From assembly GCA_022823465.1 (NCBI GenBank), contig JAJEHX010000007.1, positions 1 to 64,000 on the forward strand: a stretch of 64,000 bases of DNA, written 5' to 3'. Below the pieces are notes generated by a model. The model was not told the DNA's origin, made no database searches, and was given only the letters and a program-made list of their open reading frames with translations. The stretch's first letter is position 1. Each line of letters begins with the position of its first letter. Below are positions 1 through 64,000 of the stretch, in pieces. The stretch is from Candidatus Latescibacterota bacterium. Lineage in GTDB: Bacteria > JAAXHH01. The translations under genes and the position numbers were made by a program.

Positions 1-337
1 CCTTCATCTTGGCCTCGTAGTTCCAGGACACGTCCGTGACGAGATCGCGGATGGTCTTGAAGGCCTTCATCGGCTCGATGGTGATGGCTTCGTCCTCGGG
101 CAGGTCGCTCATCCGCGTCATGCACATCAGCTTCGGGTTTCCGTTGACCTCGGCGGAACAGGAGCCGCACTTGCCGGCCTTGCAGTTCCAGCGTACCGCC
201 AGGTCCGGGGCCGACTCCGCCTGTATCTGGTGCACCGCGTCCAGCACCACCATGCCTTCGTCGATTTCGGTGGAGTAGTCCTCGAACCCGCCGGTCTCAC
301 CATCGCCTCGCCAGATTCGGAAGTTGGCCGTCGCCAT
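1..337 (-). CDS. sdhB: Succinate dehydrogenase iron-sulfur subunit (partial, 3' end off window)
   Basis: This is the N-terminal 112 residues of the electron-transfer subunit of succinate dehydrogenase, which passes electrons from the flavoprotein to the membrane anchor. The ferredoxin-like domain shows its [2Fe-2S] ligands as C-x4-C-x2-C in CKAGKCGSC, with a distal Cys in LMCMTRM. The ATG overlaps the sdhA stop by one base (TAATG), so translation is probably coupled to sdhA. The [3Fe-4S]/[4Fe-4S] domain lies beyond position 1 and cannot be checked. Identity is clear from the motif and from the operon order C-A-B. Confidence 0.93.
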   Translation of the reverse strand, partial: MATANFRIWRGDGETGGFEDYSTEIDEGMVVLDAVHQIQAESAPDLAVRWNCKAGKCGSCSAEVNGNPKLMCMTRMSDLPEDEAITIEPMKAFKTIRDLVTDVSWNYEAKMK

Positions 338-2151
338 TATCTGTTCTCCTCGATGATCGCTGCCAGGTCCTCCCGAAGCGGTTTGACCGGAACGCGGTTG
401 ATCACCATTTCGCCGTCGGCGTGCTTGTGCTGGGTGATGTTTACGCTGCCGAAGGCCTCGTCCTTGTCTTCGTAGTCCTCGCGGAAATGGGCGCCCCGGC
501 TCTCCTTCCTTTCCAGCGCGGCCCGGGCCACCGCCTCCGACACGATCAGCAGGAACTTCAGATCCAGCGCGGTGTGCCAGCCGGGGTTGTATTCCCGGTT
601 GCCGATGACGGAGACTTTCTCTGCCCGGTGTCTGAGTTCGTCGATAACTTCCAGCGCTTTCTGCATGTCTCCTTCGTTGCGCACGATGCCGACCAGCTCC
701 TGCATTCGGTCCTGCAGTTCGTACTGGATGTCGAAGGGATTCTCGCCGCTTTGCTCGCGGTCGAAGGGCGCCAGGGTCTCGCGCACGGCCGCATCGACCT
801 GGCCGTCATCGATGGTCCCATTCGCGTTTTCCTGAGCGAACTCCGCCGCGTACTTTCCGGCGCGCTGTCCGAATACCAGCAGGTCGGATAGAGAGTTGCC
901 TCCCAGCCGGTTGGCGCCGTGCAGACCCGCCGCGCATTCCCCGGCGGCGAAAAGGCCGGGCACGGTTGTCATCTGCGTGTCGGCGTCCACGAGTACGCCC
1001 CCCATCACGTAATGGGTCGTCGGCCCCACTTCCATGGCCTCCTTCGTGATATCGATATCGGCCAGTTGCTTGAACTGGTGGTACATGCTCGGCAGCTTGC
1101 GCTTGATATGCTCTTCGGCGTTGGAGAGCTTCTCCCTGATCCACGAAATGTCGAGGTAGACCCCGTCGTGGGGCGATCCGCGGCCTTCCCTGATTTCCCG
1201 CACGATACACCGGGCTACGTGGTCCCTCGTAAGCAGTTCGGGCGGCCGGCGGGCTTCCTTGTCTCCCTGCGTATAGATCCAGCCCTCTTCGGGGCTGTCC
1301 GCCGTCGAGTTCTTGTACAGGTCCGGGATGTCGTCGAACATGAACCGGTTGCCTTCGCTGTTCGTCAGGACGCCGCCCTCGCCGCGAACGCCTTCCGTGA
1401 CCAGGATGCCCCGGACGCTGGGCGGCCAGACCATGCCGGTCGGATGGAACTGGACGAATTCCATGTCCAGCAGCGCGGCCCCGGCATCGTAGGCCAGACC
1501 GTGTCCGTCTCCCGTGTATTCCCAGCTGTTGCTCGTGATCTTGAACGCCCGGCCGATCCCGCCCGTGGCCAGGACGACTGCTTTCGCGCGGAACACGCGG
1601 AACCGTCCCCGCTCCCGGTCGTAGCCGAAGGCGCCCACGACCCGGTCGCCGTCCTTCAACAGGGCCACGATGGCGTGTTCCATGTACACTTCCATGCCCT
1701 GGTGGATGCCGAAGTCCTGGAGGGTGCGGATCATCTCCAGGCCGGTCCGGTCGCCCACGTGGGCGAGACGGGGGTACTTGTGTCCGCCGAAATTCCGTTG
1801 CAGGATGCGGCCGTCCGCCGTCCGGTCGAACAGGGCGCCCCAGGCTTCCAGCTCCCGGACGCGGTCGGGCGCTTCCCTGGCGTGCAGCTCGGCCATGCGC
1901 CAGTTGCTCAGGTACTGGCCGCCCCGCATCGTGTCGGCGAAATGGACGCTCCAGCCGTCCCGATCGTCCACGTTGGCCAGCGCCGCCGCCACCCCGCCTT
2001 CGGCCATGACCGTGTGGGCCTTGCCCAGCAGGGACTTGCAGACGAGTCCGACCGATACCCCGGCCGCCGAGGCTTCGATCGCGGCCCGGAGTCCGGCGCC
2101 GCCGGCGCCGATTACGAGAACGTCATGTTCGTGTAGCTGATATTCCGCCAT
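337..2151 (-). CDS. sdhA: Succinate dehydrogenase flavoprotein subunit
   Basis: Catalytic subunit oxidising succinate to fumarate. The dinucleotide-binding motif DVLVIGAGGAGLRAA lies at the N-terminus. The AHTVMAEGG segment carries the His expected to bind FAD covalently. QFHPTG and HGANRLGGNS carry the substrate-binding and catalytic His/Arg residues. At 604 residues it has the usual family length. I place the start at the ATG at 2151 (MAEYQLHEHDV), nine bases after a GGAG. A TTG five codons upstream (2166) is possible but has no better ribosome site. It sits between sdhC and sdhB in one operon. The sequence and the large single anchor gene upstream resemble the mycobacterial Sdh1 type more than the E. 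coli four-subunit enzyme (inference). Confidence 0.96.
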   Translation of the reverse strand: MAEYQLHEHDVLVIGAGGAGLRAAIEASAAGVSVGLVCKSLLGKAHTVMAEGGVAAALANVDDRDGWSVHFADTMRGGQYLSNWRMAELHAREAPDRVRELEAWGALFDRTADGRILQRNFGGHKYPRLAHVGDRTGLEMIRTLQDFGIHQGMEVYMEHAIVALLKDGDRVVGAFGYDRERGRFRVFRAKAVVLATGGIGRAFKITSNSWEYTGDGHGLAYDAGAALLDMEFVQFHPTGMVWPPSVRGILVTEGVRGEGGVLTNSEGNRFMFDDIPDLYKNSTADSPEEGWIYTQGDKEARRPPELLTRDHVARCIVREIREGRGSPHDGVYLDISWIREKLSNAEEHIKRKLPSMYHQFKQLADIDITKEAMEVGPTTHYVMGGVLVDADTQMTTVPGLFAAGECAAGLHGANRLGGNSLSDLLVFGQRAGKYAAEFAQENANGTIDDGQVDAAVRETLAPFDREQSGENPFDIQYELQDRMQELVGIVRNEGDMQKALEVIDELRHRAEKVSVIGNREYNPGWHTALDLKFLLIVSEAVARAALERKESRGAHFREDYEDKDEAFGSVNITQHKHADGEMVINRVPVKPLREDLAAIIEENR

Positions 2152-2191
2152 TAAAGGATGCTCCAATCGATCATCAAAGGATTCTCCAATC
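2149..2191 (-). repeat. Imperfect tandem duplication at the sdhC/sdhA junction
   Basis: Two copies of a 20-base unit that starts GATTGGAG and ends ATG lie 23 bases apart on the minus strand (2191-2172 and 2168-2149), matching at 18 of 20 positions. Each copy contains a GGAG, a stop codon and an ATG. The first copy ends sdhC and opens a seven-codon ORF (MIDWSIL, then stop). The second gives the sdhA ribosome site and start. It looks like a local duplication of an original overlapping stop/start junction. Confidence 0.75.
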
Positions 2192-2977
2192 CGTCCACAC
2201 GCCCATGGCCACGAGGCGTACGTATATGTCCGCGAAACCGACCCAGACCAGGCTGAGCCAGGCCCATGTCATGTGTTTCCTGTTCAGGCACGAGACACAG
2301 TTGTAACTCGCGTGCCGCACGGGCGCTTTCGAAAGCAGATCCAGGTTTCCGCCGACCAGGTGGCGCAGGGAGTGGCAGCCGAACTGGTAGCCGCCCAGGA
2401 GAATAACGTTCAGGGTCAGCACGAGGGTTCCGACGCCGATGCCGAATGTCGTTTCACCGGTCGATACATCCGTGAACCACATGGCCTTCCATGCGTCCTG
2501 GCACAGGAAGATCCAGATGATGAACACCAGGTAGAGAAAGTACCGGTGGATATTCTGAAGTATCAGCGGAAAGGACTGTTCCCCCCGGTACTTCTTCCTC
2601 GGTTCGGAAACGCTGCAGGAAGGAGGATCGGCCCAGAATGCCTTGTAGTACGCGCCCCGGTAGTAGTAGCAGGTGATCCGGAATCCCGCCGGCGCCCACA
2701 GGATCAGGAAGGCTGGTGAAAAGGGGAGCAGGGCAGGCCACCATTCGGGTTTGGGACCGAACAGGGCATGGGACGAACTGCCGAAGATCTCGGGAGAATA
2801 GAAAGGCGAAAGATAGGGTCCCCAGGCGTAGAACTCACCCTGAAAGGCCGCCCACGTGGAGTAGACGACAAAGGCGGAGAATACGCCGAGCGTCAGTAAT
2901 TGTTGCACCCACCACGCGTCTCTGCGGCGCGTCTGACCGAAACCGCTCGTCTTCAGCGTAACACCGGTTGTCGACAT
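2174..2977 (-). CDS. sdhC: Succinate dehydrogenase membrane anchor, Sdh1-like with Cys/His cluster
   Basis: A 267-residue integral membrane protein directly upstream of sdhA, and probably the only anchor of this complex because no sdhD follows. Hydrophobic segments lie near residues 28-45, 82-97, 141-160, 178-198 and 237-258. NIHRY (His144) could be a heme ligand. Residues C201, H202, H206, C227, C230 and H235 form two Cys/His clusters beside membrane segments (GCHSLRH and NCVSCLNRKH). From memory, a mycobacterial Sdh1 structure showed a membrane-embedded Rieske-type [2Fe-2S] centre in the equivalent subunit. These residues are candidates for the same centre here. The start has GAGG upstream. 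It is the first gene of the operon. Confidence 0.8.
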   Translation of the reverse strand: MSTTGVTLKTSGFGQTRRRDAWWVQQLLTLGVFSAFVVYSTWAAFQGEFYAWGPYLSPFYSPEIFGSSSHALFGPKPEWWPALLPFSPAFLILWAPAGFRITCYYYRGAYYKAFWADPPSCSVSEPRKKYRGEQSFPLILQNIHRYFLYLVFIIWIFLCQDAWKAMWFTDVSTGETTFGIGVGTLVLTLNVILLGGYQFGCHSLRHLVGGNLDLLSKAPVRHASYNCVSCLNRKHMTWAWLSLVWVGFADIYVRLVAMGVWTDWRIL

Positions 2978-3267
2978 AGGTTATCCTCTAGAAACCAGTA
3001 TTTGAAACGGCTGAATTTCACAGACAAAACACATTAGCGCAAATTAGATGAACGGTGGCTGTAATGCAATAGAAAAATGTCGCCGCAACCCCCGTGGTTT
3101 CGGTAAGCAGCCCCGCGGTTTTCCGAGGGATAAAACAATGGCCGGATCCAGGGGCGCCGCGCTATATTGAAGGCCAGATTCGAGACACGGCACGTGAACA
3201 CGCAGGCATGGTCCGCGGACGCGAAGGCGTCCTGACACGCACGCAGAATAGGAAACCGCACCTGGAA

Positions 3268-5226
3268 ATGTCGTCCGGCCCTTCTCAAGAAGCTCCCGTC
3301 GCCCGCACCTCAACCGGCCTGACGCCGCGCACATTGATCCTGGGGGCCGTGCTGGCCGTTTTCATCGCGATCTGGACCCCGCACACCAACTACGTAATGC
3401 ACGGGCCCCGGCTGACGCTCAGCCACATCTCGATCGCCGCACTCATATCCTTCCTGCTGGTCATCTGCTGCATTCAGCTCCCATTGCGATACTGGCGGCC
3501 GGGCCGGGCGTTCACGGCAAGCGAGCTTTCCGGGCTCTTCTTCTTCTGCCTCGTCTCGTCGACGATCCCGGGCAAGGCTTTCGTGGATTACTTTCTCGGC
3601 ATTCTGGCTTCTCCCTATTACTACGCCACACAGGAAAACCGCTGGGCGGAATCCTTCTTCGCCCACCTCCCGGGATGGCTGGTCGTCCGCGACGACCTGG
3701 GGGCTGCGCGGGGTTTCTACGAGGGCACCGGCCAGAGTCTGCACCTGTGGCTCGACTGGCTCGTTCCTCTGTTCTGGTGGATGTGCATGCTGGCGGCGCT
3801 GTTCGTGGTCATGGCATGTATCGCGGTGATCTTCCGCAGGCAGTGGGTGGAGCACGAACGCCTGGCATTCCCCGCGGTGCATATCCCCGTGATGCTGATC
3901 GCCCAGACGACAAGGGGCGGTCCTGTTCCTGAATTCATCAGAAACAGGTACTTCCAGGTGGGATTCGGGATCACCTTCGCCCTGCTGGCCTGGAACTGCG
4001 TCAGTTATTTTGGCGGCGTACCCGCCATACCCATCGGGGCCGCTTTTCGAACCAAGATCCAGCTTGCTTCCTCGATTCCCCCGACGGAAGTACAGTTCAA
4101 TATCTTCATGATGTGTTTCGCCTTCTTCGCCGATCTGAAGGTGCTGATGAGCATCTGGGTCTTCCACCTGCTGGCGTTAACGGAAATAAGCCTGCTCAAC
4201 CAGCTCGGCATTTCGGCCTCCGGTGTGGGCGGCGGAGCGGGGTTCATCGTACAGACGCAGCATTTCGGCGGTTTCTGGGTTTTCGTGCTCTGGGGAATCT
4301 GGGTGGCGAGACACCATTTGAAGGCAGTCTGGCTCAAGGCTACCGGACGATCCGCGGAACTCGATGACTCTACGGAACTGATGTCCTATCGCGCGGCGGT
4401 GCTTGGCGTGGTGGGCGGCCTCAGCTACCTCCTGTTCTGGCTGAACCGCATGGGTATGTCGGTCGACGTGGCCGTCCTGCTTCTCGTGATCACGCTGGCC
4501 CTTTATATCGGGGTGACCCGCATCGTCGCCGAGACAGGACTCGTATTCCTCGATCTGCCGGTAAACTCCAATGATATGACGGTGGCCGTCCTGGGTTCGC
4601 GCAACCTGTCCGCTTCGAATCTGACGGCCCTGGGGCTTACCCACACCATATCCCACAATCACCGGGGCATCGGACTTTCATCGGTGATGCACGGCCTGAA
4701 GGCCGCCGACGGATTCATGGGCGCCAGGAGAGGACTGTTCGGCGCGGTGTGCGTCCTGCTGGCGCTCACGTTTCTCGTCACCAATGGCTACACGATCTAC
4801 GCGGGGGCGACGGGAACCGGCGCCCACGATTTCGCGCCCCTGAAGGCAGATCTTTTCTACAACCAACTGGTCACGTGGCTCAACAACCCCTTCACCCTTT
4901 CCTACGAGGAAATCTACTTTCTGCTCCTGGGCGCCGCGATCACTGGGGTGCTCTTCGCCCTGCACTATCATTTTCCCGCCTGGCCCCTCCACCCCATCGG
5001 TTACACCGTGGCCTACACGGACATTATCAATCTCGAAATCACATCGGTCTTTATGATCTGGCTGGTCAAATCGCTTCTGATGCGGCTGGGGGGGTTCGAA
5101 ATGTACCGGAAGATGCAGCCGGCCGTGATCGGCGTGCTGCTGGGATATGCCGCGGGGGTGGCCCTTTCCCTCGTGGTGGACGTTATCTGGTTTCCCGGCC
5201 AGGGCCATAACGTGCACAACTGGTAG
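3268..5226 (+). CDS. DUF6785/DUF6784-type polytopic membrane protein (paralogue 1)
   Basis: About 652 residues with a dozen or more hydrophobic segments. It is homologous to the gene at 5318-7249. Shared motifs include VPLFWWM, FRRQWVEHERL, the ENRWAESFF/ENQWEAHFF pair and the C-terminal WPLHPIGY. I recall this family as DUF6785 (N-terminal) with DUF6784 (C-terminal), common in Planctomycetes-like genomes, of unknown function and possibly transport. The open frame runs back to a GTG at 3094, but the ATG at 3268 gives a protein of the same length as the paralogue and removes an uncharacteristic N-terminus. The ribosome site is weak for every candidate start. It is convergent with its paralogue. 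Confidence 0.75.
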   Translation: MSSGPSQEAPVARTSTGLTPRTLILGAVLAVFIAIWTPHTNYVMHGPRLTLSHISIAALISFLLVICCIQLPLRYWRPGRAFTASELSGLFFFCLVSSTIPGKAFVDYFLGILASPYYYATQENRWAESFFAHLPGWLVVRDDLGAARGFYEGTGQSLHLWLDWLVPLFWWMCMLAALFVVMACIAVIFRRQWVEHERLAFPAVHIPVMLIAQTTRGGPVPEFIRNRYFQVGFGITFALLAWNCVSYFGGVPAIPIGAAFRTKIQLASSIPPTEVQFNIFMMCFAFFADLKVLMSIWVFHLLALTEISLLNQLGISASGVGGGAGFIVQTQHFGGFWVFVLWGIWVARHHLKAVWLKATGRSAELDDSTELMSYRAAVLGVVGGLSYLLFWLNRMGMSVDVAVLLLVITLALYIGVTRIVAETGLVFLDLPVNSNDMTVAVLGSRNLSASNLTALGLTHTISHNHRGIGLSSVMHGLKAADGFMGARRGLFGAVCVLLALTFLVTNGYTIYAGATGTGAHDFAPLKADLFYNQLVTWLNNPFTLSYEEIYFLLLGAAITGVLFALHYHFPAWPLHPIGYTVAYTDIINLEITSVFMIWLVKSLLMRLGGFEMYRKMQPAVIGVLLGYAAGVALSLVVDVIWFPGQGHNVHNW

Positions 5227-5280
5227 GTCGACTGGGAACGGCGGGCGAGGCGGTCCCGAAACACCTCGGTGATCGCCTGC

Positions 5281-5310
5281 CTGTCGTGCTGGAAACCGGC
5301 ATCACGACAG
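5281..5310. terminator. Hairpin between convergent DUF6785 paralogues
   Basis: Perfect 8-base arms CTGTCGTG (5281-5288) and CACGACAG (5303-5310) with an inner GCTGG/CCGGC pairing. It lies in the 91-base gap between two convergent genes, so it could end transcription from both sides. There is no clear T-run, so intrinsic termination is uncertain. Confidence 0.45.
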
Positions 5311-5317
5311 CGTCGTA

Positions 5318-7249
5318 CTAGAAGATCTCCGCGATGTGCGGGGTGTCGGGAAAAAACAACGTATCGACGATATAGGCCGCCAGGACCCCTATGACGTAGC
5401 CGACCAGCATGCCCAGGAACAGGGGTTGGGCTTTCCGGTACAGGTTGACGCCGCCGATACGGAGCAGGATGACCTGTACGAGCCAGGCCACGAAGAAGGT
5501 GAACACGGCGCCCCGTATGGGCGCCGAAGCCCCGATGGCGAAACCGATGGGATTAAGCGGCCACCAGTAGAAGAGGTACCTGCCCAGGGCCAGCAACAGG
5601 CTCACCCCCATGCCCGCCGCGAGAAACAGCACTTCGAGCGAGGTGATCTGCGTGGCGTTCTTCATCCACTTGACCACGAGGTCGAAGAACAGGTTCCCCG
5701 TGTTGCGCAGGTTGATATGCAGGTTGTCGGCGCCATCTGTGTAACCCGAGTAGATGACGTATCCCGTGGAGATCGCCGTGGCGGCGGCGAAAGCGAGACA
5801 CATCAGCAGGAACAGCCGTCCCCGGTTCTGACCGAGGTAGTCCCGCCACCAGGCGACGTGCGAGAGGCCGACCATGGTGAAGGTCCGCCAGTTCCGGGCG
5901 AAGGCGTTGGTCAGTCCGAGGCCGGTCAGCGTCGGCCCGGACAGGTTGGCCGAACCCACCATGCCCACAGTGAAGGCGTGGGCGTTGATTGGCAGGTCGA
6001 GGTTGATCAGGCCCGCCTCGGCGAGCACGCGCGCGATCCCGAAATAAAACACCAGAAGGAAGAACAGGAAGAGCAGGGCGACCGGTATGGTAAAGCCGAT
6101 GGCGTGTAGCCATGCGATCATGAAGAGCACGCCCAGGATCAGTCCGAAGACCGCCGTCCGGTAGGAGAACAGTTCATTTTCGTCCCGCAGATCGCTCTCC
6201 CTTCCCAGCGATTTACGCAGGACGTTCCGGATGTGGCGCCGCGCCATCCAGCACCCGATCAGGGCAAACATGATCAGGCCGCCGCAGAACTGGATGGACA
6301 CCAGTCCCCGGGGCACGATCGTCTCGGCGGGCGAGATCACGCCGAAACGGTTGAGCAGGCCGGTTTCCAGGATGACGAGCACCTGGAAGAACCAGACGCT
6401 GAACAGGATCTCGACGTTGATGAAGAAGGCGAAGCACAGGACATAGGGCACGAGCCGGATGGCGATCGGCGGAAAGGAAGGATCGATGACCACGTTGAAT
6501 ACAGGCCCGGGCAGCGGGATGTGGGGAAGCACGTCCCAGAACCCGATGATGTTCCACGTCATGATCGAGAGGGAGACCAGGAGGCCGATCTGGAACAGCC
6601 GGTTGCCGAAAAGCGCAGGCCACCTTCCCGGGGTGTTCCCTTCGGTTTCGAGCAGACGGACGATCACCTCGCCCATGGGGAACCGGAGGCGTTCGTGTTC
6701 CACCCACTGTTTCCGGAATATCACGACCAGGCAGGCGCCTACGAAAAGCAGGGTACCCAGGGCGGACATCCACCAGAAGAGCGGCACGATCCATTCCTGC
6801 CACGGTATCGGCGCGCCGGAGGGTCGTCCCGCGAAGAAATCGGAGACCTGGCCCTTGTCATTGGGAATGACGGCCCATTCCGGCAGGTAGGCGAAAAAGT
6901 GGGCCTCCCACTGGTTCTCCGGGCTCGCGAAGTAATAGGGCGCGGTGATTACGCTGATGAGATAGCGAACCATGCCCCAGTCCGGCACCATGGCCGCGAT
7001 CAGTCCCATGGCGAAGATGACCAGGAGTTCCGGCCTGGTCAGCGCGGCGTCCCGAGACAGGGAGCGGACCAGCAGGTTCGGTAGCAGGACGAGAACGAGG
7101 AAGGGAATGAGGAGGCACAGCGGCATCTGGGGGAAGGTCAGATAGTTGTAGCTCAGCTGTGCGGAGGCGTACTGTCCCCAGAAGGCAACGCAGCAGGCGA
7201 AGGCCAGGCCCAGAACTGACGTTTTAAGGGAAATGGGATTCACGGTCAT
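5318..7249 (-). CDS. DUF6785/DUF6784-type polytopic membrane protein (paralogue 2)
   Basis: 643 residues, membrane-spanning throughout, and co-linear with the protein at 3268-5226: WIVPLFWWMSALG, FRKQWVEHERLRFP, and a C-terminal WWPLNPIGFA followed by a last block VDTLFFPDTPH that matches VDVIWFPGQGH. Family function is unknown, and a permease role is only an inference from topology. It is the last gene of a minus-strand run: sulfatase, TIM-barrel isomerase, SDR, then this gene. That context makes a sugar or sugar-acid uptake role worth considering. The ATG start has no obvious ribosome site. Confidence 0.75.
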   Translation of the reverse strand: MTVNPISLKTSVLGLAFACCVAFWGQYASAQLSYNYLTFPQMPLCLLIPFLVLVLLPNLLVRSLSRDAALTRPELLVIFAMGLIAAMVPDWGMVRYLISVITAPYYFASPENQWEAHFFAYLPEWAVIPNDKGQVSDFFAGRPSGAPIPWQEWIVPLFWWMSALGTLLFVGACLVVIFRKQWVEHERLRFPMGEVIVRLLETEGNTPGRWPALFGNRLFQIGLLVSLSIMTWNIIGFWDVLPHIPLPGPVFNVVIDPSFPPIAIRLVPYVLCFAFFINVEILFSVWFFQVLVILETGLLNRFGVISPAETIVPRGLVSIQFCGGLIMFALIGCWMARRHIRNVLRKSLGRESDLRDENELFSYRTAVFGLILGVLFMIAWLHAIGFTIPVALLFLFFLLVFYFGIARVLAEAGLINLDLPINAHAFTVGMVGSANLSGPTLTGLGLTNAFARNWRTFTMVGLSHVAWWRDYLGQNRGRLFLLMCLAFAAATAISTGYVIYSGYTDGADNLHINLRNTGNLFFDLVVKWMKNATQITSLEVLFLAAGMGVSLLLALGRYLFYWWPLNPIGFAIGASAPIRGAVFTFFVAWLVQVILLRIGGVNLYRKAQPLFLGMLVGYVIGVLAAYIVDTLFFPDTPHIAEIF

Positions 7250-7287
7250 GCTTGGTCATGCCCGGTCGGGCCCGGTGGCGCAGGGAG

Positions 7288-8067
7288 TTACTCCTGGATG
7301 GAGGCCGTGCCGCGCTTGAGCCAGAACCCGCCGTCGACGCGCAGGACTTCTCCGGTAATATAGTCCGCCGCGTCGGAACACAGGAAGGTGGCGGCCCTGC
7401 CCAGGTCCTCGATCGTACCCATCCTGCCCCAGGGCAGTCTCCTGCCCCCTTCCTCCAATTCCCGCTCCGTCGAGTACTGGCGCTCGCCCGGCGTGTCGGT
7501 CCATCCGGGTTCGATTACGTTCACGCGGATGCGGTGTTCCAGCAGCTCCAGGGCGATGATGGCTGCCATGTGGTTCATGCCGGCCTTGGCGGAAGAATAG
7601 GACAGAGACGTTGGGAAGGGCAGGAAGGACATGACCGAACTGATGAAGAGAATGCTGCCGCCCTTTCCTCCTGCCGCCATCTTCCGGGCGCCGGCCTGTG
7701 CGATGTGAAAGGCGCCGAAAAGGCTGACATCGTAGGTCTTCCGCATCTCATCCACGTCCATCTCGAGAAAGGGCTCCCGTTTCGAATAATAGGCGTTCGC
7801 CACGACGATATCGGGGCTGCCGAGTTCCTTCGCCGTCCGATCCACCATGTCGTCCACCGCGGTACGGTCCGATGCGTCCGCGCCGACGACGATCGCCCGC
7901 CGGCCCATGCGTCTGATTTCGTCCGCGACGCCCTCGGCATCTTCCCGGTGGCGGAAGTAGTTGACGGTGACGTCCGCCCCGGCGCGGGCCATTTCGAGGG
8001 CAATGCCCTTGCCGATGCCACGGGACGAACCACTGATCAGCGCTGTCTTGCCTGAAAGGTCGATCAT
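7288..8067 (-). CDS. SDR-family NAD(P)-dependent oxidoreductase
   Basis: 259 residues of classical short-chain dehydrogenase. The cofactor loop is SGSSRGIGKG (TGxxxGxG type). The catalytic Ser lies in LFISSVMS, and Tyr/Lys are in YSSAK. The usual NNAG is changed to ANAYY. The C-terminal ITGEVLRVDGG is typical. The substrate is not predictable; neighbours (sulfatase, isomerase-like TIM barrel) suggest a sugar or polyol. ATG is preceded by GAGGA five bases away. It lies 38 bases upstream of the DUF6785 gene and is probably co-transcribed with it. Confidence 0.88.
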   Translation of the reverse strand: MIDLSGKTALISGSSRGIGKGIALEMARAGADVTVNYFRHREDAEGVADEIRRMGRRAIVVGADASDRTAVDDMVDRTAKELGSPDIVVANAYYSKREPFLEMDVDEMRKTYDVSLFGAFHIAQAGARKMAAGGKGGSILFISSVMSFLPFPTSLSYSSAKAGMNHMAAIIALELLEHRIRVNVIEPGWTDTPGERQYSTERELEEGGRRLPWGRMGTIEDLGRAATFLCSDAADYITGEVLRVDGGFWLKRGTASIQE

Positions 8068-8149
8068 TTTTTCCTCGAATTGAAAGGCGCGGCGGCTAGT
8101 GCGAATACTGTTACGAATATCTGGAGTTACAAAATGACCGGGATCGGAA

Positions 8150-8911
8150 TTAAAGCCCCATGGCGGTCATGTTGCGATAGCTGATGGCGATGCTGTCGAA
8201 GGGGTCCCCGGCGCAGGTGTCCTGTTCGACCACGTACCACCGTGCGCCCGCGGCCTCGCAGGCGGCGACGATGCCGGGCCAGTTCATGTTGCCCTCGCCG
8301 ATCTCGGCCATGACCTGTTCCCGTCCCGACACGCCCAGATCCTTGAAATGGATGACCGGGCACCGGTTCCGGACCCGTTCGATCCAGTGAATCGGATCGC
8401 CCCCGCCGTACTGGATCCAGTAGGTGTCGATCTCAAAGCACAGGGCGGGGTCGCTGTCCTCGATGAGCATGGCCAGGCCGGTCCGGCCGCCCACCCGCAC
8501 GAGTTCCGTATGGTGGTTGTGGTAGCTGAAAGACAAACCGGCCTTCTTCAGCCTGGTCGCCACGACTGACGCGTCCGCGGCAAAACGGGAGAACCCGTCC
8601 GGATCGTCCCAGTAGGACCTGGGCATGGAGCCGACGGCGATATGCTCACATCCCCAGAGACGGTGCTCCTCGATGACTGCATTGAGTTCATCCTGCAACC
8701 GTTCGAAAGGTACGTGCGTGGCGCAGACGTGCAGGCCGGCGTCCCGAATCATGGTGCCGAGTTCCGCGGGGTCGACCGGTCCCAGGGCCGAAAGCTGGAT
8801 GTGGTCGTAGCCGATGGATTTGACCTTTTTCAAGGTGTTCGCGATATCGGCCGGCGTTTTCACGAAGTCGCGCAGGGTATAAAGCGTTACGGCGATTTTG
8901 CTGTCTGCCAT
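8150..8911 (-). CDS. Sugar phosphate isomerase/epimerase-like TIM-barrel protein
   Basis: 253 residues of the xylose isomerase-like TIM-barrel superfamily (AP endonuclease 2 fold). The barrel starts IAVTLYTLRDF. Probable metal ligands fall in SYHNHHTEL, FEIDTYW and VIHFKDLG, with a final Glu/Asp near the C-terminus (VVEQDTCAGDP). Homologues interconvert ketoses or inosose-type sugars, and the exact substrate cannot be read from sequence. The start has AAGGAG six bases upstream. Only 11 bases separate it from the upstream sulfatase stop, so the two are very likely one transcript. Confidence 0.85.
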   Translation of the reverse strand: MADSKIAVTLYTLRDFVKTPADIANTLKKVKSIGYDHIQLSALGPVDPAELGTMIRDAGLHVCATHVPFERLQDELNAVIEEHRLWGCEHIAVGSMPRSYWDDPDGFSRFAADASVVATRLKKAGLSFSYHNHHTELVRVGGRTGLAMLIEDSDPALCFEIDTYWIQYGGGDPIHWIERVRNRCPVIHFKDLGVSGREQVMAEIGEGNMNWPGIVAACEAAGARWYVVEQDTCAGDPFDSIAISYRNMTAMGL

Positions 8912-8922
8912 TCATGACTCCT

Positions 8923-10329
8923 TCACTCTTCGAGGGGTTCAAAGGCTGGCGAACCATCGTCCCATGCCCCGCCGACCGGTCGCAATTGTCCAAGCCCGGT
9001 GACCGGCCTGGACCGGCCGTCACGCTCCGGGTCTGCATAGCGTTCGAACCAGTCCTCCAATTCGCCGCGCATCGATCTGCGCCTGTCGGCGTATCCGGCA
9101 TCGTCTGCGAGGTTGGCGCGCTCGTCCGGATCGTTCACCAGGTCGTACAGTTCGTTCGGTCCGCCGGGATACCGGTGCATGTATTTCCACGTCTCGGTAC
9201 GTATCATGCGCGTGCCGCCGTATTCGTCGAAGACCACGACATGGTCCCGGCCGGCGCCGGGCTGTCCGGTCTGCCCCGTCCACGCGTCCACGGCGTCGCG
9301 TCCCGGCAGATCGCGGTCCCAGGGGACCGGGAGGTCCAGGTACGACAGCAGCGTGGGCATGAAATCGTAGGCGCTGAACATCGCCGGCTGAACGATCCCC
9401 TGGGGCAGGCGCCCCGGCTGGCTGATCAGGGCGGGGACCCGTATGGAGTTCTCGTACATGTTCAGGGGATTCGTACCGTTGCCCTTCCCCCAGAACCCGT
9501 GGTGGCCCAGGCTGAACCCGTTGTCGCTCAGGAAGATCACCAGGGTGTCTTCGCGTATGCCGTGATGATCGAGCCGGTCCAGCAGGCGGCCCACGTCGAG
9601 ATCCATGGCCGTGACGGCCGCGAAGTAGCCCTTCAGGCTTTCCCTGTTTCCCATGTTCTCGCGGGTCAGGCCGCCCGCCCAGGGATGAACGGGTTCCTGG
9701 GGACAGGATTCGAAGGGGCAGTCGTCGTAGGAGTCGACGATGTCCTGGGGATGGCCCGTCCACGGGCTGTGCGGCGCGGTGTAATGAACGCCCAGATAGA
9801 ACGGGGCCTCCTGGTTGGCGTGCCGGTCGATAAAGGCCAGCGCGTCTTCGGTAATGACGTTCGTGACGTATCCCGGTTCAGTGACCGGGACGCCGTTCCT
9901 GACCATGGGGGCGTCATTGTAGGGCCCGCCGCCGAACTGGTGGGTGAACCAGTGGGAGAATCCGTGCTGGGGCAGGGTGCTGTTGCCCAGGTGCCACTTG
10001 CCGCTGAGACCGCATCTCCATCCGTGGGCCGCCAGTACATCGGTGTAGGCGGTCTCGCCTTCCAGATACGATGCCGCGCCGTCTCCGACATTTCCTCCGC
10101 GAATCCAGTCGTGTACGCCGTGCTGGGAGGGGATCCGGCCGGTGAGCAGCGTCGCGCGGCTGGGCGAGCATACCGGCGTGGCCACGAAGAACCGGTCGAA
10201 CCGCACCCCGGTATCCGCGATCCGGTCGATGTTCGGCGTGCGGATTTCCCGGTTGCCGTAGCAGCCCGCCGCCCAGACGCCCTGGTCGTCGGTAAGTATG
10301 CAGAGGATGTTAGGTCGCGGAGTTGTCAT
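8923..10329 (-). CDS. Sulfatase (formylglycine-dependent, type I)
   Basis: 468-residue arylsulfatase-family hydrolase. The calcium/active-site Asp pair is seen in LTDDQG, and the maturation motif C-x-P-x-R is CSPSR, with Cys54 the residue converted to formylglycine. Further landmarks are HLGNSTLP, LSDNGFSLGHHG and the late WKYMHRYPGG. No clear signal peptide is visible, which leaves cytoplasmic or non-classical location open. It is the first gene of a run with an isomerase-like protein, an SDR and a large membrane protein, a plausible route for a sulfated sugar (inference). The maturase is not in the window. Confidence 0.93.
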   Translation of the reverse strand: MTTPRPNILCILTDDQGVWAAGCYGNREIRTPNIDRIADTGVRFDRFFVATPVCSPSRATLLTGRIPSQHGVHDWIRGGNVGDGAASYLEGETAYTDVLAAHGWRCGLSGKWHLGNSTLPQHGFSHWFTHQFGGGPYNDAPMVRNGVPVTEPGYVTNVITEDALAFIDRHANQEAPFYLGVHYTAPHSPWTGHPQDIVDSYDDCPFESCPQEPVHPWAGGLTRENMGNRESLKGYFAAVTAMDLDVGRLLDRLDHHGIREDTLVIFLSDNGFSLGHHGFWGKGNGTNPLNMYENSIRVPALISQPGRLPQGIVQPAMFSAYDFMPTLLSYLDLPVPWDRDLPGRDAVDAWTGQTGQPGAGRDHVVVFDEYGGTRMIRTETWKYMHRYPGGPNELYDLVNDPDERANLADDAGYADRRRSMRGELEDWFERYADPERDGRSRPVTGLGQLRPVGGAWDDGSPAFEPLEE

Positions 10330-10670
10330 GGCCAGACCCCGGGTTCGGGTGGTTATCCTGTGCGCGTTTCATCAGAATGGGAAAGGGTCGAACGAACTGG
10401 CAACTTAGCGTCCCACAGACGGATTGTCACGCACATTCTATCCCGCCTTCCCGGTCCAATTGGCGTTTGCCATGCATCCGGTCCATCCCGTATATTGTTC
10501 CCGCGGTATCGGCGGGACGGCTGCCGCGACCGCCTTGCGCGCTGGCGTGATCGCCTTGCGCGTCGGACGGAGCAAACCAGAGTAGGCTGACCGTTTTGGC
10601 GCAGTTTTTGGTTTAGCGCGGCTTCAGTGAACAGGCCCGGGTCGACAGACATGGGTACGGGGCTTACATC
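10330..10670. other. Divergent intergenic region
   Basis: 341 bases between the divergent sulfatase and Gfo/Idh/MocA genes. No coding potential convinced me on either strand. It holds the promoter candidate listed separately and a pair of CGCCTTGCGCG direct repeats near 10530-10563. Confidence 0.5.
10467..10496 (+). promoter_or_regulatory. Possible sigma70-type promoter for the Gfo/Idh/MocA operon
   Basis: TTGCCA (10467-10472) and TATATT (10491-10496) are separated by 18 bases. They would start transcription about 165 bases before the ATG at 10671. Assigned by eye only. Confidence 0.35.
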
Positions 10671-11702
10671 ATGATACGAACGGCCATCGTGGGCTACGGA
10701 CTGGCGGGTCGTTTCTTCCATGCCTATCTGGTCTCGCGGACCGATGGGTTGAAACTGACTGCCATCGCCAGCCGGGATCCGGAACGACGGGCGCAGGCGA
10801 AGCGGGACTGGTCCGTGGATACCTGCGAGACCCTGACTGATCTCCTGGCGGACGACGATATTCAGCTGATCATCCTGGCCACGCCTCATCATACCCACGC
10901 GTCCCTGGCCATCGAGGCCATGGAAGCGGGCAGGCACGTGGTCGTCGACAAGGTCATGTGCATGTCGGCCGCAGAAGCCGAGTCCATGATCGCGGTCAGC
11001 CGCCGGCGCGGGGTCATGCTCAGCGTTTTCCACAACCGCCGCTGGGACTGGGGCTACCTGACGGTGCGCCAGGCGGTGGAGGACGGCCTGCTGGGCGATC
11101 CCTTCCTGGTCGAGCGGGCAGTGCATCGTTTCCGGGCATCCAGAGGCTGGCGGACGAGCCGGGCGGAAAGCGGGGGCCTGCTCTACGACTGGGGCGCCCA
11201 CCTGATCGACCAGGGGCTGCAACTGCTGTCCGCCCGTCCCGTGGCGGTGCACTGCAAGGGACACAAACACCGGTGGGAAGGCGACATTGAAGATCATGTC
11301 ACCTGCACCCTCTATTTCGAAGACGGCGCGGAGTACCGCATGGAAATCAGCAATCTGTCCCATATCTCCAAGCCCCACTGGTACGTGCTGGGCACCCGGG
11401 GTTCCCTGGTCAAGAACGGCCTGGATCCCCAGGAGGATTGGATGAAGAAGGGTATGATCGAGTCCGCGGAGGAGGCGCCGGAGGACCGCGTCCGGGTCGC
11501 CGTGGAGCGGGACGGCGAGGCGGTGGAAATGACCCTGGACCCGGTGAACGGCAGTTGGGTGGACTACTACTGTAATATAGCGGCCGTGCTGGACCGCGGG
11601 GAGGAACTCGCCGTCAAGCCGGAAGAAATGCTGGACCTGATGAAGGTACTGGACGCCGCCACGGAATCCCTGGAATCCGGGCGCGTGGTATCGCTGAGCT
11701 GA
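10671..11702 (+). CDS. Gfo/Idh/MocA-family oxidoreductase
   Basis: 343 residues. The N-terminal Rossmann domain begins IRTAIVGYGLAGRFFH. The family landmark is VDKVMCMSAAEAE (EKP-like; here DKV in place of EKP). The C-terminal domain includes DWGAHLIDQGL, whose Asp/His are the usual catalytic pair region. Members oxidise or reduce sugars and cyclitols with NAD(P), and the substrate is not deducible. It is followed after 14 bases by a DUF1611 gene and then hisD, all on the plus strand. This probably forms a three-gene operon. Confidence 0.9.
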   Translation: MIRTAIVGYGLAGRFFHAYLVSRTDGLKLTAIASRDPERRAQAKRDWSVDTCETLTDLLADDDIQLIILATPHHTHASLAIEAMEAGRHVVVDKVMCMSAAEAESMIAVSRRRGVMLSVFHNRRWDWGYLTVRQAVEDGLLGDPFLVERAVHRFRASRGWRTSRAESGGLLYDWGAHLIDQGLQLLSARPVAVHCKGHKHRWEGDIEDHVTCTLYFEDGAEYRMEISNLSHISKPHWYVLGTRGSLVKNGLDPQEDWMKKGMIESAEEAPEDRVRVAVERDGEAVEMTLDPVNGSWVDYYCNIAAVLDRGEELAVKPEEMLDLMKVLDAATESLESGRVVSLS

Positions 11703-11716
11703 GGATCGACCGGAAC

Positions 11717-12769
11717 ATGGAACCCAGGAGAATGGTCATTCTCACGGAGGGGCGGCTGGGCACGTTCTCCTCCAAGACGGCCGCGTCGCTGATCCGCTAC
11801 AAGCCCGAGGAAACCGTGGCGGTGCTCGACAGCGTGCACGCCGGAAGGAAGCTGGAAGACCTGCTCGAGATCGGGCGGGGCATTCCGGTCGTGGCGACGT
11901 TGCGGGACGCGCTGGCGTTTGACCCGACTTCGCTGGTCATCGGGATCGCGACGCCCGGCGGCGTCCTGCCGGAAGATTGGCGGGCAGTCATCCACGAGGC
12001 GATCGGGCACGGGCTCGAGGTGGTAAACGGGCTCCACACTTTTCTGAACGAAGACGAGGCCTTCGCCCGGCACGCCGAACAGAAAGGCGTGCGGCTGTGG
12101 GACGTGCGGCAGCCGCCCGACGACCTGGACGTGGGGCGGCACCTGGTCCACGGCCTCGCCAACCTGCGTGTGCTGACCGTCGGCGCCGATTCCAGCATCG
12201 GCAAGAAGATCGCCGCGATCGAGATCGACCGCGCGGCCCGCGAGGCCGGATGGGACGCCGAGTTCGTTGCCACCGGGCAGACCGGCATCATGATCGCGGG
12301 ATCGGGTATCGCGGTGGATACCGTGGCGGCGGATTACATCTCGGGCGCGGCGGAAAGACTCGTGCTGGAACGAAAGCACCGGGAACTGCTGGTCATCGAA
12401 GGGCAGGGTACCATCCTGCATCCTTCCTATTCGGGCGTATCGCTGGGCTTGCTGCACGGCGCGGCGCCGCAGGCCCTGGTGCTGTGCCACCAGCCGGGTA
12501 GGGACGTGATGCGCAACCTGCCCGTGGACGTGCCGACCTACGAGGAGATGATCCACGCTCACGAGACCATTGCCCGGCCGCTGTTTCCCTGCCGGGTCGT
12601 TGCGGTATCGTTGAATTGTTTCGGCATGTCCATGGACGACGCCAGGCGGGAGGTGGATCGGGTAGGACAGGAAACCGGCCTCCCTGCGACGGACTGCGTG
12701 AAATTCGGCTGCGGTCCCATTCTCGAGGCGCTTGAGCCGCTGAGACCCGCGTCGGCGCAGCCGGCTTGA
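11717..12769 (+). CDS. DUF1611 family P-loop protein (DgcN-like)
   Basis: 350 residues. The N-terminal domain (about 1-140) is Rossmann-like. The C-terminal domain has a P-loop variant GADSSIGKK near residues 155-163 and a conserved VIEGQGTILHP motif, which identify DUF1611. I recall a DUF1611 member described as DgcN, a D-glutamate N-acetyltransferase paired with an enolase-superfamily enzyme. An enolase-superfamily gene does occur here, but 9 kb away at 21576, so the link is loose. It is co-oriented with the upstream Gfo/Idh/MocA gene and with hisD. The stop codon lies in a tandem pair of CCGGCTTGA units. Confidence 0.8.
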   Translation: MEPRRMVILTEGRLGTFSSKTAASLIRYKPEETVAVLDSVHAGRKLEDLLEIGRGIPVVATLRDALAFDPTSLVIGIATPGGVLPEDWRAVIHEAIGHGLEVVNGLHTFLNEDEAFARHAEQKGVRLWDVRQPPDDLDVGRHLVHGLANLRVLTVGADSSIGKKIAAIEIDRAAREAGWDAEFVATGQTGIMIAGSGIAVDTVAADYISGAAERLVLERKHRELLVIEGQGTILHPSYSGVSLGLLHGAAPQALVLCHQPGRDVMRNLPVDVPTYEEMIHAHETIARPLFPCRVVAVSLNCFGMSMDDARREVDRVGQETGLPATDCVKFGCGPILEALEPLRPASAQPA

Positions 12770-12796
12770 CCGGCTTGATATGACCGGAGAGGAACA

Positions 12797-14140
12797 ATGA
12801 ACATCCGGATACTGACCCCCGACGAGGCCGGGTCGAGCATCCTGAAGCGGCGGCCGGTGAACGAGACGGCTTCGGATTCCGGAATCGAAGAACGGAACCG
12901 GGAACTGTTCGACGAGGCCCTCACGGCGGAACAGGCGGTTGCGAAAATCATCGATGACGTCCGGGAAAACGGGGACGATTCGGTAAGGCATTATGCCCGG
13001 CTGTTGGAAGGAAGCGCCCCGGATGCCTTCGAGGTTTCGCGAAGCGAGATCGACGAGGCACTGGAATCGCTGCCCGCAGGGTTGCGAGATGCCCTGGAAA
13101 CGGCGGCCGGCCGTATCCGTTCCTTTCATGAGCGGCGGCCTTCGGAATCCTGGACGCACTGGGATGAAGAGGGCGGCACCGGGCAGATCGTACGGCCGCT
13201 GGACCGGGTGGGTGTCTACGTACCCGGCGGAGGGGCCTCCTATCCGTCTTCGCTGCTGATGGCCGTGATTCCCGCCCGGGTCGCCGGCGTCGGCGAGGTC
13301 GTCGTGGCCACGCCGCCCGGTAGGAACGGCAAGGTGGAGCCAGCTGTCCTCGCCGCTGCTTCCGTGGCGGGCGCCGCCACGGTCTACCGGATGGGCGGAG
13401 CCCAGGCCGTCGCCGCGATGGCCTACGGCACAGGTACCGTTCCTCGGGTGGACAAGATCGTGGGACCGGGGAACATCTTCGTGACCCTGGCCAAGCGCCA
13501 GGTGTACGGGATCGTGGACATCGACCAGCTCGCCGGCCCCACGGAGACGCTGCTTATCGCCGACCAGGCTGCCAATCCGGATTACGCCGCGGCCGACCTG
13601 CTCGCGCAGGCCGAACACGACCCTATGGCGAGTGCCATACTGATCACGCCGTCGTCCACGCTGGCCGTGGCGGTTCAGCACGCGGTGGACGAGCAGTTGA
13701 TTGAACTGGACAGAGCAGATATAATCCGGTCTTCCCTGGAACAGAACGGAGGGATCGTGCTCGTTTCGAGCCTGGACGAGGCGGTCGGACTGGCGAACGC
13801 CTACGCGCCCGAGCACCTGTGCCTGCTGGTTACGGATCCGTGGCCGCTGGTGGACCGGATACGGCATGCCGGAGGGATCTTCGTGGGAGAACATTCTTCG
13901 GAAGCCCTGGGCGACTACGTCACCGGTCCCAGCCACATCATGCCCACCGGAGGCAGCGCCCGGTTCTTCTCCCCCCTGAGCACCCGGGATTTCCTTAAAG
14001 TAACCAGCCTCTTCGCGGTCAACGAGCAGGCCGAGAAGCGGCTGGGCCCGGCCGCGATCCAACTGGCGGACGCGGAAGGCCTGTCCGCCCACGCCATGGC
14101 CATCAGAAGACGACTCTCCAGGGACCGGGACGGGGGCTGA
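12797..14140 (+). CDS. hisD: Histidinol dehydrogenase
   Basis: 447 residues; catalyses the last two oxidations of histidine synthesis (L-histidinol to L-histidine, NAD+, zinc). Active-site elements are present: the zinc-site Q and H in QAEHDP, the catalytic Glu-His in APEHLCLL, the Asp in EALGDY and the late His in [19 protein letters not shown] replaces the common GPNHVLPTGG. GGAGAGG precedes the ATG. Its neighbours are not his genes. HisD homologues such as sulfopropanediol dehydrogenase (HpsN) exist, so a related alcohol oxidation is a minor alternative. hisI occurs 3 kb downstream, which favours histidine synthesis. Confidence 0.88.
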
Positions 14141-14226
14141 CGGTTCCTCTTCATCGGACCAGTCCAATGGGTCCGGAACCCAGGGATCTGATTCCACCCG
14201 AACCTGACAAACCCGCTTGATTCAGT

Positions 14227-14268
14227 CCTGATCGAGCGTTCCTGATCGAGCGTTCCTGATCGAGCGTC
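14227..14268. repeat. Three tandem copies of a 14-bp unit
   Basis: The unit CCTGATCGAGCGTT is repeated at 14227-14240, 14241-14254 and 14255-14268; the last copy ends C instead of T. It lies in the gap between the convergent hisD and aldolase genes, just beyond the aldolase stop. No hairpin is obvious. Confidence 0.9.
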
Positions 14269-14274
14269 TGTCCG

Positions 14275-15030
14275 CTACCTTCCCACTTCGGCGAGCGCGG
14301 TCCTGGCCGCCTGGGCAAGGAAACCCATGTCGCTTCCGAGGGTAATCCACTGAAAGCCCTCCGCGATGCGCTTCTTGTTGATGTCCATCGAGATGTAAGC
14401 GTATCCGCCGGGCACGCCGAGTTCCTTGGCCCGGTCCATGATCCCCTTGACCACCTTCTCCATGTCGGGATGCGTTGGCTGGCCCACGTAACCATGGGAG
14501 GCCGCGAGATCGTTCGGTCCGACCAGGAACGCGTCGACGCCGGGCGTGGTGAGGATATCGTCCAGGTTCTTCACGGCCTCGACGGTCTCGATCTGGACCA
14601 TGATGAAGGTTTCCTCGTTGGCGGTGCGGAGGTATTCCGCCAGGTCCTGGCCGGCGACGTTGAGGTAGCGGGCGCCCATGCCGCGGATGCCCATGGGCGG
14701 GTACTTGGCCGCGCTGACGGCGTATTCTGCCTGCTCGCGGTTGTTGACCCAGGGGATGATCAGGCCTTCCGCCCCGATGTCCAGCGCCTTCTTGATATGC
14801 ACCATGTCGTTCCAGGGCACGCGGACGAGCGGCGTGACGTCCCGGCCCCGGGTAGCCTGGATCATGGGATGCAGGATTTCCGCGTTCAGCGGACCGTGTT
14901 CGCCATCGAACCAGATCCAGTCGAAGGCCAGGTTCGAAACAAGTTCCACGATATCGTTGCTGGGGGTGCCGACGGATACGCCATAGGTCACTTCACCGTT
15001 ACGCAGCTTCTCTTTTAGCTTGTTTTTCAT
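14275..15030 (-). CDS. HpcH/HpaI family aldolase
   Basis: 251 residues of the class II pyruvate aldolase family, which cleaves 2-keto-3-deoxy sugar acids or 4-hydroxy-2-oxo acids to pyruvate and an aldehyde. Active-site landmarks are WFDGEHGP (catalytic His), LVRVP (Arg), MVQIETVEA (metal Glu) and VGPNDLAAS (metal Asp). It is like 2-dehydro-3-deoxyglucarate or 4-hydroxy-2-oxoheptanedioate aldolase; the substrate cannot be fixed. ATG is preceded by GGGAG. It would logically follow a sugar-acid dehydratase such as the enolase-superfamily enzyme at 21576, although the two are not adjacent. Confidence 0.9.
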   Translation of the reverse strand: MKNKLKEKLRNGEVTYGVSVGTPSNDIVELVSNLAFDWIWFDGEHGPLNAEILHPMIQATRGRDVTPLVRVPWNDMVHIKKALDIGAEGLIIPWVNNREQAEYAVSAAKYPPMGIRGMGARYLNVAGQDLAEYLRTANEETFIMVQIETVEAVKNLDDILTTPGVDAFLVGPNDLAASHGYVGQPTHPDMEKVVKGIMDRAKELGVPGGYAYISMDINKKRIAEGFQWITLGSDMGFLAQAARTALAEVGR

Positions 15031-15090
15031 GGGTTCTCCCGTAGGGTGATTTCGCGAAGTGGGCAGGTGGTTTCACGTAGGATTTCGCAT

Positions 15091-15119
15091 TTGATTCAGA
15101 TTCGTGCGATAAGTATATT
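15091..15119 (+). promoter_or_regulatory. Possible sigma70-type promoter for the hydrolase-dioxygenase pair
   Basis: TTGATT (15091-15096) and TATATT (15114-15119) with 17 bases between them, about 100 bases upstream of the chosen start at 15218. Confidence 0.4.
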
Positions 15120-15217
15120 GCAAGCCGATTTCGATGGAAACCTCTAAATGGGTAGCAAGGTCTGACGCCGGTGGTTCTGGTGCGGCTTGTTACTGTCTCT
15201 CAATGGAGCGCGGGCTC

Positions 15218-16072
15218 ATGATAAAACACATGCTAATTCCTTCGATGAAGGTCTCAATCATGGCGGCGGTAGCGATCGTTTTTGCTTTCGCCGGGTTGTC
15301 AGTCCATGGGCAGCAGATACCCTATGAGCCAACGTCTGAAGGACAGATCCCTGACGCCATAGTGGGCAAGGCAGGCGCGCCGCGCGGCGGCGACTTGGCC
15401 TATTTCGACGAAGATACGGATACGAAGGGCTACCTGGCCGAACCGGAAGGCCCGGGTCCCCGTGGCGCCGTCATCTTGATCCATGAATGGAACGGCCTCG
15501 TGGACCGAGTCAGGCAGGTGGCCGACGCCCTGGCGGCGGAGGGCTACGTTGCGCTGGCGGCCGACTTGTATTCCGGACGAACCGGGAACAACCGTGACGA
15601 GAACATGGCGCTCGTGCGGGAAACGCTGGACGATCCGGATACGATCATTCGCAACCTGAACGCGGCGGCGGCCTATTTAAGAGGACGGCCGGACGTGAAC
15701 GGCAAGATTGGCGCCATGGGCTGGTGCTACGGCGGCGGGGTCGCCCTGAGCTATGCCCTGGGCGGGGAGAACCACGACGCCACCGCAATCTTCTATGGAC
15801 GCCTGCTGGACGATCCCGAGCGGCTCGCGGCCATACACCATGAGGTCTACGGAACCTTTGCCGGACTCGACCGCGGTCCCTCTCCCGAACAGGTGGAACG
15901 CTTCGTCGCCGCGCTCAGGCAGGCGGGCGTGGAGAACGACGTGCACATCTACGACGACGTCAACCACGGGTTCTGGCTGTACGTGGACCGCGACCCGAAG
16001 AACGAGGAACCCGCCCTGGACGCCTGGGAGCGGCTGAAGGCTTATCTAAAGCGGACCATAGGAAGCGATTAA
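15218..16072 (+). CDS. Dienelactone hydrolase family protein, exported
   Basis: About 284 residues. The N-terminus MIKHMLIPSMKVSIMAAVA and following hydrophobic run ending near VHGQQ look like a signal peptide, so the enzyme is probably periplasmic. The alpha/beta-hydrolase core has the nucleophile in GWCYGGG (Cys in place of Ser, as in dienelactone hydrolases), VILIHEWNGL with the conserved Glu, and the catalytic His in VNHGFWLY. The frame is open back to 15134, but the ATG at 15218 has GGAG nine bases upstream and gives the clean signal peptide. Its stop overlaps the next ATG (TAATG), indicating co-translation with the PhyH gene. Confidence 0.87.
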   Translation: MIKHMLIPSMKVSIMAAVAIVFAFAGLSVHGQQIPYEPTSEGQIPDAIVGKAGAPRGGDLAYFDEDTDTKGYLAEPEGPGPRGAVILIHEWNGLVDRVRQVADALAAEGYVALAADLYSGRTGNNRDENMALVRETLDDPDTIIRNLNAAAAYLRGRPDVNGKIGAMGWCYGGGVALSYALGGENHDATAIFYGRLLDDPERLAAIHHEVYGTFAGLDRGPSPEQVERFVAALRQAGVENDVHIYDDVNHGFWLYVDRDPKNEEPALDAWERLKAYLKRTIGSD

Positions 16073-16818
16073 TGGATGCTTTCGAACAGGCCGTGGCCGA
16101 AATCGAGACCTTCGGGTTTACCCTGCTGCCCGACGTGCTGACGGCGTCCCAGGTACGCACGCTTCGTGAGGCGCTGATCCGCGTCGCGCAGGAACACGGT
16201 GAGGCCGGCTATGAGAACCGCGGAGGCACGTCGCTGCTGGTGCGTAACCTGCCCACCCTGGATCCCGTGTTTCTCCAGGTCGTCGACCACCCGGTTGTCC
16301 TGCCCATCCTGGAGCGGGTGCTGGACAAGTCCCTGGTGCTGGGCAGCCTGAGTTCCCGCATCGTGCGGCCGGGCGACGGTTACCAGGATTTCCACAGCGA
16401 CATACCGCAGCACATGCTGAATCCCGTCTCTCCGGTTATGATGAACACCATCTGGATGCTGGATGACTTCGACGCGGAGATCGGTGGCACGCGCATCGTA
16501 CCGGGTTCGCACAAGAGCGGATGGGCCGGCCCGCCGGAGGGCATGGAGGTGCCGCACGTGTACCAGCCCGAGGCTGCCGCGGGCAGCGTGCTGATCTTCA
16601 ACGGACAGTGCTGGCACGGCGGCGGCGCCAATACCACCGACCGTAACCGCCACGCCCTCTTCGGCCACTACCGCAAGTCCATGCTCCTCTTCCAACTCGA
16701 CCCGCACGACGGGTTTCGGGAAGCATGGTACGAGGGACTGTCTCCGCGGCAGAAACAGCTCATGCGCATGCAAAAGGGAGTCGGCGCGCGCCACGCGGCG
16801 GACGACCATCTGCTGTAG
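16072..16818 (+). CDS. Phytanoyl-CoA dioxygenase (PhyH) family protein
   Basis: 248 residues of the Fe(II)/2-oxoglutarate oxygenase superfamily. The iron site reads H-x-D in DFHSDIPQ with the distal His in QCWHGGGANTTD, followed by an Arg (NRHALFGHYRKS) for 2-oxoglutarate. Substrates of bacterial PhyH proteins are mostly unknown. It starts on the last base of the preceding hydrolase stop codon. It is one of three PhyH-family genes in the window (also 19916 and 43636). Confidence 0.9.
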   Translation: MDAFEQAVAEIETFGFTLLPDVLTASQVRTLREALIRVAQEHGEAGYENRGGTSLLVRNLPTLDPVFLQVVDHPVVLPILERVLDKSLVLGSLSSRIVRPGDGYQDFHSDIPQHMLNPVSPVMMNTIWMLDDFDAEIGGTRIVPGSHKSGWAGPPEGMEVPHVYQPEAAAGSVLIFNGQCWHGGGANTTDRNRHALFGHYRKSMLLFQLDPHDGFREAWYEGLSPRQKQLMRMQKGVGARHAADDHLL

Positions 16819-16963
16819 CCGATCAGGGACGCAACTGGTTTGACCGGCAGGTGCGCACCGCCTTCTCACCGTCTGGCGGCACGTAGCCATCTCGCCGTTT
16901 GGCTACGCGCAGAAACGGCAACAAGCGACAATAGCAGATACATTGTATATACCTGGAGCAGTC

Positions 16964-17386
16964 ATGGCGAATTCATCAGCATCGGATCAGCTGGAAGAAG
17001 GAACACGAGAGACCCTGGATTTCTCGAAACTCCGTCAGATCGCCGGCATCGAGGAGGATGTCCTGCCGGTCGTCGTGCAGGATTCGGGGACGCGGGAAGT
17101 GTTGATCGTGGCCTACGTCAATCGCCAGGCCCTGGACGAATCCCTGAAGACCGGGACCGCCACGTTCTGGAGCACTTCGCGGAATGAACTGTGGGTGAAG
17201 GGCGCCACGTCGGGAAACGCCTTGCGCATAGACGAAATCCGCGTCAACTGCGAGCAGAACTCCGTGGTATTTCTTGTAACGCCCCAGGGTGCCGGGGCAT
17301 GTCATACGAAGGACAGTGACGGCCGTTACCGCACCGGCTGCTACTACCGCCGGATGAAGTCGTCCGGCGATCTGGAGTTCGTCTGA
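16964..17386 (+). CDS. hisI: Phosphoribosyl-AMP cyclohydrolase (variant metal site)
   Basis: 140 residues. Hydrolyses phosphoribosyl-AMP in the third step of histidine synthesis. Family motifs are AYVNRQAL, TATFWSTSRNELWVKGATSGN and the zinc cysteines in ACHT and GCYYR plus the Cys of NCEQN. The usual Asp-Cys-Asp-x-Asp magnesium motif is replaced by NCEQN, so the acidic triad is N, E, N. No HisE domain is fused. Start chosen at the ATG at 16964 with GGAG five bases upstream, rather than the in-frame ATG at 16943. A short acidic N-terminal extension precedes the fold. Confidence 0.85.
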   Translation: MANSSASDQLEEGTRETLDFSKLRQIAGIEEDVLPVVVQDSGTREVLIVAYVNRQALDESLKTGTATFWSTSRNELWVKGATSGNALRIDEIRVNCEQNSVVFLVTPQGAGACHTKDSDGRYRTGCYYRRMKSSGDLEFV

Positions 17387-17400
17387 CGGGACTGGATACA

Positions 17401-17429
17401 TTGCACGTCGGGCGGATCGTTTGTATATT
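17401..17429 (+). promoter_or_regulatory. Promoter candidate and adjacent dyad upstream of the NYN gene
   Basis: TTGCAC (17401-17406) and TATATT (17424-17429) have 17-base spacing. Immediately downstream, near 17435-17451, ATGAC and GTCAT flank CACGTGTG, a dyad where a repressor could act. The leader to the GTG at 17591 is about 155 bases. Confidence 0.45.
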
Positions 17430-17590
17430 GTCAGATGACACGTGTGGTCATACAACCCGTTTGGCCACGCGGTTCACGCGTTCGTCCGGATTGCTCGCCG
17501 GGCGCGTTGAAAATCGGATGTGCCGGTGAGGATTAGTTGTCATAGCGGTGGACCGGTGTTCAACATGAGTGTTTGAATACGGAGAATCAA

Positions 17591-18208
17591 GTGGACAAAG
17601 TCTTCATCTATTGGGACAATTCCAACATATTCATCAGTGCGCAGCAGGTCGCCATTGATCAGGAAGGCGAAAGTTCGCGTTATCGTGTGCGCATACACTT
17701 TCGAAATCTGTTGGAACTGGCGCACGGAGGACGAGAAATCGAGCGGGCCATCGCCGTGGGATCCATTCCGCCAGAACTGCGACATGTGTGGAACAGGCTG
17801 GAGAACGAAGGTGTTACCGTCAAATTGCTGGAGCGCGGGGCCGTACACGGGCGAGAGCAGGGGGTTGACCAGGTTCTGCAAACCGAAATGCTGCGTGACG
17901 GGTACGATAACAACGGAGATCCGGGGATTGCAGTATTGCTTACTGGCGATGGAGCGGGTTTTGCCGACGGCGTCGGATTTCACGCCGATGTGGAGCGTAT
18001 GCGACGGCGGGGCTGGAGGATTGAGGTGCTGTCGTGGCGGCACAGTTGCAACCGCCGGATGCGTGAATGGGCCGAGGAGTACGGCAGGTTCATCGCATTG
18101 GACGATTTCTACGACAGTGTAACGTTTCTGGAACGGCCCGCTCCCGGCGAACCGGCCGCAGCGCCGCGCAACGCGAGTTCCGTCGACCTCGACCGGCGTT
18201 GTTTGTAG
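17591..18208 (+). CDS. NYN domain (LabA/DUF88-like) protein
   Basis: 205 residues. A PIN-like NYN fold is indicated by an N-terminal YWDNSNIF, an internal GVDQVLQTEML and LLTGDGAGF, which together give the acidic metal-binding residues of this RNase-like family. The start is GTG at 17591 with GGAGA six bases upstream; the open frame extends to a TTG at 17573 that lacks a site. The C-terminal tail (after about residue 180) is proline/alanine-rich. Function is unproven; family members are candidate RNases, sometimes toxin-like. It opens a small accessory patch followed by a decayed nucleotidyltransferase gene and a DUF4143 ATPase. Confidence 0.85.
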   Translation: MDKVFIYWDNSNIFISAQQVAIDQEGESSRYRVRIHFRNLLELAHGGREIERAIAVGSIPPELRHVWNRLENEGVTVKLLERGAVHGREQGVDQVLQTEMLRDGYDNNGDPGIAVLLTGDGAGFADGVGFHADVERMRRRGWRIEVLSWRHSCNRRMREWAEEYGRFIALDDFYDSVTFLERPAPGEPAAAPRNASSVDLDRRCL

Positions 18209-18384
18209 TCAATCCAGAAGCTCTCTCAGTCCGGACAGTGCAGGCGACACTGGGTATATCACGTTATCCTTACGGTCCGTCTGATTCCTTTGGCTCACCG
18301 GCATACGCATCAATTACATACACCCGGCGTACCTCATATCTCGGAGTATGGCGACCAGGAAGGCAAACAAGCTGCGCAGTAAAC

Positions 18385-18610
18385 GAGGCAGTGACGATTA
18401 AGACATCAAGAGGGGCACCTTCGGCCTGCGGGCGGAACTCTCGACCTTACTCATGGAAGGCCTCCAGGACAACGGCGTCGATCTCTTGATCCTCAACGAT
18501 GCGCCTCCGGTCCTGTACTATGCTAGTATCGTATCGGTTTTAAGATCGCGCGTCCGAATTTGGCTGAAGGGCATCCGAAGTCGACTGCACGATGAGGCGC
18601 CCGAAGTCCG
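18385..18610 (+). pseudogene. Decayed minimal nucleotidyltransferase (MntA-like) gene
   Basis: A conceptual translation of this non-coding stretch reads GSDD-stop-DI, then FGLRAELSTLLMEGLQDN, then GVDLLILNDAPPVLYYASI. This strongly resembles the MNT antitoxin pattern, in which a GSD-x-D catalytic motif is followed by an Asp strand with a VDLxxLNDAPPxL motif. A stop lies inside the catalytic motif, the 5' part (GSxxRG) is not recognisable, and no start is present. I read it as a remnant of a HEPN/MNT toxin-antitoxin gene. No HEPN partner remains. The rest of the 18209-18647 gap shows nothing else. Confidence 0.6.
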
Positions 18611-18647
18611 TGGAAAGACCAGGAGTCGGCATGGACTGCAGGCTCCG

Positions 18648-19814
18648 TCAGTAAATCACTTCCCCGGACCACAGCGACTGCAGAAACACCTTCCAGGGAA
18701 CTAAGCGTATGGGACCGACGACGCGTTCCTCCGGTTCATTGCAGACGGCAAAGGCTTTTCGAGGCGCGTGCTCTTCGACGAAAGTACGCAGAGACCGAAG
18801 CGACTTGGCATCCACGCGGCTCGTCCCCTTGACTTCAATGGCTATTTCGCCGTCGCCCAGTACGAAGTCAACCTCCACTCCCGATTTCGTCCGCCAGAAC
18901 CGGATGTCGTAGTGTAGCTCGCTGTAGGAAGCGTGCGCTTTCAACTCACAAAAGATGAAATGCTCGAAGGCTTTGCCAAAAACCGGTCCTCGCGTTTCCG
19001 ACAGGTGCCGTTTTTCGAGGATTCCCGCTACACCCACGTCGAATAGATAGAATTTCGGCGATCTGGTAATGACCTGGCGGCTCTGCCTTTTCTTGAATGG
19101 CGCCACCATGCTCCCCAGAAGGGTATCGACGAGAATCTGGTAGTACTCTTTCACGGTCTTGGAACTGACACCACACTCGCGCGCGACATTGGAAAAGTTG
19201 GTCAACTCTCCGTGGGTGTATCCCATTGCTTCGAAAAACCTGGAAAACGCAGGTACATTGCGCGTCAATCCCTCGGCGAACACCTCTTCTTTCAGGTAGT
19301 CCTGCAGATAGGCGTTCAAAGAACGTCGGTACTGCGAACTGACATAGTGATCTGGAACCAGTCCACGATTCAAGATAGTCAACAGATCTATTTCGTCGTC
19401 CTTCAATTCGCCGGTCACGATAGGAAACATCTCGTAGCGCCAGGCCCGGCCGCCGAGTAGATTGGCGCCGCCCCGCTTGAGTTTACGGGCACTGGAACCG
19501 CACAGGACAAATCGCAGGTTCTTGTTTTCAATAAGCCAGTGCACTTCGTCCAGTAGAGGTGGTACGCGCTGCACTTCGTCCAGGATGATGGGATGCGCCA
19601 GGTGTGTGTCCGATTGCGCGAGTATCCGTTCGCGGAGCAGAGACGGGCGTTGGTTAAAGTCCAACATCAAGTCTGTTTTGAGAAAATCAAAGACGATGCT
19701 GTTGGGAAAGGTCTGGTTCAGGTAGGTGGATTTGCCCGTCTTTCTCGGACCCCACAGAAAGGCCGACTGCCTGTTGGGCAAGTCCATTTTCAGTCGTCGG
19801 GGAAACGTAACCAT
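18648..19814 (-). CDS. AAA ATPase with DUF4143 domain
   Basis: 388 residues. Walker A is GPRKTGKST (near residues 23-31) and Walker B is IILDEVQ; sensor-like LCGSSARKLKRGGANLL and GGRAWR follow. The C-terminal DUF4143 region includes VEVDFVLGDGEIAIEVKG, whose D-x(n)-E-x-K pattern is PD-(D/E)xK-like. Family members are widespread, mobile and of unknown role. The start is ATG at 19814 with GAGAGG upstream; the frame also has a GTG at 19823. Codon and base use is visibly less GC-rich than in the neighbours, consistent with transfer. Nested inverted repeats lie over its start. Confidence 0.88.
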   Translation of the reverse strand: MVTFPRRLKMDLPNRQSAFLWGPRKTGKSTYLNQTFPNSIVFDFLKTDLMLDFNQRPSLLRERILAQSDTHLAHPIILDEVQRVPPLLDEVHWLIENKNLRFVLCGSSARKLKRGGANLLGGRAWRYEMFPIVTGELKDDEIDLLTILNRGLVPDHYVSSQYRRSLNAYLQDYLKEEVFAEGLTRNVPAFSRFFEAMGYTHGELTNFSNVARECGVSSKTVKEYYQILVDTLLGSMVAPFKKRQSRQVITRSPKFYLFDVGVAGILEKRHLSETRGPVFGKAFEHFIFCELKAHASYSELHYDIRFWRTKSGVEVDFVLGDGEIAIEVKGTSRVDAKSLRSLRTFVEEHAPRKAFAVCNEPEERVVGPIRLVPWKVFLQSLWSGEVIY

Positions 19815-19868
19815 TTTGAACACCTCTCCAAAAATATCCTACTTTTTTGGAATATAGTTCAAAATGGT
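19810..19868. promoter_or_regulatory. Nested inverted repeats over the DUF4143 ATPase start
   Basis: An outer perfect 12-base inverted repeat (ACCATTTTGAAC at 19810-19821 and GTTCAAAATGGT at 19857-19868) encloses an inner 8-base one (TCCAAAAA 19827-19834 and TTTTTGGA 19844-19851). The start codon and ribosome site of the ATPase gene lie inside. This could be an operator or an mRNA hairpin controlling translation. Confidence 0.6.
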
Positions 19869-19915
19869 AAGAAAGCAACTCCAATTTTCGGCAGGAAAGC
19901 GGGGTGTTCCTCCAC

Positions 19916-20656
19916 CTACCCCCCGAAAGCCGCCATGTAGATCTTTGTACGCTCGTTCAGGACACCGTAGAAGGCACGGGTCTCCGGGTCTTCACTGTCC
20001 CGCCAGAAGGTGGCGGGGATCCCCGAATCGTTGGCGAGCGGGTCCCGGTCCCGGTGGCCGTAGTAGATCTGCGCGGTCTTCCGCACGGCACGCGTGGGTC
20101 GCGTGGTCGCCGTGTGCAGCACTGACACGTTGAACAGGGCGCAGGTGCCCGCCGGTCCATGAAGGTCGAAGACGCCCCGTTCCAGCTGGGCGCTGTTCTC
20201 TTTCAGTACGGGTTGATCGATCCCCTCGGGCGATATGGAAAAGCAGTGGGTGCTTTCATCCACGTCGGTGAAATAGACCATGAGCTGGATGTAGTCCATG
20301 CGCAGGGGATGGTCGGGCCAGTGGGCCTTGTCGCGGTGCCATCGCTGGTGGAATGCTCCCTTGTACGGGCCCATGGACCGCAGACCGATCTCCCCGAAAC
20401 AGAGTGGACCGCCCATTAGCTCCACAATTGTCTCGTAAATTGTGGGATGGCGAATCAAGTCGTCAAAGGCCGGCGTGGTGACGAGGGCGTCGTAGTTGGC
20501 CTCCTGGTGGTGGCCGTAGGGATGCCAGAAATAGGGAAACCGGCGCCTGTCTTCGTCGAAGAGACCGCGAAAACGGTCCACCTCCTCTTCTGAGAGGGCT
20601 TTTCCCAGGTTGATGAATCCGTTCTGGCGAAAAAACGCCAGGTCCGCCTCTTTCAT
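19916..20656 (-). CDS. Phytanoyl-CoA dioxygenase (PhyH) family protein
   Basis: 246 residues. The iron-binding H-x-D is seen in QRWHRDKAHWPDH and the distal His in VSVLHTATTRPT, followed by an Arg-rich stretch for 2-oxoglutarate. The N-terminus FRQNGFINLGKALSEEEVDRF is the standard PhyH opening. It lies seven bases downstream of an SDR gene on the same strand with a good AGGAG site, so the two are an operon. The substrate is unknown. Confidence 0.9.
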   Translation of the reverse strand: MKEADLAFFRQNGFINLGKALSEEEVDRFRGLFDEDRRRFPYFWHPYGHHQEANYDALVTTPAFDDLIRHPTIYETIVELMGGPLCFGEIGLRSMGPYKGAFHQRWHRDKAHWPDHPLRMDYIQLMVYFTDVDESTHCFSISPEGIDQPVLKENSAQLERGVFDLHGPAGTCALFNVSVLHTATTRPTRAVRKTAQIYYGHRDRDPLANDSGIPATFWRDSEDPETRAFYGVLNERTKIYMAAFGG

Positions 20657-20663
20657 GATCTCC

Positions 20664-21368
20664 TCACACCGACCGCGTAATGCCGCCGTCGACCCGCAGG
20701 TTCTGGCCCGTGATATAGCCTGATCCGGGGGACAGCAGGAAAGCGGCTGTTTCCGCGATCTCCTCTACGGTACCGTAACGTCCCATGGGAATGCGCGCGC
20801 GGAACGCCTCCGATTCCGGGAGACTGTTGATGAAACCCGGCAGGATGTTGTTCATGCGGATGTTGTCGCCGGCGTGGTTGTCGGCGTATATCTTCGTGAA
20901 AGTCGCCAGGGCAGCCCGGAAGGGGGTCGAAACCGGAAAATAATGCTCCGGTTCGAAGGCGGCGTAGGTGGATATGTTGACAATCGAGCCACCACCCTGT
21001 TCCACCAGGATCGGGGTTACGAGGCGCGCCATGCGCACCACGTTGAGGAACACGATGTCCAGTCCCTCGTGCCAGTCCTCGTCCGGTATATCCAGGAGGT
21101 TGCCCTTGGGTGGATGGCCGGTGCTGTTGACCACGCCGTCGATGCGTCCGTGGGCGTCCATGGTCAGATCGACCAGTTTCCGCAGGTCGGCTTCGTCCGT
21201 GACGGAACCCGTTACCCCGATGCCGCCCAGTTCACCGGCGAGCGATTCCGCCGCTCCGGAGGGAGACAGCAACGCGACGGCCCACCCCTGGCCGGCGAGG
21301 TTCCGGGCGATGGCCGCTCCCATGCCGCGTCCCGCCCCCGTGATAACGGCTACTCTTTGCGTACTCAT
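20664..21368 (-). CDS. SDR-family oxidoreductase
   Basis: About 234 residues. The N-terminal motif VAVITGAGRGMGAAIA binds NAD(P), and VVNSTGHPP stands in for NNAG. The catalytic Ser is in IVNISTYA. The expected YxxxK is not obvious: after AFEPEHYFPVSTPFRAALATF the Tyr is present but the Lys is displaced, so activity may differ from classical SDRs. The C-terminus YITGQNLRVDGG is typical. The start is ATG at 21368 with GGGAGAGG upstream, not the longer open frame to 21431. It is followed by the PhyH gene. Confidence 0.83.
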   Translation of the reverse strand: MSTQRVAVITGAGRGMGAAIARNLAGQGWAVALLSPSGAAESLAGELGGIGVTGSVTDEADLRKLVDLTMDAHGRIDGVVNSTGHPPKGNLLDIPDEDWHEGLDIVFLNVVRMARLVTPILVEQGGGSIVNISTYAAFEPEHYFPVSTPFRAALATFTKIYADNHAGDNIRMNNILPGFINSLPESEAFRARIPMGRYGTVEEIAETAAFLLSPGSGYITGQNLRVDGGITRSV

Positions 21369-21575
21369 GCCTCTCCCTTCGACGAATCGGTCGATCGTCC
21401 GCTGCGTATTCCTCTCGGTGCAGAAATCCATTTTGAATCGATACCGGCATCCATTTTCACCGGTGCACTGGCAGGGGTCCGCTGGCGTGGACGCCCGTAT
21501 CGAGCTTGGCGTTATATAAACAAATGCGTTGCGGTTATCAATGACAGAATATAGCGTTTATCCGGAGGACAGCGT

Positions 21576-22670
21576 ATGAAGATAACCGGAATGAAGACCC
21601 ACTCCGTCCACGTGAACCACCGGGGAGACTGGACCTTTCTGGCGGTGCATACCGACGAAGGGATAACCGGATTCGGCGAAGTGAATCCCGGCGGCGCAAA
21701 GTCCGGCAGCGTGGATTTCCTGCGCGCGGCGGAGCCGGCGCTGGCCGGGCGCGATCCCGGCCGGATCGAACACATCCTGGCCGAACTCCTCCCTTCGCCG
21801 GCAGATCGGCCGAAAGTGATGGCCCTGAGCGCCCTCGACCAGGCCCTGTGGGACATCAAGGGAAAGTCACTGGGCGTCCCCGTGACCGACATCATCGGGG
21901 GCCGCTGCCGCGATGAGATACCCCTCTACGCCAACATCAACCGGGCTACCACGGACCGGACGCCGGCGGGATTCGCGCGGAACGCCGAGGCCGCGGTTTC
22001 CGACGGTTTCGACGCCGTGAAACTGGCCCCCTTCGACGGGATGGCGGGCGGGATCGACCGGGCTTCCGATGCGCGGGAGGGCATTGCCTGCATGGAAGCG
22101 GTGCGCGCCGCGATCGGTCCGGACGTCTCTCTGTTGATCGACTGCCACAGCCATTTCACCGCCCGGGGAGGATGCGAGGTCTTCGATGCCCTGCGGGGCC
22201 TGGACCTGTACTGGTACGAGGAACCCGTGCTCGACGAAGATCACGAAGGCTACAAAATCATCCGGGATCATATCGACGTACCGCTGGCCGGAGGCGAAAG
22301 CCTGATGTACAGGGAGGGGTTCTGGCCCGTCCTGGACCAGGGACTGATGGACGTCATCATGCCGGACGTGACGATCGTAGGCGGACTCTGGGAACTAAAG
22401 AAGGTCGCCGCCATGGCGGAGGGCCGGGGGATTCCCACGGCGCCGCACGGACCCTTCGGACCGTTGACTATCGCGGCGGGCGTTCAGGCCATGGCCGCCC
22501 ATCCAGGGTTCCGGATCCTGGAATACGCCTGGGGGGAAGTGCCCTGGAGACACGAACTGATCGAACCGGCGGAGAGGATTGTCGGCGGAAGAATCCGTGT
22601 ATCCGACCGGCCCGGCCTGGGCGTTTCGCTCAACATGGATGCCATGGAGACGTACAGAACGGACCGGTAA
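21576..22670 (+). CDS. Enolase-superfamily sugar-acid dehydratase (mandelate racemase/galactonate dehydratase type)
   Basis: 364 residues. The capping domain starts MKITGMKTHSV and is followed by the TIM barrel. The three metal ligands fit LLIDCHSHF (Asp), WYEEPV (Glu) and AGGESLM (Glu). A catalytic His lies in APHGPFGP. The lysine strand reads AVKLAPFDG, KxA rather than KxK, as in galactonate-dehydratase-like groups. The probable reaction is dehydration of a sugar acid to a 2-keto-3-deoxy acid. GGAGG precedes the ATG. A downstream aldolase of matching chemistry is at 14275-15030. Confidence 0.87.
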   Translation: MKITGMKTHSVHVNHRGDWTFLAVHTDEGITGFGEVNPGGAKSGSVDFLRAAEPALAGRDPGRIEHILAELLPSPADRPKVMALSALDQALWDIKGKSLGVPVTDIIGGRCRDEIPLYANINRATTDRTPAGFARNAEAAVSDGFDAVKLAPFDGMAGGIDRASDAREGIACMEAVRAAIGPDVSLLIDCHSHFTARGGCEVFDALRGLDLYWYEEPVLDEDHEGYKIIRDHIDVPLAGGESLMYREGFWPVLDQGLMDVIMPDVTIVGGLWELKKVAAMAEGRGIPTAPHGPFGPLTIAAGVQAMAAHPGFRILEYAWGEVPWRHELIEPAERIVGGRIRVSDRPGLGVSLNMDAMETYRTDR

Positions 22671-22697
22671 GACCTGGCAGACCAGGCAGGCCAGGCG
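22671..22697. repeat. Short 9-bp tandem repeats after the dehydratase stop
   Basis: Three degenerate 9-base units (GACCTGGCA, GACCAGGCA, GGCCAGGCG) begin on the base after the stop codon at 22670. Confidence 0.7.
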
Positions 22698-22726
22698 GCC
22701 CGGTAAGTCACGGCCGGAAGTAAGGG

Positions 22727-23452
22727 CTACTCGCCCGCGACGGCCGCCTTGATCGCCGTCTCGAATGCTTCCTTCGTCTGGTTGTTTACGAACCGCTTCG
22801 CGACCATGCCGGCGCGATCGATCACGAAGGTGTGGGGTATGGTCAGGATATTACCGTACGCCTGGTAGGTCTTGCGGTCCGCTTCCACGATGGGGTAGGT
22901 GACCTCGAGCTTTTCCACGAAAGGCTTGGTGACGGAAAGTCCCTCTTCGTCAAGGGAGAGTCCGAGCACCTCCACACCCTGGTCCCGGTAGGCCGCGTAT
23001 AGTTCGTTCAACACCGGCATTTCCACGAGGCAGGGCGGACACCAGGTAGCCCAGAAGTTGACCACGACCACCTTGCCCTTCAGAGCGGACAGGCTGGCCT
23101 CGCCCCCACCGAGGACGGGAAGCGTGAAATCCGGCGCGGCGCTTCCTTCCTTCAGCATGAGCCGCTCCTCGATGGCTTTCAATTCGGCGACGACGGCTGC
23201 GCGGACGCGGGGGACCATGTTCGGGGTGACCTGGATCCCGAGTTCATTGTATATGGCCATGGCCGTTTCCGGACCGAAATTCGGCTTGCCGGCCTTGGAT
23301 TCGGAGACCTGCTTCATGATGTAGGCGACGATCTTCTGCTCGTCGTCGGTCAGGACCTGTTTGCCCTGGTCCGCGGACTGCGCCTGTACGTCGGACAGGA
23401 CGGTGGCCGCGGCAAACAATGCGCACAAAAGTGTCGTAAATACGCTTCTCAC
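22727..23452 (-). CDS. TlpA-like thioredoxin-family protein, exported
   Basis: About 241 residues. Start chosen at GTG 23452, five bases after GGAGG; this leaves a clean signal peptide (VRSVFTTLLCALF...). The longer ATG frame to 23506 has no such site. A roughly 90-residue helical segment with DDEQKIVAYIMKQV precedes the redoxin domain, which has the redox pair in FWATWCPPC and the cis-Pro region TIPHTFVID. It is probably a periplasmic thiol-disulfide reductant of the AhpC/TSA-TlpA group. The next gene on the strand is an AhpD-like protein, located upstream at 23579. Confidence 0.88.
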   Translation of the reverse strand: MRSVFTTLLCALFAAATVLSDVQAQSADQGKQVLTDDEQKIVAYIMKQVSESKAGKPNFGPETAMAIYNELGIQVTPNMVPRVRAAVVAELKAIEERLMLKEGSAAPDFTLPVLGGGEASLSALKGKVVVVNFWATWCPPCLVEMPVLNELYAAYRDQGVEVLGLSLDEEGLSVTKPFVEKLEVTYPIVEADRKTYQAYGNILTIPHTFVIDRAGMVAKRFVNNQTKEAFETAIKAAVAGE

Positions 23453-23578
23453 GCTTTCCTCCAGTACGGTAGATCCCGATCTTCGCTGATTCGTGTTTTT
23501 TCTCATCCCGGACTTGTCATATCGACCCGCCCGGGCCTCTGTACCTCAAGGCCTCAGTTTCTTAAAGGCTTCAGTATT

Positions 23579-23938
23579 TCAGGACTCGCTGCCCGCTTCC
23601 GCCTTCTCCGCCTTTGACGCCTTTTTAAGCAATTCGTTGAAATTCATCTCGAAATTCGCCAGGTCGCTACGGTCCACGATCGTCGCGGCCGCCACGCCCA
23701 CGGCGATGGCCACGGCTTCCCGGATTTCCGCGCCGTCGGCGCCGTACTTCATGGCTTTCTTCAGATGACCTTCCAGGCAGTTCTGGCATCCCGCGCTCAG
23801 CGAGGCGGCTATGGCGATCAGCTCCTTGGTCTTGTTGTCCAGCGCGGTGCCCTCCCGATACGTCTCCCGATAGAAATCGAAGTAGATTTCCTTCATGCGT
23901 TCTTCCAGCAACTCGTATGACCTCAGGACCTTACCCAC
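23579..23938 (-). CDS. Carboxymuconolactone decarboxylase (AhpD-like) family protein
   Basis: 119 residues, all-helical. The redox/proton-relay motif is GCQNCLEGH (C-x2-C-x3-H), as in AhpD. Decarboxylase activity is unlikely; alkylhydroperoxidase-type thiol chemistry is more probable. The start is GTG (23938) preceded by AAGGAG seven bases away. The C-terminus is Lys/Glu/Ala-rich. It lies upstream of the TlpA gene on the same strand with a 126-base gap, so shared redox function is plausible. Confidence 0.87.
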   Translation of the reverse strand: MGKVLRSYELLEERMKEIYFDFYRETYREGTALDNKTKELIAIAASLSAGCQNCLEGHLKKAMKYGADGAEIREAVAIAVGVAAATIVDRSDLANFEMNFNELLKKASKAEKAEAGSES

Positions 23939-24326
23939 GAATATCTCCTTCGAAATCCCGCGCCAGAGCGAGACGGCGCCTGAAATTCCCCGTGCGCCAA
24001 CAAAACGTCATTGGTTGTCGACCAGATTTCCGATCAGCGAATCCTAACCTATTGAGTATTCAAAATCGCACCGGGATTATTCAAATTATGCCCCGCGCGC
24101 ATACAGTGCGCATACAGGCATACTAAGGCGCGTACCCATCCCGCGCAATCTGATTCTCCTCCCGCGCCATCCGAATCTCCGTAACGGGAGGCCACTCGAT
24201 GCGAACCGGCGGACGTTACCGCGCGTTACCCCGTTCGTTCAAGCATCCCCGTAACCGGAGACCGCTTGACGCCAGTCGGCGGGCGTTACCGACCGTTATC
24301 CGTTCATCCACACAAACACTTCGCGT
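23939..24326. other. Intergenic region downstream of uvrC
   Basis: 388 bases between the uvrC stop and the AhpD-like start (both minus strand). It has an AT-rich part near 24040-24090 with two TTTGAATA copies on the minus strand (possible promoter for the AhpD-like gene). A degenerate direct repeat of CGGCGGACGTTACC / CGGCGGGCGTTACC lies near 24209 and 24276. No gene is seen. Confidence 0.5.
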
Positions 24327-26156
24327 TCATTCCGGATGGAAGTACCGGTACACTTTCCGCGCTGCTTCTTTGCCCAGCCCCTTTACCTCGGTCAGTTCCT
24401 CCTCGGTGCATTTTCTGATCTGTTCGACCGATCCGAGCGCCATGATCAACTGCTGCTTGCGCTTCGGACCGACGCCGGGAATGTTGTCCAGTTCCGACCG
24501 GATCATGCGGCTTCCCCTTTGCTGCCGGTGGAAGGTGACGGCGAACCGGTGGGCTTCGTCCCTGGCCTGCATCAGCATTTTCAGGGCCGGCGAAGACCGT
24601 GGGATGACGATCGGTTCGGACTGTCCCGGACGGAACACTTCCTCCAGCCTCTTCGCCAGGCCGATGACGGGCAGGTCGACCAGTCCCAGCTCGTTCAGGA
24701 CCTGCCGCACGCTGGACAACTGGCCCTTTCCCCCGTCGATGAGCACGAGGTCGGGGAGGGGCTTGCTCTCGTCGAGCAGGCGCCGGTAGCGGCGGCCGAC
24801 CACTTCCTGCATCATGGCGAAATCATTGGGGCCGATCACGTCTTTGACCTTGAACTTCCGGTAGTCCGTCTTGCGGGGCCGGCCGTCCACGAAGCAGACC
24901 ATGGAGGCCACCGGGTCCGAGCCCTGTATGTTGGATATGTCGAATGTTTCGATGCGTCTCGGCGGCACGGCAAGCCCGAGGACCTCCTGCAGCGAGGCGA
25001 CCGAGGCGGGGATGCTGCGCCGGACCCTGGATTCCGCCCGCTTCAGCGCGTGGGTATTCAGTTGCAGCTCCGCGTTCTGGACGGCCAGCCGGACCATGGC
25101 GGCCTTGTCGCCGCGCCGGGGCACGGCGATGTCCACTTTCGAACCGCGCTTACGGGCCGTCCATTCTCTGAACGCTTCGATGCCCTCCGGTTCACCGGCG
25201 AGGAGGATCTCGTCGGGCCACAGTTGCGCGGCGAGGTAGTACTGGGACAGAAAGGCCCCCAGCGTCTCCGGTTCCGTTGCCTCCTCGGGCGCCGTCAGTA
25301 AGAAGTGCTCCTTGCCCAGCAGCTTGCCCTCCCTTACCTGGAGTACCGCCCCGCATACATCGTTTCCGTTTCGTGCGAGTCCGATGATATCCCGGTCCAC
25401 TTCCCTGCTCGTAAAGGCCCGCTGGCGGACCGTCGTGTTCTCGATGGCGACGATCTGGTCGCGTATGCGTCCCGCCAGTTCGAACTGCAGCTGCTCAGAT
25501 GCCTGGGCCATGCGTTCCTTCAACTGCTTCAGCAGATCCTTTGTCCTGCCGGAGAGAAACTGGCACACCTGATCGATGATCTCGCCGTAGCCTGCCTCGT
25601 CGATGTGGCCTTTGCACGGTCCGGGGCAGCGGTCTATGTAGTAGTCGAGGCAGGGCCGGTCCATGGATGGCCAGGCCTTCGCGCTCGGGCAGGTGCGAAG
25701 GGGGAACACTTTTCGGACCAGGTCGATGGTCCGCCGCATGGACTTCACATTGGTGTAGGGTCCGAAGTACCGGGCCCCGTCCTGCCTGACATTACGCGTG
25801 ACCACGACCCGTGGGAAGGCCTCGTTGGTCAACATGATGAAGGGAAAGGACTTGTCGTCGCGCAGCATCACGTTGTACCGGGGCCTGTGTTCCTTGATGA
25901 GGTGGTCTTCGAGGAGGAGCGCGTCGGCTTCGGTTTCGGTGGCCACGTAGTCGAAGTCGTGAATCCGGCTGGCCAGGGCGATCGCCTTCGGCTCCGTGCG
26001 GCGGTTTTTCTGGAAGTACGAACGGATCCGCTGGCGCAGCGCGCGGGTTTTGCCCACGTAGATGATGCGTGACCGGGCGTCTTTCATCAGGTATACGCCC
26101 GGTTTGCCCGGCAGAGCCTTGAGCTTTTCTTCGATTCCCGTTTGTTGGACAGTCAT
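24327..26156 (-). CDS. uvrC: Excinuclease ABC subunit C
   Basis: 609 residues; makes both incisions in nucleotide excision repair with UvrA/UvrB. The GIY-YIG nuclease domain is N-terminal (PGVYLMKD...IIYVGKT...LRQRI, with the catalytic Glu in TEADALLLE). Next come a Cys-rich segment (RTCPSAKAW...RPCLDYY...RCPGPC, the iron-sulfur-type cysteines), the UVR helix, the RNase H-like domain (IETFDISN, VLIDGGKGQL) and C-terminal helix-hairpin-helix motifs (NIPGVGPKR, VKGLGKEAA). I place the start at ATG 26156; an upstream ATG at 26210 adds 18 poorly conserved residues. Neither has a strong ribosome site. Confidence 0.95.
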   Translation of the reverse strand: MTVQQTGIEEKLKALPGKPGVYLMKDARSRIIYVGKTRALRQRIRSYFQKNRRTEPKAIALASRIHDFDYVATETEADALLLEDHLIKEHRPRYNVMLRDDKSFPFIMLTNEAFPRVVVTRNVRQDGARYFGPYTNVKSMRRTIDLVRKVFPLRTCPSAKAWPSMDRPCLDYYIDRCPGPCKGHIDEAGYGEIIDQVCQFLSGRTKDLLKQLKERMAQASEQLQFELAGRIRDQIVAIENTTVRQRAFTSREVDRDIIGLARNGNDVCGAVLQVREGKLLGKEHFLLTAPEEATEPETLGAFLSQYYLAAQLWPDEILLAGEPEGIEAFREWTARKRGSKVDIAVPRRGDKAAMVRLAVQNAELQLNTHALKRAESRVRRSIPASVASLQEVLGLAVPPRRIETFDISNIQGSDPVASMVCFVDGRPRKTDYRKFKVKDVIGPNDFAMMQEVVGRRYRRLLDESKPLPDLVLIDGGKGQLSSVRQVLNELGLVDLPVIGLAKRLEEVFRPGQSEPIVIPRSSPALKMLMQARDEAHRFAVTFHRQQRGSRMIRSELDNIPGVGPKRKQQLIMALGSVEQIRKCTEEELTEVKGLGKEAARKVYRYFHPE

Positions 26157-26254
26157 GGGAAGGGTCGCCTGCTCTCTGGATTCCAATGGATTACCGGCAC
26201 GGGCAATCATGCACGTGCACCGGCGCGGGCCATGCCCTAATGGTCAATTTAACC

Positions 26255-26283
26255 TTGACATTCGGCAACCCGCCAGGTAATAT
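26255..26283 (+). promoter_or_regulatory. rpsT promoter
   Basis: TTGACA (26255-26260) and TAATAT (26278-26283) with exactly 17 bases between. It gives a leader of roughly 90 bases before the rpsT start, a place where S20 could act on its own mRNA as known in E. coli (inference). Confidence 0.7.
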
Positions 26284-26377
26284 GGTGCTGGTTTTGTGTA
26301 AACCGTTCAACGGACCGCGATTGGCCAGCACGCCATGCGGTGTTTCAGCGATCCGGATCATAATAAGGGAGCAAAAG

Positions 26378-26623
26378 TTGCCGACCCTCGTATCATCCAA
26401 AAAGCGTTTACGCCAGGAAAGCGTCCGTCAGCGGCGTAACGCCACGGTCAAATCCGCCCTTCGAACCGCCATCAAGCGCGTGCGCGGGAATACGGAAGCC
26501 GACGCGGCGTCCGGACTCCTGAGCCAGGCCCATTCCAAGTTGGATAAAGCCGTCAAGCGCGGCGTGATGCACCGGCGGACCGCCGACCGCATCAAGTCCA
26601 GGCTGGCGAAGCAGGGCAACTGA
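26378..26623 (+). CDS. rpsT: 30S ribosomal protein S20
   Basis: 81 residues, strongly basic, three-helix S20 fold. SSKKRLRQESVRQRRNATVK matches the usual SAKKRxRQ...NxxxKS opening and HRRTADRIKSRLAK the C-terminal helix. It begins at a TTG (26378) with GGGAG six bases upstream; the longer open frame to 26186 is not needed. A TTG start is also known for rpsT in E. coli, where it links to autoregulation. It is convergent with pyrG. Confidence 0.93.
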   Translation: MPTLVSSKKRLRQESVRQRRNATVKSALRTAIKRVRGNTEADAASGLLSQAHSKLDKAVKRGVMHRRTADRIKSRLAKQGN

Positions 26624-26656
26624 GCCCGTTTCCGGTACCAGTCACACATTGGCTGT

Positions 26657-26675
26657 GCCGGCCAGCCCGGCCGGC
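26657..26675. terminator. Hairpin between convergent rpsT and pyrG
   Basis: Perfect 7-base arms GCCGGCC and GGCCGGC around a 5-base loop, 34 bases after the rpsT stop and 13 bases from the pyrG stop. It lacks a T-run, so its strength as a terminator is uncertain. Confidence 0.4.
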
Positions 26676-26687
26676 GCGTCATGCCTG

Positions 26688-28478
26688 CTATTCCGCCTGT
26701 CCGGCCTGCATGGCTATCTGCCTGTTTTCCTCTGATTCCACATAATCCAAAGCTGCCTGTACCAGTCCCCTGAACAAGGGATGGGGCCTGTAGGGACGGC
26801 TGGTCAGTTCGGGGTGGAACTGCGTGCCTACGAAGAAGGGGTGCGAGGGGATTTCCAGGATCTGCATGATCTCTTCGTCGGGCGTCATGCCGGAGAACAC
26901 CATGCCCTTGTGCTCGATGAGTTCCCTGTACTGGTTATTGAACTCGTACCGGTGGCGGAATCGTTCCATGACCGATTCCGATCCGTAGCAGCGGTGGGCT
27001 TCCGTGCCCGCTTTCACCTTCACCTTGTGTCCTCCCAGCCGCATCGTGCCCCCCATGCCCGCCAGTTTGCGCTGGTCTGGCAGCAGGTAGATGACCGGTG
27101 TTTCCGTCTCCGCGTCGAACTCCGCGTGGGCGGCTTCCAGCAATCCGCACTGGTTGCGCGCGAACTCCACGACGGCCAGCTGGAAACCGTAACAAAGGCC
27201 CAGGAAGGGCAGGCCGTTCTCCCTGGCAAACTGGATGAACCGGATCTTCCCTTCCGCGCCCCGCTCGCCGAAGCCGCCAGGCACGATGATGCCGGAAATG
27301 CCGTCCAGCATGCCCGCGTCGAGCGGCTGGTCCGCCGAGAAATCCGTCGTATCGATCCACTCGGTGGCGATCTCCACGCCCACGCCGACCTTGCTGTGGT
27401 CCAGGGCGTTCAGGATACTCACGTATGAATCGTGCAGGGCCGTATATTTGCCCGTGATGGCGATACGTATTTCCGGATGGCTTCTGGACAGGTACTTGAG
27501 GTAGATGTCGAACATCTGTGGCCGCTGATCGGTACGCTGCGGGAGGTTGACGTTGAGTTTCTCGGCAACGATCTGAACCGTCTGCTGGCGGTCGAGCAGG
27601 GTGGGCACGCGGTAGATGGAATCCGTGTCCGGGCTGCTGACCACGCGGTCCTCGGCGATGTTGCAGAAGAGGCTGATCTTCTGGCGGACGCTCTTGTTCA
27701 GCGGGATGGCCGAGCGGCACACGACGATATCCGGCTGGATGCCCAGCTGCAGGAGCGCCTTGACGCTGTGCTGCGTGGGTTTGGTCTTGAGTTCCCCCGC
27801 GGATTCGTTATAGGGCACCTGCGTGACGTGGGCCGACAGGACATTGTCCCGTCCCTCGTCGTAGAGCATCTCCCGGGCGGCCTCGATGAAATGGATATTC
27901 TCGATATCTCCGACGGTGCCGCCGACCTCCACGACCAGGATGTCGTAGGGCCCCTCGTGGGCCTTGGTCCGGATCAGGTTCTTGATTTCGCCCGTCACGT
28001 GGGGCACGACCTGCACGTCCCGTCCCAGGTACTCGCCCCGGCGCTCCTTGTCGAGGATGATCCGGTAGACCTTTCCGGAGGTGATATAGTTGTTCCGGTT
28101 CAGGTTATCGTCGAGAAAACGTTCGTAGGTACCCAGGTCCATGTCGCATTCGGTACCGTCCTCGAGCACGAACACTTCCCCGTGGCGATAAGGATTTATG
28201 GTGCCGGCGTCCTGGTTCAGGTAGCCGTCGATTTTGATCTGGGAGACCGTGAATCCGTAATGCTTGAGCAGATGTCCGAGGGAGGCGCTGAATACGCCCT
28301 TGCCCACGCCGGACATGACGCCGCCGGTGACGAAGATGTACTTGGTCCGGCCGATGCGGTAATCGGTGGGGAAGAAGTCGATGGCTTCGGAATCGACGGT
28401 CCTGGCGCTGTGGGCGTCGAGGTCGACGTCGTCGAAAAACACATCGTCGTGATAGTCCGCGGCGCCGGCCAAAGACAT
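26688..28478 (-). CDS. pyrG: CTP synthase (divergent, N-terminally extended)
   Basis: About 596 residues; makes CTP from UTP, ATP and glutamine. The synthetase domain starts at KYIFVTGGVMSGVGKG (P-loop SGVGKG where SSLGKG is common) and has KIDGYLNQDAGTINPYRHGE. The glutamine amidotransferase domain has the nucleophile in GLCYGFQ (GICLGMQ in E. coli) and the His-Glu of QFHPEL. About 45 acidic residues precede the synthetase core (HDDVFFDDVDLDAH), absent from standard enzymes. The start is uncertain: ATG 28478 has AGGAG only one base away; TTG 28490 is in frame just upstream. Confidence 0.93.
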   Translation of the reverse strand: MSLAGAADYHDDVFFDDVDLDAHSARTVDSEAIDFFPTDYRIGRTKYIFVTGGVMSGVGKGVFSASLGHLLKHYGFTVSQIKIDGYLNQDAGTINPYRHGEVFVLEDGTECDMDLGTYERFLDDNLNRNNYITSGKVYRIILDKERRGEYLGRDVQVVPHVTGEIKNLIRTKAHEGPYDILVVEVGGTVGDIENIHFIEAAREMLYDEGRDNVLSAHVTQVPYNESAGELKTKPTQHSVKALLQLGIQPDIVVCRSAIPLNKSVRQKISLFCNIAEDRVVSSPDTDSIYRVPTLLDRQQTVQIVAEKLNVNLPQRTDQRPQMFDIYLKYLSRSHPEIRIAITGKYTALHDSYVSILNALDHSKVGVGVEIATEWIDTTDFSADQPLDAGMLDGISGIIVPGGFGERGAEGKIRFIQFARENGLPFLGLCYGFQLAVVEFARNQCGLLEAAHAEFDAETETPVIYLLPDQRKLAGMGGTMRLGGHKVKVKAGTEAHRCYGSESVMERFRHRYEFNNQYRELIEHKGMVFSGMTPDEEIMQILEIPSHPFFVGTQFHPELTSRPYRPHPLFRGLVQAALDYVESEENRQIAMQAGQAE

Positions 28479-28517
28479 GCTCCTTTTCAAGATTCCGGTT
28501 TGAATACGGCCGCACCT

Positions 28518-28546
28518 AAGATAGAGCAGGGCAGGTGTATTCGCAA
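28518..28546 (-). promoter_or_regulatory. pyrG promoter
   Basis: On the minus strand TTGCGA (28546-28541) and TATCTT (28523-28518) are 17 bases apart, within the 78-base gap upstream of pyrG. Confidence 0.45.
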
Positions 28547-28556
28547 TACAATTATG

Positions 28557-29354
28557 TCAGAACGTCCCGATCCACTTGCTCCTCAACGCGTCGAGCGTCC
28601 CCTTCTGCTGCATCTGGTACAGCCAAAGGTTCAGCCAGTTCATAAAGGGCTGGTCGTCCCGGACGGTCATGTAGCCGATATCTTCCCGGGTCAAAGGCTC
28701 GTCCGGACTCAGGGCGTGGAGCGCGGGATTCTGCCTCGCGTAGATGACCGCCTCCACGTTGTCCGTGAACATCACGTCCACGTCGCCCGCCGCCACGGCC
28801 GGTTGCACGTCGAGGTTGTTCTCGAACATGACGATCGTGGCCTGCCTGATGTTGGCGCGGACGAAGGCCTCGTTCGTGCCGCCGTAGTTCGCGCCGATCC
28901 GGACTCCTGGCTGGTCGATGTCCTGCAGGCTCTTGAAGCGGTCCTTGTCGGACTTCCTGATGAGCGGCGATTTCCCTATGGTGACATAAGGACTGGTGAG
29001 CGCGAGGATCTTCTGCCGTTTGAGCGTCCGGGTAATGCCGCCCATGGCCAGGTCGAACCGGTCGTTCAGGGTATCGTCGGACAGGTTGCTCCAGGTCGTG
29101 GGTACGAACCGGACGCGCACGCCGAGCGCTTCTCCCAGCATATGGGCCGCGTCGATATCCATGCCTTCGTAGCCGCCCGTCTCCGGGTTCAGGTACGTGA
29201 AAGGCTTGTAGTCGCCCGTGGTGCCGATTCGGATTTCGCCCCGTTCCAGGATTCGGTCCAGGAGGGAAGTCTGCGCGTGTATATCTGCTGAAGCGGTACA
29301 CGCACACAGGAATAACAGTACTGCCTGGAAGGTACGAATGCGGTAGGTAGCCAT
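28557..29354 (-). CDS. Periplasmic solute-binding fold protein, cyclohexadienyl dehydratase (PheC)-like
   Basis: 265 residues with an N-terminal signal peptide. The mature part begins LLDRILERGEIRIGTTGDYKPF, followed by GMDIDAAHMLGEALGV, DRFDLAMGGIT, GGTNEAFVRANI and VMFTDNVEAVIY. This order matches periplasmic PheC closely, including the TD-x2-EA segment where PheC has its catalytic Glu. No ABC permease or ATPase lies nearby, favouring a free-standing enzyme (prephenate/arogenate dehydration for phenylalanine). An amino-acid binding protein is the alternative. GGAG lies upstream of the ATG. Confidence 0.75.
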   Translation of the reverse strand: MATYRIRTFQAVLLFLCACTASADIHAQTSLLDRILERGEIRIGTTGDYKPFTYLNPETGGYEGMDIDAAHMLGEALGVRVRFVPTTWSNLSDDTLNDRFDLAMGGITRTLKRQKILALTSPYVTIGKSPLIRKSDKDRFKSLQDIDQPGVRIGANYGGTNEAFVRANIRQATIVMFENNLDVQPAVAAGDVDVMFTDNVEAVIYARQNPALHALSPDEPLTREDIGYMTVRDDQPFMNWLNLWLYQMQQKGTLDALRSKWIGTF

Positions 29355-29443
29355 ATCAACTCCAGATAGTATATGGAAACAGGTGGATCACGGAAGTGGC
29401 CGCCGGCGCAGGCGAAGTGACCAGTCGGCGCGGACAAGAACGA

Positions 29444-29472
29444 TTTTATACCGCTTGCGGCCGCCTTGTCAA
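29444..29472 (-). promoter_or_regulatory. Promoter for the PheC-like gene
   Basis: On the minus strand TTGACA (29472-29467) and TAAAAT (29449-29444) are 17 bases apart. Its -35 box lies six bases from that of a divergent promoter. Confidence 0.55.
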
Positions 29473-29478
29473 TCCATC

Positions 29479-29507
29479 TTGACAGTCCCGGTTTCGCCTT
29501 CTACCTT
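29479..29507 (+). promoter_or_regulatory. Promoter for the FG-GAP/ASPIC gene
   Basis: TTGACA (29479-29484) and TACCTT (29502-29507) with 17 bases between, about 120 bases upstream of the start at 29632. Confidence 0.5.
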
Positions 29508-29631
29508 GAAATCGCATTTCGACCATGCGGGACACACGTGCCATTCTCATTGTCCTTCCGCTGGACGATCCGGTCCGACCGGACGAACCGGATCTGTCCG
29601 GTCCGTCGTTCTGTTCAGCCCCCTACAGGCC

Positions 29632-31401
29632 ATGTCATCAGCCTCCCCATTTTCGATACGGCCCGCTATAACCGTACTGTTCATCATATTACTTGCTGCT
29701 CCGTTCATCCTCGCCCGTTGGCTGGCGCGGGATTCAGACGAAATCGATGCGGGACGGTACGGGTTCCGCCTGACCGCCGCGACCGAGGAGGCCGGCATCG
29801 ACTTCGTCCACGCCAGGCCGGAGCTCGACCCTAAGCTCAACCCCATCATGCCTCACATCACGGCCCTGGGGGCGTCGGTTTCGGTCGTGGACTACGACAA
29901 AGACGGGTGGCAGGACCTGTACGTGACCAGCAGCCGGAAAGGCGTGCCGAACGCGATGTATCGGAATTCAGGTGATGGGAGCTTCGATGAGGTTGCCGGG
30001 GAGGTCGGCCTTGCCGACGTGAACGACTCTAGCGGCGTATCTATGGGGTCGGTCTGGGCAGACTACGACAACGACGGCTTCGAGGATGTGTTCATCTACA
30101 GGTGGGGCCGCCAGCGCCTGTTCAGAAACGAGGGCGGCGGCGCTTTCGCGGACGTGACCGGCGAGTCGGGGCTAGACCGGTGGATGAACGCGAACAGCGC
30201 GGTGTGGACGGACGTGAACCAGGATGGCCTGGTCGATCTCTACGTTGGCGGTTATTTCTCGGAAGTGCATGATTTGTGGCAGGTTACGACGACGCGTATC
30301 ATGCAGGAGAGTTTCGAGTACGCGAACAACGGCGGCCACAATTACCTCTTCCTCAACCGGGGCGCCGGGCGTTTCGAGGAGGTCACGGAGGAGTATGGGG
30401 CGGACTGTACGCGGTGGACCATGTCCGTCGGCGCGGCGGACCTGACCGGCGACGGCTGGCCCGATCTATACCTGGCCAACGACTATGGTCCCGAGGTGCT
30501 CTTGGTCAACCTCGAGGGAAAGGGGTTCGAGCAGCTCGCCGGCGCCACGCTGGAGGAGACCTCCAAGAGCGGCATGAACGTGGCCTTCGGCGATCTGTAC
30601 AACGACGGCCGCGCGGACGTCTACGTGACGAATATCTCGAAGCGCGGCTACCTTTTCCAGGGGAACAATCTCCGGCGCAACCTGATCGCGGAAAACGGCC
30701 GGATGGTTAATATCGCCATAGGGGAAATCGCCGACGCCGGATGGGCCTGGGGCGCCCAGTTCGGCGACCTGAACAACGATGGTTTCGTGGACCTTTTCGT
30801 GACCAACGGCTTCGTCTCCGCCGACCCGGAGGAGGACTACTGGTACGAGATGTCGCGGGTCGCCATGGGCAACAACAATATCTTCCAGGACGTGAGGAAC
30901 TGGGCGCCCATGGGCGATCAGAGTCTTTCGGGCTTCGAGCGGTCCAGGCTCTACCTGAACGACGGCGCCGCGCGCTTCTACGACGTGGCGGAATCCGTCG
31001 GCGTGAACGACCGGTATGACGGCAGGGGGGTCGCCCTGGCCGACCTGTTCAACCGGGGCGTCCTGGACGTGATCGTGGCCAATCAGGACGGTCCCCTGAT
31101 CCTGTACCGGAACGAGGTCGAGGGAGCGCACGCGTGGATTTCCTTCGAACTGCGGGGCGCTCGCAGCAACGCCAGCGCCATCGGGGCGGAGGTACGGGTA
31201 TTCTGGGACGGCCGGCAACAGCTCCAGGTCGTGACGGCCGGGGCCGGGTTTGCCGCCCAGAGCCAGCGCAGGCGGCATTTCGGGCTGGGGGCCGCCGAAG
31301 CGGTCGAGCGCGCGGAAATCAGCTGGCCGAGCGGGATCGTGCAGACGCTGGAAAGTCCTGAATTGAACCGGCTGCACGTGGTAACTGAACCGGAGAAATG
31401 A
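29632..31401 (+). CDS. FG-GAP/VCBS repeat protein with C-terminal ASPIC/UnbV domain (CRTAC1-like)
   Basis: 589 residues. One N-terminal membrane segment (ITVLFIILLAAPFILARWL) anchors or exports it. Beta-propeller repeats with calcium-type loops follow: DYDKDGWQD, DYDNDGFED, DVNQDGLVD, DLTGDGWPD, DLNNDGFVD. The last ~90 residues form the ASPIC/UnbV domain (SAIGAEVRVFWDGRQQ, HFGLGAAEAVERAEISWPSG). It is an extracytoplasmic protein of unknown ligand. The ATG at 29632 is preferred to the long GC-rich open frame upstream because it gives the signal anchor. Its stop overlaps the start of the next gene. Confidence 0.88.
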   Translation: MSSASPFSIRPAITVLFIILLAAPFILARWLARDSDEIDAGRYGFRLTAATEEAGIDFVHARPELDPKLNPIMPHITALGASVSVVDYDKDGWQDLYVTSSRKGVPNAMYRNSGDGSFDEVAGEVGLADVNDSSGVSMGSVWADYDNDGFEDVFIYRWGRQRLFRNEGGGAFADVTGESGLDRWMNANSAVWTDVNQDGLVDLYVGGYFSEVHDLWQVTTTRIMQESFEYANNGGHNYLFLNRGAGRFEEVTEEYGADCTRWTMSVGAADLTGDGWPDLYLANDYGPEVLLVNLEGKGFEQLAGATLEETSKSGMNVAFGDLYNDGRADVYVTNISKRGYLFQGNNLRRNLIAENGRMVNIAIGEIADAGWAWGAQFGDLNNDGFVDLFVTNGFVSADPEEDYWYEMSRVAMGNNNIFQDVRNWAPMGDQSLSGFERSRLYLNDGAARFYDVAESVGVNDRYDGRGVALADLFNRGVLDVIVANQDGPLILYRNEVEGAHAWISFELRGARSNASAIGAEVRVFWDGRQQLQVVTAGAGFAAQSQRRRHFGLGAAEAVERAEISWPSGIVQTLESPELNRLHVVTEPEK

Positions 31402-32237
31402 TGAGCGATTCGAAGACCGCAGCGGCGAAAACGTCGCCGGAATCGTCGCCGGGACCGCCGAGCGGCGCGAGATTCCAGATCGATCCGCGGTACCTGTCCT
31501 CCGGGCTGATCACCCTGATCCTGGTCTTTGGCCAGATGTACGTGGGGTTTCTCCACGGCCTTTCGCAGCTCTTTACGGCGATCGCCGCGGCCCTGGTGGC
31601 GGAGATGGCCCTGGGACGCCTGTTGACGGGGAGGTGGCTCAATCCCGCCAGCGCCTACATCACCGGGATCAGCTGCGGCATTCTGCTGAGGTCGCTTTAC
31701 CTGTGGCCCTTCGCCATCGCCAGCCTGCTTTCCATCATGTCGAAATACGTCCTGCGCTACCGGGGACGCCATCTGTGGAATCCATCCAACCTGGGCATCT
31801 GCGTGGTGCTCTTCGCGGCGCCCGGGACCGTGGCCGCCTTGAGCGAGCAGTGGGGGAACGATCTCTGGGCCATGGCCGTGATATGGGTGCTGGGTTCGGT
31901 CGTTCTCTGGCGGGCGAAACGCTTTCACGTCACTTTCACCTACGCCCTGTCCTTCGTCGCGCTCGCCTACGTACGGTCTCTGATGACGGGGACCCCTTTC
32001 CTGTCCGAAGTCGCGCCCATCACCGGCCCCATGTATCAGCTCATGGCCTTCTTCATGGTTACGGACCCCGCCACCTCGGTCTCCTCGCGCGGCGGACGGA
32101 TCGGGGTCGCCTTTCTGGTGGCGCTGGCCGAGATGGGGTTGCGGCTGTTGGAAATCGTGAACGCGCCGCTTTATGCCTTGTTCCTGGTGGGACCGGTGGC
32201 GAAGGTATTGGATCTGGGCAGGAAAGCTCGTAGTTGA
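31398..32237 (+). CDS. RnfD/NqrB-like membrane protein
   Basis: 279 residues with about eight hydrophobic segments. The resemblance to the Rnf/Nqr subunit D/B family rests on LNPASAYITGISCGILLRS, HLWNPSNLGI and FFMVTDPATSVSSRGGR, whose TDPATS echoes the ATDPVS segment near the flavin in NqrB/RnfD. No other Rnf or Nqr subunit is present. The start overlaps the ASPIC gene by four bases (ATGA), so the two are translated together. A flavin-dependent electron-transfer role for an exported partner is possible but unproven. Confidence 0.72.
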   Translation: MMSDSKTAAAKTSPESSPGPPSGARFQIDPRYLSSGLITLILVFGQMYVGFLHGLSQLFTAIAAALVAEMALGRLLTGRWLNPASAYITGISCGILLRSLYLWPFAIASLLSIMSKYVLRYRGRHLWNPSNLGICVVLFAAPGTVAALSEQWGNDLWAMAVIWVLGSVVLWRAKRFHVTFTYALSFVALAYVRSLMTGTPFLSEVAPITGPMYQLMAFFMVTDPATSVSSRGGRIGVAFLVALAEMGLRLLEIVNAPLYALFLVGPVAKVLDLGRKARS

Positions 32238-32443
32238 CCGAACGAATCGCCGCTTCAAATTCAAAGTTAGCTACGACGGGTATGGTGTGAAATATCCCGA
32301 AGTGAGCCAACCATGAACCTGGTTCGAACGAACTGCATTCTAAGGGACGTATGAGTGGACACGGCATGGTCAGACAGAATCTGATTCACAATCTCCAGAA
32401 TCCACGTAATTTATATTGCTCAATTACAGAAATTACATACACG

Positions 32444-32477
32444 AAAGGCTGTTGATAGTTAAATGCAACAGCCTTTT
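32444..32477 (-). terminator. Intrinsic terminator of the small minus-strand gene cluster
   Basis: Perfect 11-base arms AAAGGCTGTTG (32444-32454) and CAACAGCCTTT (32466-32476) around an 11-base loop, with flanking A/T runs on both sides. It lies about 20 bases after the stop of the gene at 32498-32743 and could work in both directions. The rest of the 32238-32497 gap shows no gene. Confidence 0.75.
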
Positions 32478-32497
32478 CACTTGCCTAGTTGATAAGA

Positions 32498-32743
32498 TCA
32501 GCCGAGTGTCGTTGGTTTATCTTCTACGTAAATACTTCCATTGGCTTCCCAACAGAGTAACATTGAACCATCACCACAACTTTGTATACTCACGGGTTCT
32601 TCAGACGGCAAATGAAGGAGTCCACCAATCTCTTTATTCTGCCTCGCCTGTAGAAAATCATTCAATAACGTCTTATGGGGATCGATATCTATAGTACCTG
32701 GAATGTAGTGGCTGACTCTTTGATTGAAAACCAAACCATTCAT
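32498..32743 (-). CDS. Small hypothetical protein
   Basis: 81 residues beginning MNGLVFNQRVSHYIPGTIDI, not recognised. GGAGG sits nine bases before the ATG and a strong terminator follows. The start overlaps the stop of a shorter upstream ORF (ATGA). The sequence has mixed polar and hydrophobic strands (LLHLPSEEPVSI, MLLCWEANGSIYV) and looks like a small soluble domain. It belongs to the AT-rich accessory island. Confidence 0.6.
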   Translation of the reverse strand: MNGLVFNQRVSHYIPGTIDIDPHKTLLNDFLQARQNKEIGGLLHLPSEEPVSIQSCGDGSMLLCWEANGSIYVEDKPTTLG

Positions 32744-32892
32744 AACTCTTTTCCTCCAGCATTGTTAAATACCCATTTGTTGTTGTCCAAAATTAGCAAC
32801 AGCCTTTCAGTATTAGTTTTAGATTTCTGAACTACTACCTCCCCCTTTACTACCTGCGGCATTTCCCATCGCAACTTCACATTGTTACCCAC
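32740..32892 (-). CDS. Very small hypothetical ORF overlapping the downstream start
   Basis: About 50 residues from GTG 32892 (or 46 from GTG 32880), reading ...KLRWEMPQVVKGEVVVQKSK and ending NNAGGKEL. Its TGA overlaps the next ATG as ATGA, the typical arrangement of coupled genes. The frame stays open upstream for another 25 codons without an ATG, so it may be the 3' end of a truncated gene instead. GGAG lies 12 bases before the GTG. Confidence 0.4.
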   Translation of the reverse strand: MGNNVKLRWEMPQVVKGEVVVQKSKTNTERLLLILDNNKWVFNNAGGKEL

Positions 32893-32989
32893 ATCGTGTT
32901 GCGTCTCCGTTATTCTATCAGATCCTTCAGACGGTCGACGCCGAACCCAGGAGTGTGGCGTGTTGGTTCAAACGGACTAGCTTTCTCGA

Positions 32990-33253
32990 TTAGTCATCCA
33001 CTCCTTCCTGCCATGAATCGTAGCCGAAGTTTTTCGTGTCACGGTCTGACCTAGGCAGGAGATTGAATTTCCATGCTAGTTCGAGCACGATATTGCGGTC
33101 GGCGGCATCGTACGAGATTAATATTCGCTTCCACGACCATGAATCAGGAAGCCAGTTTTGGTCTGTGAAATACATCCTTAACCTCCGGGTTAATTCTTCT
33201 TGTTGTTCATTTTCATCTTGATACTCATCTGGTGTTTGGTTATTTTTACTCAT
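32990..33253 (-). CDS. Small acidic hypothetical protein
   Basis: 87 residues with a very acidic, Gln/Glu-rich N-terminus (DEYQDENEQQEEL) followed by aromatic-rich sequence (YFTDQNWLPDSWSWKR, AWKFNLLPRSD). Not recognised. The ATG has GAGG a few bases upstream. It heads the minus-strand cluster of three small genes in the accessory island, opposite in direction to the ubiquitin-like operon. Confidence 0.6.
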   Translation of the reverse strand: MSKNNQTPDEYQDENEQQEELTRRLRMYFTDQNWLPDSWSWKRILISYDAADRNIVLELAWKFNLLPRSDRDTKNFGYDSWQEGVDD

Positions 33254-33868
33254 GATGGCACCTCGTTGTTAGCGGCGATTCATCACCGCCGACCCTGAAC
33301 CCCCGAGGTAGCGGCTTCGGGGGTTCGCTATTGTGAAATTTGCGAAATTATAGACTTTATATAATTCCTTTTAGTATTATATGTGCGACTGTGGGAGTCT
33401 TGTCAATAGGATTATTACCGTGGCTACATCCCGTCGCGATTGTGATTCCCGGGTGTGCTCATGACCATACCACCACAGCGAGCCGGATTCTACTCAGATC
33501 GTGTCTACGATATACCGTGTGCCACGTATTGCCGCAGTACTAAACAGTTGCATAGTTGTCCGCAAAGTGTTACATTGCTTGATTGCGCGATGCGGAGCGA
33601 AAAGTGTCTGGTAAGGGCACTACGACCTTTCACGCCGGGATCATCAGGTACGCCATTCGACAGGTTGGCAATCTGGTTCAGACACCCGCAGGACGGAGTG
33701 AGTTGACCTAAGCGGGGCAGTTGGTTCATTGAGTTGAGACGTGCTCTGGGTGGGCAAGACTAACCTTCTTGAGCAACATAACTGGTCATCCGGGTCGCTC
33801 TTCGCACTACGTGCAGTACATTGGAAAGCGAAACAGACACTTAGTTAGACATCAAGGAGGAATCCAAA
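33254..33868. other. AT-rich divergent regulatory region of the accessory island
   Basis: 615 bases between the minus-strand small genes and the plus-strand ubiquitin-like gene. A strong hairpin lies at 33297-33326, and an AT-rich stretch at 33331-33390 includes TATAAT (33360-33365) with no well-spaced -35. Short open frames occur on both strands but none has a ribosome site plus sensible protein sequence. I see no gene here. Confidence 0.5.
33297..33326. promoter_or_regulatory. Perfect 10-bp inverted repeat (hairpin) in the island intergenic region
   Basis: GAACCCCCGA (33297-33306) and TCGGGGGTTC (33317-33326) around a 10-base loop. No T-run follows on either strand. It lies about 45 bases upstream of the small acidic protein gene, so it could be an attenuator, insulator or operator. 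Confidence 0.55.
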
Positions 33869-34162
33869 TTGGTACACGAACCTGGAAACGGCGAAGGACC
33901 CAATGGACCGACGGGGATTGTCAAGGAGCTGACCATCTACATCAATGCTCGGTCGGTACTGTGGGACAAGCCGACCATCAGTTTCGCACAGGTGGTCGAA
34001 CAGTGGAATAAACTTGATCCGGAAAGACATGTGACAGGTAATCTTCCAGGCATCGACTGGGAGGCTAAGGACGGTACAAAGGGGATTCTCTATCCGTCAG
34101 ATAAACCGATGGTCGTGGGTGATGAACTGTTGTTCAAGATTGACGACTCGTATCTCGCTTAG
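33869..34162 (+). CDS. Ubiquitin-like protein (single Multi_ubiq-type domain)
   Basis: 97 residues. After a Gly/Pro-rich leader, residues 19-93 follow the pattern of bacterial multi-ubiquitin domains: ELTIYINARSVLWDKPTISF, then QVVE, a GTKGILYPSDKPMVVGDELLFKI segment and a short tail. That is the beta-grasp strand order with the I-x-V-N-G...W.K..ISY and G.L.PGD.V...F landmarks. It ends ...SYLA, without a C-terminal Gly-Gly. It starts at TTG with AAGGAGG eight bases upstream. An E1-like gene begins eight bases after its stop. It is probably the modifier of a ubiquitin-like conjugation system; the target is unknown. Confidence 0.75.
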   Translation: MVHEPGNGEGPNGPTGIVKELTIYINARSVLWDKPTISFAQVVEQWNKLDPERHVTGNLPGIDWEAKDGTKGILYPSDKPMVVGDELLFKIDDSYLA

Positions 34163-34170
34163 GGAAGACT

Positions 34171-35370
34171 GTGTCAGAACATGAGTCACGGGTTCGTCAT
34201 GAAGCGGAGCGGCGCAGGTGGAGAATTGAGCGTCGAGACTTAGAAATAGGTGCACTAGGTGTGCCATGTTTTCTCGCACCAAATGTCGTAGGCGAGTGTC
34301 ACATCTGGGTAGGGACCGCATCTAACTCGGATGAACTCGAAGTAAACCACAAATGGCAAAACAACGCTCTACACACGGCCAATGTACGAGGTCTCTCCGA
34401 CGGAAGATTGTTCGACCGTTCCGGCAATGAGTTGACAAACGGCGTGATTGGGCGAGATCATTACAGTCTTGTAATATCGATCAAGTTGAAAGACCACGAA
34501 TATGAGCGCGAATATGAGCGCGAATATGAGAATGCTTGGGAAGCATTAAACAATTACGTCAAGCACATATACGCGTTGTTCCTTGGTCCATCCGCAACGA
34601 GCGGGGAAGTGGCTCCGCGCCCTTATACTTTCGATGTGCGTGGTGACCAAATGCCCGAAGCAGTGGAGTGGAGGAGTCTGGTAGCACAAGAGCGTGTGGC
34701 GATTGTCGGACTTGGTGGTGTCGGCGCATGGATAGCGGATTTTGTTGTCAAGTCCGATCCTCAAGAGGTTCATGGTTGGGATTACGACTGCATTGAACCC
34801 AAGAACATACTTCGCATGCCCGGTGGACTCGATCCGAACGTCTGGATTGGCAGGCCAAAGGCCGACTGGTTCCAGGAGAATTACTCCCTCATCCACACGA
34901 ACGTGCATGGCTACAATGTAAAGGTTCTTCCTGAAAACGTGCAGGAGGTCATTGAAAAATCGACTTTCGCTTTCGTAGCTGTAGACGACGCTGACGACCG
35001 GATAATGGTGTGTGACACGCTGGCCAACGCGGGAATCCCGTTCGTCGTGGTAGGAATCTCACCAGTGCGTAAGGACAAGCGAGTCAATGTTTCCATGCGT
35101 ATAGTGACCGCCCATGTCGGCGTGCCGTCTTGGAAGGAGGCTATCCCTCGAGTTGGCCGCGCGGGACAGGACGACTACGGAAGCCTTGACCTGCCCGATG
35201 TCTATTCAATGGCTGCGGGCTGGGCAATTCAGTCTTGGCGAAAGATACGTGGTCAATTCTGCCAAAAGAAAAGGGAAGAGTGTCTAGTTTATCGTGCCAG
35301 TGAGCAGTCGCTCATAGTGAGAGAGGTCGATAGTGCGTTTCTGGAGACGGAGGAAGCGGAGGACTCGTGA
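34171..35370 (+). CDS. E1-like ThiF adenylyltransferase with N-terminal DUF6791-like domain
   Basis: 399 residues. The E1/ThiF Rossmann domain starts VAIVGLGGVGAW (residues 177-187), with the nucleotide Asp in WDYD (204-206), Asn/Arg in KNILRMPGG and the Lys/Asp in RPKADWF. VAVDDADDR supplies the later acidic site. The first ~165 residues contain LHTANVRG...DGRLFDRSGNEL and YALFLGPSA, which resemble the N-terminal domain I know as DUF6791 fused to ThiF in bacterial ubiquitin-like loci. It begins with GTG after AGGGA. Its probable job is to adenylate the preceding ubiquitin-like protein. A 12-base tandem repeat encodes EYEREYEREYE. Confidence 0.85.
   Translation: MSEHESRVRHEAERRRWRIERRDLEIGALGVPCFLAPNVVGECHIWVGTASNSDELEVNHKWQNNALHTANVRGLSDGRLFDRSGNELTNGVIGRDHYSLVISIKLKDHEYEREYEREYENAWEALNNYVKHIYALFLGPSATSGEVAPRPYTFDVRGDQMPEAVEWRSLVAQERVAIVGLGGVGAWIADFVVKSDPQEVHGWDYDCIEPKNILRMPGGLDPNVWIGRPKADWFQENYSLIHTNVHGYNVKVLPENVQEVIEKSTFAFVAVDDADDRIMVCDTLANAGIPFVVVGISPVRKDKRVNVSMRIVTAHVGVPSWKEAIPRVGRAGQDDYGSLDLPDVYSMAAGWAIQSWRKIRGQFCQKKREECLVYRASEQSLIVREVDSAFLETEEAEDS
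34498..34530 (+). repeat. 12-bp tandem repeat inside the E1 gene
   Basis: GAATATGAGCGC is repeated at 34498-34509 and 34510-34521, with a third partial copy to 34530, giving a charged EYER repeat in a linker between predicted domains. Confidence 0.9.
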
Positions 35371-35722
35371 TTCTCATCCTAACTATGATGATAGGAACCG
35401 AGAACCCTTAGTACTGAAGCCAGTGTTTGTTGAAACAATCCCGCGATTATCCGAAATGGAAGAAAGTACACTCTACGTCAGCATGAGGTTCGCAACCCTT
35501 TCCCACTTATGCCCATGTGGATGTGGTCGTCTGGTCGACGTGGCGCTAGACCCTGAGACTCGTTGTCTGACATACGATGGTGAGTATCTAACCTTAAGAC
35601 CTTCGATTGGGGTCAAGTTCCCATGTAGAAGCCATTACTCGATTATTCGGAATGCGATTGTGTGGTACCGGCCAATCTCGAAATGGGAAGGCTGGTGGTA
35701 CGACCGTGTTCGGAATAGATGA
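35333..35722 (+). CDS. DUF6527-like putative zinc protein of the ubiquitin-like locus
   Basis: 129 residues with a very basic N-terminus. The core FVETIPRLSEMEESTLYVSM, HLCPCGCGRLV and PSIG..FPCRSHYSI matches what I recall as DUF6527, small proteins found beside bacterial multi-ubiquitin and E1 genes. CPCGC plus CRSH are likely zinc ligands. It starts at GTG with GAGAGG six bases upstream and overlaps the E1 gene by 38 bases, so it is surely in the same operon. Its role (an E2- or E3-like carrier, or a target adaptor) is unknown. No separate E2 or JAB protease gene is visible. Confidence 0.72.
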   Translation: MRFWRRRKRRTRDSHPNYDDRNREPLVLKPVFVETIPRLSEMEESTLYVSMRFATLSHLCPCGCGRLVDVALDPETRCLTYDGEYLTLRPSIGVKFPCRSHYSIIRNAIVWYRPISKWEGWWYDRVRNR

Positions 35723-35823
35723 AGGTAACCAAGAGAGATCTCGCTTTATTCGGCGGGTTATAGCCAGAACTCCGTTGCTCTCGCTATGTGTCCTCATAGC
35801 CCCTTGATTCGGCAGGATAACCC

Positions 35824-36951
35824 ATGTCTCTGAATGAAAACCTGCGAATAGCCAGGAAGCAAAAGAACGACGAATTTTACACGCAGCTTTCTGACATTGA
35901 GAACGAACTCCGCCATTACATCGGACACTTCGCCGGAAAGGTTGTGTACTGTAATTGTGACGATCCCCGCATCTCCAACTTCTTTCATTACTTCTCGTAC
36001 AACTTTGAGCGTTTGGGCCTGAAGAAGCTCATCACAGCGTGCTACAGGAACCAAGAACGCGACCTGTTCAGCCGTCACGATTCGGAGCGGGCGATATGGC
36101 TCGAATACAACGGGAACTCAAAGGGCGGCAGGATGCCCGACGTTGGGGATATTGGAATCCGTGAGTTTGAAGGGGACGGGGATTTCCGTAGCGAGGAGTG
36201 TATCGAGCTTCTAAGTCAGGCGGACATCGTCGTGACCAATCCACCGTTCTCCCTGTTCCGTGAATACGTCGCCCAACTAATACAGTACGGCAAGAAGTTC
36301 CTGATCGTCGGAAGCCAAAACGCCGTCACCTACAAGGAGATTTTCCCTCTAATCAAAGACAACAGAATGTGGCTTGGAGTCACGCCGAAAGGCCGAGATA
36401 TGCTTTTTGATGTACCTGAGGGTTACGCGCAGGAATTGGTGGCGACCGCAAAGGAAGGGAGCGCTTATAGAGTCGTCGAGGGGGTTATCAAGGGAAGGTT
36501 GGGTAACGCGGCTTGGTTCACTAATCTCGACCATAAGAAGCGTCATGAGGAACTGATTCTTTATAAGTGCTACTCACCAGAGGAATACCCGTCCTACGAC
36601 AACTACGATGCGATCAATGTGGACAAGATAGCAGAAATACCGATAGATTGGGACGGGGCGATAGGGGTACCGATCACGTTTCTGGATAAGCACAACCCGG
36701 ACCAGTTTGAGATACTGGGCTTTTCCTCTTTATGGGATGACGGCTTTAAGAGCCACACGTTTTATGGTGATTTCACCGAAATGAGGCCGGATGGGACTAA
36801 AACTGGCATGTCCGGTCAAAAAGCCAGTGGCTATCCCGTTTTGAAGGGAAAATCACCCAAGGGGAACTACCTTGTTAGGGACGAAGAAGAAGTGTATACC
36901 TTGTTCAGAAGGATTTTCATAAAGAGGAAAAGGCGGTCCAATCAAGGATAA
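35824..36951 (+). CDS. EcoRI-type adenine-specific DNA methyltransferase
   Basis: 375 residues. The N-terminal RKQKNDEFYTQ is typical of this N6-adenine methyltransferase group. YCNCDDPRISNF is the likely SAM-site region, and the catalytic motif is VVTNPPFSLF (NPPF at residues 139-142). The C-terminal part (GVPITFLDKHNPDQFEI) fits the EcoRI methylase family. It lies about 100 bases after the DUF6527-like gene and 9 bases before a DUF262-HNH gene, so methyltransferase and nuclease probably work together as restriction-modification. Lower GC than the chromosome suggests transfer. Confidence 0.88.
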   Translation: MSLNENLRIARKQKNDEFYTQLSDIENELRHYIGHFAGKVVYCNCDDPRISNFFHYFSYNFERLGLKKLITACYRNQERDLFSRHDSERAIWLEYNGNSKGGRMPDVGDIGIREFEGDGDFRSEECIELLSQADIVVTNPPFSLFREYVAQLIQYGKKFLIVGSQNAVTYKEIFPLIKDNRMWLGVTPKGRDMLFDVPEGYAQELVATAKEGSAYRVVEGVIKGRLGNAAWFTNLDHKKRHEELILYKCYSPEEYPSYDNYDAINVDKIAEIPIDWDGAIGVPITFLDKHNPDQFEILGFSSLWDDGFKSHTFYGDFTEMRPDGTKTGMSGQKASGYPVLKGKSPKGNYLVRDEEEVYTLFRRIFIKRKRRSNQG

Positions 36952-36960
36952 GATGCGCTC

Positions 36961-38055
36961 ATGGAAATCGAACTAAAGAGAATCACTGTCCGCGACCTCG
37001 TGGAGGATTACCATGACGACGGCGAAGGCGGTGTCCGCGGCTTTGGCGGCAAGCTCGACATCCGTCCACCGTTTCAGCGCGAGTTCGTCTATAAGGACAA
37101 GCAGCGTGATGCGGTGATCGAGACTATCAACAAGGATTTTCCGCTCAATGTGATGTATTGGGCCGTGCGCCATGACGGAACGTATGAGGTCATCGACGGA
37201 CAGCAGCGCACGATCTCAGCGGCGCAGTATGTTGTAGGCGACTACTCCCTTGACGGGCGGTACTTCCACAACCTGCAAGACGACGAGCAGGAGCGGATTC
37301 TCGATTACCAATTGCAGGTTTATGTGTGCGAGGGGAACGCCAGCGAAAAGCTGGATTGGTTCAGGATCATCAACATCGCGGGCGAAAGGCTGACCGGCCA
37401 GGAGCTACGGAATGCGGTCTATGCTGGCCCTTGGGTGTCCGACGCAAAGCGCTATTTCAGCCGGAAGGGAGCCGCTTGCCCAGCTTATGCAATCGGTAAC
37501 CAGTATTTGAATGGGAGGGCGGAACGCCAAGAGTTCCTCGAAACCGCAATCCATTGGATCAAGGACGAGGGCCAGACGATCGAGGAATACATGGCCGCGC
37601 ATCAGCACGACAAGACCGCAACGGCTTTGTGGAGTCACTTTCAGGCGGTAATCAACCGGGTTAAAGCCGTTTTCCCAAACTACCGTAAGCCAATGAAAGG
37701 CGTGGATTGGGGCGGGCTTTACGAGCAACTCAAAGACGAGAGCCTGGACCCCGAAGAGCTTGAGGCCGACGTTGCTCGCCTAATAGTGGACGACGATGTG
37801 ACAAAGCAGGCGGGGATCTTCCCGTACATCCTAACCGGCGAGGAAAAACTCCTAAACATCCGGGCCTTCTCCGACGCCATGAAACTGAGTGCTTACGAAA
37901 GCCAAGGGGGCATCTGCAAGCTATGCGAAAAGGCATTCGAGATATCGGACATGGAGGGCGACCACATCACTCCTTGGGTGGAGGGTGGCAAAACAATCGC
38001 AGAGAACTGTCAAATGCTGTGCAAAGACTGCAATCGTACGAAATCCAACAAATGA
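36961..38055 (+). CDS. DUF262-HNH endonuclease
   Basis: 364 residues. The N-terminal DUF262 (GmrS-like, ParB fold) has PPFQREFVY (residues 36-44) and the signature DGQQR (79-83) used for nucleotide binding or hydrolysis in this family. The last ~50 residues are an HNH nuclease: ICKLCEKAF, GDHITPW, LCKDCNRTKSNK, giving the zinc cysteines and catalytic His. It is predicted to cut DNA and would pair with the preceding adenine methyltransferase, either as the restriction half or as a modification-sensing nuclease. Confidence 0.88.
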   Translation: MEIELKRITVRDLVEDYHDDGEGGVRGFGGKLDIRPPFQREFVYKDKQRDAVIETINKDFPLNVMYWAVRHDGTYEVIDGQQRTISAAQYVVGDYSLDGRYFHNLQDDEQERILDYQLQVYVCEGNASEKLDWFRIINIAGERLTGQELRNAVYAGPWVSDAKRYFSRKGAACPAYAIGNQYLNGRAERQEFLETAIHWIKDEGQTIEEYMAAHQHDKTATALWSHFQAVINRVKAVFPNYRKPMKGVDWGGLYEQLKDESLDPEELEADVARLIVDDDVTKQAGIFPYILTGEEKLLNIRAFSDAMKLSAYESQGGICKLCEKAFEISDMEGDHITPWVEGGKTIAENCQMLCKDCNRTKSNK

Positions 38056-38522
38056 GCACATACGGATCATGCCGGGAGCACAAGTGACTGCCTAGTTAAA
38101 GCACTTTTCCGGGAGTAAAAGAATATGCTTTCGCTTCGTTACCAGTCTGTGTGTGGTCCAGGGTGCACTTGACGGTGGACTACGTGCCGCGGTTCCCGCC
38201 GGAATGCTACAACTCCAAATAGATTCGGAACGCTAGGTGCCGCCAAAGAGTTTCAGCGACTCGGACCATAGTCCCGCTAGGGTCAGAGTGGACACCCAGC
38301 GTCCGCACAATGTGTCGGCGAGAGGCCTTTAGTCAAGGACCAAGCGTGTCATTGGCAAATCGATCCGCTCGAACTGCTGCCGCAACATTTCGCTCTCGGC
38401 ATCCTACCGCTCGATTAACTGCCGTAAGGCTTCGATCTACTCGCCATGTTGCCGCTTGTAAAGTTGGCAAATGGCGGGTTTAGTTTTTAGGTTGAATGCA
38501 CAAGACTGAGGGGAACAAGACC
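38056..38522. other. Right-hand edge of the accessory island
   Basis: 467 bases without an intact gene. The first half has stop-broken reading frames on both strands that I could not identify. The second half carries the broken coiled-coil frame listed separately. No integrase, tRNA or direct-repeat attachment site was found. Confidence 0.5.
38330..38490 (-). pseudogene. Coiled-coil reading frame broken by two amber codons
   Basis: Minus-strand translation reads ICQLYKRQHGE-stop-IEALRQLIER-stop-DAESEMLRQQFERIDL, a clear heptad-like pattern. Both stops are TAG at positions where Gln (CAG) would fit, as in E-[Q]-IEAL and ER-[Q]-DAE. No start or ribosome site is clear. It is probably a decayed gene end left at the island boundary. 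Confidence 0.5.
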
Positions 38523-39536
38523 ATGGCCCTCAAGGTAGGCATCGTTGGCGCAGGCGGTATCGCCCACTGCCACGGCAGGGCGGCGCAGGAAGCCCCTGAA
38601 GCGGAACTAACCGCGATCTGCGACGTCTCCGAGGACGCACTGGGACGATTCGGCGAGACCTTCCACGTCTCGCGTCGTTACACGGATCTCGAGCGCATGT
38701 TGCGCGAGGAAGACCTCGATATCCTGGTCATCTGCACTTGGGGTAACTCCCACGCCGACATCAGCATCCGGGCCGCGCGGACGGGACGGGTGAAGGCGAT
38801 TCTGTGCGAAAAGCCCATCAGTTCGACGGCTGCCGAATGCGCGGGCATGATCGAAGCGGCGCGGGAACACGGCGTCCTGCTCGCCGAGGCCTTCAAGTTT
38901 CGTCACCACCCCTGCCATCTCAAGGCGAAGGAACTCATCGAAGCCGGCGAAATCGGCGACATCAAGTTGATCCGCAGTACCTTTACCGCCAACGTTGATC
39001 CCGGGTACCTGAGACCGGACCACAACTGGCGCTTCAACCGGGAGAAACGCGGCGGGGCCGTCTACGACCTGGGATGTTACTGCATACACCACGCCCGGTT
39101 CATAACCGGAAGCGATCCGATCCGTGTACACGCCCACGGCCACTACGGCCAGCGGTCCCGGGTACCGGAGTCCGTCTCGGCGCAATTTGAGTTCCTCGAC
39201 GAGATCACCGCCCAGTGTGTATTTTCCTTCAGGTATTACAGCTCCCAGGAGTTCGAAGTGTACGGGACCGGCGGCTACATGCGTATGGACATGGCCTGGA
39301 ACAACGAAGATCACCCGGTCGCGCTGCAGATCAGGAAAAACGACGGCGAGGAGCGGACCATCCGGTTCGCACCGGTATTTCAATTCACCGACCAGTTGCG
39401 ACACCTTTGCGACTGTCTCGAAACGGGACGGCCGCACCGGATTCCGGCGGAGAACAGCCTGGGCAACATGCGGGTGATCGACGCCGTGCACGCGTCCATC
39501 GACTCGGGACAGCCCGTGGTTTTGAATCCCGGGTAG
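38523..39536 (+). CDS. Gfo/Idh/MocA-family oxidoreductase
   Basis: 337 residues. The Rossmann opening LKVGIVGAGGIAHCHGRAA and the family motif LCEKPISSTAAEC (EKP) are intact; the C-terminal domain has GGAVYDLGCYCIHHARF with the usual Asp/His region. It is an NAD(P)-dependent sugar or cyclitol dehydrogenase of unknown substrate. The ATG at 38523 has AGGGG upstream; an earlier in-frame ATG (38496) lacks one. It is the first chromosomal-type (high GC) gene after the accessory island. Confidence 0.9.
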   Translation: MALKVGIVGAGGIAHCHGRAAQEAPEAELTAICDVSEDALGRFGETFHVSRRYTDLERMLREEDLDILVICTWGNSHADISIRAARTGRVKAILCEKPISSTAAECAGMIEAAREHGVLLAEAFKFRHHPCHLKAKELIEAGEIGDIKLIRSTFTANVDPGYLRPDHNWRFNREKRGGAVYDLGCYCIHHARFITGSDPIRVHAHGHYGQRSRVPESVSAQFEFLDEITAQCVFSFRYYSSQEFEVYGTGGYMRMDMAWNNEDHPVALQIRKNDGEERTIRFAPVFQFTDQLRHLCDCLETGRPHRIPAENSLGNMRVIDAVHASIDSGQPVVLNPG

Positions 39537-39582
39537 TTTCCCAGGCGCACACTTCACACGCTACAAAGGAGGGCATCGAACA

Positions 39583-39978
39583 ATGAGAATCACACTGACC
39601 AGCGTCGCGGTAGATGACCAGCAGAAAGCGCTTCGCTTCTACACGGAAACACTGGGCTTCCAGTTGAAGCACAACATACCCCTGGGAGAACACGCCTGGA
39701 TCACCGTGGTATCCGAGGAAGATCCGGATGGGACGGAACTGGTGCTCGAGCCTGACGTCCATCCTGCGGTGCGTCCGTTCAAGAAAGCCCTTGTGGAGGA
39801 CGGCATCCCCTGGACCGCCTTCGCGGTCGACGACGTCGCAGCCGAACACGAGCGGCTCGTGGCAAAGGGTGTCCGATTCGTACAGCCGCCAACGGATGCC
39901 GGGAGCGTTATTATCGCCGCCTTCGACGATACATGCGGCAACCTGATACAGATTATGGAGGAGAAGGATCAGGCGTAA
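39583..39978 (+). CDS. VOC (glyoxalase/bleomycin-resistance) family protein
   Basis: 131 residues, two beta-alpha-beta-beta-beta modules: ITLTSVAVDDQQKALRFYTE with ELVLEPD, then WTAFAVDDVAAEHERL with GNLIQIMEE. The usual first metal His is Ala-Val in this sequence, while Glu/Gln ligands remain possible, so metal binding is uncertain. GGAGG precedes the ATG. It lies 46 bases after the Gfo/Idh/MocA gene on the same strand. Substrate unknown. Confidence 0.85.
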   Translation: MRITLTSVAVDDQQKALRFYTETLGFQLKHNIPLGEHAWITVVSEEDPDGTELVLEPDVHPAVRPFKKALVEDGIPWTAFAVDDVAAEHERLVAKGVRFVQPPTDAGSVIIAAFDDTCGNLIQIMEEKDQA

Positions 39979-40041
39979 CGATTGCAAAGCCCCGTCGACC
40001 ATCCTGGTCCACGGGTATGATGCTCATTTTCGGGGAGGAAC

Positions 40042-40473
40042 ATGATGCTCAGGAACATCCTCGCGGCCATCGCCGGCTACATTGCCATGGCCGCCGTGCT
40101 CTTCGTACTCTTCTCGCTGCTGTGGGTGACGCTGGGGCCCTCGCGCAGCTTTAACCCGGGTTCGTGGGAGGTATCCGGCGGCTGGGCACTCGGCTCGCTC
40201 GTGCTCGGGTTCGCGGCGGCGTACATCGCCGGACAAGTCTGTGCCTGGGTGGGGCACGATGCCAGGGCCGCCACGATTCTGATTGCCATGGTGATCGTGC
40301 TCGGGGTTGTGAGGGCCCTGATGCCGGTGGAGATGCCGGTGGAACCGCGCCCCGACGACCTGTCGATGATGGAGGCGACCGAAGGCGCCCGTCATCCGGT
40401 ATGGTTCGACTGGCTCAACCCGCTGATCGGGGCCGTGGGCGCCTGGTTCGGGTCGCGGAAGTTGCGCGCGTAG
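40042..40473 (+). CDS. Small four-helix membrane protein, unknown function
   Basis: 143 residues with hydrophobic segments near 5-30, 46-70, 78-96 and 122-138, and a polar Pro/Glu-rich loop (MPVEMPVEPRPDD) before the last. Gly residues flank the helices. Not assigned to a named family. GGGAGG lies just before two adjacent ATG codons. It is unrelated to its neighbours as far as I can tell. Confidence 0.65.
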   Translation: MMLRNILAAIAGYIAMAAVLFVLFSLLWVTLGPSRSFNPGSWEVSGGWALGSLVLGFAAAYIAGQVCAWVGHDARAATILIAMVIVLGVVRALMPVEMPVEPRPDDLSMMEATEGARHPVWFDWLNPLIGAVGAWFGSRKLRA

Positions 40474-40642
40474 CAGTCCATCCGTTTTCCTATGGTCACA
40501 TAAGGACACGGATGTAACTTACGTATAACTTCCTTTCAATACGAATATCGGGATGATCAAGCTCATTTCTCGGTATTCTTGACAATTTGGCAGGATAGCC
40601 GCGGTCAATCAACAGGCCCGGATACTTGGACAGGACCACGCC

Positions 40643-41746
40643 ATGACGCTCGAAGACATGACCCTCGGCGTCGAAGAAGAATACCAGATCATCGACCCGG
40701 AAACCCGGGAATTGACTTCCTACATCTCCGAGTTTCTCGAAAAGGGCAAGCGGGTATTTCGCGACCAGGTCAAGCCTGAATTCCTGCAGTCCCAGGTGGA
40801 GATGGGTACCGAAGTCTGCCGGGACATCAAGGAAGTGCGCAGGGAGGTGACCCGTCTCAGGCGCATGGTCTGCGAGATCGCGGAAAAGAGCGGTCACCGG
40901 ATCGTGGCGGCCGGCACCCATCCCTTTTCCCGCTGGCAGGAACAGGAAATCACGGAGAAGGACCGGTATAAAAGCCTGGTCGCCGATCTGCAGTACGTCG
41001 CCCGCAGGCTCCTGATCTTCGGCATGCACATCCACGTCGGCATTCCCGACCGGGAGCTGCGTATCGACACCATGAACCAGATCAGCTATTTCATGCCCCA
41101 CGTCCTGGCCCTTTCTTCCTCGTCCCCCTTCTGGATGGGCGACAACACCGGCCTCAAGTCCTATCGGAGTGTGGTGTTCTCCGAATTGCCCAGGACCGGT
41201 ATTCCCGACCGTTTCAATTCGGCCGACGAGTATGACCACTTCGTCCAGACGATGATCAAGACCGGATGCATGGACGAACCCACGAAGATCTGGTGGGACG
41301 TGCGGCCCCACCCCCGTTTCCCGACGCTCGAGCTGCGTATCTGCGACTGTATTACAAAGATCGACGAGGTGATGGCCATCGTGGCCCTGGTAAGGGCTGT
41401 GGTGGCCAAGCTCATCGTGCTGCGCCGCGAGAACCAGTCGTGGCGCTACTACCGGCGCGACCTCGTGGCCGAGAACAAGTGGCGCGCGATCAAGGACGGA
41501 CTGGACGGGAACCTCGTCGACTTCGGCAAGGAGGAGGAAGTGTCCGTCAGGAGTCTCATCGAGGAATTGCTGGACATCGTGGACGACGTGGTGGACCCAC
41601 TCGGCGTACGCGAGGAGATCGAGTACATCCGTGTCATGCTCGAGCAGGGAAGCAGCGCGGACAGGCAACTCAGGACCTTTGCAGAAACCGGAGATTTGAA
41701 GACGGTTGTAGATCAACTTGCCGAGGAGACGGTAAAGGGACTTTAA
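40643..41746 (+). CDS. Carboxylate-amine ligase, YbdK/GCS2 family
   Basis: 367 residues of the glutamate-cysteine ligase 2 family. MTLGVEEEYQIID is the signature opening. GTHPFSRW, GMHIHVGIPD and WWDVRPHPRFPTLELRICD mark the ATP/metal and substrate regions. YbdK-type enzymes have weak glutamate-cysteine ligase activity, and their natural substrate is often unknown. Members of this family are also encoded beside peptide- or mycofactocin-type clusters, but nothing of that sort is here. The gene stands alone. Confidence 0.88.
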   Translation: MTLEDMTLGVEEEYQIIDPETRELTSYISEFLEKGKRVFRDQVKPEFLQSQVEMGTEVCRDIKEVRREVTRLRRMVCEIAEKSGHRIVAAGTHPFSRWQEQEITEKDRYKSLVADLQYVARRLLIFGMHIHVGIPDRELRIDTMNQISYFMPHVLALSSSSPFWMGDNTGLKSYRSVVFSELPRTGIPDRFNSADEYDHFVQTMIKTGCMDEPTKIWWDVRPHPRFPTLELRICDCITKIDEVMAIVALVRAVVAKLIVLRRENQSWRYYRRDLVAENKWRAIKDGLDGNLVDFGKEEEVSVRSLIEELLDIVDDVVDPLGVREEIEYIRVMLEQGSSADRQLRTFAETGDLKTVVDQLAEETVKGL

Positions 41747-41860
41747 TCAGCATTGGATTCCCACTCCGTCCAACGGTGGCCAGGAAACGATCAGAACATT
41801 TAACTAGCTGTAAATAAACAGATTGAGTCAAGCCCCTAATTCAACGAATGAGAGGCCCCC

Positions 41861-43492
41861 GTGCCTTCCCGGTCCAGACCGAACATCCTGTGGATTTCCT
41901 TCGAAGACACCGGTCCTTACTACGGCTGCTACGGCGACGCGGTGGCCCGCACGCCCAACGTGGACCGCTTCGCGGAACAAGGTTGCCGGTGGACGCAGTG
42001 CTATTCCACGTCCGGGGTCTGCGCGCCGGCCCGTTCGGCGATCATCACCGGGATGTACGCCATCTCAATCGGAACGCACCACATGCGGACCACCCACGTA
42101 CACTCCGATACCCCGGAAATGCCCACGCCCTATTCCGCGGTGCCGCCCCATTACGTCAAGTGCTTCACGGAATACCTCCGGTCGGCTGGCTACTACTGCA
42201 CCAACAACTTCAAGACCGACTACCAGTTCGATCCGCCGCTGACGGCCTGGGACGACCTTGGAAAAGACGCCCACTGGCGCAATCGTCCCGATCCGGACCA
42301 GCCCTTTTTCGCGGTCTTCAACCTCATGCGCAGCCACGAAAGCGGGATGTGGCCTGAAAAGTGCCCTTCGCCCGAGTTCGATCCGGATGTAATCAAGCCG
42401 CCGGCCCACCTGCCCGACACGCCGAAGGTCCGGGAGGCGCTGGCCCGCATGTATACGCATATCGCCCACAACGACCGGGAGTTCGGCGCCATCCTCGATC
42501 AGTTGGAAGAGGACGGGCTCGCGGACAACACGTACGTGTTCAACTGGAGCGACCACGGCCCCCTGCCCCGTGGCAAGCGCTGGCCCTATGACGCGGGTAT
42601 TCACGTGCCGCTGATCGCCCGTGGGCCGGACCTCTGCGGTGGCCAGGTGCGTGGCGACCTGGTCAGTACGATCGACCTCGGCCCCACGATGCTGTCTCTG
42701 GCCGGCGTCGAGGTCCCGGTCCACATCCAGGGCCGCGCGTTTCTCGGGGACCAGGCCCAGGGTCCGCGCAGCTACGTATTCGCCAGCCGGGACCGTCACG
42801 ATATTTCCTATGACATGGTCAGGGCCGTACGGGACGGGCGGTACAAGTATATCCGGAACTACCGGCCGGAACTACCGTATCTTTCCTGGATACCCTATCG
42901 AAACAAGCACCCGATCATGCAGGAAATATGGCGGCTGCATCTGGAAGGCAGCCTGGACGAGGCGCAGTCGGCCTTGTTCCGGTATCCCCGGCCCGTCGAG
43001 GAATTCTATGATACGGTTGAAGACCCTCATGAAGTAAACAACCTGGCCGGGTCGGACGGGCTGGCCGGGCTGGCCGGGGCACCCCTGGTGAGGAGCGAAC
43101 TGGAGCGGATGCGGGCGGCCCTTGATGAGTGGCTCGAAGAGGTGGGCGACCTGGGCCGTATCCCCGAAAGCGAGATGGTCCGGAACTGGTATCCGGAGGG
43201 CCGTCAGCCCGAGACCGCTCCCGTGGTGTGCGTGCCCATATGCGCGGAAAGCCCGGGGATTGATCCGGCACTGGAAGGCGGTTCGTTCCAGGGCCCGGTA
43301 CTGCTGCAACTCCACTGCGCAACACAAGGCGCATCCATCGCCTATACCTTCGATGAAGGGGAGAACGCCCACTGGCTGTTGTACACCGAGCCACTGCATC
43401 TGGACGCCGGCGAATTCCGGTTGCGGGCGCGGGCGATTCGCATCGGGTACGCGGAAAGTCCCGAGATCCAGGCGCGATTCTTGGTACGGTAA
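41861..43492 (+). CDS. Sulfatase with C-terminal beta domain
   Basis: 543 residues. The opening RPNILWISFEDTGPYYGCYG has Glu-Asp where Asp-Asp is common at the calcium site. The formylglycine motif is CAPAR (Cys54). The middle has FNWSDHGPLPRGKRW. After about residue 450 a beta-rich tail (VLLQLHC...YTFDEGENAHWLLYTEPLHL) looks like a chitobiase-C or fibronectin-like accessory domain. It starts with GTG after AGAGG. A GLAGLAG stretch comes from a 9-base tandem repeat in the DNA. The gene before the next PhyH gene; substrate unknown. Confidence 0.9.
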   Translation: MPSRSRPNILWISFEDTGPYYGCYGDAVARTPNVDRFAEQGCRWTQCYSTSGVCAPARSAIITGMYAISIGTHHMRTTHVHSDTPEMPTPYSAVPPHYVKCFTEYLRSAGYYCTNNFKTDYQFDPPLTAWDDLGKDAHWRNRPDPDQPFFAVFNLMRSHESGMWPEKCPSPEFDPDVIKPPAHLPDTPKVREALARMYTHIAHNDREFGAILDQLEEDGLADNTYVFNWSDHGPLPRGKRWPYDAGIHVPLIARGPDLCGGQVRGDLVSTIDLGPTMLSLAGVEVPVHIQGRAFLGDQAQGPRSYVFASRDRHDISYDMVRAVRDGRYKYIRNYRPELPYLSWIPYRNKHPIMQEIWRLHLEGSLDEAQSALFRYPRPVEEFYDTVEDPHEVNNLAGSDGLAGLAGAPLVRSELERMRAALDEWLEEVGDLGRIPESEMVRNWYPEGRQPETAPVVCVPICAESPGIDPALEGGSFQGPVLLQLHCATQGASIAYTFDEGENAHWLLYTEPLHLDAGEFRLRARAIRIGYAESPEIQARFLVR

Positions 43493-43556
43493 GCACGACT
43501 GGGGCAGCGTACAGCGGTTCCGTACAATGGTGTGCCCGGTTTGCTCTTCAAATGAG

Positions 43557-43585
43557 TTGACCGGCGGATAACGATTCGTTAAAAA
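43557..43585 (+). promoter_or_regulatory. Possible promoter for the PhyH gene at 43636
   Basis: TTGACC (43557-43562) and TAAAAA (43580-43585) with 17 bases between, about 45 bases before the GTG start. Confidence 0.35.
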
Positions 43586-43635
43586 ACACAGGTACGATTC
43601 GTGCATTTCCGCGATTCCGAACCTGGAGGACTGCC

Positions 43636-44487
43636 GTGGACCCTTCCTGCCTTGCCTACTGCCTGACGGACGATGAGCGGCGCCTCTTCGATGAGCAAGG
43701 CTATTTCATCGTGGAGAACGTCCTGCCGGAGGACATGGTGGAAGCACTGAACCGCATCGCCGACGGCATTGACCGGGAGCGCCGGGCGAAGGAGGGCAAG
43801 GGTGCCTACAGCGTCCTGAATCACTTCGACATCATCGGCCGGGACGATCTTCTGCTGGAACTGCTCGACTGGCCGAAGACCTTTCCCAAGGTCTGGGGTA
43901 TTCTCGGCTGGCACATTCAGCTGTACCATTCCCATTTGATCGTCTCGCCGCCATGGCCGGCCGGGCAGAAACCCAAAAAGAGACGCCTGGGCTGGCACCA
44001 GGACAGCGGCAGGTTGAATATCGACCTGGAGACCACGCCCCGTCCGCGCGTGTCGCTGAAAGTGGCCTTCTTTCTGAGCGACTGCACGGCGATCGACCGG
44101 GGCAATTTCCATGCCATACCCGGCAGCCACCGGAGAGAAGAGATAGAGTTTCCCGAAAACGACGAGTCGGATCCGGCAGGCGCCATGCCCATCCAGGCCG
44201 CGGCCGGCGACGCCGTGTTTTTCGATCGCCGGCTCTGGCACGCATCCGGAATCAACTATTCCGATATCACCCGCAAGGTGCTGTTCTACGGCTACAGCTA
44301 CCGCTGGCTGCGTCCGCGGGACAACATGACGGTGGATCATTACATGGACCGCAGCGATCCCATCCGCAGGCAACTCCTGGGCGCCGGGCCGTCGGGCGGC
44401 CACGGCTTTACGTCGCCCCTGCCCGAAGACATCCCCCTGCGGGAATGGATCGGCAAGCACGCGGGACCGGAATCCGTGATTAGCTGA
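43636..44487 (+). CDS. Phytanoyl-CoA dioxygenase (PhyH) family protein
   Basis: 283 residues. The iron site is H-x-D in LGWHQDSGRLN with the distal His in RLWHASGINYSD and a following Arg; EQGYFIVENVLPEDMVEAL is the family opening. It starts with GTG after GGAGG. It is the largest of the three PhyH-family proteins here and sits between a sulfatase and the GlmL operon. Bacterial relatives act on varied small molecules, so no substrate is proposed. Confidence 0.9.
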   Translation: MDPSCLAYCLTDDERRLFDEQGYFIVENVLPEDMVEALNRIADGIDRERRAKEGKGAYSVLNHFDIIGRDDLLLELLDWPKTFPKVWGILGWHIQLYHSHLIVSPPWPAGQKPKKRRLGWHQDSGRLNIDLETTPRPRVSLKVAFFLSDCTAIDRGNFHAIPGSHRREEIEFPENDESDPAGAMPIQAAAGDAVFFDRRLWHASGINYSDITRKVLFYGYSYRWLRPRDNMTVDHYMDRSDPIRRQLLGAGPSGGHGFTSPLPEDIPLREWIGKHAGPESVIS

Positions 44488-44548
44488 GGCGGTGAGATGC
44501 CGGGCAGCTCGTGGAAAACGCGCTCCGACCAGGCGGACGGGGCTGACC

Positions 44549-44851
44549 ATGCTGACCATGCGATTGGATATGAGTGATTCAACCGGAAACCTGGCGGAAC
44601 AGCAGGCTCTGCTCGACCGGATCGCCGAGGCCGTGGTCGCACGCGAACTCACCGCGCCCGCGGTACTCTTCCTGGAATCCATGAAACCCCTCTCGTTCCT
44701 GGGCGGCCAGTTCATGGCCTTCTTGAGCCCCTTCATCCACATGGTGGTGGATGCGACGGAATACGACCGGATCGCCGAGGCCATTGAGCGCCGGGAGAAC
44801 GTGGAGTTCCTGATCCAGCGTATCGAACACCACGCTTCCGAAGCGGATTGA
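44549..44851 (+). CDS. Small conserved-looking protein preceding the GlmL-like gene
   Basis: About 100 residues; not a named family that I recognise. The core reads LTAPAVLFLESMKPLSFLGG then QFMAFLSPFIHMVVDATEYD and IAEAIERRENVEFLIQRIE, with a central hydrophobic stretch that may touch the membrane. In-frame ATGs at 44549, 44558 and 44570 are all possible and none has a strong site. It lies 92 bases before the GlmL-like gene and is probably part of that operon. Confidence 0.6.
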   Translation: MLTMRLDMSDSTGNLAEQQALLDRIAEAVVARELTAPAVLFLESMKPLSFLGGQFMAFLSPFIHMVVDATEYDRIAEAIERRENVEFLIQRIEHHASEAD

Positions 44852-44866
44852 CCGGTAGCCGGGTCC

Positions 44867-44912
44867 CGCCGGAGACCCTGATAAGCCAGGTACCGCGCCG
44901 GAGACCCTGATA
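44867..44912. repeat. 17-bp direct repeat upstream of the GlmL-like gene
   Basis: CGCCGGAGACCCTGATA occurs at 44867-44883 and again at 44896-44912, 29 bases apart, in the 92-base gap before the ATG at 44944. It could be an operator pair or a recent duplication. Confidence 0.85.
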
Positions 44913-44943
44913 TAGGAAAGCGCGCAACGCGAGACGATTTTCC

Positions 44944-46749
44944 ATGATCGATCCATCGAAAGCCAGGGTCATTCTGGCCACGGACTGCGGCAGCACGACC
45001 ACGAAGGCCATCCTGATCGAGCATAGATCCGGCGCCTATCGTCTCGTCGTTCGCGGCGAGGCGCCCACTACCGTGGAGGCGCCCTTCGAGGACGTCACGC
45101 GGGGCGTGCTCAACGCGGTGCGCGAAGTGGAGGAGCAGTCCGGCCGCGAGATCCTCGACGGTGACCGGATCGTCTCTCCTGCGGACGGCGGCCGCGGGGT
45201 GGATATCTACGTCTCGACGAGCAGCGCCGGCGGCGGGCTCCAGATGATGGTGGCCGGCGTGGTCAGGAGCATGACCGCGGAAAGCGCCGAACGGGCGGCC
45301 CTGGGCGCGGGCGCCATCGTCATGGAGGCGCTGGCTTCCAACGATGGACGCCTTCCCCACGAACGCATCGAACGCATCCGTCAGCTCAGGCCGGACATGA
45401 TCCTGCTGTCCGGCGGCGTGGACGGCGGTACGAAGTCCCACGTGGTCGAGATGGCCGAACTGATCTCCGCCGCGGATCCGAGACCCCGGCTGGGAAGCGG
45501 TTACAATCTGCCGGTCATTTACGCCGGGAACGTCGATGCCCGCGAGGACGTCGCACGGATCCTGGCCGAGGGGACGGAACTCAGCCAGGTCGACAACCTG
45601 CGTCCCGTGCTCGAGGCGGAGAACCTGGGCCCCGCCCGGGAGCGGATCCATACCCTGTTCATGGAACACGTGATGGCCCAGGCGCCGGGATACCGCGACC
45701 TGATGGAATGGACCCACGTGCCGATCATGCCCACGCCCGGCGCCGTGGGGAGGATGGTGCGGGTCGTCGCGGACCGCGGCGACATCGACGTGGTCGGTGT
45801 GGACATCGGCGGGGCGACCACCGACGTGTTTTCGGTCTTCGGCGGCGCCTTCAACCGAACCGTCAGCGCCAATCTCGGCATGAGCTACAGCATTTCCAAC
45901 GTGTTGACCGAGGCGGGCCTGGAAGCGATCGGAAGATGGCTGCCCTTTGAAATGTCGGACGCCGACCTGAAGGATCGTCTGGGCAACAAGATGATCCGCC
46001 CCACCAGCATTCCCCAGACCATGGAGGAACTGGTCATCGAGCAGGCCGTGGCTCGGGAGGCTTTGCGATTGGCCTTCGAACAGCACAGGAATTTCGCCGT
46101 AGAGTTGAAAGGCGTACAGCAGCATCGAACGATTTCGGACACTTTTGAACAACAGACGGGAGGCCAGACCCTGGTCGACCTGATGAACCTGGACCTGATC
46201 ATAGGCAGCGGGGGCGTGCTTTCCCACGCGCCGCGAAGGTCGCAGGCCGCGCTGATGATGGTGGACGCCTTCCAGCCGGAAGGCATCACGAACCTGGCGG
46301 TCGACAGCATCTTCATGATGCCCCACCTGGGCGTGCTTTCCACCGTGCATGAGACAGCCGCGCTTGAGGTGTTCGACCGGGACTGTCTCGTTCCCCTCGG
46401 ATCCTGCGTCGCCCCCGTCGGCACTGGCTCGGCGGGTGCGACCTGCGTGAAGGTGAAGGCAACGGCAGAGGGCATGGAAACAGTGGTGTACGAAGCCCCT
46501 GTGGGTGAACTGGCCGCGATCCCCGCCGGGGAGGCGGAAGAGGTCATCCTGGAGGTCGCACCGTCTCGCGGATTCGACGTGGGCGCCGGCCGGGGCGTGT
46601 CCGTCACCCGCACCGTGCGGAACGGCCCGGTGGGCGTGATCATCGATACGCGCGGAAGGCCGCTTCATCTGGCGGCAGACGCGGACGAACGGGTGGCGGC
46701 GCTGCGGAGGGATTATCAGGCGCTAGACACCTATCCGGAGTCCCTCTGA
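44944..46749 (+). CDS. GlmL/MutL-like ASKHA protein
   Basis: 601 residues of the glutamate mutase L family (actin/hsp70-like ATPase fold). Nucleotide motifs are LATDCGSTTTKAILIE near the N-terminus and DVVGVDIGGATTDVFSVFGG in the middle, with SSAGGGLQMMVAG and LLSGGVDGGT typical of the family. In clostridia GlmL is linked with B12-dependent glutamate mutase as a presumed reactivator, but no mutase or B12 protein is here. Its TGA overlaps the ATG of the next gene (TGATG). The family tag therefore does not give the function in this operon. Confidence 0.85.
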   Translation: MIDPSKARVILATDCGSTTTKAILIEHRSGAYRLVVRGEAPTTVEAPFEDVTRGVLNAVREVEEQSGREILDGDRIVSPADGGRGVDIYVSTSSAGGGLQMMVAGVVRSMTAESAERAALGAGAIVMEALASNDGRLPHERIERIRQLRPDMILLSGGVDGGTKSHVVEMAELISAADPRPRLGSGYNLPVIYAGNVDAREDVARILAEGTELSQVDNLRPVLEAENLGPARERIHTLFMEHVMAQAPGYRDLMEWTHVPIMPTPGAVGRMVRVVADRGDIDVVGVDIGGATTDVFSVFGGAFNRTVSANLGMSYSISNVLTEAGLEAIGRWLPFEMSDADLKDRLGNKMIRPTSIPQTMEELVIEQAVAREALRLAFEQHRNFAVELKGVQQHRTISDTFEQQTGGQTLVDLMNLDLIIGSGGVLSHAPRRSQAALMMVDAFQPEGITNLAVDSIFMMPHLGVLSTVHETAALEVFDRDCLVPLGSCVAPVGTGSAGATCVKVKATAEGMETVVYEAPVGELAAIPAGEAEEVILEVAPSRGFDVGAGRGVSVTRTVRNGPVGVIIDTRGRPLHLAADADERVAALRRDYQALDTYPESL

Positions 46750-47873
46750 TGGCCCACGCCTATACATCGGGCCTGCGCGTATCGCCCCGGACCGTTGTCT
46801 CCAAGACCCGCCGCCTTCCCCTGAGCGGACAGGTGGTGGTGCAGGTCGGTGACCGGGTGCGGCCCGATACGGTGGTCGCCGAAACCTACCTGCCCGGCCC
46901 GGTACATAACGTCAATGTCGCCAATGCCCTGGCCATAGCGCCCGAGGACGTGCCGGGCTGCATGCTGAAGCAGCGGAACGAACCGGTGGAGAAAGGCGAG
47001 TTGATCGCCGAATCAAAGGGGATTTTCGGGCTGTTCAAATCCAGCGTCCGGTGCCCCGAAAGTGGAACGATCGAAATGGTTTCGGAGGTGACCGGCCAGG
47101 TGCTCATCCGGGAACCGTCGACCCCGGTGAGGATCAACGCGTACCTCGACGGCCGGGTCGCCGAACTCCTGCCCGGGGAGGGCGTCGTGGTGGAAACGGT
47201 CGGTGCCTGCATTCAGGGGATCTTTGGCGTTGGGGGTGAAGTACACGCGCCGATACGGCAGATTGTCCAATCGCCTGATGACGAGATCACCGGGGATATG
47301 GTCGATGACCGCTGTACGGGACAGATCGTCTGTGGCGGATCCATGATCACCCTTGACGCGTTGCGTAAGTTGATAGAGATCGGCGCGTCCGGCGTGGTGG
47401 TGGGCGGCATGCAGTACCACGATATCGGCGACCTCCTGGGATACCAGATCGGCGTCGCGGTAACCGGCGGGGAAGACATCGGCCTGACCGTGGTCGTCAC
47501 CGAAGGCTTCGGGCGGCTGCCCATGGCCGAGCGCACCTTCGAACTGCTCCGGTCCCTGCAGGGCCGCGAAGCCTCCCTGAGCGGCGCCACGCAGATCCGG
47601 GCCGGTGTGATACGTCCCGAGATCGTCATCAAATCCGACCGCGCCGAAGAATCCCCGGAACGATCGGACTCGGCGGGCCGCGGTCTGGAATCCGGTTCCC
47701 TGGTACGCCTGATCCGCAAGCCCTGGTTCGGGGAAATCGCCACGGTGGCGTCGTTGCCCGAACGTCCCGTGAGGCTTCCCACGGGCGCCCTCGCCCGGGT
47801 GCTGGAAGCTCGCAGGAAGAATGGAGAGATCGTGACCGTGCCCCGTGCCAACGTGGAGATCGTGGAGGCCTGA
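46749..47873 (+). CDS. RnfC-like barrel-sandwich protein with C-terminal KOW-like domain
   Basis: 374 residues. Residues ~10-120 contain repeated barrel-sandwich (lipoyl-like) patterns: SGQVVVQVGDRVRPDTVVAE and NEPVEKGELIAE...CPESGTIEMVS, reminiscent of the N-terminal RnfC domain. A central domain has GASGVVVGGMQYHDIGDLLG. The last ~60 residues (GSLVRLIRKPWFGEIATVAS then GEIVTVPRANVEIVE) look KOW/SH3-like. No Fe-S cysteine motif is present, so it is not an electron carrier of the RnfC kind. It overlaps the genes on both sides by one base, with GGAG sites inside the preceding gene. Confidence 0.65.
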   Translation: MAHAYTSGLRVSPRTVVSKTRRLPLSGQVVVQVGDRVRPDTVVAETYLPGPVHNVNVANALAIAPEDVPGCMLKQRNEPVEKGELIAESKGIFGLFKSSVRCPESGTIEMVSEVTGQVLIREPSTPVRINAYLDGRVAELLPGEGVVVETVGACIQGIFGVGGEVHAPIRQIVQSPDDEITGDMVDDRCTGQIVCGGSMITLDALRKLIEIGASGVVVGGMQYHDIGDLLGYQIGVAVTGGEDIGLTVVVTEGFGRLPMAERTFELLRSLQGREASLSGATQIRAGVIRPEIVIKSDRAEESPERSDSAGRGLESGSLVRLIRKPWFGEIATVASLPERPVRLPTGALARVLEARRKNGEIVTVPRANVEIVEA

Positions 47874-48847
47874 TGCCATTACACCGGACCACCAGCAATC
47901 CGCGGACCGTTTCCCCTTCGATTGTACGGCTGCGCGCGGCGCTCGCCTACACGGCGTTCGCGCTGACTCGCGCGGTCCTCGCGTACACGGCGATTATCTT
48001 CACGTTGCAGGCGGACCCCATTCTCGCCCAGGCTGCCTCCGAATCCGGCTGGTTCAACGCGGACCGGACCCAGGCCCTGGTCCTCGGCGTCATCCTGACG
48101 GGTGCCATTCTGCTTTACGTCGTCCTGGCGGCTTCGGGCCGGCCCCTTTTCATTCGTAAGATCGCCGGCCTGGAGACGGTCGAGGAAGCCGTGGGCAGGG
48201 CGACCGAGATGGGCAAGCCCATCCTCTACGTCCCCGGCCTGAACGACATGGACGAGGTGCAGACCATCGCGTCCATGAACCTGCTGGGCCATCTCGCCAC
48301 CATCATTGCGGGATACGACTCCAGGCTGCACGTGCCCGTGCGCAAGTCCCTCGTCATGAGCGTGGCGCGCGAGACTGTGCAGCAGTCCTACCTGTCCGCC
48401 GGGCGCCCCGACGCGTATCAGGAAGACGACATACACTACGTTTCGGACGCCCAGTTCGCCTACGCGGCGGCCGTCGACGGCATCATCGTGCGCGAACGGC
48501 CCGCCGCATGCTTCTACCTGGGCGGTTTCTACGCCGAATCCCTTATCCTGGCGGAAACGGGCAACTCCATCGGGGCCATACAGATCGCGGGAACGGCAAG
48601 ACCTCCTCAGCTGCCTTTCTTTGTTGCGGCCTGCGACTATACGCTGATCGGGGAGGAACTGTTCGCCGCCAGCGCGTACCTGTCCAAGGAGCCGCGCATG
48701 CTTGGCAGCCTGAAGGGCCAGGACGCCGGCAAGGGCATCGCCATCGTGTTCATCCTGGCCGGCAGCGCGCTGGCTACCCTGGAATCCATTACCGGAAGCG
48801 AAACCGTCCGCGAAGTTTCTGAAATCGTACTCTGGCTCTTCAGGTAG
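47873..48847 (+). CDS. DUF6754-type membrane protein
   Basis: 324 residues. Two hydrophobic segments are near the N-terminus and one at about 285-305. The cytoplasmic-looking core IRKIAGLETVEEAVGRATEM, ILYVPGLNDMDEVQTIASMN, GGFYAESLILAETGNSIGA and CDYTLIGEELFAASAYLS is what I recall as DUF6754. Function unknown. It starts on the last base of the preceding stop with GGAGG upstream. Confidence 0.7.
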   Translation: MPLHRTTSNPRTVSPSIVRLRAALAYTAFALTRAVLAYTAIIFTLQADPILAQAASESGWFNADRTQALVLGVILTGAILLYVVLAASGRPLFIRKIAGLETVEEAVGRATEMGKPILYVPGLNDMDEVQTIASMNLLGHLATIIAGYDSRLHVPVRKSLVMSVARETVQQSYLSAGRPDAYQEDDIHYVSDAQFAYAAAVDGIIVRERPAACFYLGGFYAESLILAETGNSIGAIQIAGTARPPQLPFFVAACDYTLIGEELFAASAYLSKEPRMLGSLKGQDAGKGIAIVFILAGSALATLESITGSETVREVSEIVLWLFR

Positions 48848-48852
48848 ATCCC

Positions 48853-49533
48853 ATGCGCCGTCGAATACCCCTCATCATTACTTTCATCATCGGCGTGGTC
48901 CTGGTCACGGGCTATTTCGTTACGCGCGGGCCCTTCAACACGCTCTACGAGAGCTTTTCCGATTATTTCGCCATCATCACGGTCTTCGCCTTCATCCTCG
49001 GCGGCGGCAGCCTGCTCAAGATCCACCTTAAACGCGTGTCGAACCGGTCCACAGACTGGCCCTACAGCCTGGTGACCCTGGCCGGTTTCGCCATCACGCT
49101 GGTGATCGGGCTGTTCAAGGTGGGCAACCCAGCCGGGATGGGCGGGGAGATCCTGGCCGGGGGTTCCTGGCTGCGTTTTGTCTTCGACGGGGTATACAAC
49201 CCGCTTTCGGCGACGATGTTTTCCCTGCTGGCCTTCTTCGTCGCCTCGGCGTCCTACCGGGCCTTCAGGGCACGCACGAAAGAAGCCACGATCCTCCTGT
49301 CGGCCGCCATGGTCATCCTGCTGGGCAGGACCCCCGTGGGCGCCTGGCTGACGGCCTGGATGCCGGAAAGCCTGGGATTCCTCGAACTGCCGAACCTGGC
49401 CAACTGGATCATGGCCTGGCCCAATACGGCCGGCCAGCGAGCCATCATGATCGGCATCGCCCTGGGCGTTATCGCCACCTCGCTGCGCATCATCCTGGGG
49501 ATCGAGCGCAACTACCTGGGCCGGGGAGAGTGA
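48853..49533 (+). CDS. Polytopic membrane protein of the GlmL-DUF6754 operon
   Basis: 226 residues with about six hydrophobic segments (for example LIITFIIGVVLVTGYF, ITVFAFILGGGSLL, VIATSLRIILGIE). No named family recognised. It begins five bases after the DUF6754 stop and ends overlapping or touching the next gene. Position in the operon is the only clue to its role. Confidence 0.65.
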   Translation: MRRRIPLIITFIIGVVLVTGYFVTRGPFNTLYESFSDYFAIITVFAFILGGGSLLKIHLKRVSNRSTDWPYSLVTLAGFAITLVIGLFKVGNPAGMGGEILAGGSWLRFVFDGVYNPLSATMFSLLAFFVASASYRAFRARTKEATILLSAAMVILLGRTPVGAWLTAWMPESLGFLELPNLANWIMAWPNTAGQRAIMIGIALGVIATSLRIILGIERNYLGRGE

Positions 49534-49535
49534 GC

Positions 49536-50453
49536 ATGCGGATTCCCGAATCCATTCTGCAGATAGACCGGCGGATCATCTTCCTGCTCATCGGGGCGGC
49601 CGTATGCATCCCCCTGCTCCTGAAGCCCCGGTTCCAGGACAGTCCTACGCCGATTGTCCAGTCGATCTTCGACACCGTGGAGCGGCTGCCGGCCGGCTCG
49701 CGGGTCTTCCTTTCCTTTGATTACGGTCCGGATACGGCGCCCGAACTGGACCCCATGGCGAAGGCCCTCGTGCGGCACGCGATGACCCGGGACCATGAGG
49801 TTTCCTTCTTCACCCTGTTCCCCGAAGGGGTGGGACAGATCAAGAAGATCACGGACAACCTGCTGCCCGTGGAGTTTCCGGAAAAAACGTACGGCAGGGA
49901 CTTCGTCAACCTTGGGTACAAGGCCGGCCTGGGCGGCGCGATCAACACGATGGTCGTCAACTTCAGGACCCTGGTCAACGCCGACGCGGAGGGCACCCCG
50001 CTCGACAACCTGCCCATCACCGCGGATGTCGACGAGATGGTGGACTACGCCATCATCCTGAGCCTTACCGCGGGCGATCCCGGATTGAAGGAGTGGATCC
50101 AGTTCGCGGGCGACATCGCCGGGATCCCCGTCATGGGCGGGGGCACGGCCGTGGTGGCGCCGGAGCTCTATCCCTATTATCCCCAGCAGCTCATCGGCCT
50201 GATGGGGGGCCTCAAGGGGGCTTCCGAGTACGAGTCCGCCCTCGTGGACCGGTATCCGGCCTACAGGAACGCCACCATGGAGGCCACCATGCGCATGGGA
50301 CCCCAGGTGGTGACCCACGTGCTGATCGTCCTGCTGGTCCTGCTGGGTAACCTGGCCTACTTCCTCGGCCGGTCGAGCCGGTCGAGCCAGGCGGGCCGGG
50401 CGGGCCGGGCGGGCCGGGCGGGCCAGGCGGACCAGGCGGACCGCAGGCACTAG
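49536..50453 (+). CDS. Bitopic membrane protein with large soluble domain, GlmL-DUF6754 operon
   Basis: About 305 residues. A membrane segment near 15-30 (IFLLIGAAVCIPLLL) and another near 275-295 flank a soluble alpha/beta domain (RVFLSFDYGPDTAPELDPMA, TRDHEVSFFTLFPEG, GIPVMGGGTAVVAP). I prefer ATG 49536 with GGGGAG seven bases upstream; GTG 49530 overlaps the previous stop by four bases and is the alternative. The C-terminal tail SSRSSQAGRAGRAGRAG comes from a 9-base tandem repeat and is probably disordered. Family not recognised. Confidence 0.65.
   Translation: MRIPESILQIDRRIIFLLIGAAVCIPLLLKPRFQDSPTPIVQSIFDTVERLPAGSRVFLSFDYGPDTAPELDPMAKALVRHAMTRDHEVSFFTLFPEGVGQIKKITDNLLPVEFPEKTYGRDFVNLGYKAGLGGAINTMVVNFRTLVNADAEGTPLDNLPITADVDEMVDYAIILSLTAGDPGLKEWIQFAGDIAGIPVMGGGTAVVAPELYPYYPQQLIGLMGGLKGASEYESALVDRYPAYRNATMEATMRMGPQVVTHVLIVLLVLLGNLAYFLGRSSRSSQAGRAGRAGRAGQADQADRRH
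50371..50442 (+). repeat. Eight tandem 9-bp units at the gene 3' end
   Basis: Units related to GGGCGGGCC run from 50371 to 50442 (starting as GGTCGAGCC and ending as AGGCGGACC), just before the stop of the 49536 gene. Because the period is a multiple of three, the reading frame is kept. Confidence 0.9.
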
Positions 50454-50464
50454 GGGAAACGCGT

Positions 50465-51139
50465 ATGGACGTTACACTACAGCTCTGGATCGACGCGGCC
50501 CTTACGCTGATGATCCTCAGCTTCCTGTACCGGGACAACCCCTTCTACAAGTTCGCCGAGCACCTCTTCGTCGGCGTGTCCGCCGCGTACCTTATGGCGA
50601 TCGGCTTCTGGGACCACCTGGTGCCGAACCTGCTGGGCAAACTGTTCCCGTCGCTCATGTCGGGAGTCGTGCCCGGCGCCGTGGGTCGGTCGCCAGACTA
50701 CTACTATATCATCCCCGCCGTCTTCGGCCTGCTGCTTCTCACCCGCCTGGTCGACCGCTGGGCCTGGCTCAGCCGCTGGGCATTGGCTTTCATCGTCGGC
50801 GGCTCGGCGGGATTCAACCTGCCCCGCTTCCTGGATTCGGACTTCATCATCCAGGTCCAGAGCACCATGATTCCCCTCGTGGTGCTCGACCAGTCGGGCA
50901 ACCTGCTCTGGGGCGCCAGCTTCTCACACATCGTGCTTGTCCTGGGCGTGATATGCGGACTGGTGTACTTCTTCTTCTCCGTGGAGCACAAGGGAGTGCT
51001 GGGCCAAGTGTCCCGGGTGGGGATCTGGGTGCTGATGGTGACCTTCGGCGCCGCCTTCGGGTACACGGTCATGGCGCGGATCTCTCTCCTGACCGGCAGA
51101 ATGGAAGCGCTGGGCGCCTGGCTCGCCACGATCTTCTAG
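50465..51139 (+). CDS. Polytopic membrane protein, last gene of the GlmL-DUF6754 operon
   Basis: 224 residues with about six hydrophobic segments (TLMILSFLYRDN at the start, AVFGLLLLTRLVDRWAW, IVLVLGVICGLVYFFF, GIWVLMVTFGAAFGYTV). A conserved-looking RDNPFYKFAEHLFVG lies after the first helix. GGGGAAA precedes the ATG. No named family recognised. With the three preceding genes it would form a membrane assembly. Confidence 0.65.
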   Translation: MDVTLQLWIDAALTLMILSFLYRDNPFYKFAEHLFVGVSAAYLMAIGFWDHLVPNLLGKLFPSLMSGVVPGAVGRSPDYYYIIPAVFGLLLLTRLVDRWAWLSRWALAFIVGGSAGFNLPRFLDSDFIIQVQSTMIPLVVLDQSGNLLWGASFSHIVLVLGVICGLVYFFFSVEHKGVLGQVSRVGIWVLMVTFGAAFGYTVMARISLLTGRMEALGAWLATIF

Positions 51140-51300
51140 GCCAAGGCCCCCGATCGCTCCCGTGCTTGTCGGGACGAGGCTGATAACGGCCTCCATGATT
51201 TCTGTTGCGCACGGTCCTGCTCCGCTGTTTTTTACAAAACTGTTCTTTTCGGGCCCGGCGCATTCCGCCGGGAGAGGGCGCACACGCGCAAGGGAGTTCA

Positions 51301-52278
51301 ATGAAAGCCATTATTCCCGTGGCCGGCAGCGGCAGCCGATTGCGCCCCATCACGCTCGAGATCCCCAAGGCCATGGTCCCCGTTGCGGGGAAGCCGGTAC
51401 TCGGATACATCCTCGACCAGGTAGCTGGCCTGGGTGTTCGCGAGGTCGTGCTGGTCATCTCCCCTTCGGGAGACGCCATCCGCGGGTTCGTCGATCAACG
51501 GGATGACGTCAACGCCCGGTACGTCGTTCAACAAGAGCCCCTGGGAATCGGTCACGCCATCTACCAGTGCCGGTCCCTCGTGGACGACGAGCCCATCCTG
51601 ATCGTGCTGGGCGATGTCATCTATCTCTCGGATTACGCCTTCCTGGGCAGGGAACCGCCGGGCAACGCCATCGGCGTAAAAAGGGTCGAGGGCGACCACA
51701 GGAGGTACGGACTGGTGGAAGTCGCGGACGGCCGGATCACCCGGCTGGTGGAGAAACCCGAACGCCCCATATCGAATCTCGCAATCGCGGGGATTTACTA
51801 TTTCTCCCGGACCGGGCCACTCATGGCGGGACTGGAAAGCCTCGTTCGGTCAGGCAGGAAGACCCGCGACGAGTACCAGCTGACGGACGCGCTGCAGTGG
51901 ATGGTGGAACAGGGTGAGACCCTGTCGCCTTTTGAAGTCGACGACTGGTATGACTGCGGGACGCCGGACCGGCTGCTGGAGGCCAACAGGCGGCTCCTCG
52001 ATCTGAATGGCGGGAGTTGCAGCATACCCGGCAGCGTGATCATCCCGCCTGTCGACATCGCGTCCGACGCCCGGGTCGAACGATCCGTTGTCGGTCCCCA
52101 CGTCGCCATCTCGTCCCAGGCCTCCGTTGCCCGCACCATCGTCCGCGACGCCACCATCGGAGCACAGGCCCGGATCCAAAACTGCGACCTCAGGGGTTCC
52201 ATCGTGACGCCGCGCGCCGTCCTGGCCGACAAAGTGGTACGGAAGTCGGCCGGCGCGCACTGCGAGGTTTTCGTCTGA
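51301..52278 (+). CDS. Sugar nucleotidyltransferase (NTP-transferase) with hexapeptide tail
   Basis: 325 residues. The pyrophosphorylase signature is AIIPVAGSGSRLRPITLEIPK with the loop and Lys of the family; VVQQEPLGIGHAIY and VLGDVIYL supply nucleotide and metal contacts. The C-terminal ~70 residues show hexapeptide repeats of a left-handed beta helix (VERSVVGPHVAISSQASVA). It is probably a glucose-1-phosphate thymidylyl/uridylyl-transferase-like enzyme for surface sugars. GGGAG lies before the ATG at 51301. The GlmL operon ends 160 bases upstream. Confidence 0.88.
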   Translation: MKAIIPVAGSGSRLRPITLEIPKAMVPVAGKPVLGYILDQVAGLGVREVVLVISPSGDAIRGFVDQRDDVNARYVVQQEPLGIGHAIYQCRSLVDDEPILIVLGDVIYLSDYAFLGREPPGNAIGVKRVEGDHRRYGLVEVADGRITRLVEKPERPISNLAIAGIYYFSRTGPLMAGLESLVRSGRKTRDEYQLTDALQWMVEQGETLSPFEVDDWYDCGTPDRLLEANRRLLDLNGGSCSIPGSVIIPPVDIASDARVERSVVGPHVAISSQASVARTIVRDATIGAQARIQNCDLRGSIVTPRAVLADKVVRKSAGAHCEVFV

Positions 52279-52350
52279 ATTCAATATCCAATCGATCGTT
52301 ATTTAACAGACCGTTTCCGATCCGCATGTAGTCCGTTAGGAGCATGACGC

Positions 52351-53493
52351 ATGACACCTGGTTACCTCTTCACTTCCGAATCCGTTACCGAAGGCCATCC
52401 CGACAAGGTCGCCGACCAGATTTCCGACGCGGTGCTTGACGCCGTCATCGAACAGGACCCCTATTCCCGCGTGGCCTGCGAAACTTTCGTCACCACGGGC
52501 CTGGTGGTCGTTGGTGGCGAGATCACGACAGCAGGCTACCTGGACGTTCAGCGCGTGGCGCGAGAGACCGTCAAGAACATTGGGTACACCGACGCCGGTT
52601 TCGGGCTGGACTGGGAGTCCTGCGGCGTGGTCGTTTCCCTCGACCGGCAGTCTGGCGACATCGCCATGGGGGTGGACCGGCAGGGCGCGGGCGACCAGGG
52701 CATGATGTTCGGCTACGCGACCGACGAGACCCCGGAGATGATGCCCCTGCCCATCACCCTGGCCCACCGGCTGACCAGGAACCTCGCGGCGATCCGGAAG
52801 AACGGCGTGGCGCCCTACCTGCGCCCGGACGGCAAATCGCAGGTCACGGTGGAATACGTGGACGGTCGTCCGCAGCGGATCGACACGGTGGTGATCGCCG
52901 CCCAACACGACCCGGACGTCGACAACGAACGGATCAGGGAGGACGTCGTCAACGAGGTGATCGCACCCTCACTGCCGGCAGAGCTGATCGATCCGGGACG
53001 GATCAAGTATCACGTCAACGCGACCGGCCGTTTTGTCACCGGGGGCCCGCAGGGGGACGCCGGCCTGACGGGCCGGAAGATCATCGTGGACACGTACGGC
53101 GGATACTGCCGCCACGGCGGCGGGGCCTATTCGGGCAAGGATCCGACCAAGGTGGACCGCTCGGCTTCCTACGCCGCCCGCTACGTGGCCAAGAACGTCG
53201 TGGCCGCGGGGCTGGCCGGCAAATGCGAGATCCAGCTCGCCTACGTCATCGGCGTGGCCGATCCCGTTTCGGTCAACGTCAATACCTTCGGCACCGGCAC
53301 CGTCGACGACCTGGAGATTACGCGCCTCATCCGCAAGCACTTCGACCTGACGCCCCAGGGTATCATCGAGAGCCTCGACCTGCGCCGCCCGATCTACGGT
53401 CCCACGGCGTCTTACGGCCACTTCGGCCGGAACGAGGCGGGTTTCACCTGGGAGCGCTGCGACAAGGCGGAGGAACTCCGGAACCACGCCTGA
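52351..53493 (+). CDS. metK: S-adenosylmethionine synthetase
   Basis: 380 residues; makes SAM from methionine and ATP. Signatures are [20 protein letters not shown] (ATP/metal), [12 protein letters not shown], and the phosphate loop [29 protein letters not shown] has Cys where Met or Ala is usual. The AGGAG is eight bases from the ATG. Only 72 bases separate it from the preceding gene, with no room for a SAM riboswitch of the common classes. Confidence 0.96.
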
Positions 53494-53551
53494 GCCGGAT
53501 GGCTGGCCCCGCGGTCGCATTTGCCGCAACTCCAATCGCCAGTCGCCGGTC

Positions 53552-54634
53552 TCATTTCGGCGCCCTGACCAGCAGGACAAGGGCCAGTAATCCGAAGAGG
53601 GCGTTGGCGCCCCATGCCGCCGCCATGGGCGGTAGTAAACCGGCGTGTCCGAAGGCCTGCGCAAAGCGCAACAGGCCCCAGTAGACGAAGCAGATCCCTA
53701 TGCTCAGGGCGAATCCCACCGCTACGCCGCCGCGTCGCAGGTGGGAGGCCAGCGCGCCTCCCAGGAGCACGATGATCAGGCCCGCGGAGGGGAAGGCGAT
53801 CTTCAGGTTGAGGTCCACCAGGTAGCCCTGCACGTCTCCGCCACCACGCCGCACGTTCCGGATCAACTGCGCGAGTTCGCCGTAGCTCATCTCTTCGGGA
53901 CGTTTTTGCCCGCGCAGGAAATCCTCCGGCGTTTCCGACCATCCCTCGGGTTCCAACGCGGCGAATGAGGTGAACCCGGAAAGGCCGCCTCCGATCTGAA
54001 ACCGCCGTTCCACCCCGTTGGAAAGCAGCCATTGCCCATCCGTCCATACGGCGCTTTCCGCGGTGAGCACGCTGGAAATGGAGCCGCCGCTGAATTCGGT
54101 GACGCATATCCCCGTGCCTTTCGCACTGCGTCCGTCGAATACGCGCATATAAGTCTGGCGTCCTCCCTCTCCCCTGAAATACACGTCGTGCCGGACGTGT
54201 TGCTCTTCGCCTCCCTGCATGTCCACGTGTTCCGATTTGATTTCCGCTCTTTTCATGCTCGTATGGGGCACGAGCCACTCACCCGCCCAGAAAAGGCCCG
54301 CGCATACCACGACGCTTACGAGAAGCAGGGGCCGCAGCAACCGGTACAGACTCAGTCCCGACGCTTTCATGGCCGTCAACTCGCCCAGCCTGGTCAGTTG
54401 GCCGAAGGTATAGAGGCTGGCGAGCAGCAGACTGACGGGGATCGTCAGTACGAATATATAGGGCAGGTAATAGACGTAATAGAGCGCGATGTATACCGGC
54501 GCCACGTCGCGGTCCAGGAACCGGTCCAGCTGTTCGATGAGGTCGACGACAAAGAAGATGCTGACGAAGGCGACCAGACTCACGGCGATCGCGGTCACGA
54601 ACAGGCGGAGCACGTACCGGGTGATCAGGGACAT
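53552..54634 (-). CDS. lptG: LPS export permease LptG
   Basis: 360 residues of the YjgP/YjgQ family; with LptF and the LptB ATPase it extracts LPS from the inner membrane. Three N-terminal and three C-terminal membrane helices flank a periplasmic jellyroll domain (about 120-260). RLGELTAMKASGLSLYRLLRP is the coupling-helix region, and HLRRGGVAVGFALSIGICFVYW the conserved C-terminal helix. It follows lptF after 37 bases. I assign G by gene order; the two paralogues are easily swapped. Confidence 0.88.
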   Translation of the reverse strand: MSLITRYVLRLFVTAIAVSLVAFVSIFFVVDLIEQLDRFLDRDVAPVYIALYYVYYLPYIFVLTIPVSLLLASLYTFGQLTRLGELTAMKASGLSLYRLLRPLLLVSVVVCAGLFWAGEWLVPHTSMKRAEIKSEHVDMQGGEEQHVRHDVYFRGEGGRQTYMRVFDGRSAKGTGICVTEFSGGSISSVLTAESAVWTDGQWLLSNGVERRFQIGGGLSGFTSFAALEPEGWSETPEDFLRGQKRPEEMSYGELAQLIRNVRRGGGDVQGYLVDLNLKIAFPSAGLIIVLLGGALASHLRRGGVAVGFALSIGICFVYWGLLRFAQAFGHAGLLPPMAAAWGANALFGLLALVLLVRAPK

Positions 54635-54671
54635 GAAACAGCGTTCCTTTGAAGAGTACGACGCATGCCGG

Positions 54672-55898
54672 TCAGAGGCGGTCCCTGCCAGTAAACCAGA
54701 CCAGGAAGACGCCGGGTACGCCTATGACGATATTCGCCGCCCACATCGCCCAGACCGGATCGAACAGGTCGCGGTCCGCGAGCTCTTCGCCGCCGAGCAG
54801 GCAGGCCCAGTACAGCAGGAAGAAGCACAGGCTGACGCCGACGCTCACGCCTATGCTGCCGCGTCGGAGACGTACCCCCAGCGGCGCGCCGATCAGCACG
54901 AAGACGAGACAGGCCGCTGAAATGGCATACTTCTTGTGTATTTCCACGATGTAGCTGTTTTTCTGCCGCTGCCTCAGCGAGATGGTCCGCTCCGCATCGG
55001 CCCTGGCCGCTTCGACGGAGTCTGTCTTCGCCTCCGAGGGAACCGGACCGGGTTCCAGATGCGCCGCGACCTCGTCTATCTCAAGCTGCCATTCATCGAT
55101 CTTGTCACGCATCATCTCGATGTTCAGCTCGCGGTCGCCCCGGATTCCCGCCTCCGACCGCTGCACGCCACTCGGTCTGGTGTGAATCGCAAACCGCTGC
55201 CGCTCAAAGACTTCCTTGAAATAGCGCCCCGAAGATTCGTCCTGTTGCAGCAATTCTCCGTCGTAAAGCATCAGGTCGATCCGGCTGCCCGTATCGTTGA
55301 CGTGAAATTCACCGGACTTCGCCGTCATGAGGCGCGGGTAGCGCATGTTCGCCGTCTCGTAGATGGTGATGCTGTCAATTTCGTTGTTCCGCGGGTTGAT
55401 CCGGTCGATCAATATGCTGTATCCCGGAATGTCCTTCATGAATATGCCCGCGGTGAAGAGCAGCGTGGGACGCGCCCGGTGGATATCGTTCATGAGCGAC
55501 CGCGCCCGGTAATTGGCTTCGGGAAGAATGACGTCCATGAAGTACAGATGCCCGGTTCCCAGGAGGATACCCGATACCAGGACAGGCGAAATCATCTGGA
55601 AGAAACTGACGCCTCCCGCCTTGAACGCCGTGACTTCGTTATCGGCCGAAAGCCGGCCGAAGGCCATGAGGCTCGCGACCAGTACGGACATGGGAACCGA
55701 AACGGCGACGATCCAGGCCAGGTTGAGGAAGAACACCTCGAGCACGATAAACAGGTCGAGGTTCTTCCCGATGATGAGGTCGGCAATCTGAAATATGATG
55801 TCCATCACGAGGATGAACGTGATGATCACGAAGGAAAACAGAAAGGGCCCGACGTGCGCTTTGAAAACGTATCGGTAGAGATGAACCGGGAGGGTCAT
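54672..55898 (-). CDS. lptF: LPS export permease LptF
   Basis: 408 residues, same fold as the next gene. The coupling region is FGRLSADNEVTAFKAGGVSFFQM, and the C-terminal IGAPLGVRLRRGSIGVSVGVSLCFFLLYW is diagnostic. The periplasmic part is longer than in LptG and contains a charged insertion of about 60 residues near 225-285 (DKIDEWQLEIDEVAAHLEPG). Its presence implies an LPS-bearing outer membrane. The start is ATG 55898; no good ribosome site is visible. Confidence 0.88.
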   Translation of the reverse strand: MTLPVHLYRYVFKAHVGPFLFSFVIITFILVMDIIFQIADLIIGKNLDLFIVLEVFFLNLAWIVAVSVPMSVLVASLMAFGRLSADNEVTAFKAGGVSFFQMISPVLVSGILLGTGHLYFMDVILPEANYRARSLMNDIHRARPTLLFTAGIFMKDIPGYSILIDRINPRNNEIDSITIYETANMRYPRLMTAKSGEFHVNDTGSRIDLMLYDGELLQQDESSGRYFKEVFERQRFAIHTRPSGVQRSEAGIRGDRELNIEMMRDKIDEWQLEIDEVAAHLEPGPVPSEAKTDSVEAARADAERTISLRQRQKNSYIVEIHKKYAISAACLVFVLIGAPLGVRLRRGSIGVSVGVSLCFFLLYWACLLGGEELADRDLFDPVWAMWAANIVIGVPGVFLVWFTGRDRL

Positions 55899-56075
55899 GG
55901 GTCAATCCGGCGGATAGGCCGGGGCAGGGGATTCCGACGAGTCCGATGTCGAGTTCGTAGACTTTGGTTACGATGTTTTCATGGGTCTCTCGACTAAACG
56001 AATATACCGCGCGGCACTAAGGAGAAGCAAGCTGTTTTATCCTGCGCGACTGTCCGTATTTACAGGGAAATTCGC

Positions 56076-56104
56076 TTGACTTGCCGTACGTGTCGCGCTA
56101 TACT
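56076..56104 (+). promoter_or_regulatory. ssb promoter
   Basis: TTGACT (56076-56081) and TATACT (56099-56104) with exactly 17 bases between, 35 bases before the ssb start. This is the best sigma70-type match in the window. Confidence 0.75.
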
Positions 56105-56138
56105 CATCTCATTCATTTCAAGATAAGGAGCATCTTCG

Positions 56139-56576
56139 ATGGCCAGTTTGAATAAAGTCATTCTGATCGGTAATCTCGGCGCGGATCCCGAAATGAGGTA
56201 CACGCCTTCCGGCCGGGCCGTGGTCAATTTCCGCATGGCCACTACGCGCCAGTGGAACACCCAGGACGGAGAACGGCGGGAAGAAACGGAATGGCACCGG
56301 ATCGTAGCCTTTTCGAAACTGGCGGAGATCTGCGGCCAGTATCTCAAGAAAGGCGCTCCGGTGTATGTCGAAGGACGGCTGCAAACCCGTTCCTGGGAGG
56401 ACCAGAGCGGGATGAAACGATATACGACCGAGATCGTCGCGAACGAGATGCAAATGCTGAGTGCCCGCCAGCAGAGCGACGTTGCATCTGACCCGCCCGG
56501 AGGAGTAGGCAGTACAGCGCCGGAATCGCCGCCTTCCGCACCTGATTCCGGGGCCGACGACGACCTTCCGTTTTGA
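56139..56576 (+). CDS. ssb: Single-stranded DNA-binding protein
   Basis: 145 residues. The OB fold occupies ~1-108 ([58 protein letters not shown]). A short flexible linker ends in the acidic tip DDDLPF, which recruits partner proteins. AAGGAG precedes the ATG and a strong promoter lies just upstream. It is divergent from lptF. Confidence 0.96.
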
Positions 56577-56645
56577 CGCCAATCGAGGGATAGTCCGTTT
56601 CCGCAGCCGGTTGCTCCTTCCATCGTGGGCCTGTAGTGAGAACCC

Positions 56646-57344
56646 ATGACCGTTAGACTTAGCGGCAACGGACTTCCTCGAATAACGATGCTCATTGCCC
56701 GGCAGGAATCCGTCGAGCCGCTGATCAGGTGGCTGAGCGGCGCGGGTTATCCGCTTGCGGAACTGCATTACTCCGTCGTTGAAGACCTCCACGCCCGTAT
56801 TCCCGAATCGGACGTCCTGCTCATCCATACGGACCGTCCAGGGTCGGACCTTCCCTTTGTGATGGATGAATTGCAGTCGCGGCAGTTCCGGCAGGTCCCC
56901 GCTGTAATCGTGCTGACCGGCTGCGACGCCATAGGCGATCTCGATGTCACCCGGGGAATTGACGATTTCATCTGCGCGCCGTACAATATCCGCGAGTTCG
57001 ACCTGCGTCTCAAGAACGTCCTCTGGCGCCGCCACAGCGTGCAGATTCAGGATATGATCGTCTGGGGCGATCTGCTGATCAACCTGGGCAACTACGAAGT
57101 TACGATCCGGGGCAAGGCGATCGACCTGACCCTCAAGGAATACGAACTGCTCAAACACCTGGCCCGGCACAGAGGACGGGTGTTCACGCGGGATGAATTG
57201 CTGACTGCCGTCTGGGGATACGATTATTTCAGCGGCACGAGGACGGTGGATGTGCACGTGAGGCGGCTGCGGATGAAGATCGAGCGCCACGGTGTGCATA
57301 TCATCACGACCGTCCGGGGGGTCGGGTACAAGTTCGGTGACTGA
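56646..57344 (+). CDS. OmpR/PhoB-like regulator with degenerate, aspartate-less receiver
   Basis: 232 residues. The C-terminal ~100 are a clear winged-helix DNA-binding domain (LTLKEYELLKHLARHRGRVFTRDELL, TRTVDVHVRRLRMKIE, GVGYKF). The N-terminal half is receiver-like but has lost its phosphorylation residues. The strand that should end in the acceptor Asp reads DVLLIHTDRPG, with His at that place, and the KP motif is changed to APYNIREF. No histidine kinase is adjacent. It probably works by another signal or constitutively. The next gene, a TPR lipoprotein, starts two bases after its stop. Confidence 0.82.
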   Translation: MTVRLSGNGLPRITMLIARQESVEPLIRWLSGAGYPLAELHYSVVEDLHARIPESDVLLIHTDRPGSDLPFVMDELQSRQFRQVPAVIVLTGCDAIGDLDVTRGIDDFICAPYNIREFDLRLKNVLWRRHSVQIQDMIVWGDLLINLGNYEVTIRGKAIDLTLKEYELLKHLARHRGRVFTRDELLTAVWGYDYFSGTRTVDVHVRRLRMKIERHGVHIITTVRGVGYKFGD

Positions 57345-57345
57345 C

Positions 57346-59088
57346 ATGCGTAAAACCTCGTTGATCCTATTCGCTTCTGCCTGCGTGATATTCGGGTGCG
57401 CGTACTACAATACCTTTTACAACGCCAAGAAGGCGTTTGAGGAAGGGGAGCGTATACGGATCAACCTGCAGACGCCTGACGGCAGTTTACCTCCCCTGGC
57501 CGTCGCCTCCTACGAACTCGCGATCGAGAACGCCGGCCTTGTCCTGCGGGATCATTCGGGAAGCTCCCTGGTCGACGACGCGCTGGTCCTGATCGGCGAC
57601 GCCCGGGCGATACAGGGACAGCATCTCCAGGCCATCAAGCGGTATGAGCAAGTGCTCAGGCTCTTCCCCGACAGCGAGTTCGTTTCGCACTGCCTTTTTT
57701 CGCTGGGCAGAAGCCACTTCGACGCGGGCGATCCCCTTCAGGCCGATGAACTGCTGGATCGTTTCATACGGGAATACCCCGGCAGCGACCGGGCCCCCGA
57801 CGCCTATATGCTCAGAGGCGAGATCGCCTTCGACAACGGACGGTACGAGGAGGCCGTCGCGCGATTCGAAGCCTACCTCGCGATCCATCCCGGCGACGAC
57901 CGCCAGGCGGAGGCCCTGCACTACATCGGGCGGTCAAACCTCGAATTGAATCGCTTCGATGAGGCGAGGTCCCTTTTCGAGCGGGTCATCGCGCAGGCCC
58001 GGACGCAGACGTTGAGGTACCGGGCGGAATTCATGGTGGGGGAGAGCCTTCGCCGCGAGGGCGAATATGGCGCCGCGCTCGCAGTATTCGAAATGTTGCT
58101 GGCACAGCGGGATTACGCGGGTTACCGCCCCGAAGTCATGCTGTCCATGGCCGCGTGCCAGGTCGGCCTGGGCGTGGTTGAAGCAGCCATATCCCGCTAC
58201 GTGACCATCGTGTCCGAATTCGAAGACGATCGCGACTACGGCGAGGAAGTATCGCGGGCCATGTACGAACTCGCCGAACTGTACAGAAACTCTGGCAGAC
58301 TGGAGTTTGCGGAGCAGCATTACGCGGACGCGCTCCGCAAGAGTCCGCGGGAATACTGGGTCGGTAATGAAGCGGAAAGAAAAAACCGTGCCATAGGCGA
58401 ACTGCGTCGCTTAAACGGCAATCTGGAGAATATGTTGAGTGCGCTGGCATCGACGAAGGCGCGCGAAGACGGCGGACCGGGCCACGCTTCGAATATGGCG
58501 AGGCTTACGGAAAACGTGGTCGGGATTCGTTTTCAACTGGCCGAGCACTACCTGTTCCAGCTGGACATGGCCGATTCCGCGTTGAGTCAGTATCGATCCA
58601 TCGAAATCGAATCCGGCGACCCTGCTCTGGCCGCCAGGGCAGCCTTTGCGAGAGCCTGGGTACTCGACGAAGTGGTAGGGGATCCTGCGCGGGCAAACGC
58701 CGTCTACGATGCCATTACGGAGCGGTATGCAGGGACGGACCACGCCGTGGAGGCGGCCATCGTGCTGTCGAGACCGATCGAGGGCGAGCTTCCCGAGGAG
58801 CGGTTGTTCGCCGAGGCGGAAAGGTTGCTGTTCGAAGCGGACCGGCCCGACTCCGCGCGCGGGCTATACGACCTGGTCGTCAGCCGCTATCCGGACGGGG
58901 AGTACGCGCCGCGGGCGCTCTATGCGCTGGGATGGCTCGCCGAGACGCGTTTCGGCGAGCCGGAGACGGCCCTGGAACGCTATCGCGACATCGTGGAACG
59001 CTATCCCGGGTCGGACCAGGCGAAATCTGTCCGCGACAAGATTCGCCTGATGGAAGCGCTGCGCCAGGGCGCGGAGCCCGACAAATGA
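57346..59088 (+). CDS. TPR-repeat lipoprotein
   Basis: 580 residues. MRKTSLILFASACVIFGCAY gives a signal peptide with lipobox IFGC, so the mature protein is lipid-anchored at the Cys. The YYNTFYNAKKAFEEGE that follows is typical of envelope TPR lipoproteins in FCB-group bacteria. TPR-like pairs run through most of the length (for example ALVLIGDARAIQGQHLQAIK, AEALHYIGRSNLELNRFDEA, ALYALGWLAETRFGEPETAL). It is likely an envelope scaffold similar in layout to BamD or YbgF-type proteins. It starts two bases after the regulator stop. Confidence 0.85.
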   Translation: MRKTSLILFASACVIFGCAYYNTFYNAKKAFEEGERIRINLQTPDGSLPPLAVASYELAIENAGLVLRDHSGSSLVDDALVLIGDARAIQGQHLQAIKRYEQVLRLFPDSEFVSHCLFSLGRSHFDAGDPLQADELLDRFIREYPGSDRAPDAYMLRGEIAFDNGRYEEAVARFEAYLAIHPGDDRQAEALHYIGRSNLELNRFDEARSLFERVIAQARTQTLRYRAEFMVGESLRREGEYGAALAVFEMLLAQRDYAGYRPEVMLSMAACQVGLGVVEAAISRYVTIVSEFEDDRDYGEEVSRAMYELAELYRNSGRLEFAEQHYADALRKSPREYWVGNEAERKNRAIGELRRLNGNLENMLSALASTKAREDGGPGHASNMARLTENVVGIRFQLAEHYLFQLDMADSALSQYRSIEIESGDPALAARAAFARAWVLDEVVGDPARANAVYDAITERYAGTDHAVEAAIVLSRPIEGELPEERLFAEAERLLFEADRPDSARGLYDLVVSRYPDGEYAPRALYALGWLAETRFGEPETALERYRDIVERYPGSDQAKSVRDKIRLMEALRQGAEPDK

Positions 59089-59231
59089 TGCTTTGACTTT
59101 CGGCCGCACAGGCTGTATTGTAATTGAGCGAAAGCTGGAAGGCCATACGCCCCGGAACATCGCGGCCGCCGTGAAGACCGGCCCGCGGTTTCCGGATGCG
59201 AACCGAATCCCTCCGCCTCACAGCAGCGAGC

Positions 59232-60092
59232 ATGTCGACCATCCCCATCTGCCAGTCTGACGCCGAGATCCTGTCCAACCGTGAAATCGGTCCCGGCCTT
59301 TTCTGGATCGACCTGCTGGCGCCCGATATCACCCGCCACGCCCTGCCCGGACATTTCGTACACCTGGTCGTTTCCGACGTTTCCGAGGACAGCAGCCGGC
59401 AGGTCTGGCTCCGTCACACCCCCCTGCTCAGGCGTCCGTTCAGCATCGCCGAACGGGATCCGGATAACGGCATATTCGGGCTCATCTACCGGATCGTCGG
59501 CGGCGGAACCGAGATCCTCGCGACGCGGCGCAGCGGAGAACGGGTCGACGTACTCGGCCCCCTGGGACGGGCGCTGGAACCATTGCAGTCCGGACGGCCC
59601 GCGATCATGGTGGCGGGGGGCGTCGGCGTGGCCCCTTTTCTTTCCCTGGCGCAGGAGACGGTCAGGGACGGCCGGGCGCGCCCGGAAGAGATGACCGTGT
59701 TGTTCGGCGCGGCGACGGCAGGCCTGCTGAGCGGGGAAGAAAAGTTCCGCAAGCTGGGACTCCACGTCAAACTGGCAACCGATGACGGCTCGACCGGATA
59801 TCACGGCCTCGTGACGAGCCTGCTGGAGCGGGAACTGGACCGGTCGCCCGACGGCTGCGCCTATCTCTATGCCTGCGGACCGACGCCCATGATGCGGCGC
59901 TGCCAGGAAATCGCCCGGGACGAAGGGATCGCCGGGCAGGTCTCTCTGGAAGGGATCATGCCCTGTGGCGTGGGCGTCTGCATGGCCTGTGTCGTACCGT
60001 GCGTCGAACCCGGAGATCGATTGTCTCCCCATCGCTACGAGCGGGTGTGCGACACCGGACCGGTGTTCGACATGCAGGAGGTGGTGTTGTGA
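59232..60092 (+). CDS. pyrK: Dihydroorotate dehydrogenase electron-transfer subunit
   Basis: About 286 residues; FAD- and [2Fe-2S]-containing partner of class 1B PyrD that passes electrons to NAD+. The FAD site is RRPFSIA and the NAD domain IMVAGGVGVAPFL, YACGPTPMMRRC. The C-terminal iron-sulfur ligands are C-x4-C-x2-C in PCGVGVCMAC with a later Cys in ERVCDTGP. Start at ATG 59232 (weak site). Its TGA overlaps the pyrD GTG by four bases. Confidence 0.93.
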   Translation: MSTIPICQSDAEILSNREIGPGLFWIDLLAPDITRHALPGHFVHLVVSDVSEDSSRQVWLRHTPLLRRPFSIAERDPDNGIFGLIYRIVGGGTEILATRRSGERVDVLGPLGRALEPLQSGRPAIMVAGGVGVAPFLSLAQETVRDGRARPEEMTVLFGAATAGLLSGEEKFRKLGLHVKLATDDGSTGYHGLVTSLLERELDRSPDGCAYLYACGPTPMMRRCQEIARDEGIAGQVSLEGIMPCGVGVCMACVVPCVEPGDRLSPHRYERVCDTGPVFDMQEVVL

Positions 60093-61039
60093 AGACAGGG
60101 CCCGACTTGACCGTAAACCTTGGATCGTGCGTACTGAAGAACCCGGTCCTTGCCGCCTCGGGCACCTTCGGATACGGATCCGAGTACGGCCGCTTCGTGG
60201 ATCTTTCTGATTTCGGCGGCATCGTCACGAAAACGCTCACGCCGGAACCCTGGCCCGGCAATCCGCCGCCCCGGGCCGCCGAAACGGCCGCCGGCATGCT
60301 CAATTCCATTGGGTTGCAGAACGTGGGCGTGGATGCTTTCGTCCGGGACAAGATGCCGTACCTGAGAGAAATCGATACCGCGTTGATCGTGAACGTGGGC
60401 GGAGGCCCCGTAGAGGAGTTCGTCCGTGTGACAGAACGCCTGGCGGACTGTGAAGGCATCGATGCCCTGGAGATCAACATGTCCTGTCCGAACGTCTCGG
60501 GTGGGATGGACTTCAGTACCGATCCCCGGCGCGCGGCAGGACTTGTTACCGCGCTCCGCACGATCACGGACCTGCCGATTGTCGCGAAGCTGACTCCGAA
60601 CGTCACGGATATCGCGCAAATCGCCCGCAGCGTGGAAGATGCCGGGGCCGACGCGATTTCCGCCATCAACACCCTTCGAGGCATGGCGGTGGACATCCGC
60701 ACGCGCCGCCCCCTGCTCGGCGCCGTAACGGGCGGTCTTTCCGGTCCGGCCATCAAGCCCGTGGCCATGGCGGCCGTTTACAGGATCGCCCGCCAGGTGG
60801 ACATCCCGGTCATCGGAATCGGCGGCATCATGAGCGGCGAAGACGCCGTGGAGTTCCTCGTGGCCGGCGCCACCGCCGTCCAGGTCGGAACGGCCAGCTT
60901 CGTCGAGCCCGGTGCCGGCGCCTCGGTCGCGCAGGAGATGGCCGACTGGTGCGCTGCGTCGGACGTGCAATCGGTCCGAGATCTTATCGGAAGCATACAA
61001 ATCCCGCCACAAGAGGATGCGCCATGTCACCCTTCGTAG
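60089..61039 (+). CDS. pyrD: Dihydroorotate dehydrogenase, class 1B
   Basis: 316 residues; oxidises dihydroorotate to orotate with FMN. Motifs: LAASGTFGYGSEYG at the start, the base Cys in EINMSCPNVSGG (class 1 uses Cys), NTLRGMAVD and GIGGIMSGEDAVEFLVAGA for FMN phosphate. It begins with GTG overlapping the pyrK stop (GTGA), with AGGAGG inside pyrK, and itself overlaps pyrF by 16 bases. Three consecutive genes thus make UMP from dihydroorotate apart from PyrE. Confidence 0.94.
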   Translation: MKTGPDLTVNLGSCVLKNPVLAASGTFGYGSEYGRFVDLSDFGGIVTKTLTPEPWPGNPPPRAAETAAGMLNSIGLQNVGVDAFVRDKMPYLREIDTALIVNVGGGPVEEFVRVTERLADCEGIDALEINMSCPNVSGGMDFSTDPRRAAGLVTALRTITDLPIVAKLTPNVTDIAQIARSVEDAGADAISAINTLRGMAVDIRTRRPLLGAVTGGLSGPAIKPVAMAAVYRIARQVDIPVIGIGGIMSGEDAVEFLVAGATAVQVGTASFVEPGAGASVAQEMADWCAASDVQSVRDLIGSIQIPPQEDAPCHPS

Positions 61040-61836
61040 ACAGTCTGAACCGAGCACGCGCAGCGACGAGCAGCCTGGTCTGCGTGGGGCTCGATCCGGA
61101 CGTGGATCGATTCCCGGAGCACCTGAAAAAGGAGCGCGACGCGGTATACGAGTTCAACAGGACGATCATCGAGCATACCTCGGATCTCGTATCGGCCTAC
61201 AAGCTGAATATCGCGTTTTTCGAGGTCATGGGTTCCAGGGGCTACGAGATACTCGAACGCACGCTCGAGATCATCCCGGACGGGATAGTGGCCATATGCG
61301 ACTGCAAGCGGGGAGACATGGGGAACAGCGCGCGCATGTACGCCCGCGCGTTGTTCGAGCACTTCGACTTCGACGCGGTGACCGTCAATCCCTACCAGGG
61401 CAGGGATTCCGTTCAGCCCTTCCTGGATTACACCGACCGGGGGGTTTTCATCCTCTGCCTGACCTCCAACGAGAGCGCGCGCGAATTCCAGTACCTGCCC
61501 GTCAACGGACATCCGCTGTATCTGGAGGTGGCCAGTGTCGCCCAGTCCTGGAACACCGCGCGAAACGCGGGACTGGTCGTAGGCGCGACACAGGCGGAAT
61601 CCCTGGCGGGTATCCGTGGCATCGCCCCTGAAATGCCCCTGCTGATACCGGGCATCGGAGCGCAGGGCGGCGATCTGAAAACGGTCGTCCGCGAAGGAGC
61701 CGACACCCACGGCGGCGGCTTGCTCATCAACTCTTCACGCGGCATCCTGTACGCTTCCGACGGTCCGGACTACGCCGAAGCGGCCCGTGCGGCGACGATA
61801 CGGCTCAGGGACGAGATAAACGCCCTGCTTCCCTGA
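61024..61836 (+). CDS. pyrF: Orotidine 5'-phosphate decarboxylase (type 2)
   Basis: 270 residues; decarboxylates OMP to UMP. The catalytic strand reads CDCKRGDMGNSA (D-x-K-R-G-D with the usual Asp-Ala replaced by Cys-Asp-Cys context), and LLIPGIGAQGGD and NSSRGILYA mark the phosphate site of type 2 enzymes. ATG 61024 lies within the end of pyrD with GAGG upstream. The open frame to 60949 is just overlap. Confidence 0.93.
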   Translation: MSPFVDSLNRARAATSSLVCVGLDPDVDRFPEHLKKERDAVYEFNRTIIEHTSDLVSAYKLNIAFFEVMGSRGYEILERTLEIIPDGIVAICDCKRGDMGNSARMYARALFEHFDFDAVTVNPYQGRDSVQPFLDYTDRGVFILCLTSNESAREFQYLPVNGHPLYLEVASVAQSWNTARNAGLVVGATQAESLAGIRGIAPEMPLLIPGIGAQGGDLKTVVREGADTHGGGLLINSSRGILYASDGPDYAEAARAATIRLRDEINALLP

Positions 61837-61842
61837 ATTTCC

Positions 61843-61923
61843 GTGCAGCCTGTGCCGTCCGTGCGGCGTGTTCCGCCTGTGCCGCCCGTGCCGCCTGCCC
61901 CGCCCGTGCGGCCCGTGCTGCGG
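61843..61923. repeat. Nine degenerate 9-bp tandem units after pyrF
   Basis: Units related to GTGCCGCCC run head to tail from 61843 to 61923, starting seven bases after the pyrF stop and filling half of the gap to the methyltransferase gene. Confidence 0.88.
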
Positions 61924-61992
61924 TTTTGCCGATAGGGGTAGCCCGCCGCTCCGGCGCGGGCGAGGGTTCCACCTGCTGAGGGCCATTGTCCG

Positions 61993-62565
61993 ATGCCGAA
62001 TCGCACCGGAGACACGGAGACGAACTTCGAGGTCCGCAGTTTCGACGCGGAGATCACGAAGGAAGCGTATGACAGACTGCCCAAGCTGCCGCTGTATTTC
62101 GTCCTGGACAACTTGCGCAGCGCCTTCAACGTGGGCTCCATCTTCCGGACCTGCGACATCTTGCGCGTGAAGGGTTTGTTCTTGTGCGGATACACCGCCT
62201 GCCCGCCCCACGCGAAGCTGGAAAAGACCGCCCTGGGCACCATCGATTACGTCCCGTGGCGCTATTTCGAGTCGGCCGACGATGCAGTCGCGTATCTGCA
62301 GGACCAGGGCATAGCGGTTTGGGCGGCCGAAACGACTTCGGGTTCGGTCCCCTACGCCCAAGCGCTGTTTCCCAACGAACTGGCGATCGTACTCGGCAAC
62401 GAGGCGCTGGGGGTAAGCCGCGGCGTGCTGGATCGTTGCGACGGCGTGGTCGAAATACCCACGCGGGGATACAAGAATTCCCTTAATGTGGCGTCCGCCT
62501 GCGCCGTCCTGGGTTTCAAGGCGCTGGAGGAAATGGGGGAAACCCGAGGCGATACGAAGGGATGA
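61993..62565 (+). CDS. TrmH/SpoU-family RNA 2'-O-methyltransferase
   Basis: 190 residues of the SPOUT (trefoil-knot) class. Motif 1 is NVGSIFRTCD (Asn and Arg for catalysis), motif 2 LAIVLGNEALGVS and motif 3 VEIPTRGYKNSLNVASACAV. It probably methylates a tRNA or rRNA ribose; the exact site is not predictable. The ATG has GAGGG about 12 bases upstream. It ends facing the hemQ gene. Confidence 0.9.
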   Translation: MPNRTGDTETNFEVRSFDAEITKEAYDRLPKLPLYFVLDNLRSAFNVGSIFRTCDILRVKGLFLCGYTACPPHAKLEKTALGTIDYVPWRYFESADDAVAYLQDQGIAVWAAETTSGSVPYAQALFPNELAIVLGNEALGVSRGVLDRCDGVVEIPTRGYKNSLNVASACAVLGFKALEEMGETRGDTKG

Positions 62566-62604
62566 AAACGAGGATTGGTCAGGGCGGATGAAACCGCGGG
62601 ACCG

Positions 62605-63351
62605 TTACGGGTCGCTCGACCAGATCTTCTTGCCGACGAAGAACGGCCCCAGCGAATCGATGTACAACGCGGTCTGCTGGGTCTTTCTCATGTCCTGGAC
62701 GACCCGGGAAAGCGGGTAGAGTTCCTTGCCGAGCAGTCCGATGACGAAGTCGTTGTCCGCCTCGTCGAGGCCGTAGCAGGCCAGGCGGATGTCGTGGGCG
62801 AAGTCGGCGCGGCCGTAGGCCCGGCCGATGTGGGCGTGCTCCATCAGGATCTGGCGCTGCTCCTTGTGATCGAGACGGGCGAAGGCGCCGTTGCGACGCA
62901 GCGGATACCAGATGGCCCATGGCCAGTCGGGATTGAGCACGGTGCGGCGCGGCCTGCCTATGAGTGATTCCCGCAGATCCGGTTCGTAACCCATGGAGTA
63001 GGTCCTGCCAAGCATCGTCAGGTGTTCGCGGCGCTCCAGCGTATCGAAGGGGCTTCCGGTCAACAGGCCCCGCACATCGGTTACGAAGGTTTCGGGATCT
63101 TCGGCGAGGAACAGCACGCCGACTCCCGTGGGATCGTTGACATCCAGGTAGACCGCGGACTCAAGTCCGGCTTCCCGCAGCGCGGCGGCGATTTGGTCAC
63201 CGGCAGCCGAGGCCTGTCTGGCGGATCCGTTTTTCGCCAGGGTGAACACGTTGAGCTGCATGTACAACCGCTTTTCGCTGGTCTGAGGCTGCCCGTCTAC
63301 GGGCGCTCCGTGTTCGAGTATATCGGGGGTCCGTCCGGTTTCTTCGTTCAC
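62605..63351 (-). CDS. hemQ: Chlorite dismutase-family coproheme decarboxylase (HemQ-like)
   Basis: About 248 residues. The second half has the family pattern WAIWYPLRRNGAFARLD, MEHAHIGRAYG, YGLDEADNDFVIGLLGKE and SLGPFFVGKKIW. The Tyr of WYPL and the His-Gly region fit the coproheme-decarboxylating HemQ group. It would convert coproheme to heme b, after the ferrochelatase encoded divergently next door. I start at GTG 63351 with AAAGGAA just upstream; the longer frame to 63465 overlaps the hemH leader. Confidence 0.82.
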   Translation of the reverse strand: MNEETGRTPDILEHGAPVDGQPQTSEKRLYMQLNVFTLAKNGSARQASAAGDQIAAALREAGLESAVYLDVNDPTGVGVLFLAEDPETFVTDVRGLLTGSPFDTLERREHLTMLGRTYSMGYEPDLRESLIGRPRRTVLNPDWPWAIWYPLRRNGAFARLDHKEQRQILMEHAHIGRAYGRADFAHDIRLACYGLDEADNDFVIGLLGKELYPLSRVVQDMRKTQQTALYIDSLGPFFVGKKIWSSDP

Positions 63352-63432
63352 GTCGTTCCTTTCGGTGTCATCGATGATTCCGCGCGCTACACAAGCGGAC
63401 CGGCGTGGATATATTACGGAGGAAGGGACGGC

Positions 63433-63483
63433 ATGGCAAGCAAATACAAGGTCGCAAGGCCGCATGGAAGGAATGGCCGTTGA
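63433..63483 (+). CDS. 16-codon leader ORF overlapping the hemH start
   Basis: MASKYKVARPHGRNGR, a basic peptide with GGAGGAAGGG five to eight bases before its ATG. Its TGA (63481-63483) overlaps the TTG start of hemH (63480-63482) as TTGA, so hemH translation could depend on reading this leader. It may also simply reflect chance; no homologue is known to me. Confidence 0.45.
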   Translation: MASKYKVARPHGRNGR

Positions 63484-64000
63484 ACTACGACGCGTTGCTC
63501 CTGGTATCCTTTGGGGGCCCCGAGGGAACCACCGACGTCATCCCGTTTCTCGAGCGCGTGCTCAAGGGCCGGCGCGTACCCAGGGAGCGCATGATGGCGG
63601 TCGCGGAACACTACCATCATTTCGGCGGCGTCAGCCCGATCAACGGGCAGAATCGGACGCTGATCGCGGCCCTGGAACGGGAGTTGGAAACCCGCAACCT
63701 CCCGTTGCCGGTCTACTGGGGGAACCGGAACTGGCATCCCCTTTTGACGGATACGGTCCGTCAGATGGCCGCGGACGGGATAGGGCGGGCGCTGGCCCTC
63801 GTCACCTCCGCCTACAGTTCCTATTCCAACTGCAGGCAGTACCTTGAAAATATCGAAGATGCCCAGCGGGAGGTGGGCAGCGGCGCACCGTCGATCGACA
63901 AGATCAGGCCCTTTTTCCATCATCCGGGATTTATCGAAACGATGACGGTCCGTGTTCGCGACGCCCTGGACCGACTGCCGGAAGAACGGCGCGCATCGGC
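63480..64000 (+). CDS. hemH: Ferrochelatase (coproporphyrin/protoporphyrin), partial
   Basis: 173 residues visible, cut by the window end. The start YDALLLVSFGGPEGTTDV is diagnostic, with HYHHFGGVSPINGQNR following and VYWGNRNWHPLLTDTV, SAYSSYSNCRQY matching the family. It inserts iron into a porphyrin. Given HemQ next door, coproporphyrin III is the likely substrate (inference). The TTG start overlaps a leader ORF stop; an in-frame GTG at 63405 is an alternative. Confidence 0.9.
   Translation, partial: MNYDALLLVSFGGPEGTTDVIPFLERVLKGRRVPRERMMAVAEHYHHFGGVSPINGQNRTLIAALERELETRNLPLPVYWGNRNWHPLLTDTVRQMAADGIGRALALVTSAYSSYSNCRQYLENIEDAQREVGSGAPSIDKIRPFFHHPGFIETMTVRVRDALDRLPEERRAS

Follow-up and report, generated by a model that had tools for sequence, protein, structure and literature searches.

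An OmpR-type regulator whose receiver domain lacks the phospho-acceptor aspartate is probably the nitrogen regulator of its phylum, working like the actinobacterial GlnR without the aspartate that is essential in mycobacteria. Its gene lies in a window of 64,000 nucleotides, the whole stretch of DNA in question, from a Candidatus Latescibacterota bacterium. That the function is likely GlnR-type follows from evidence on other contigs and not from the neighbours of the gene: an array of four half-sites stands before the glutamine synthetase gene glnA and the ammonium-transporter gene amtB1, and from the sequences we infer that the regulator binds it.

The regulator gene and its phosphorylation pocket

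The gene (56646..57344, forward strand) encodes a GlnR-like protein of 232 amino acids, described here from its open reading frame, Pfam matches, an AlphaFold model and likeness to PDB entries. The model (17 sequences, mean pLDDT 83.2, pTM 0.54) predicts five strand/helix units followed by a winged helix. The pseudo-receiver domain, delimited by the model and by alignments, takes up residues 12-130 (56679..57035, forward strand), and the winged-helix DNA-binding domain residues 137-232 (57054..57341, forward strand), with 56-59% identity to the S. erythraea GlnR domain; the recognition helix, a helix of the model supported by alignments, spans residues 199-213 (57240..57284, forward strand). 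In a Pfam scan of the protein, Trans_reg_C (PF00486) matched at 97.5 bits, with a cut-off of 26.2; an earlier note on this DNA had described the DNA-binding half as normal. Response_reg (PF00072) gave no match at E <= 1 in the same scan, and the gene is not one of the 17 places that PF00072 picks out in the genome, which sets it apart from canonical response regulators. PF00072 recognises most characterised pseudo-receivers (PMC12632262), unlike the one described here.

Alignment with canonical receivers puts H61 (codon 56826..56828, forward strand) at the position of the acceptor aspartate, A111 (codon 56976..56978, forward strand) at that of the conserved lysine and I17-A18 at the acidic pair, while the Y/T-coupling positions T91 and F108 are retained. 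The earlier note had read DVLLIHTDRPG and APYNIREF in the receiver and concluded that the acceptor aspartate and the KP lysine are missing. Both stretches are found in the reading frame, and the receiver alignment that the note had proposed as a check agrees with its conclusion: the aspartate of IHTD is D63, two residues late, so the TD does not coincide with the acceptor, and the acidic pair is not intact. With aspartate, lysine and both acidic residues absent and a receiver fold predicted, the domain is an aspartate-less pseudo-receiver. Histidine at the acceptor position is rare among such receivers, in which arginine, lysine and histidine together make up 4% (PMC4395418).

Conservation and selection in the phylum

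The phylum was represented by 16 genomes of five genera, 12 of them from the window's genus. The regulator gene is present in all 16, without an internal stop in any; the protein shares 90-96% identity with its 11 counterparts within the genus and 67, 59, 54 and 51% with those of the remaining four genomes. The acceptor position holds histidine in nine genomes and glutamine in seven, and the lysine position alanine in 15 and glycine in one. DD1 is acidic in none (0/16) and DD2 is glutamate in two (L015 and L016), while T91 is retained in 15/16 and F108 in 16/16. Since aspartate and lysine are missing from every genome and the receiver is under purifying selection, the missing pocket is, as judged from these alignments, neither a sequencing error nor chance. 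The suggestion in the earlier note of a phosphorylation-independent regulator conserved in its lineage is thereby supported as far as sequence goes. Public records that match the protein bear the names Candidatus Latescibacterota, Gemmatimonadetes or uncultured bacterium.

Within the genus (12 genomes, 66 pairs), the receiver has a dN/dS of 0.155 and the DNA-binding half one of 0.0094. The corresponding values for a PhoB-type paralogue are 0.043 and 0.089 (11 of the 12 genus genomes, L073 being left out), and residues 1-105 of Ssb give 0.032 (11 of 12, without L002). The order of constraint is thus opposite to that of the paralogue, which points to a pocket half that has been freed and a DNA-reading half that is almost fixed. 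Could the receiver simply be degenerating and have no role, so that only the DNA-binding half matters? Outside the genus its identity falls to 34-55%, compared with 71-86% for the DNA-binding half, as decay would have it. But a dN/dS well under 1, the retention of T91 and F108 noted above, the lack of internal stops in all 16 genomes and the predicted receiver fold make this the least probable of the explanations considered, and a highly improbable one.

Similarity to GlnR and other OmpR-type proteins

The best PDB sequences, both for the protein and for its family profile, are 8hih, 8hig and 8hml; in the fold search these entries carry the name GlnR, from M. tuberculosis and S. erythraea. Residues 197-209, GTRTVDVHVRRLR, are identical in the regulator, 8hih and 8hig, i.e. 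the recognition helix is of the GlnR type. Receiver places number 17 in the genome and Trans_reg_C places six; the recognition helices of the other five Trans_reg_C proteins differ: the PhoB-type paralogue has GYGRTVDAHIKRLR, and the remaining four are further off. This paralogue (G000:C19) is a canonical OmpR-type regulator with a PhoR-like kinase gene beside it, as identified by eye. Three frames of 605-798 residues that carry a receiver and a winged helix (G000:C20, C26 and C36; L060-L062) are of unusual size for the OmpR type.

The Pfam model of the GlnR receiver, GlnR_1st (PF21695), did not match the regulator at E <= 1 in the Pfam scan, and none of the 16 phylum genomes passes its cut-off (best 19.4 bits against 27). 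The model does not decide the matter, because the scores of ordinary paralogues, about 16 bits, are close to those of most orthologues. A tree of the DNA-binding domain with 45 rows places all canonical rows opposite GlnR, the order of the window's organism and the other pseudo-receivers, with weak branch support (35/73). The best NCBIfam matches are MtrA, YycF and PhoB, all far under their cut-offs. Fold matches include HP1043 (2hqr) and RitR (5u8k, 5u8m); these comparisons concern the fold only, as full-length superpositions have a large rmsd.

Thirteen related pseudo-receivers (L039-L048, L055-L057) were found in records named Latescibacteria or Gemmatimonadetes, with L040 recorded as ‘bacterium’. 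Twelve of the 13 have the aspartate and 11 the lysine; DD1 is alanine in all 13 and the second acidic residue is intact in all 13. In the table of pocket residues, the lysine position of L050 is unread, L052 has gaps at the aspartate and L057 ends early. Of three scored with GlnR_1st, L039 (28.8 bits) and L047 (41.3 bits) pass the cut-off of 27 and L056 (26.8 bits) falls just under it. No ssb gene is present in the fetched flanks of these 13 related genes.

A GlnR-type array upstream of glnA and amtB

Because the regulator resembles GlnR, glutamine synthetase and ammonium-transporter genes were sought in the 16 genomes. Four box patterns, three modelled on published GlnR sites (Table 2 of PMC10704036) and one relaxed, were run against 52 upstream regions. 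The mycobacterial box, kTAAC-n6-GmAAC in the same table, had been picked before the upstream regions were inspected. It occurs upstream of glnA in 13 of 15 genomes, being missed in L090 and L092, and 19 of 6000 shuffled glnA upstreams carry it. Before amtB1 it was seen in one of 13 (L109, on the other strand), and it is absent from the 12 upstreams of a 450-aa glutamine synthetase and the 12 of amtB2. Neither of two Streptomyces box forms matched any of the 52 regions. The box in L109 and relaxed matches in L117, L118 and L100 are not part of the conserved element, look like chance occurrences and were set aside; the relaxed match in L120 falls within its six-fold array.

Alignment of the upstream regions reveals the full element. 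All 15 aligned glnA upstreams carry four half-sites of 5 nt at an 11-bp phase, TTAAC-n6-TTAAC-n6-GAAAC-n6-GAAAC, from which the distant ones deviate by single changes, and all 13 aligned amtB1 upstreams carry TTTAC-n6-TTAAC-n6-GAAAT-n6-GTAAC or variants. The n6 spacers of glnA and amtB are partly different, and conservation across the set does not extend upstream of the array. As with GlnR, boxes stand before both genes, at glnA in 16/16 genomes and at amtB1 in the 12/12 genomes of the genus. At least six half-sites at the 11-bp phase are found at G013:C73:4952-5011 (six, before amtB), G012:C110:573-648 (amtB by position) and G012:C42:23547-23644; this last array lies near a contig end, so the gene after it is unseen. 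A PII gene, identified by eye, comes after amtB1 in the window's genome. In L190 and L201-L203, from other Latescibacteria, the PII-amtB order is the reverse.

The array stands close to a putative promoter. A total of 33 rows with a perfect match were compared, including one duplicate and four from outside the phylum. Their best -10-like hexamer lies 10 nt downstream in 24, 8 nt in six, 9 nt in two and 14 nt in one, and the six rows with a spacing of 8 also carry TACATT at 10. Inspection of the glnA and amtB promoters of the genus revealed no TTGACA-like -35 sequence at the usual distance.

Specificity of the array in whole genomes

In the 3.86 Mb genome to which the window belongs there are two perfect matches to the four-part array, before glnA (C26:39371) and amtB1 (C26:104263); at three mismatches one unrelated place and the glnA site read in a shifted register are added, and the backwards pattern gives one match. 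Within the genus, a search at up to two mismatches gives exactly two matches in every one of the 12 genomes, both perfect and before the same two genes. The four phylum genomes outside the genus have the glnA array with no mismatch, and three of them have an amtB array with one or two mismatches (G013, plus G012 and G015 by position); a search of the fourth, G014, for ammonium-transporter genes gave no amtB match. Together, the 16 genomes contain 37 matches at up to two mismatches versus three for the backwards pattern. A three-part pattern with a -10-like hexamer 10 nt downstream also gives exactly two perfect matches per genus genome; at up to two mismatches it gives 59 versus 19 backwards, and the imperfect ones are given no weight. 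A third target, a two-mismatch site with a -10-like hexamer that four genus genomes share (G010:C28:30873, G008:C42:38345, G006:C52:11996 and G002:C78:32410), was rejected; in the two cases that were fetched no clear downstream gene is found.

The perfect score at glnA and amtB is circular, because the four-part pattern was drawn from those promoters; independent support is limited to the published box, the rarity of the array elsewhere and the genomes outside the phylum set. Ten such outside genomes were reached via loci with related pseudo-receivers, i.e. they were picked for carrying such proteins. At up to one mismatch they contain nine matches in seven genomes, eight directly before a glutamine synthetase gene or amtB and one at a contig end. 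At up to three mismatches, nine of the ten have a match before one of these genes, some of them weak, and the totals (64 versus 62 backwards) give no excess, so that here only location speaks. PII-amtB operons with weaker arrays are present in G059, G060, G061 and G063, G060 having only three-mismatch matches. G066, the genome of L051, has arrays at two amtB genes and one glutamine synthetase gene. G064 has two two-mismatch matches before other genes, and G067, which also carries a related pseudo-receiver, has no match at up to three mismatches. In 43 genomes of other families a single match at up to one mismatch was found, before a gene judged by eye to be unrelated, and the backwards pattern also gave one. 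G050, the holder of the pseudo-receiver L017, has no array at this threshold.

Does the pseudo-receiver protein itself read the array, or might another regulator do so, leaving this protein with other targets? Candidates would be the PhoB-type paralogue or the long receiver/winged-helix proteins. The paralogue is also of the OmpR type and has a PhoR-like kinase after it (by eye), there are five further Trans_reg_C proteins in the genome in all, and in Streptomyces MtrA binds GlnR boxes, according to a title cited in PMC10704036. However, among the Trans_reg_C proteins of the genome the GlnR-type recognition helix is found in this protein only, and the array is common to outside genomes that were picked for this kind of protein. 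Moreover, 42 of the 43 other-family genomes are without the array at up to one mismatch though 37 have an OmpR-type match, a tally taken over OmpR-type matches as a whole. Reading by another regulator is therefore considered unlikely, and binding by the pseudo-receiver protein is preferred.

Neighbouring genes and local DNA

Upstream of the regulator gene, in all 16 genomes, is ssb (56139..56576, forward strand; Pfam), preceded by a sigma-70-type promoter, TTGACT-17-TATACT (56076..56104, forward strand), which is kept in the 15 loci aligned (L002 was left out) and probably transcribes the regulator as well. Downstream is a gene for a TPR-repeat protein (57346..59088, forward strand; TPR by Pfam), probably a lipoprotein by an assessment of its N terminus by eye. 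Its start codon lies 1 nt past the regulator stop, so the two genes are probably co-translated in the genus. This gene occupies the downstream position in 12 of the 16 loci, all within the genus; in L038, L014, L015 and L016 it is replaced by a gene for an Asp-rich-repeat protein, probably exported (named by eye). No kinase gene was seen from lptG/lptF upstream to pyrF downstream. The neighbours are lptF, ssb, the TPR gene, pyrK, pyrD and pyrF, and the regulator is an orphan like GlnR; lptF, lptG, ssb, the TPR gene and pyrK were assigned by Pfam, and pyrD and pyrF by eye. These assignments agree with the setting given in the earlier note, between ssb and an envelope lipoprotein and with no kinase.

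No 11-bp array was seen upstream of ssb in the 15 aligned loci, where the sigma-70 promoter and other conserved bits are found. The divergent lptF/ssb intergenic region (55899-56138) contains several short conserved blocks in addition to the ssb promoter. Within the 64-kb window the four-part array has no match at up to three mismatches. Two-part GlnR boxes number five, slightly above chance (shuffles have a mean of 2.23, with five or more in 5 of 100), and none is near the regulator gene.

A role as a plain, constitutively acting pseudo-receiver regulator of genes for the envelope or DNA repair is an alternative, akin to the picture in the earlier note. The constant adjacency of ssb and the probable co-translation with the TPR gene fit such a role. 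Yet the downstream gene is different outside the genus and the window is without the four-part array, and this explanation is judged to be very unlikely. A reading of function from the neighbours is rejected on the same grounds; the ssb and lipoprotein genes look incidental. Phosphorylation independence and conservation remain from the earlier interpretation, but the neighbours proved a poor functional guide, and GlnR-type control of glnA and amtB had not been proposed in it.

A model for nitrogen control

In the preferred GlnR-type reading, four copies of the regulator would bind head to tail on the four half-sites and be joined receiver to receiver, like GlnR in its actinobacterial complex with RNA polymerase. 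Four GlnR molecules there lie head to tail on four sites, and a receiver tetramer bridges to RNA polymerase (PMC10704036); four half-sites close to a -10 element fit this published complex. The bound copies would make up for the lack of a -35 element and turn on glutamine synthesis and the uptake of ammonium, presumably at nitrogen shortage. Activation, as opposed to repression, and nitrogen shortage as the signal are both presumed by analogy with GlnR.

How would the signal be received? According to PMC10704036, the aspartate of actinobacterial GlnR is unphosphorylated and supports the dimer, a D48A strain of M. smegmatis is similar to a glnR mutant, and the nitrogen signal is called unknown. 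The phylum departs from GlnR at this point, histidine or glutamine standing in place of the dimer-supporting aspartate in 16/16 genomes. As the aspartate is absent, the receivers would have to be held together, and nitrogen sensed, without it. The signal might instead arrive through the level of the protein, through a ligand, through a modification of another kind or through a partner, for example PII or glutamine synthetase.

Significance

To our knowledge, the group to which the window belongs has no cultured member. The regulator is not a standard member of the GlnR family, as the Pfam receiver model and the missing aspartate indicate. On balance, the evidence tips towards GlnR-type nitrogen control that extends beyond the actinobacteria, with glnA and amtB as its core. 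It would operate in the window's phylum, where the receiver without aspartate would be a fixed assembly platform and nitrogen would be sensed outside the pocket, in other Latescibacteria and in at least one further bacterium (the L051 genome).

The phylum offers a natural experiment, as it retains the target sites while the aspartate is replaced. A signalling route shared with the actinobacteria therefore cannot depend on the aspartate. The analysis further assigns a probable function, with two target genes, to a pseudo-receiver; the control of pseudo-receivers as a class is called a mystery in PMC12632262. A literature search, judged by titles and the openings of abstracts, found no paper that joins GlnR with Latescibacteria-type bacteria. 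Among the matches listed for GlnR with Chloroflexi or homologues and for Latescibacter response regulators, none treats the subject, as judged in the same way.

Comparison with known systems

PhoB binds head-to-tail 11-bp sites close to a -10 element where no good -35 is present, and it needs phosphorylation. The glnA and amtB promoters have the same layout of sites near -10 with no good -35, but a canonical PhoB-like regulator is encoded separately in the genome, next to a PhoR-like kinase gene identified by eye.

ChxR, HP1043 and RitR also combine an aspartate-less receiver with an OmpR-type DNA-binding domain; they are from different lineages and are known for targets other than those proposed here. 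The pseudo-receivers of other Latescibacteria (L039-L048, L055-L057) are likewise of the OmpR type, have a GlnR-like domain and, in most genomes searched, are accompanied by an array before glnA or another glutamine synthetase gene. Unlike the regulator in the window, they mostly retain the aspartate (12/13) and the lysine (11/13).

Actinobacterial GlnR (8hih, 8hig, 8hml), an orphan of the OmpR/PhoB type, differs in that its aspartate is retained and needed where histidine or glutamine is found here (PMC10704036). It belongs to another phylum, and the receiver described here is under the GlnR_1st cut-off. The Y/T-coupling Thr and Phe are retained in the present regulator, and S. coelicolor GlnR has Tyr and Val (PMC10704036). 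The two systems share the order of domains, the lack of an adjoining kinase, a degenerate pocket, the recognition-helix stretch, glnA and amtB as targets (predicted here) and four half-sites with 6-nt spacers before the promoter.
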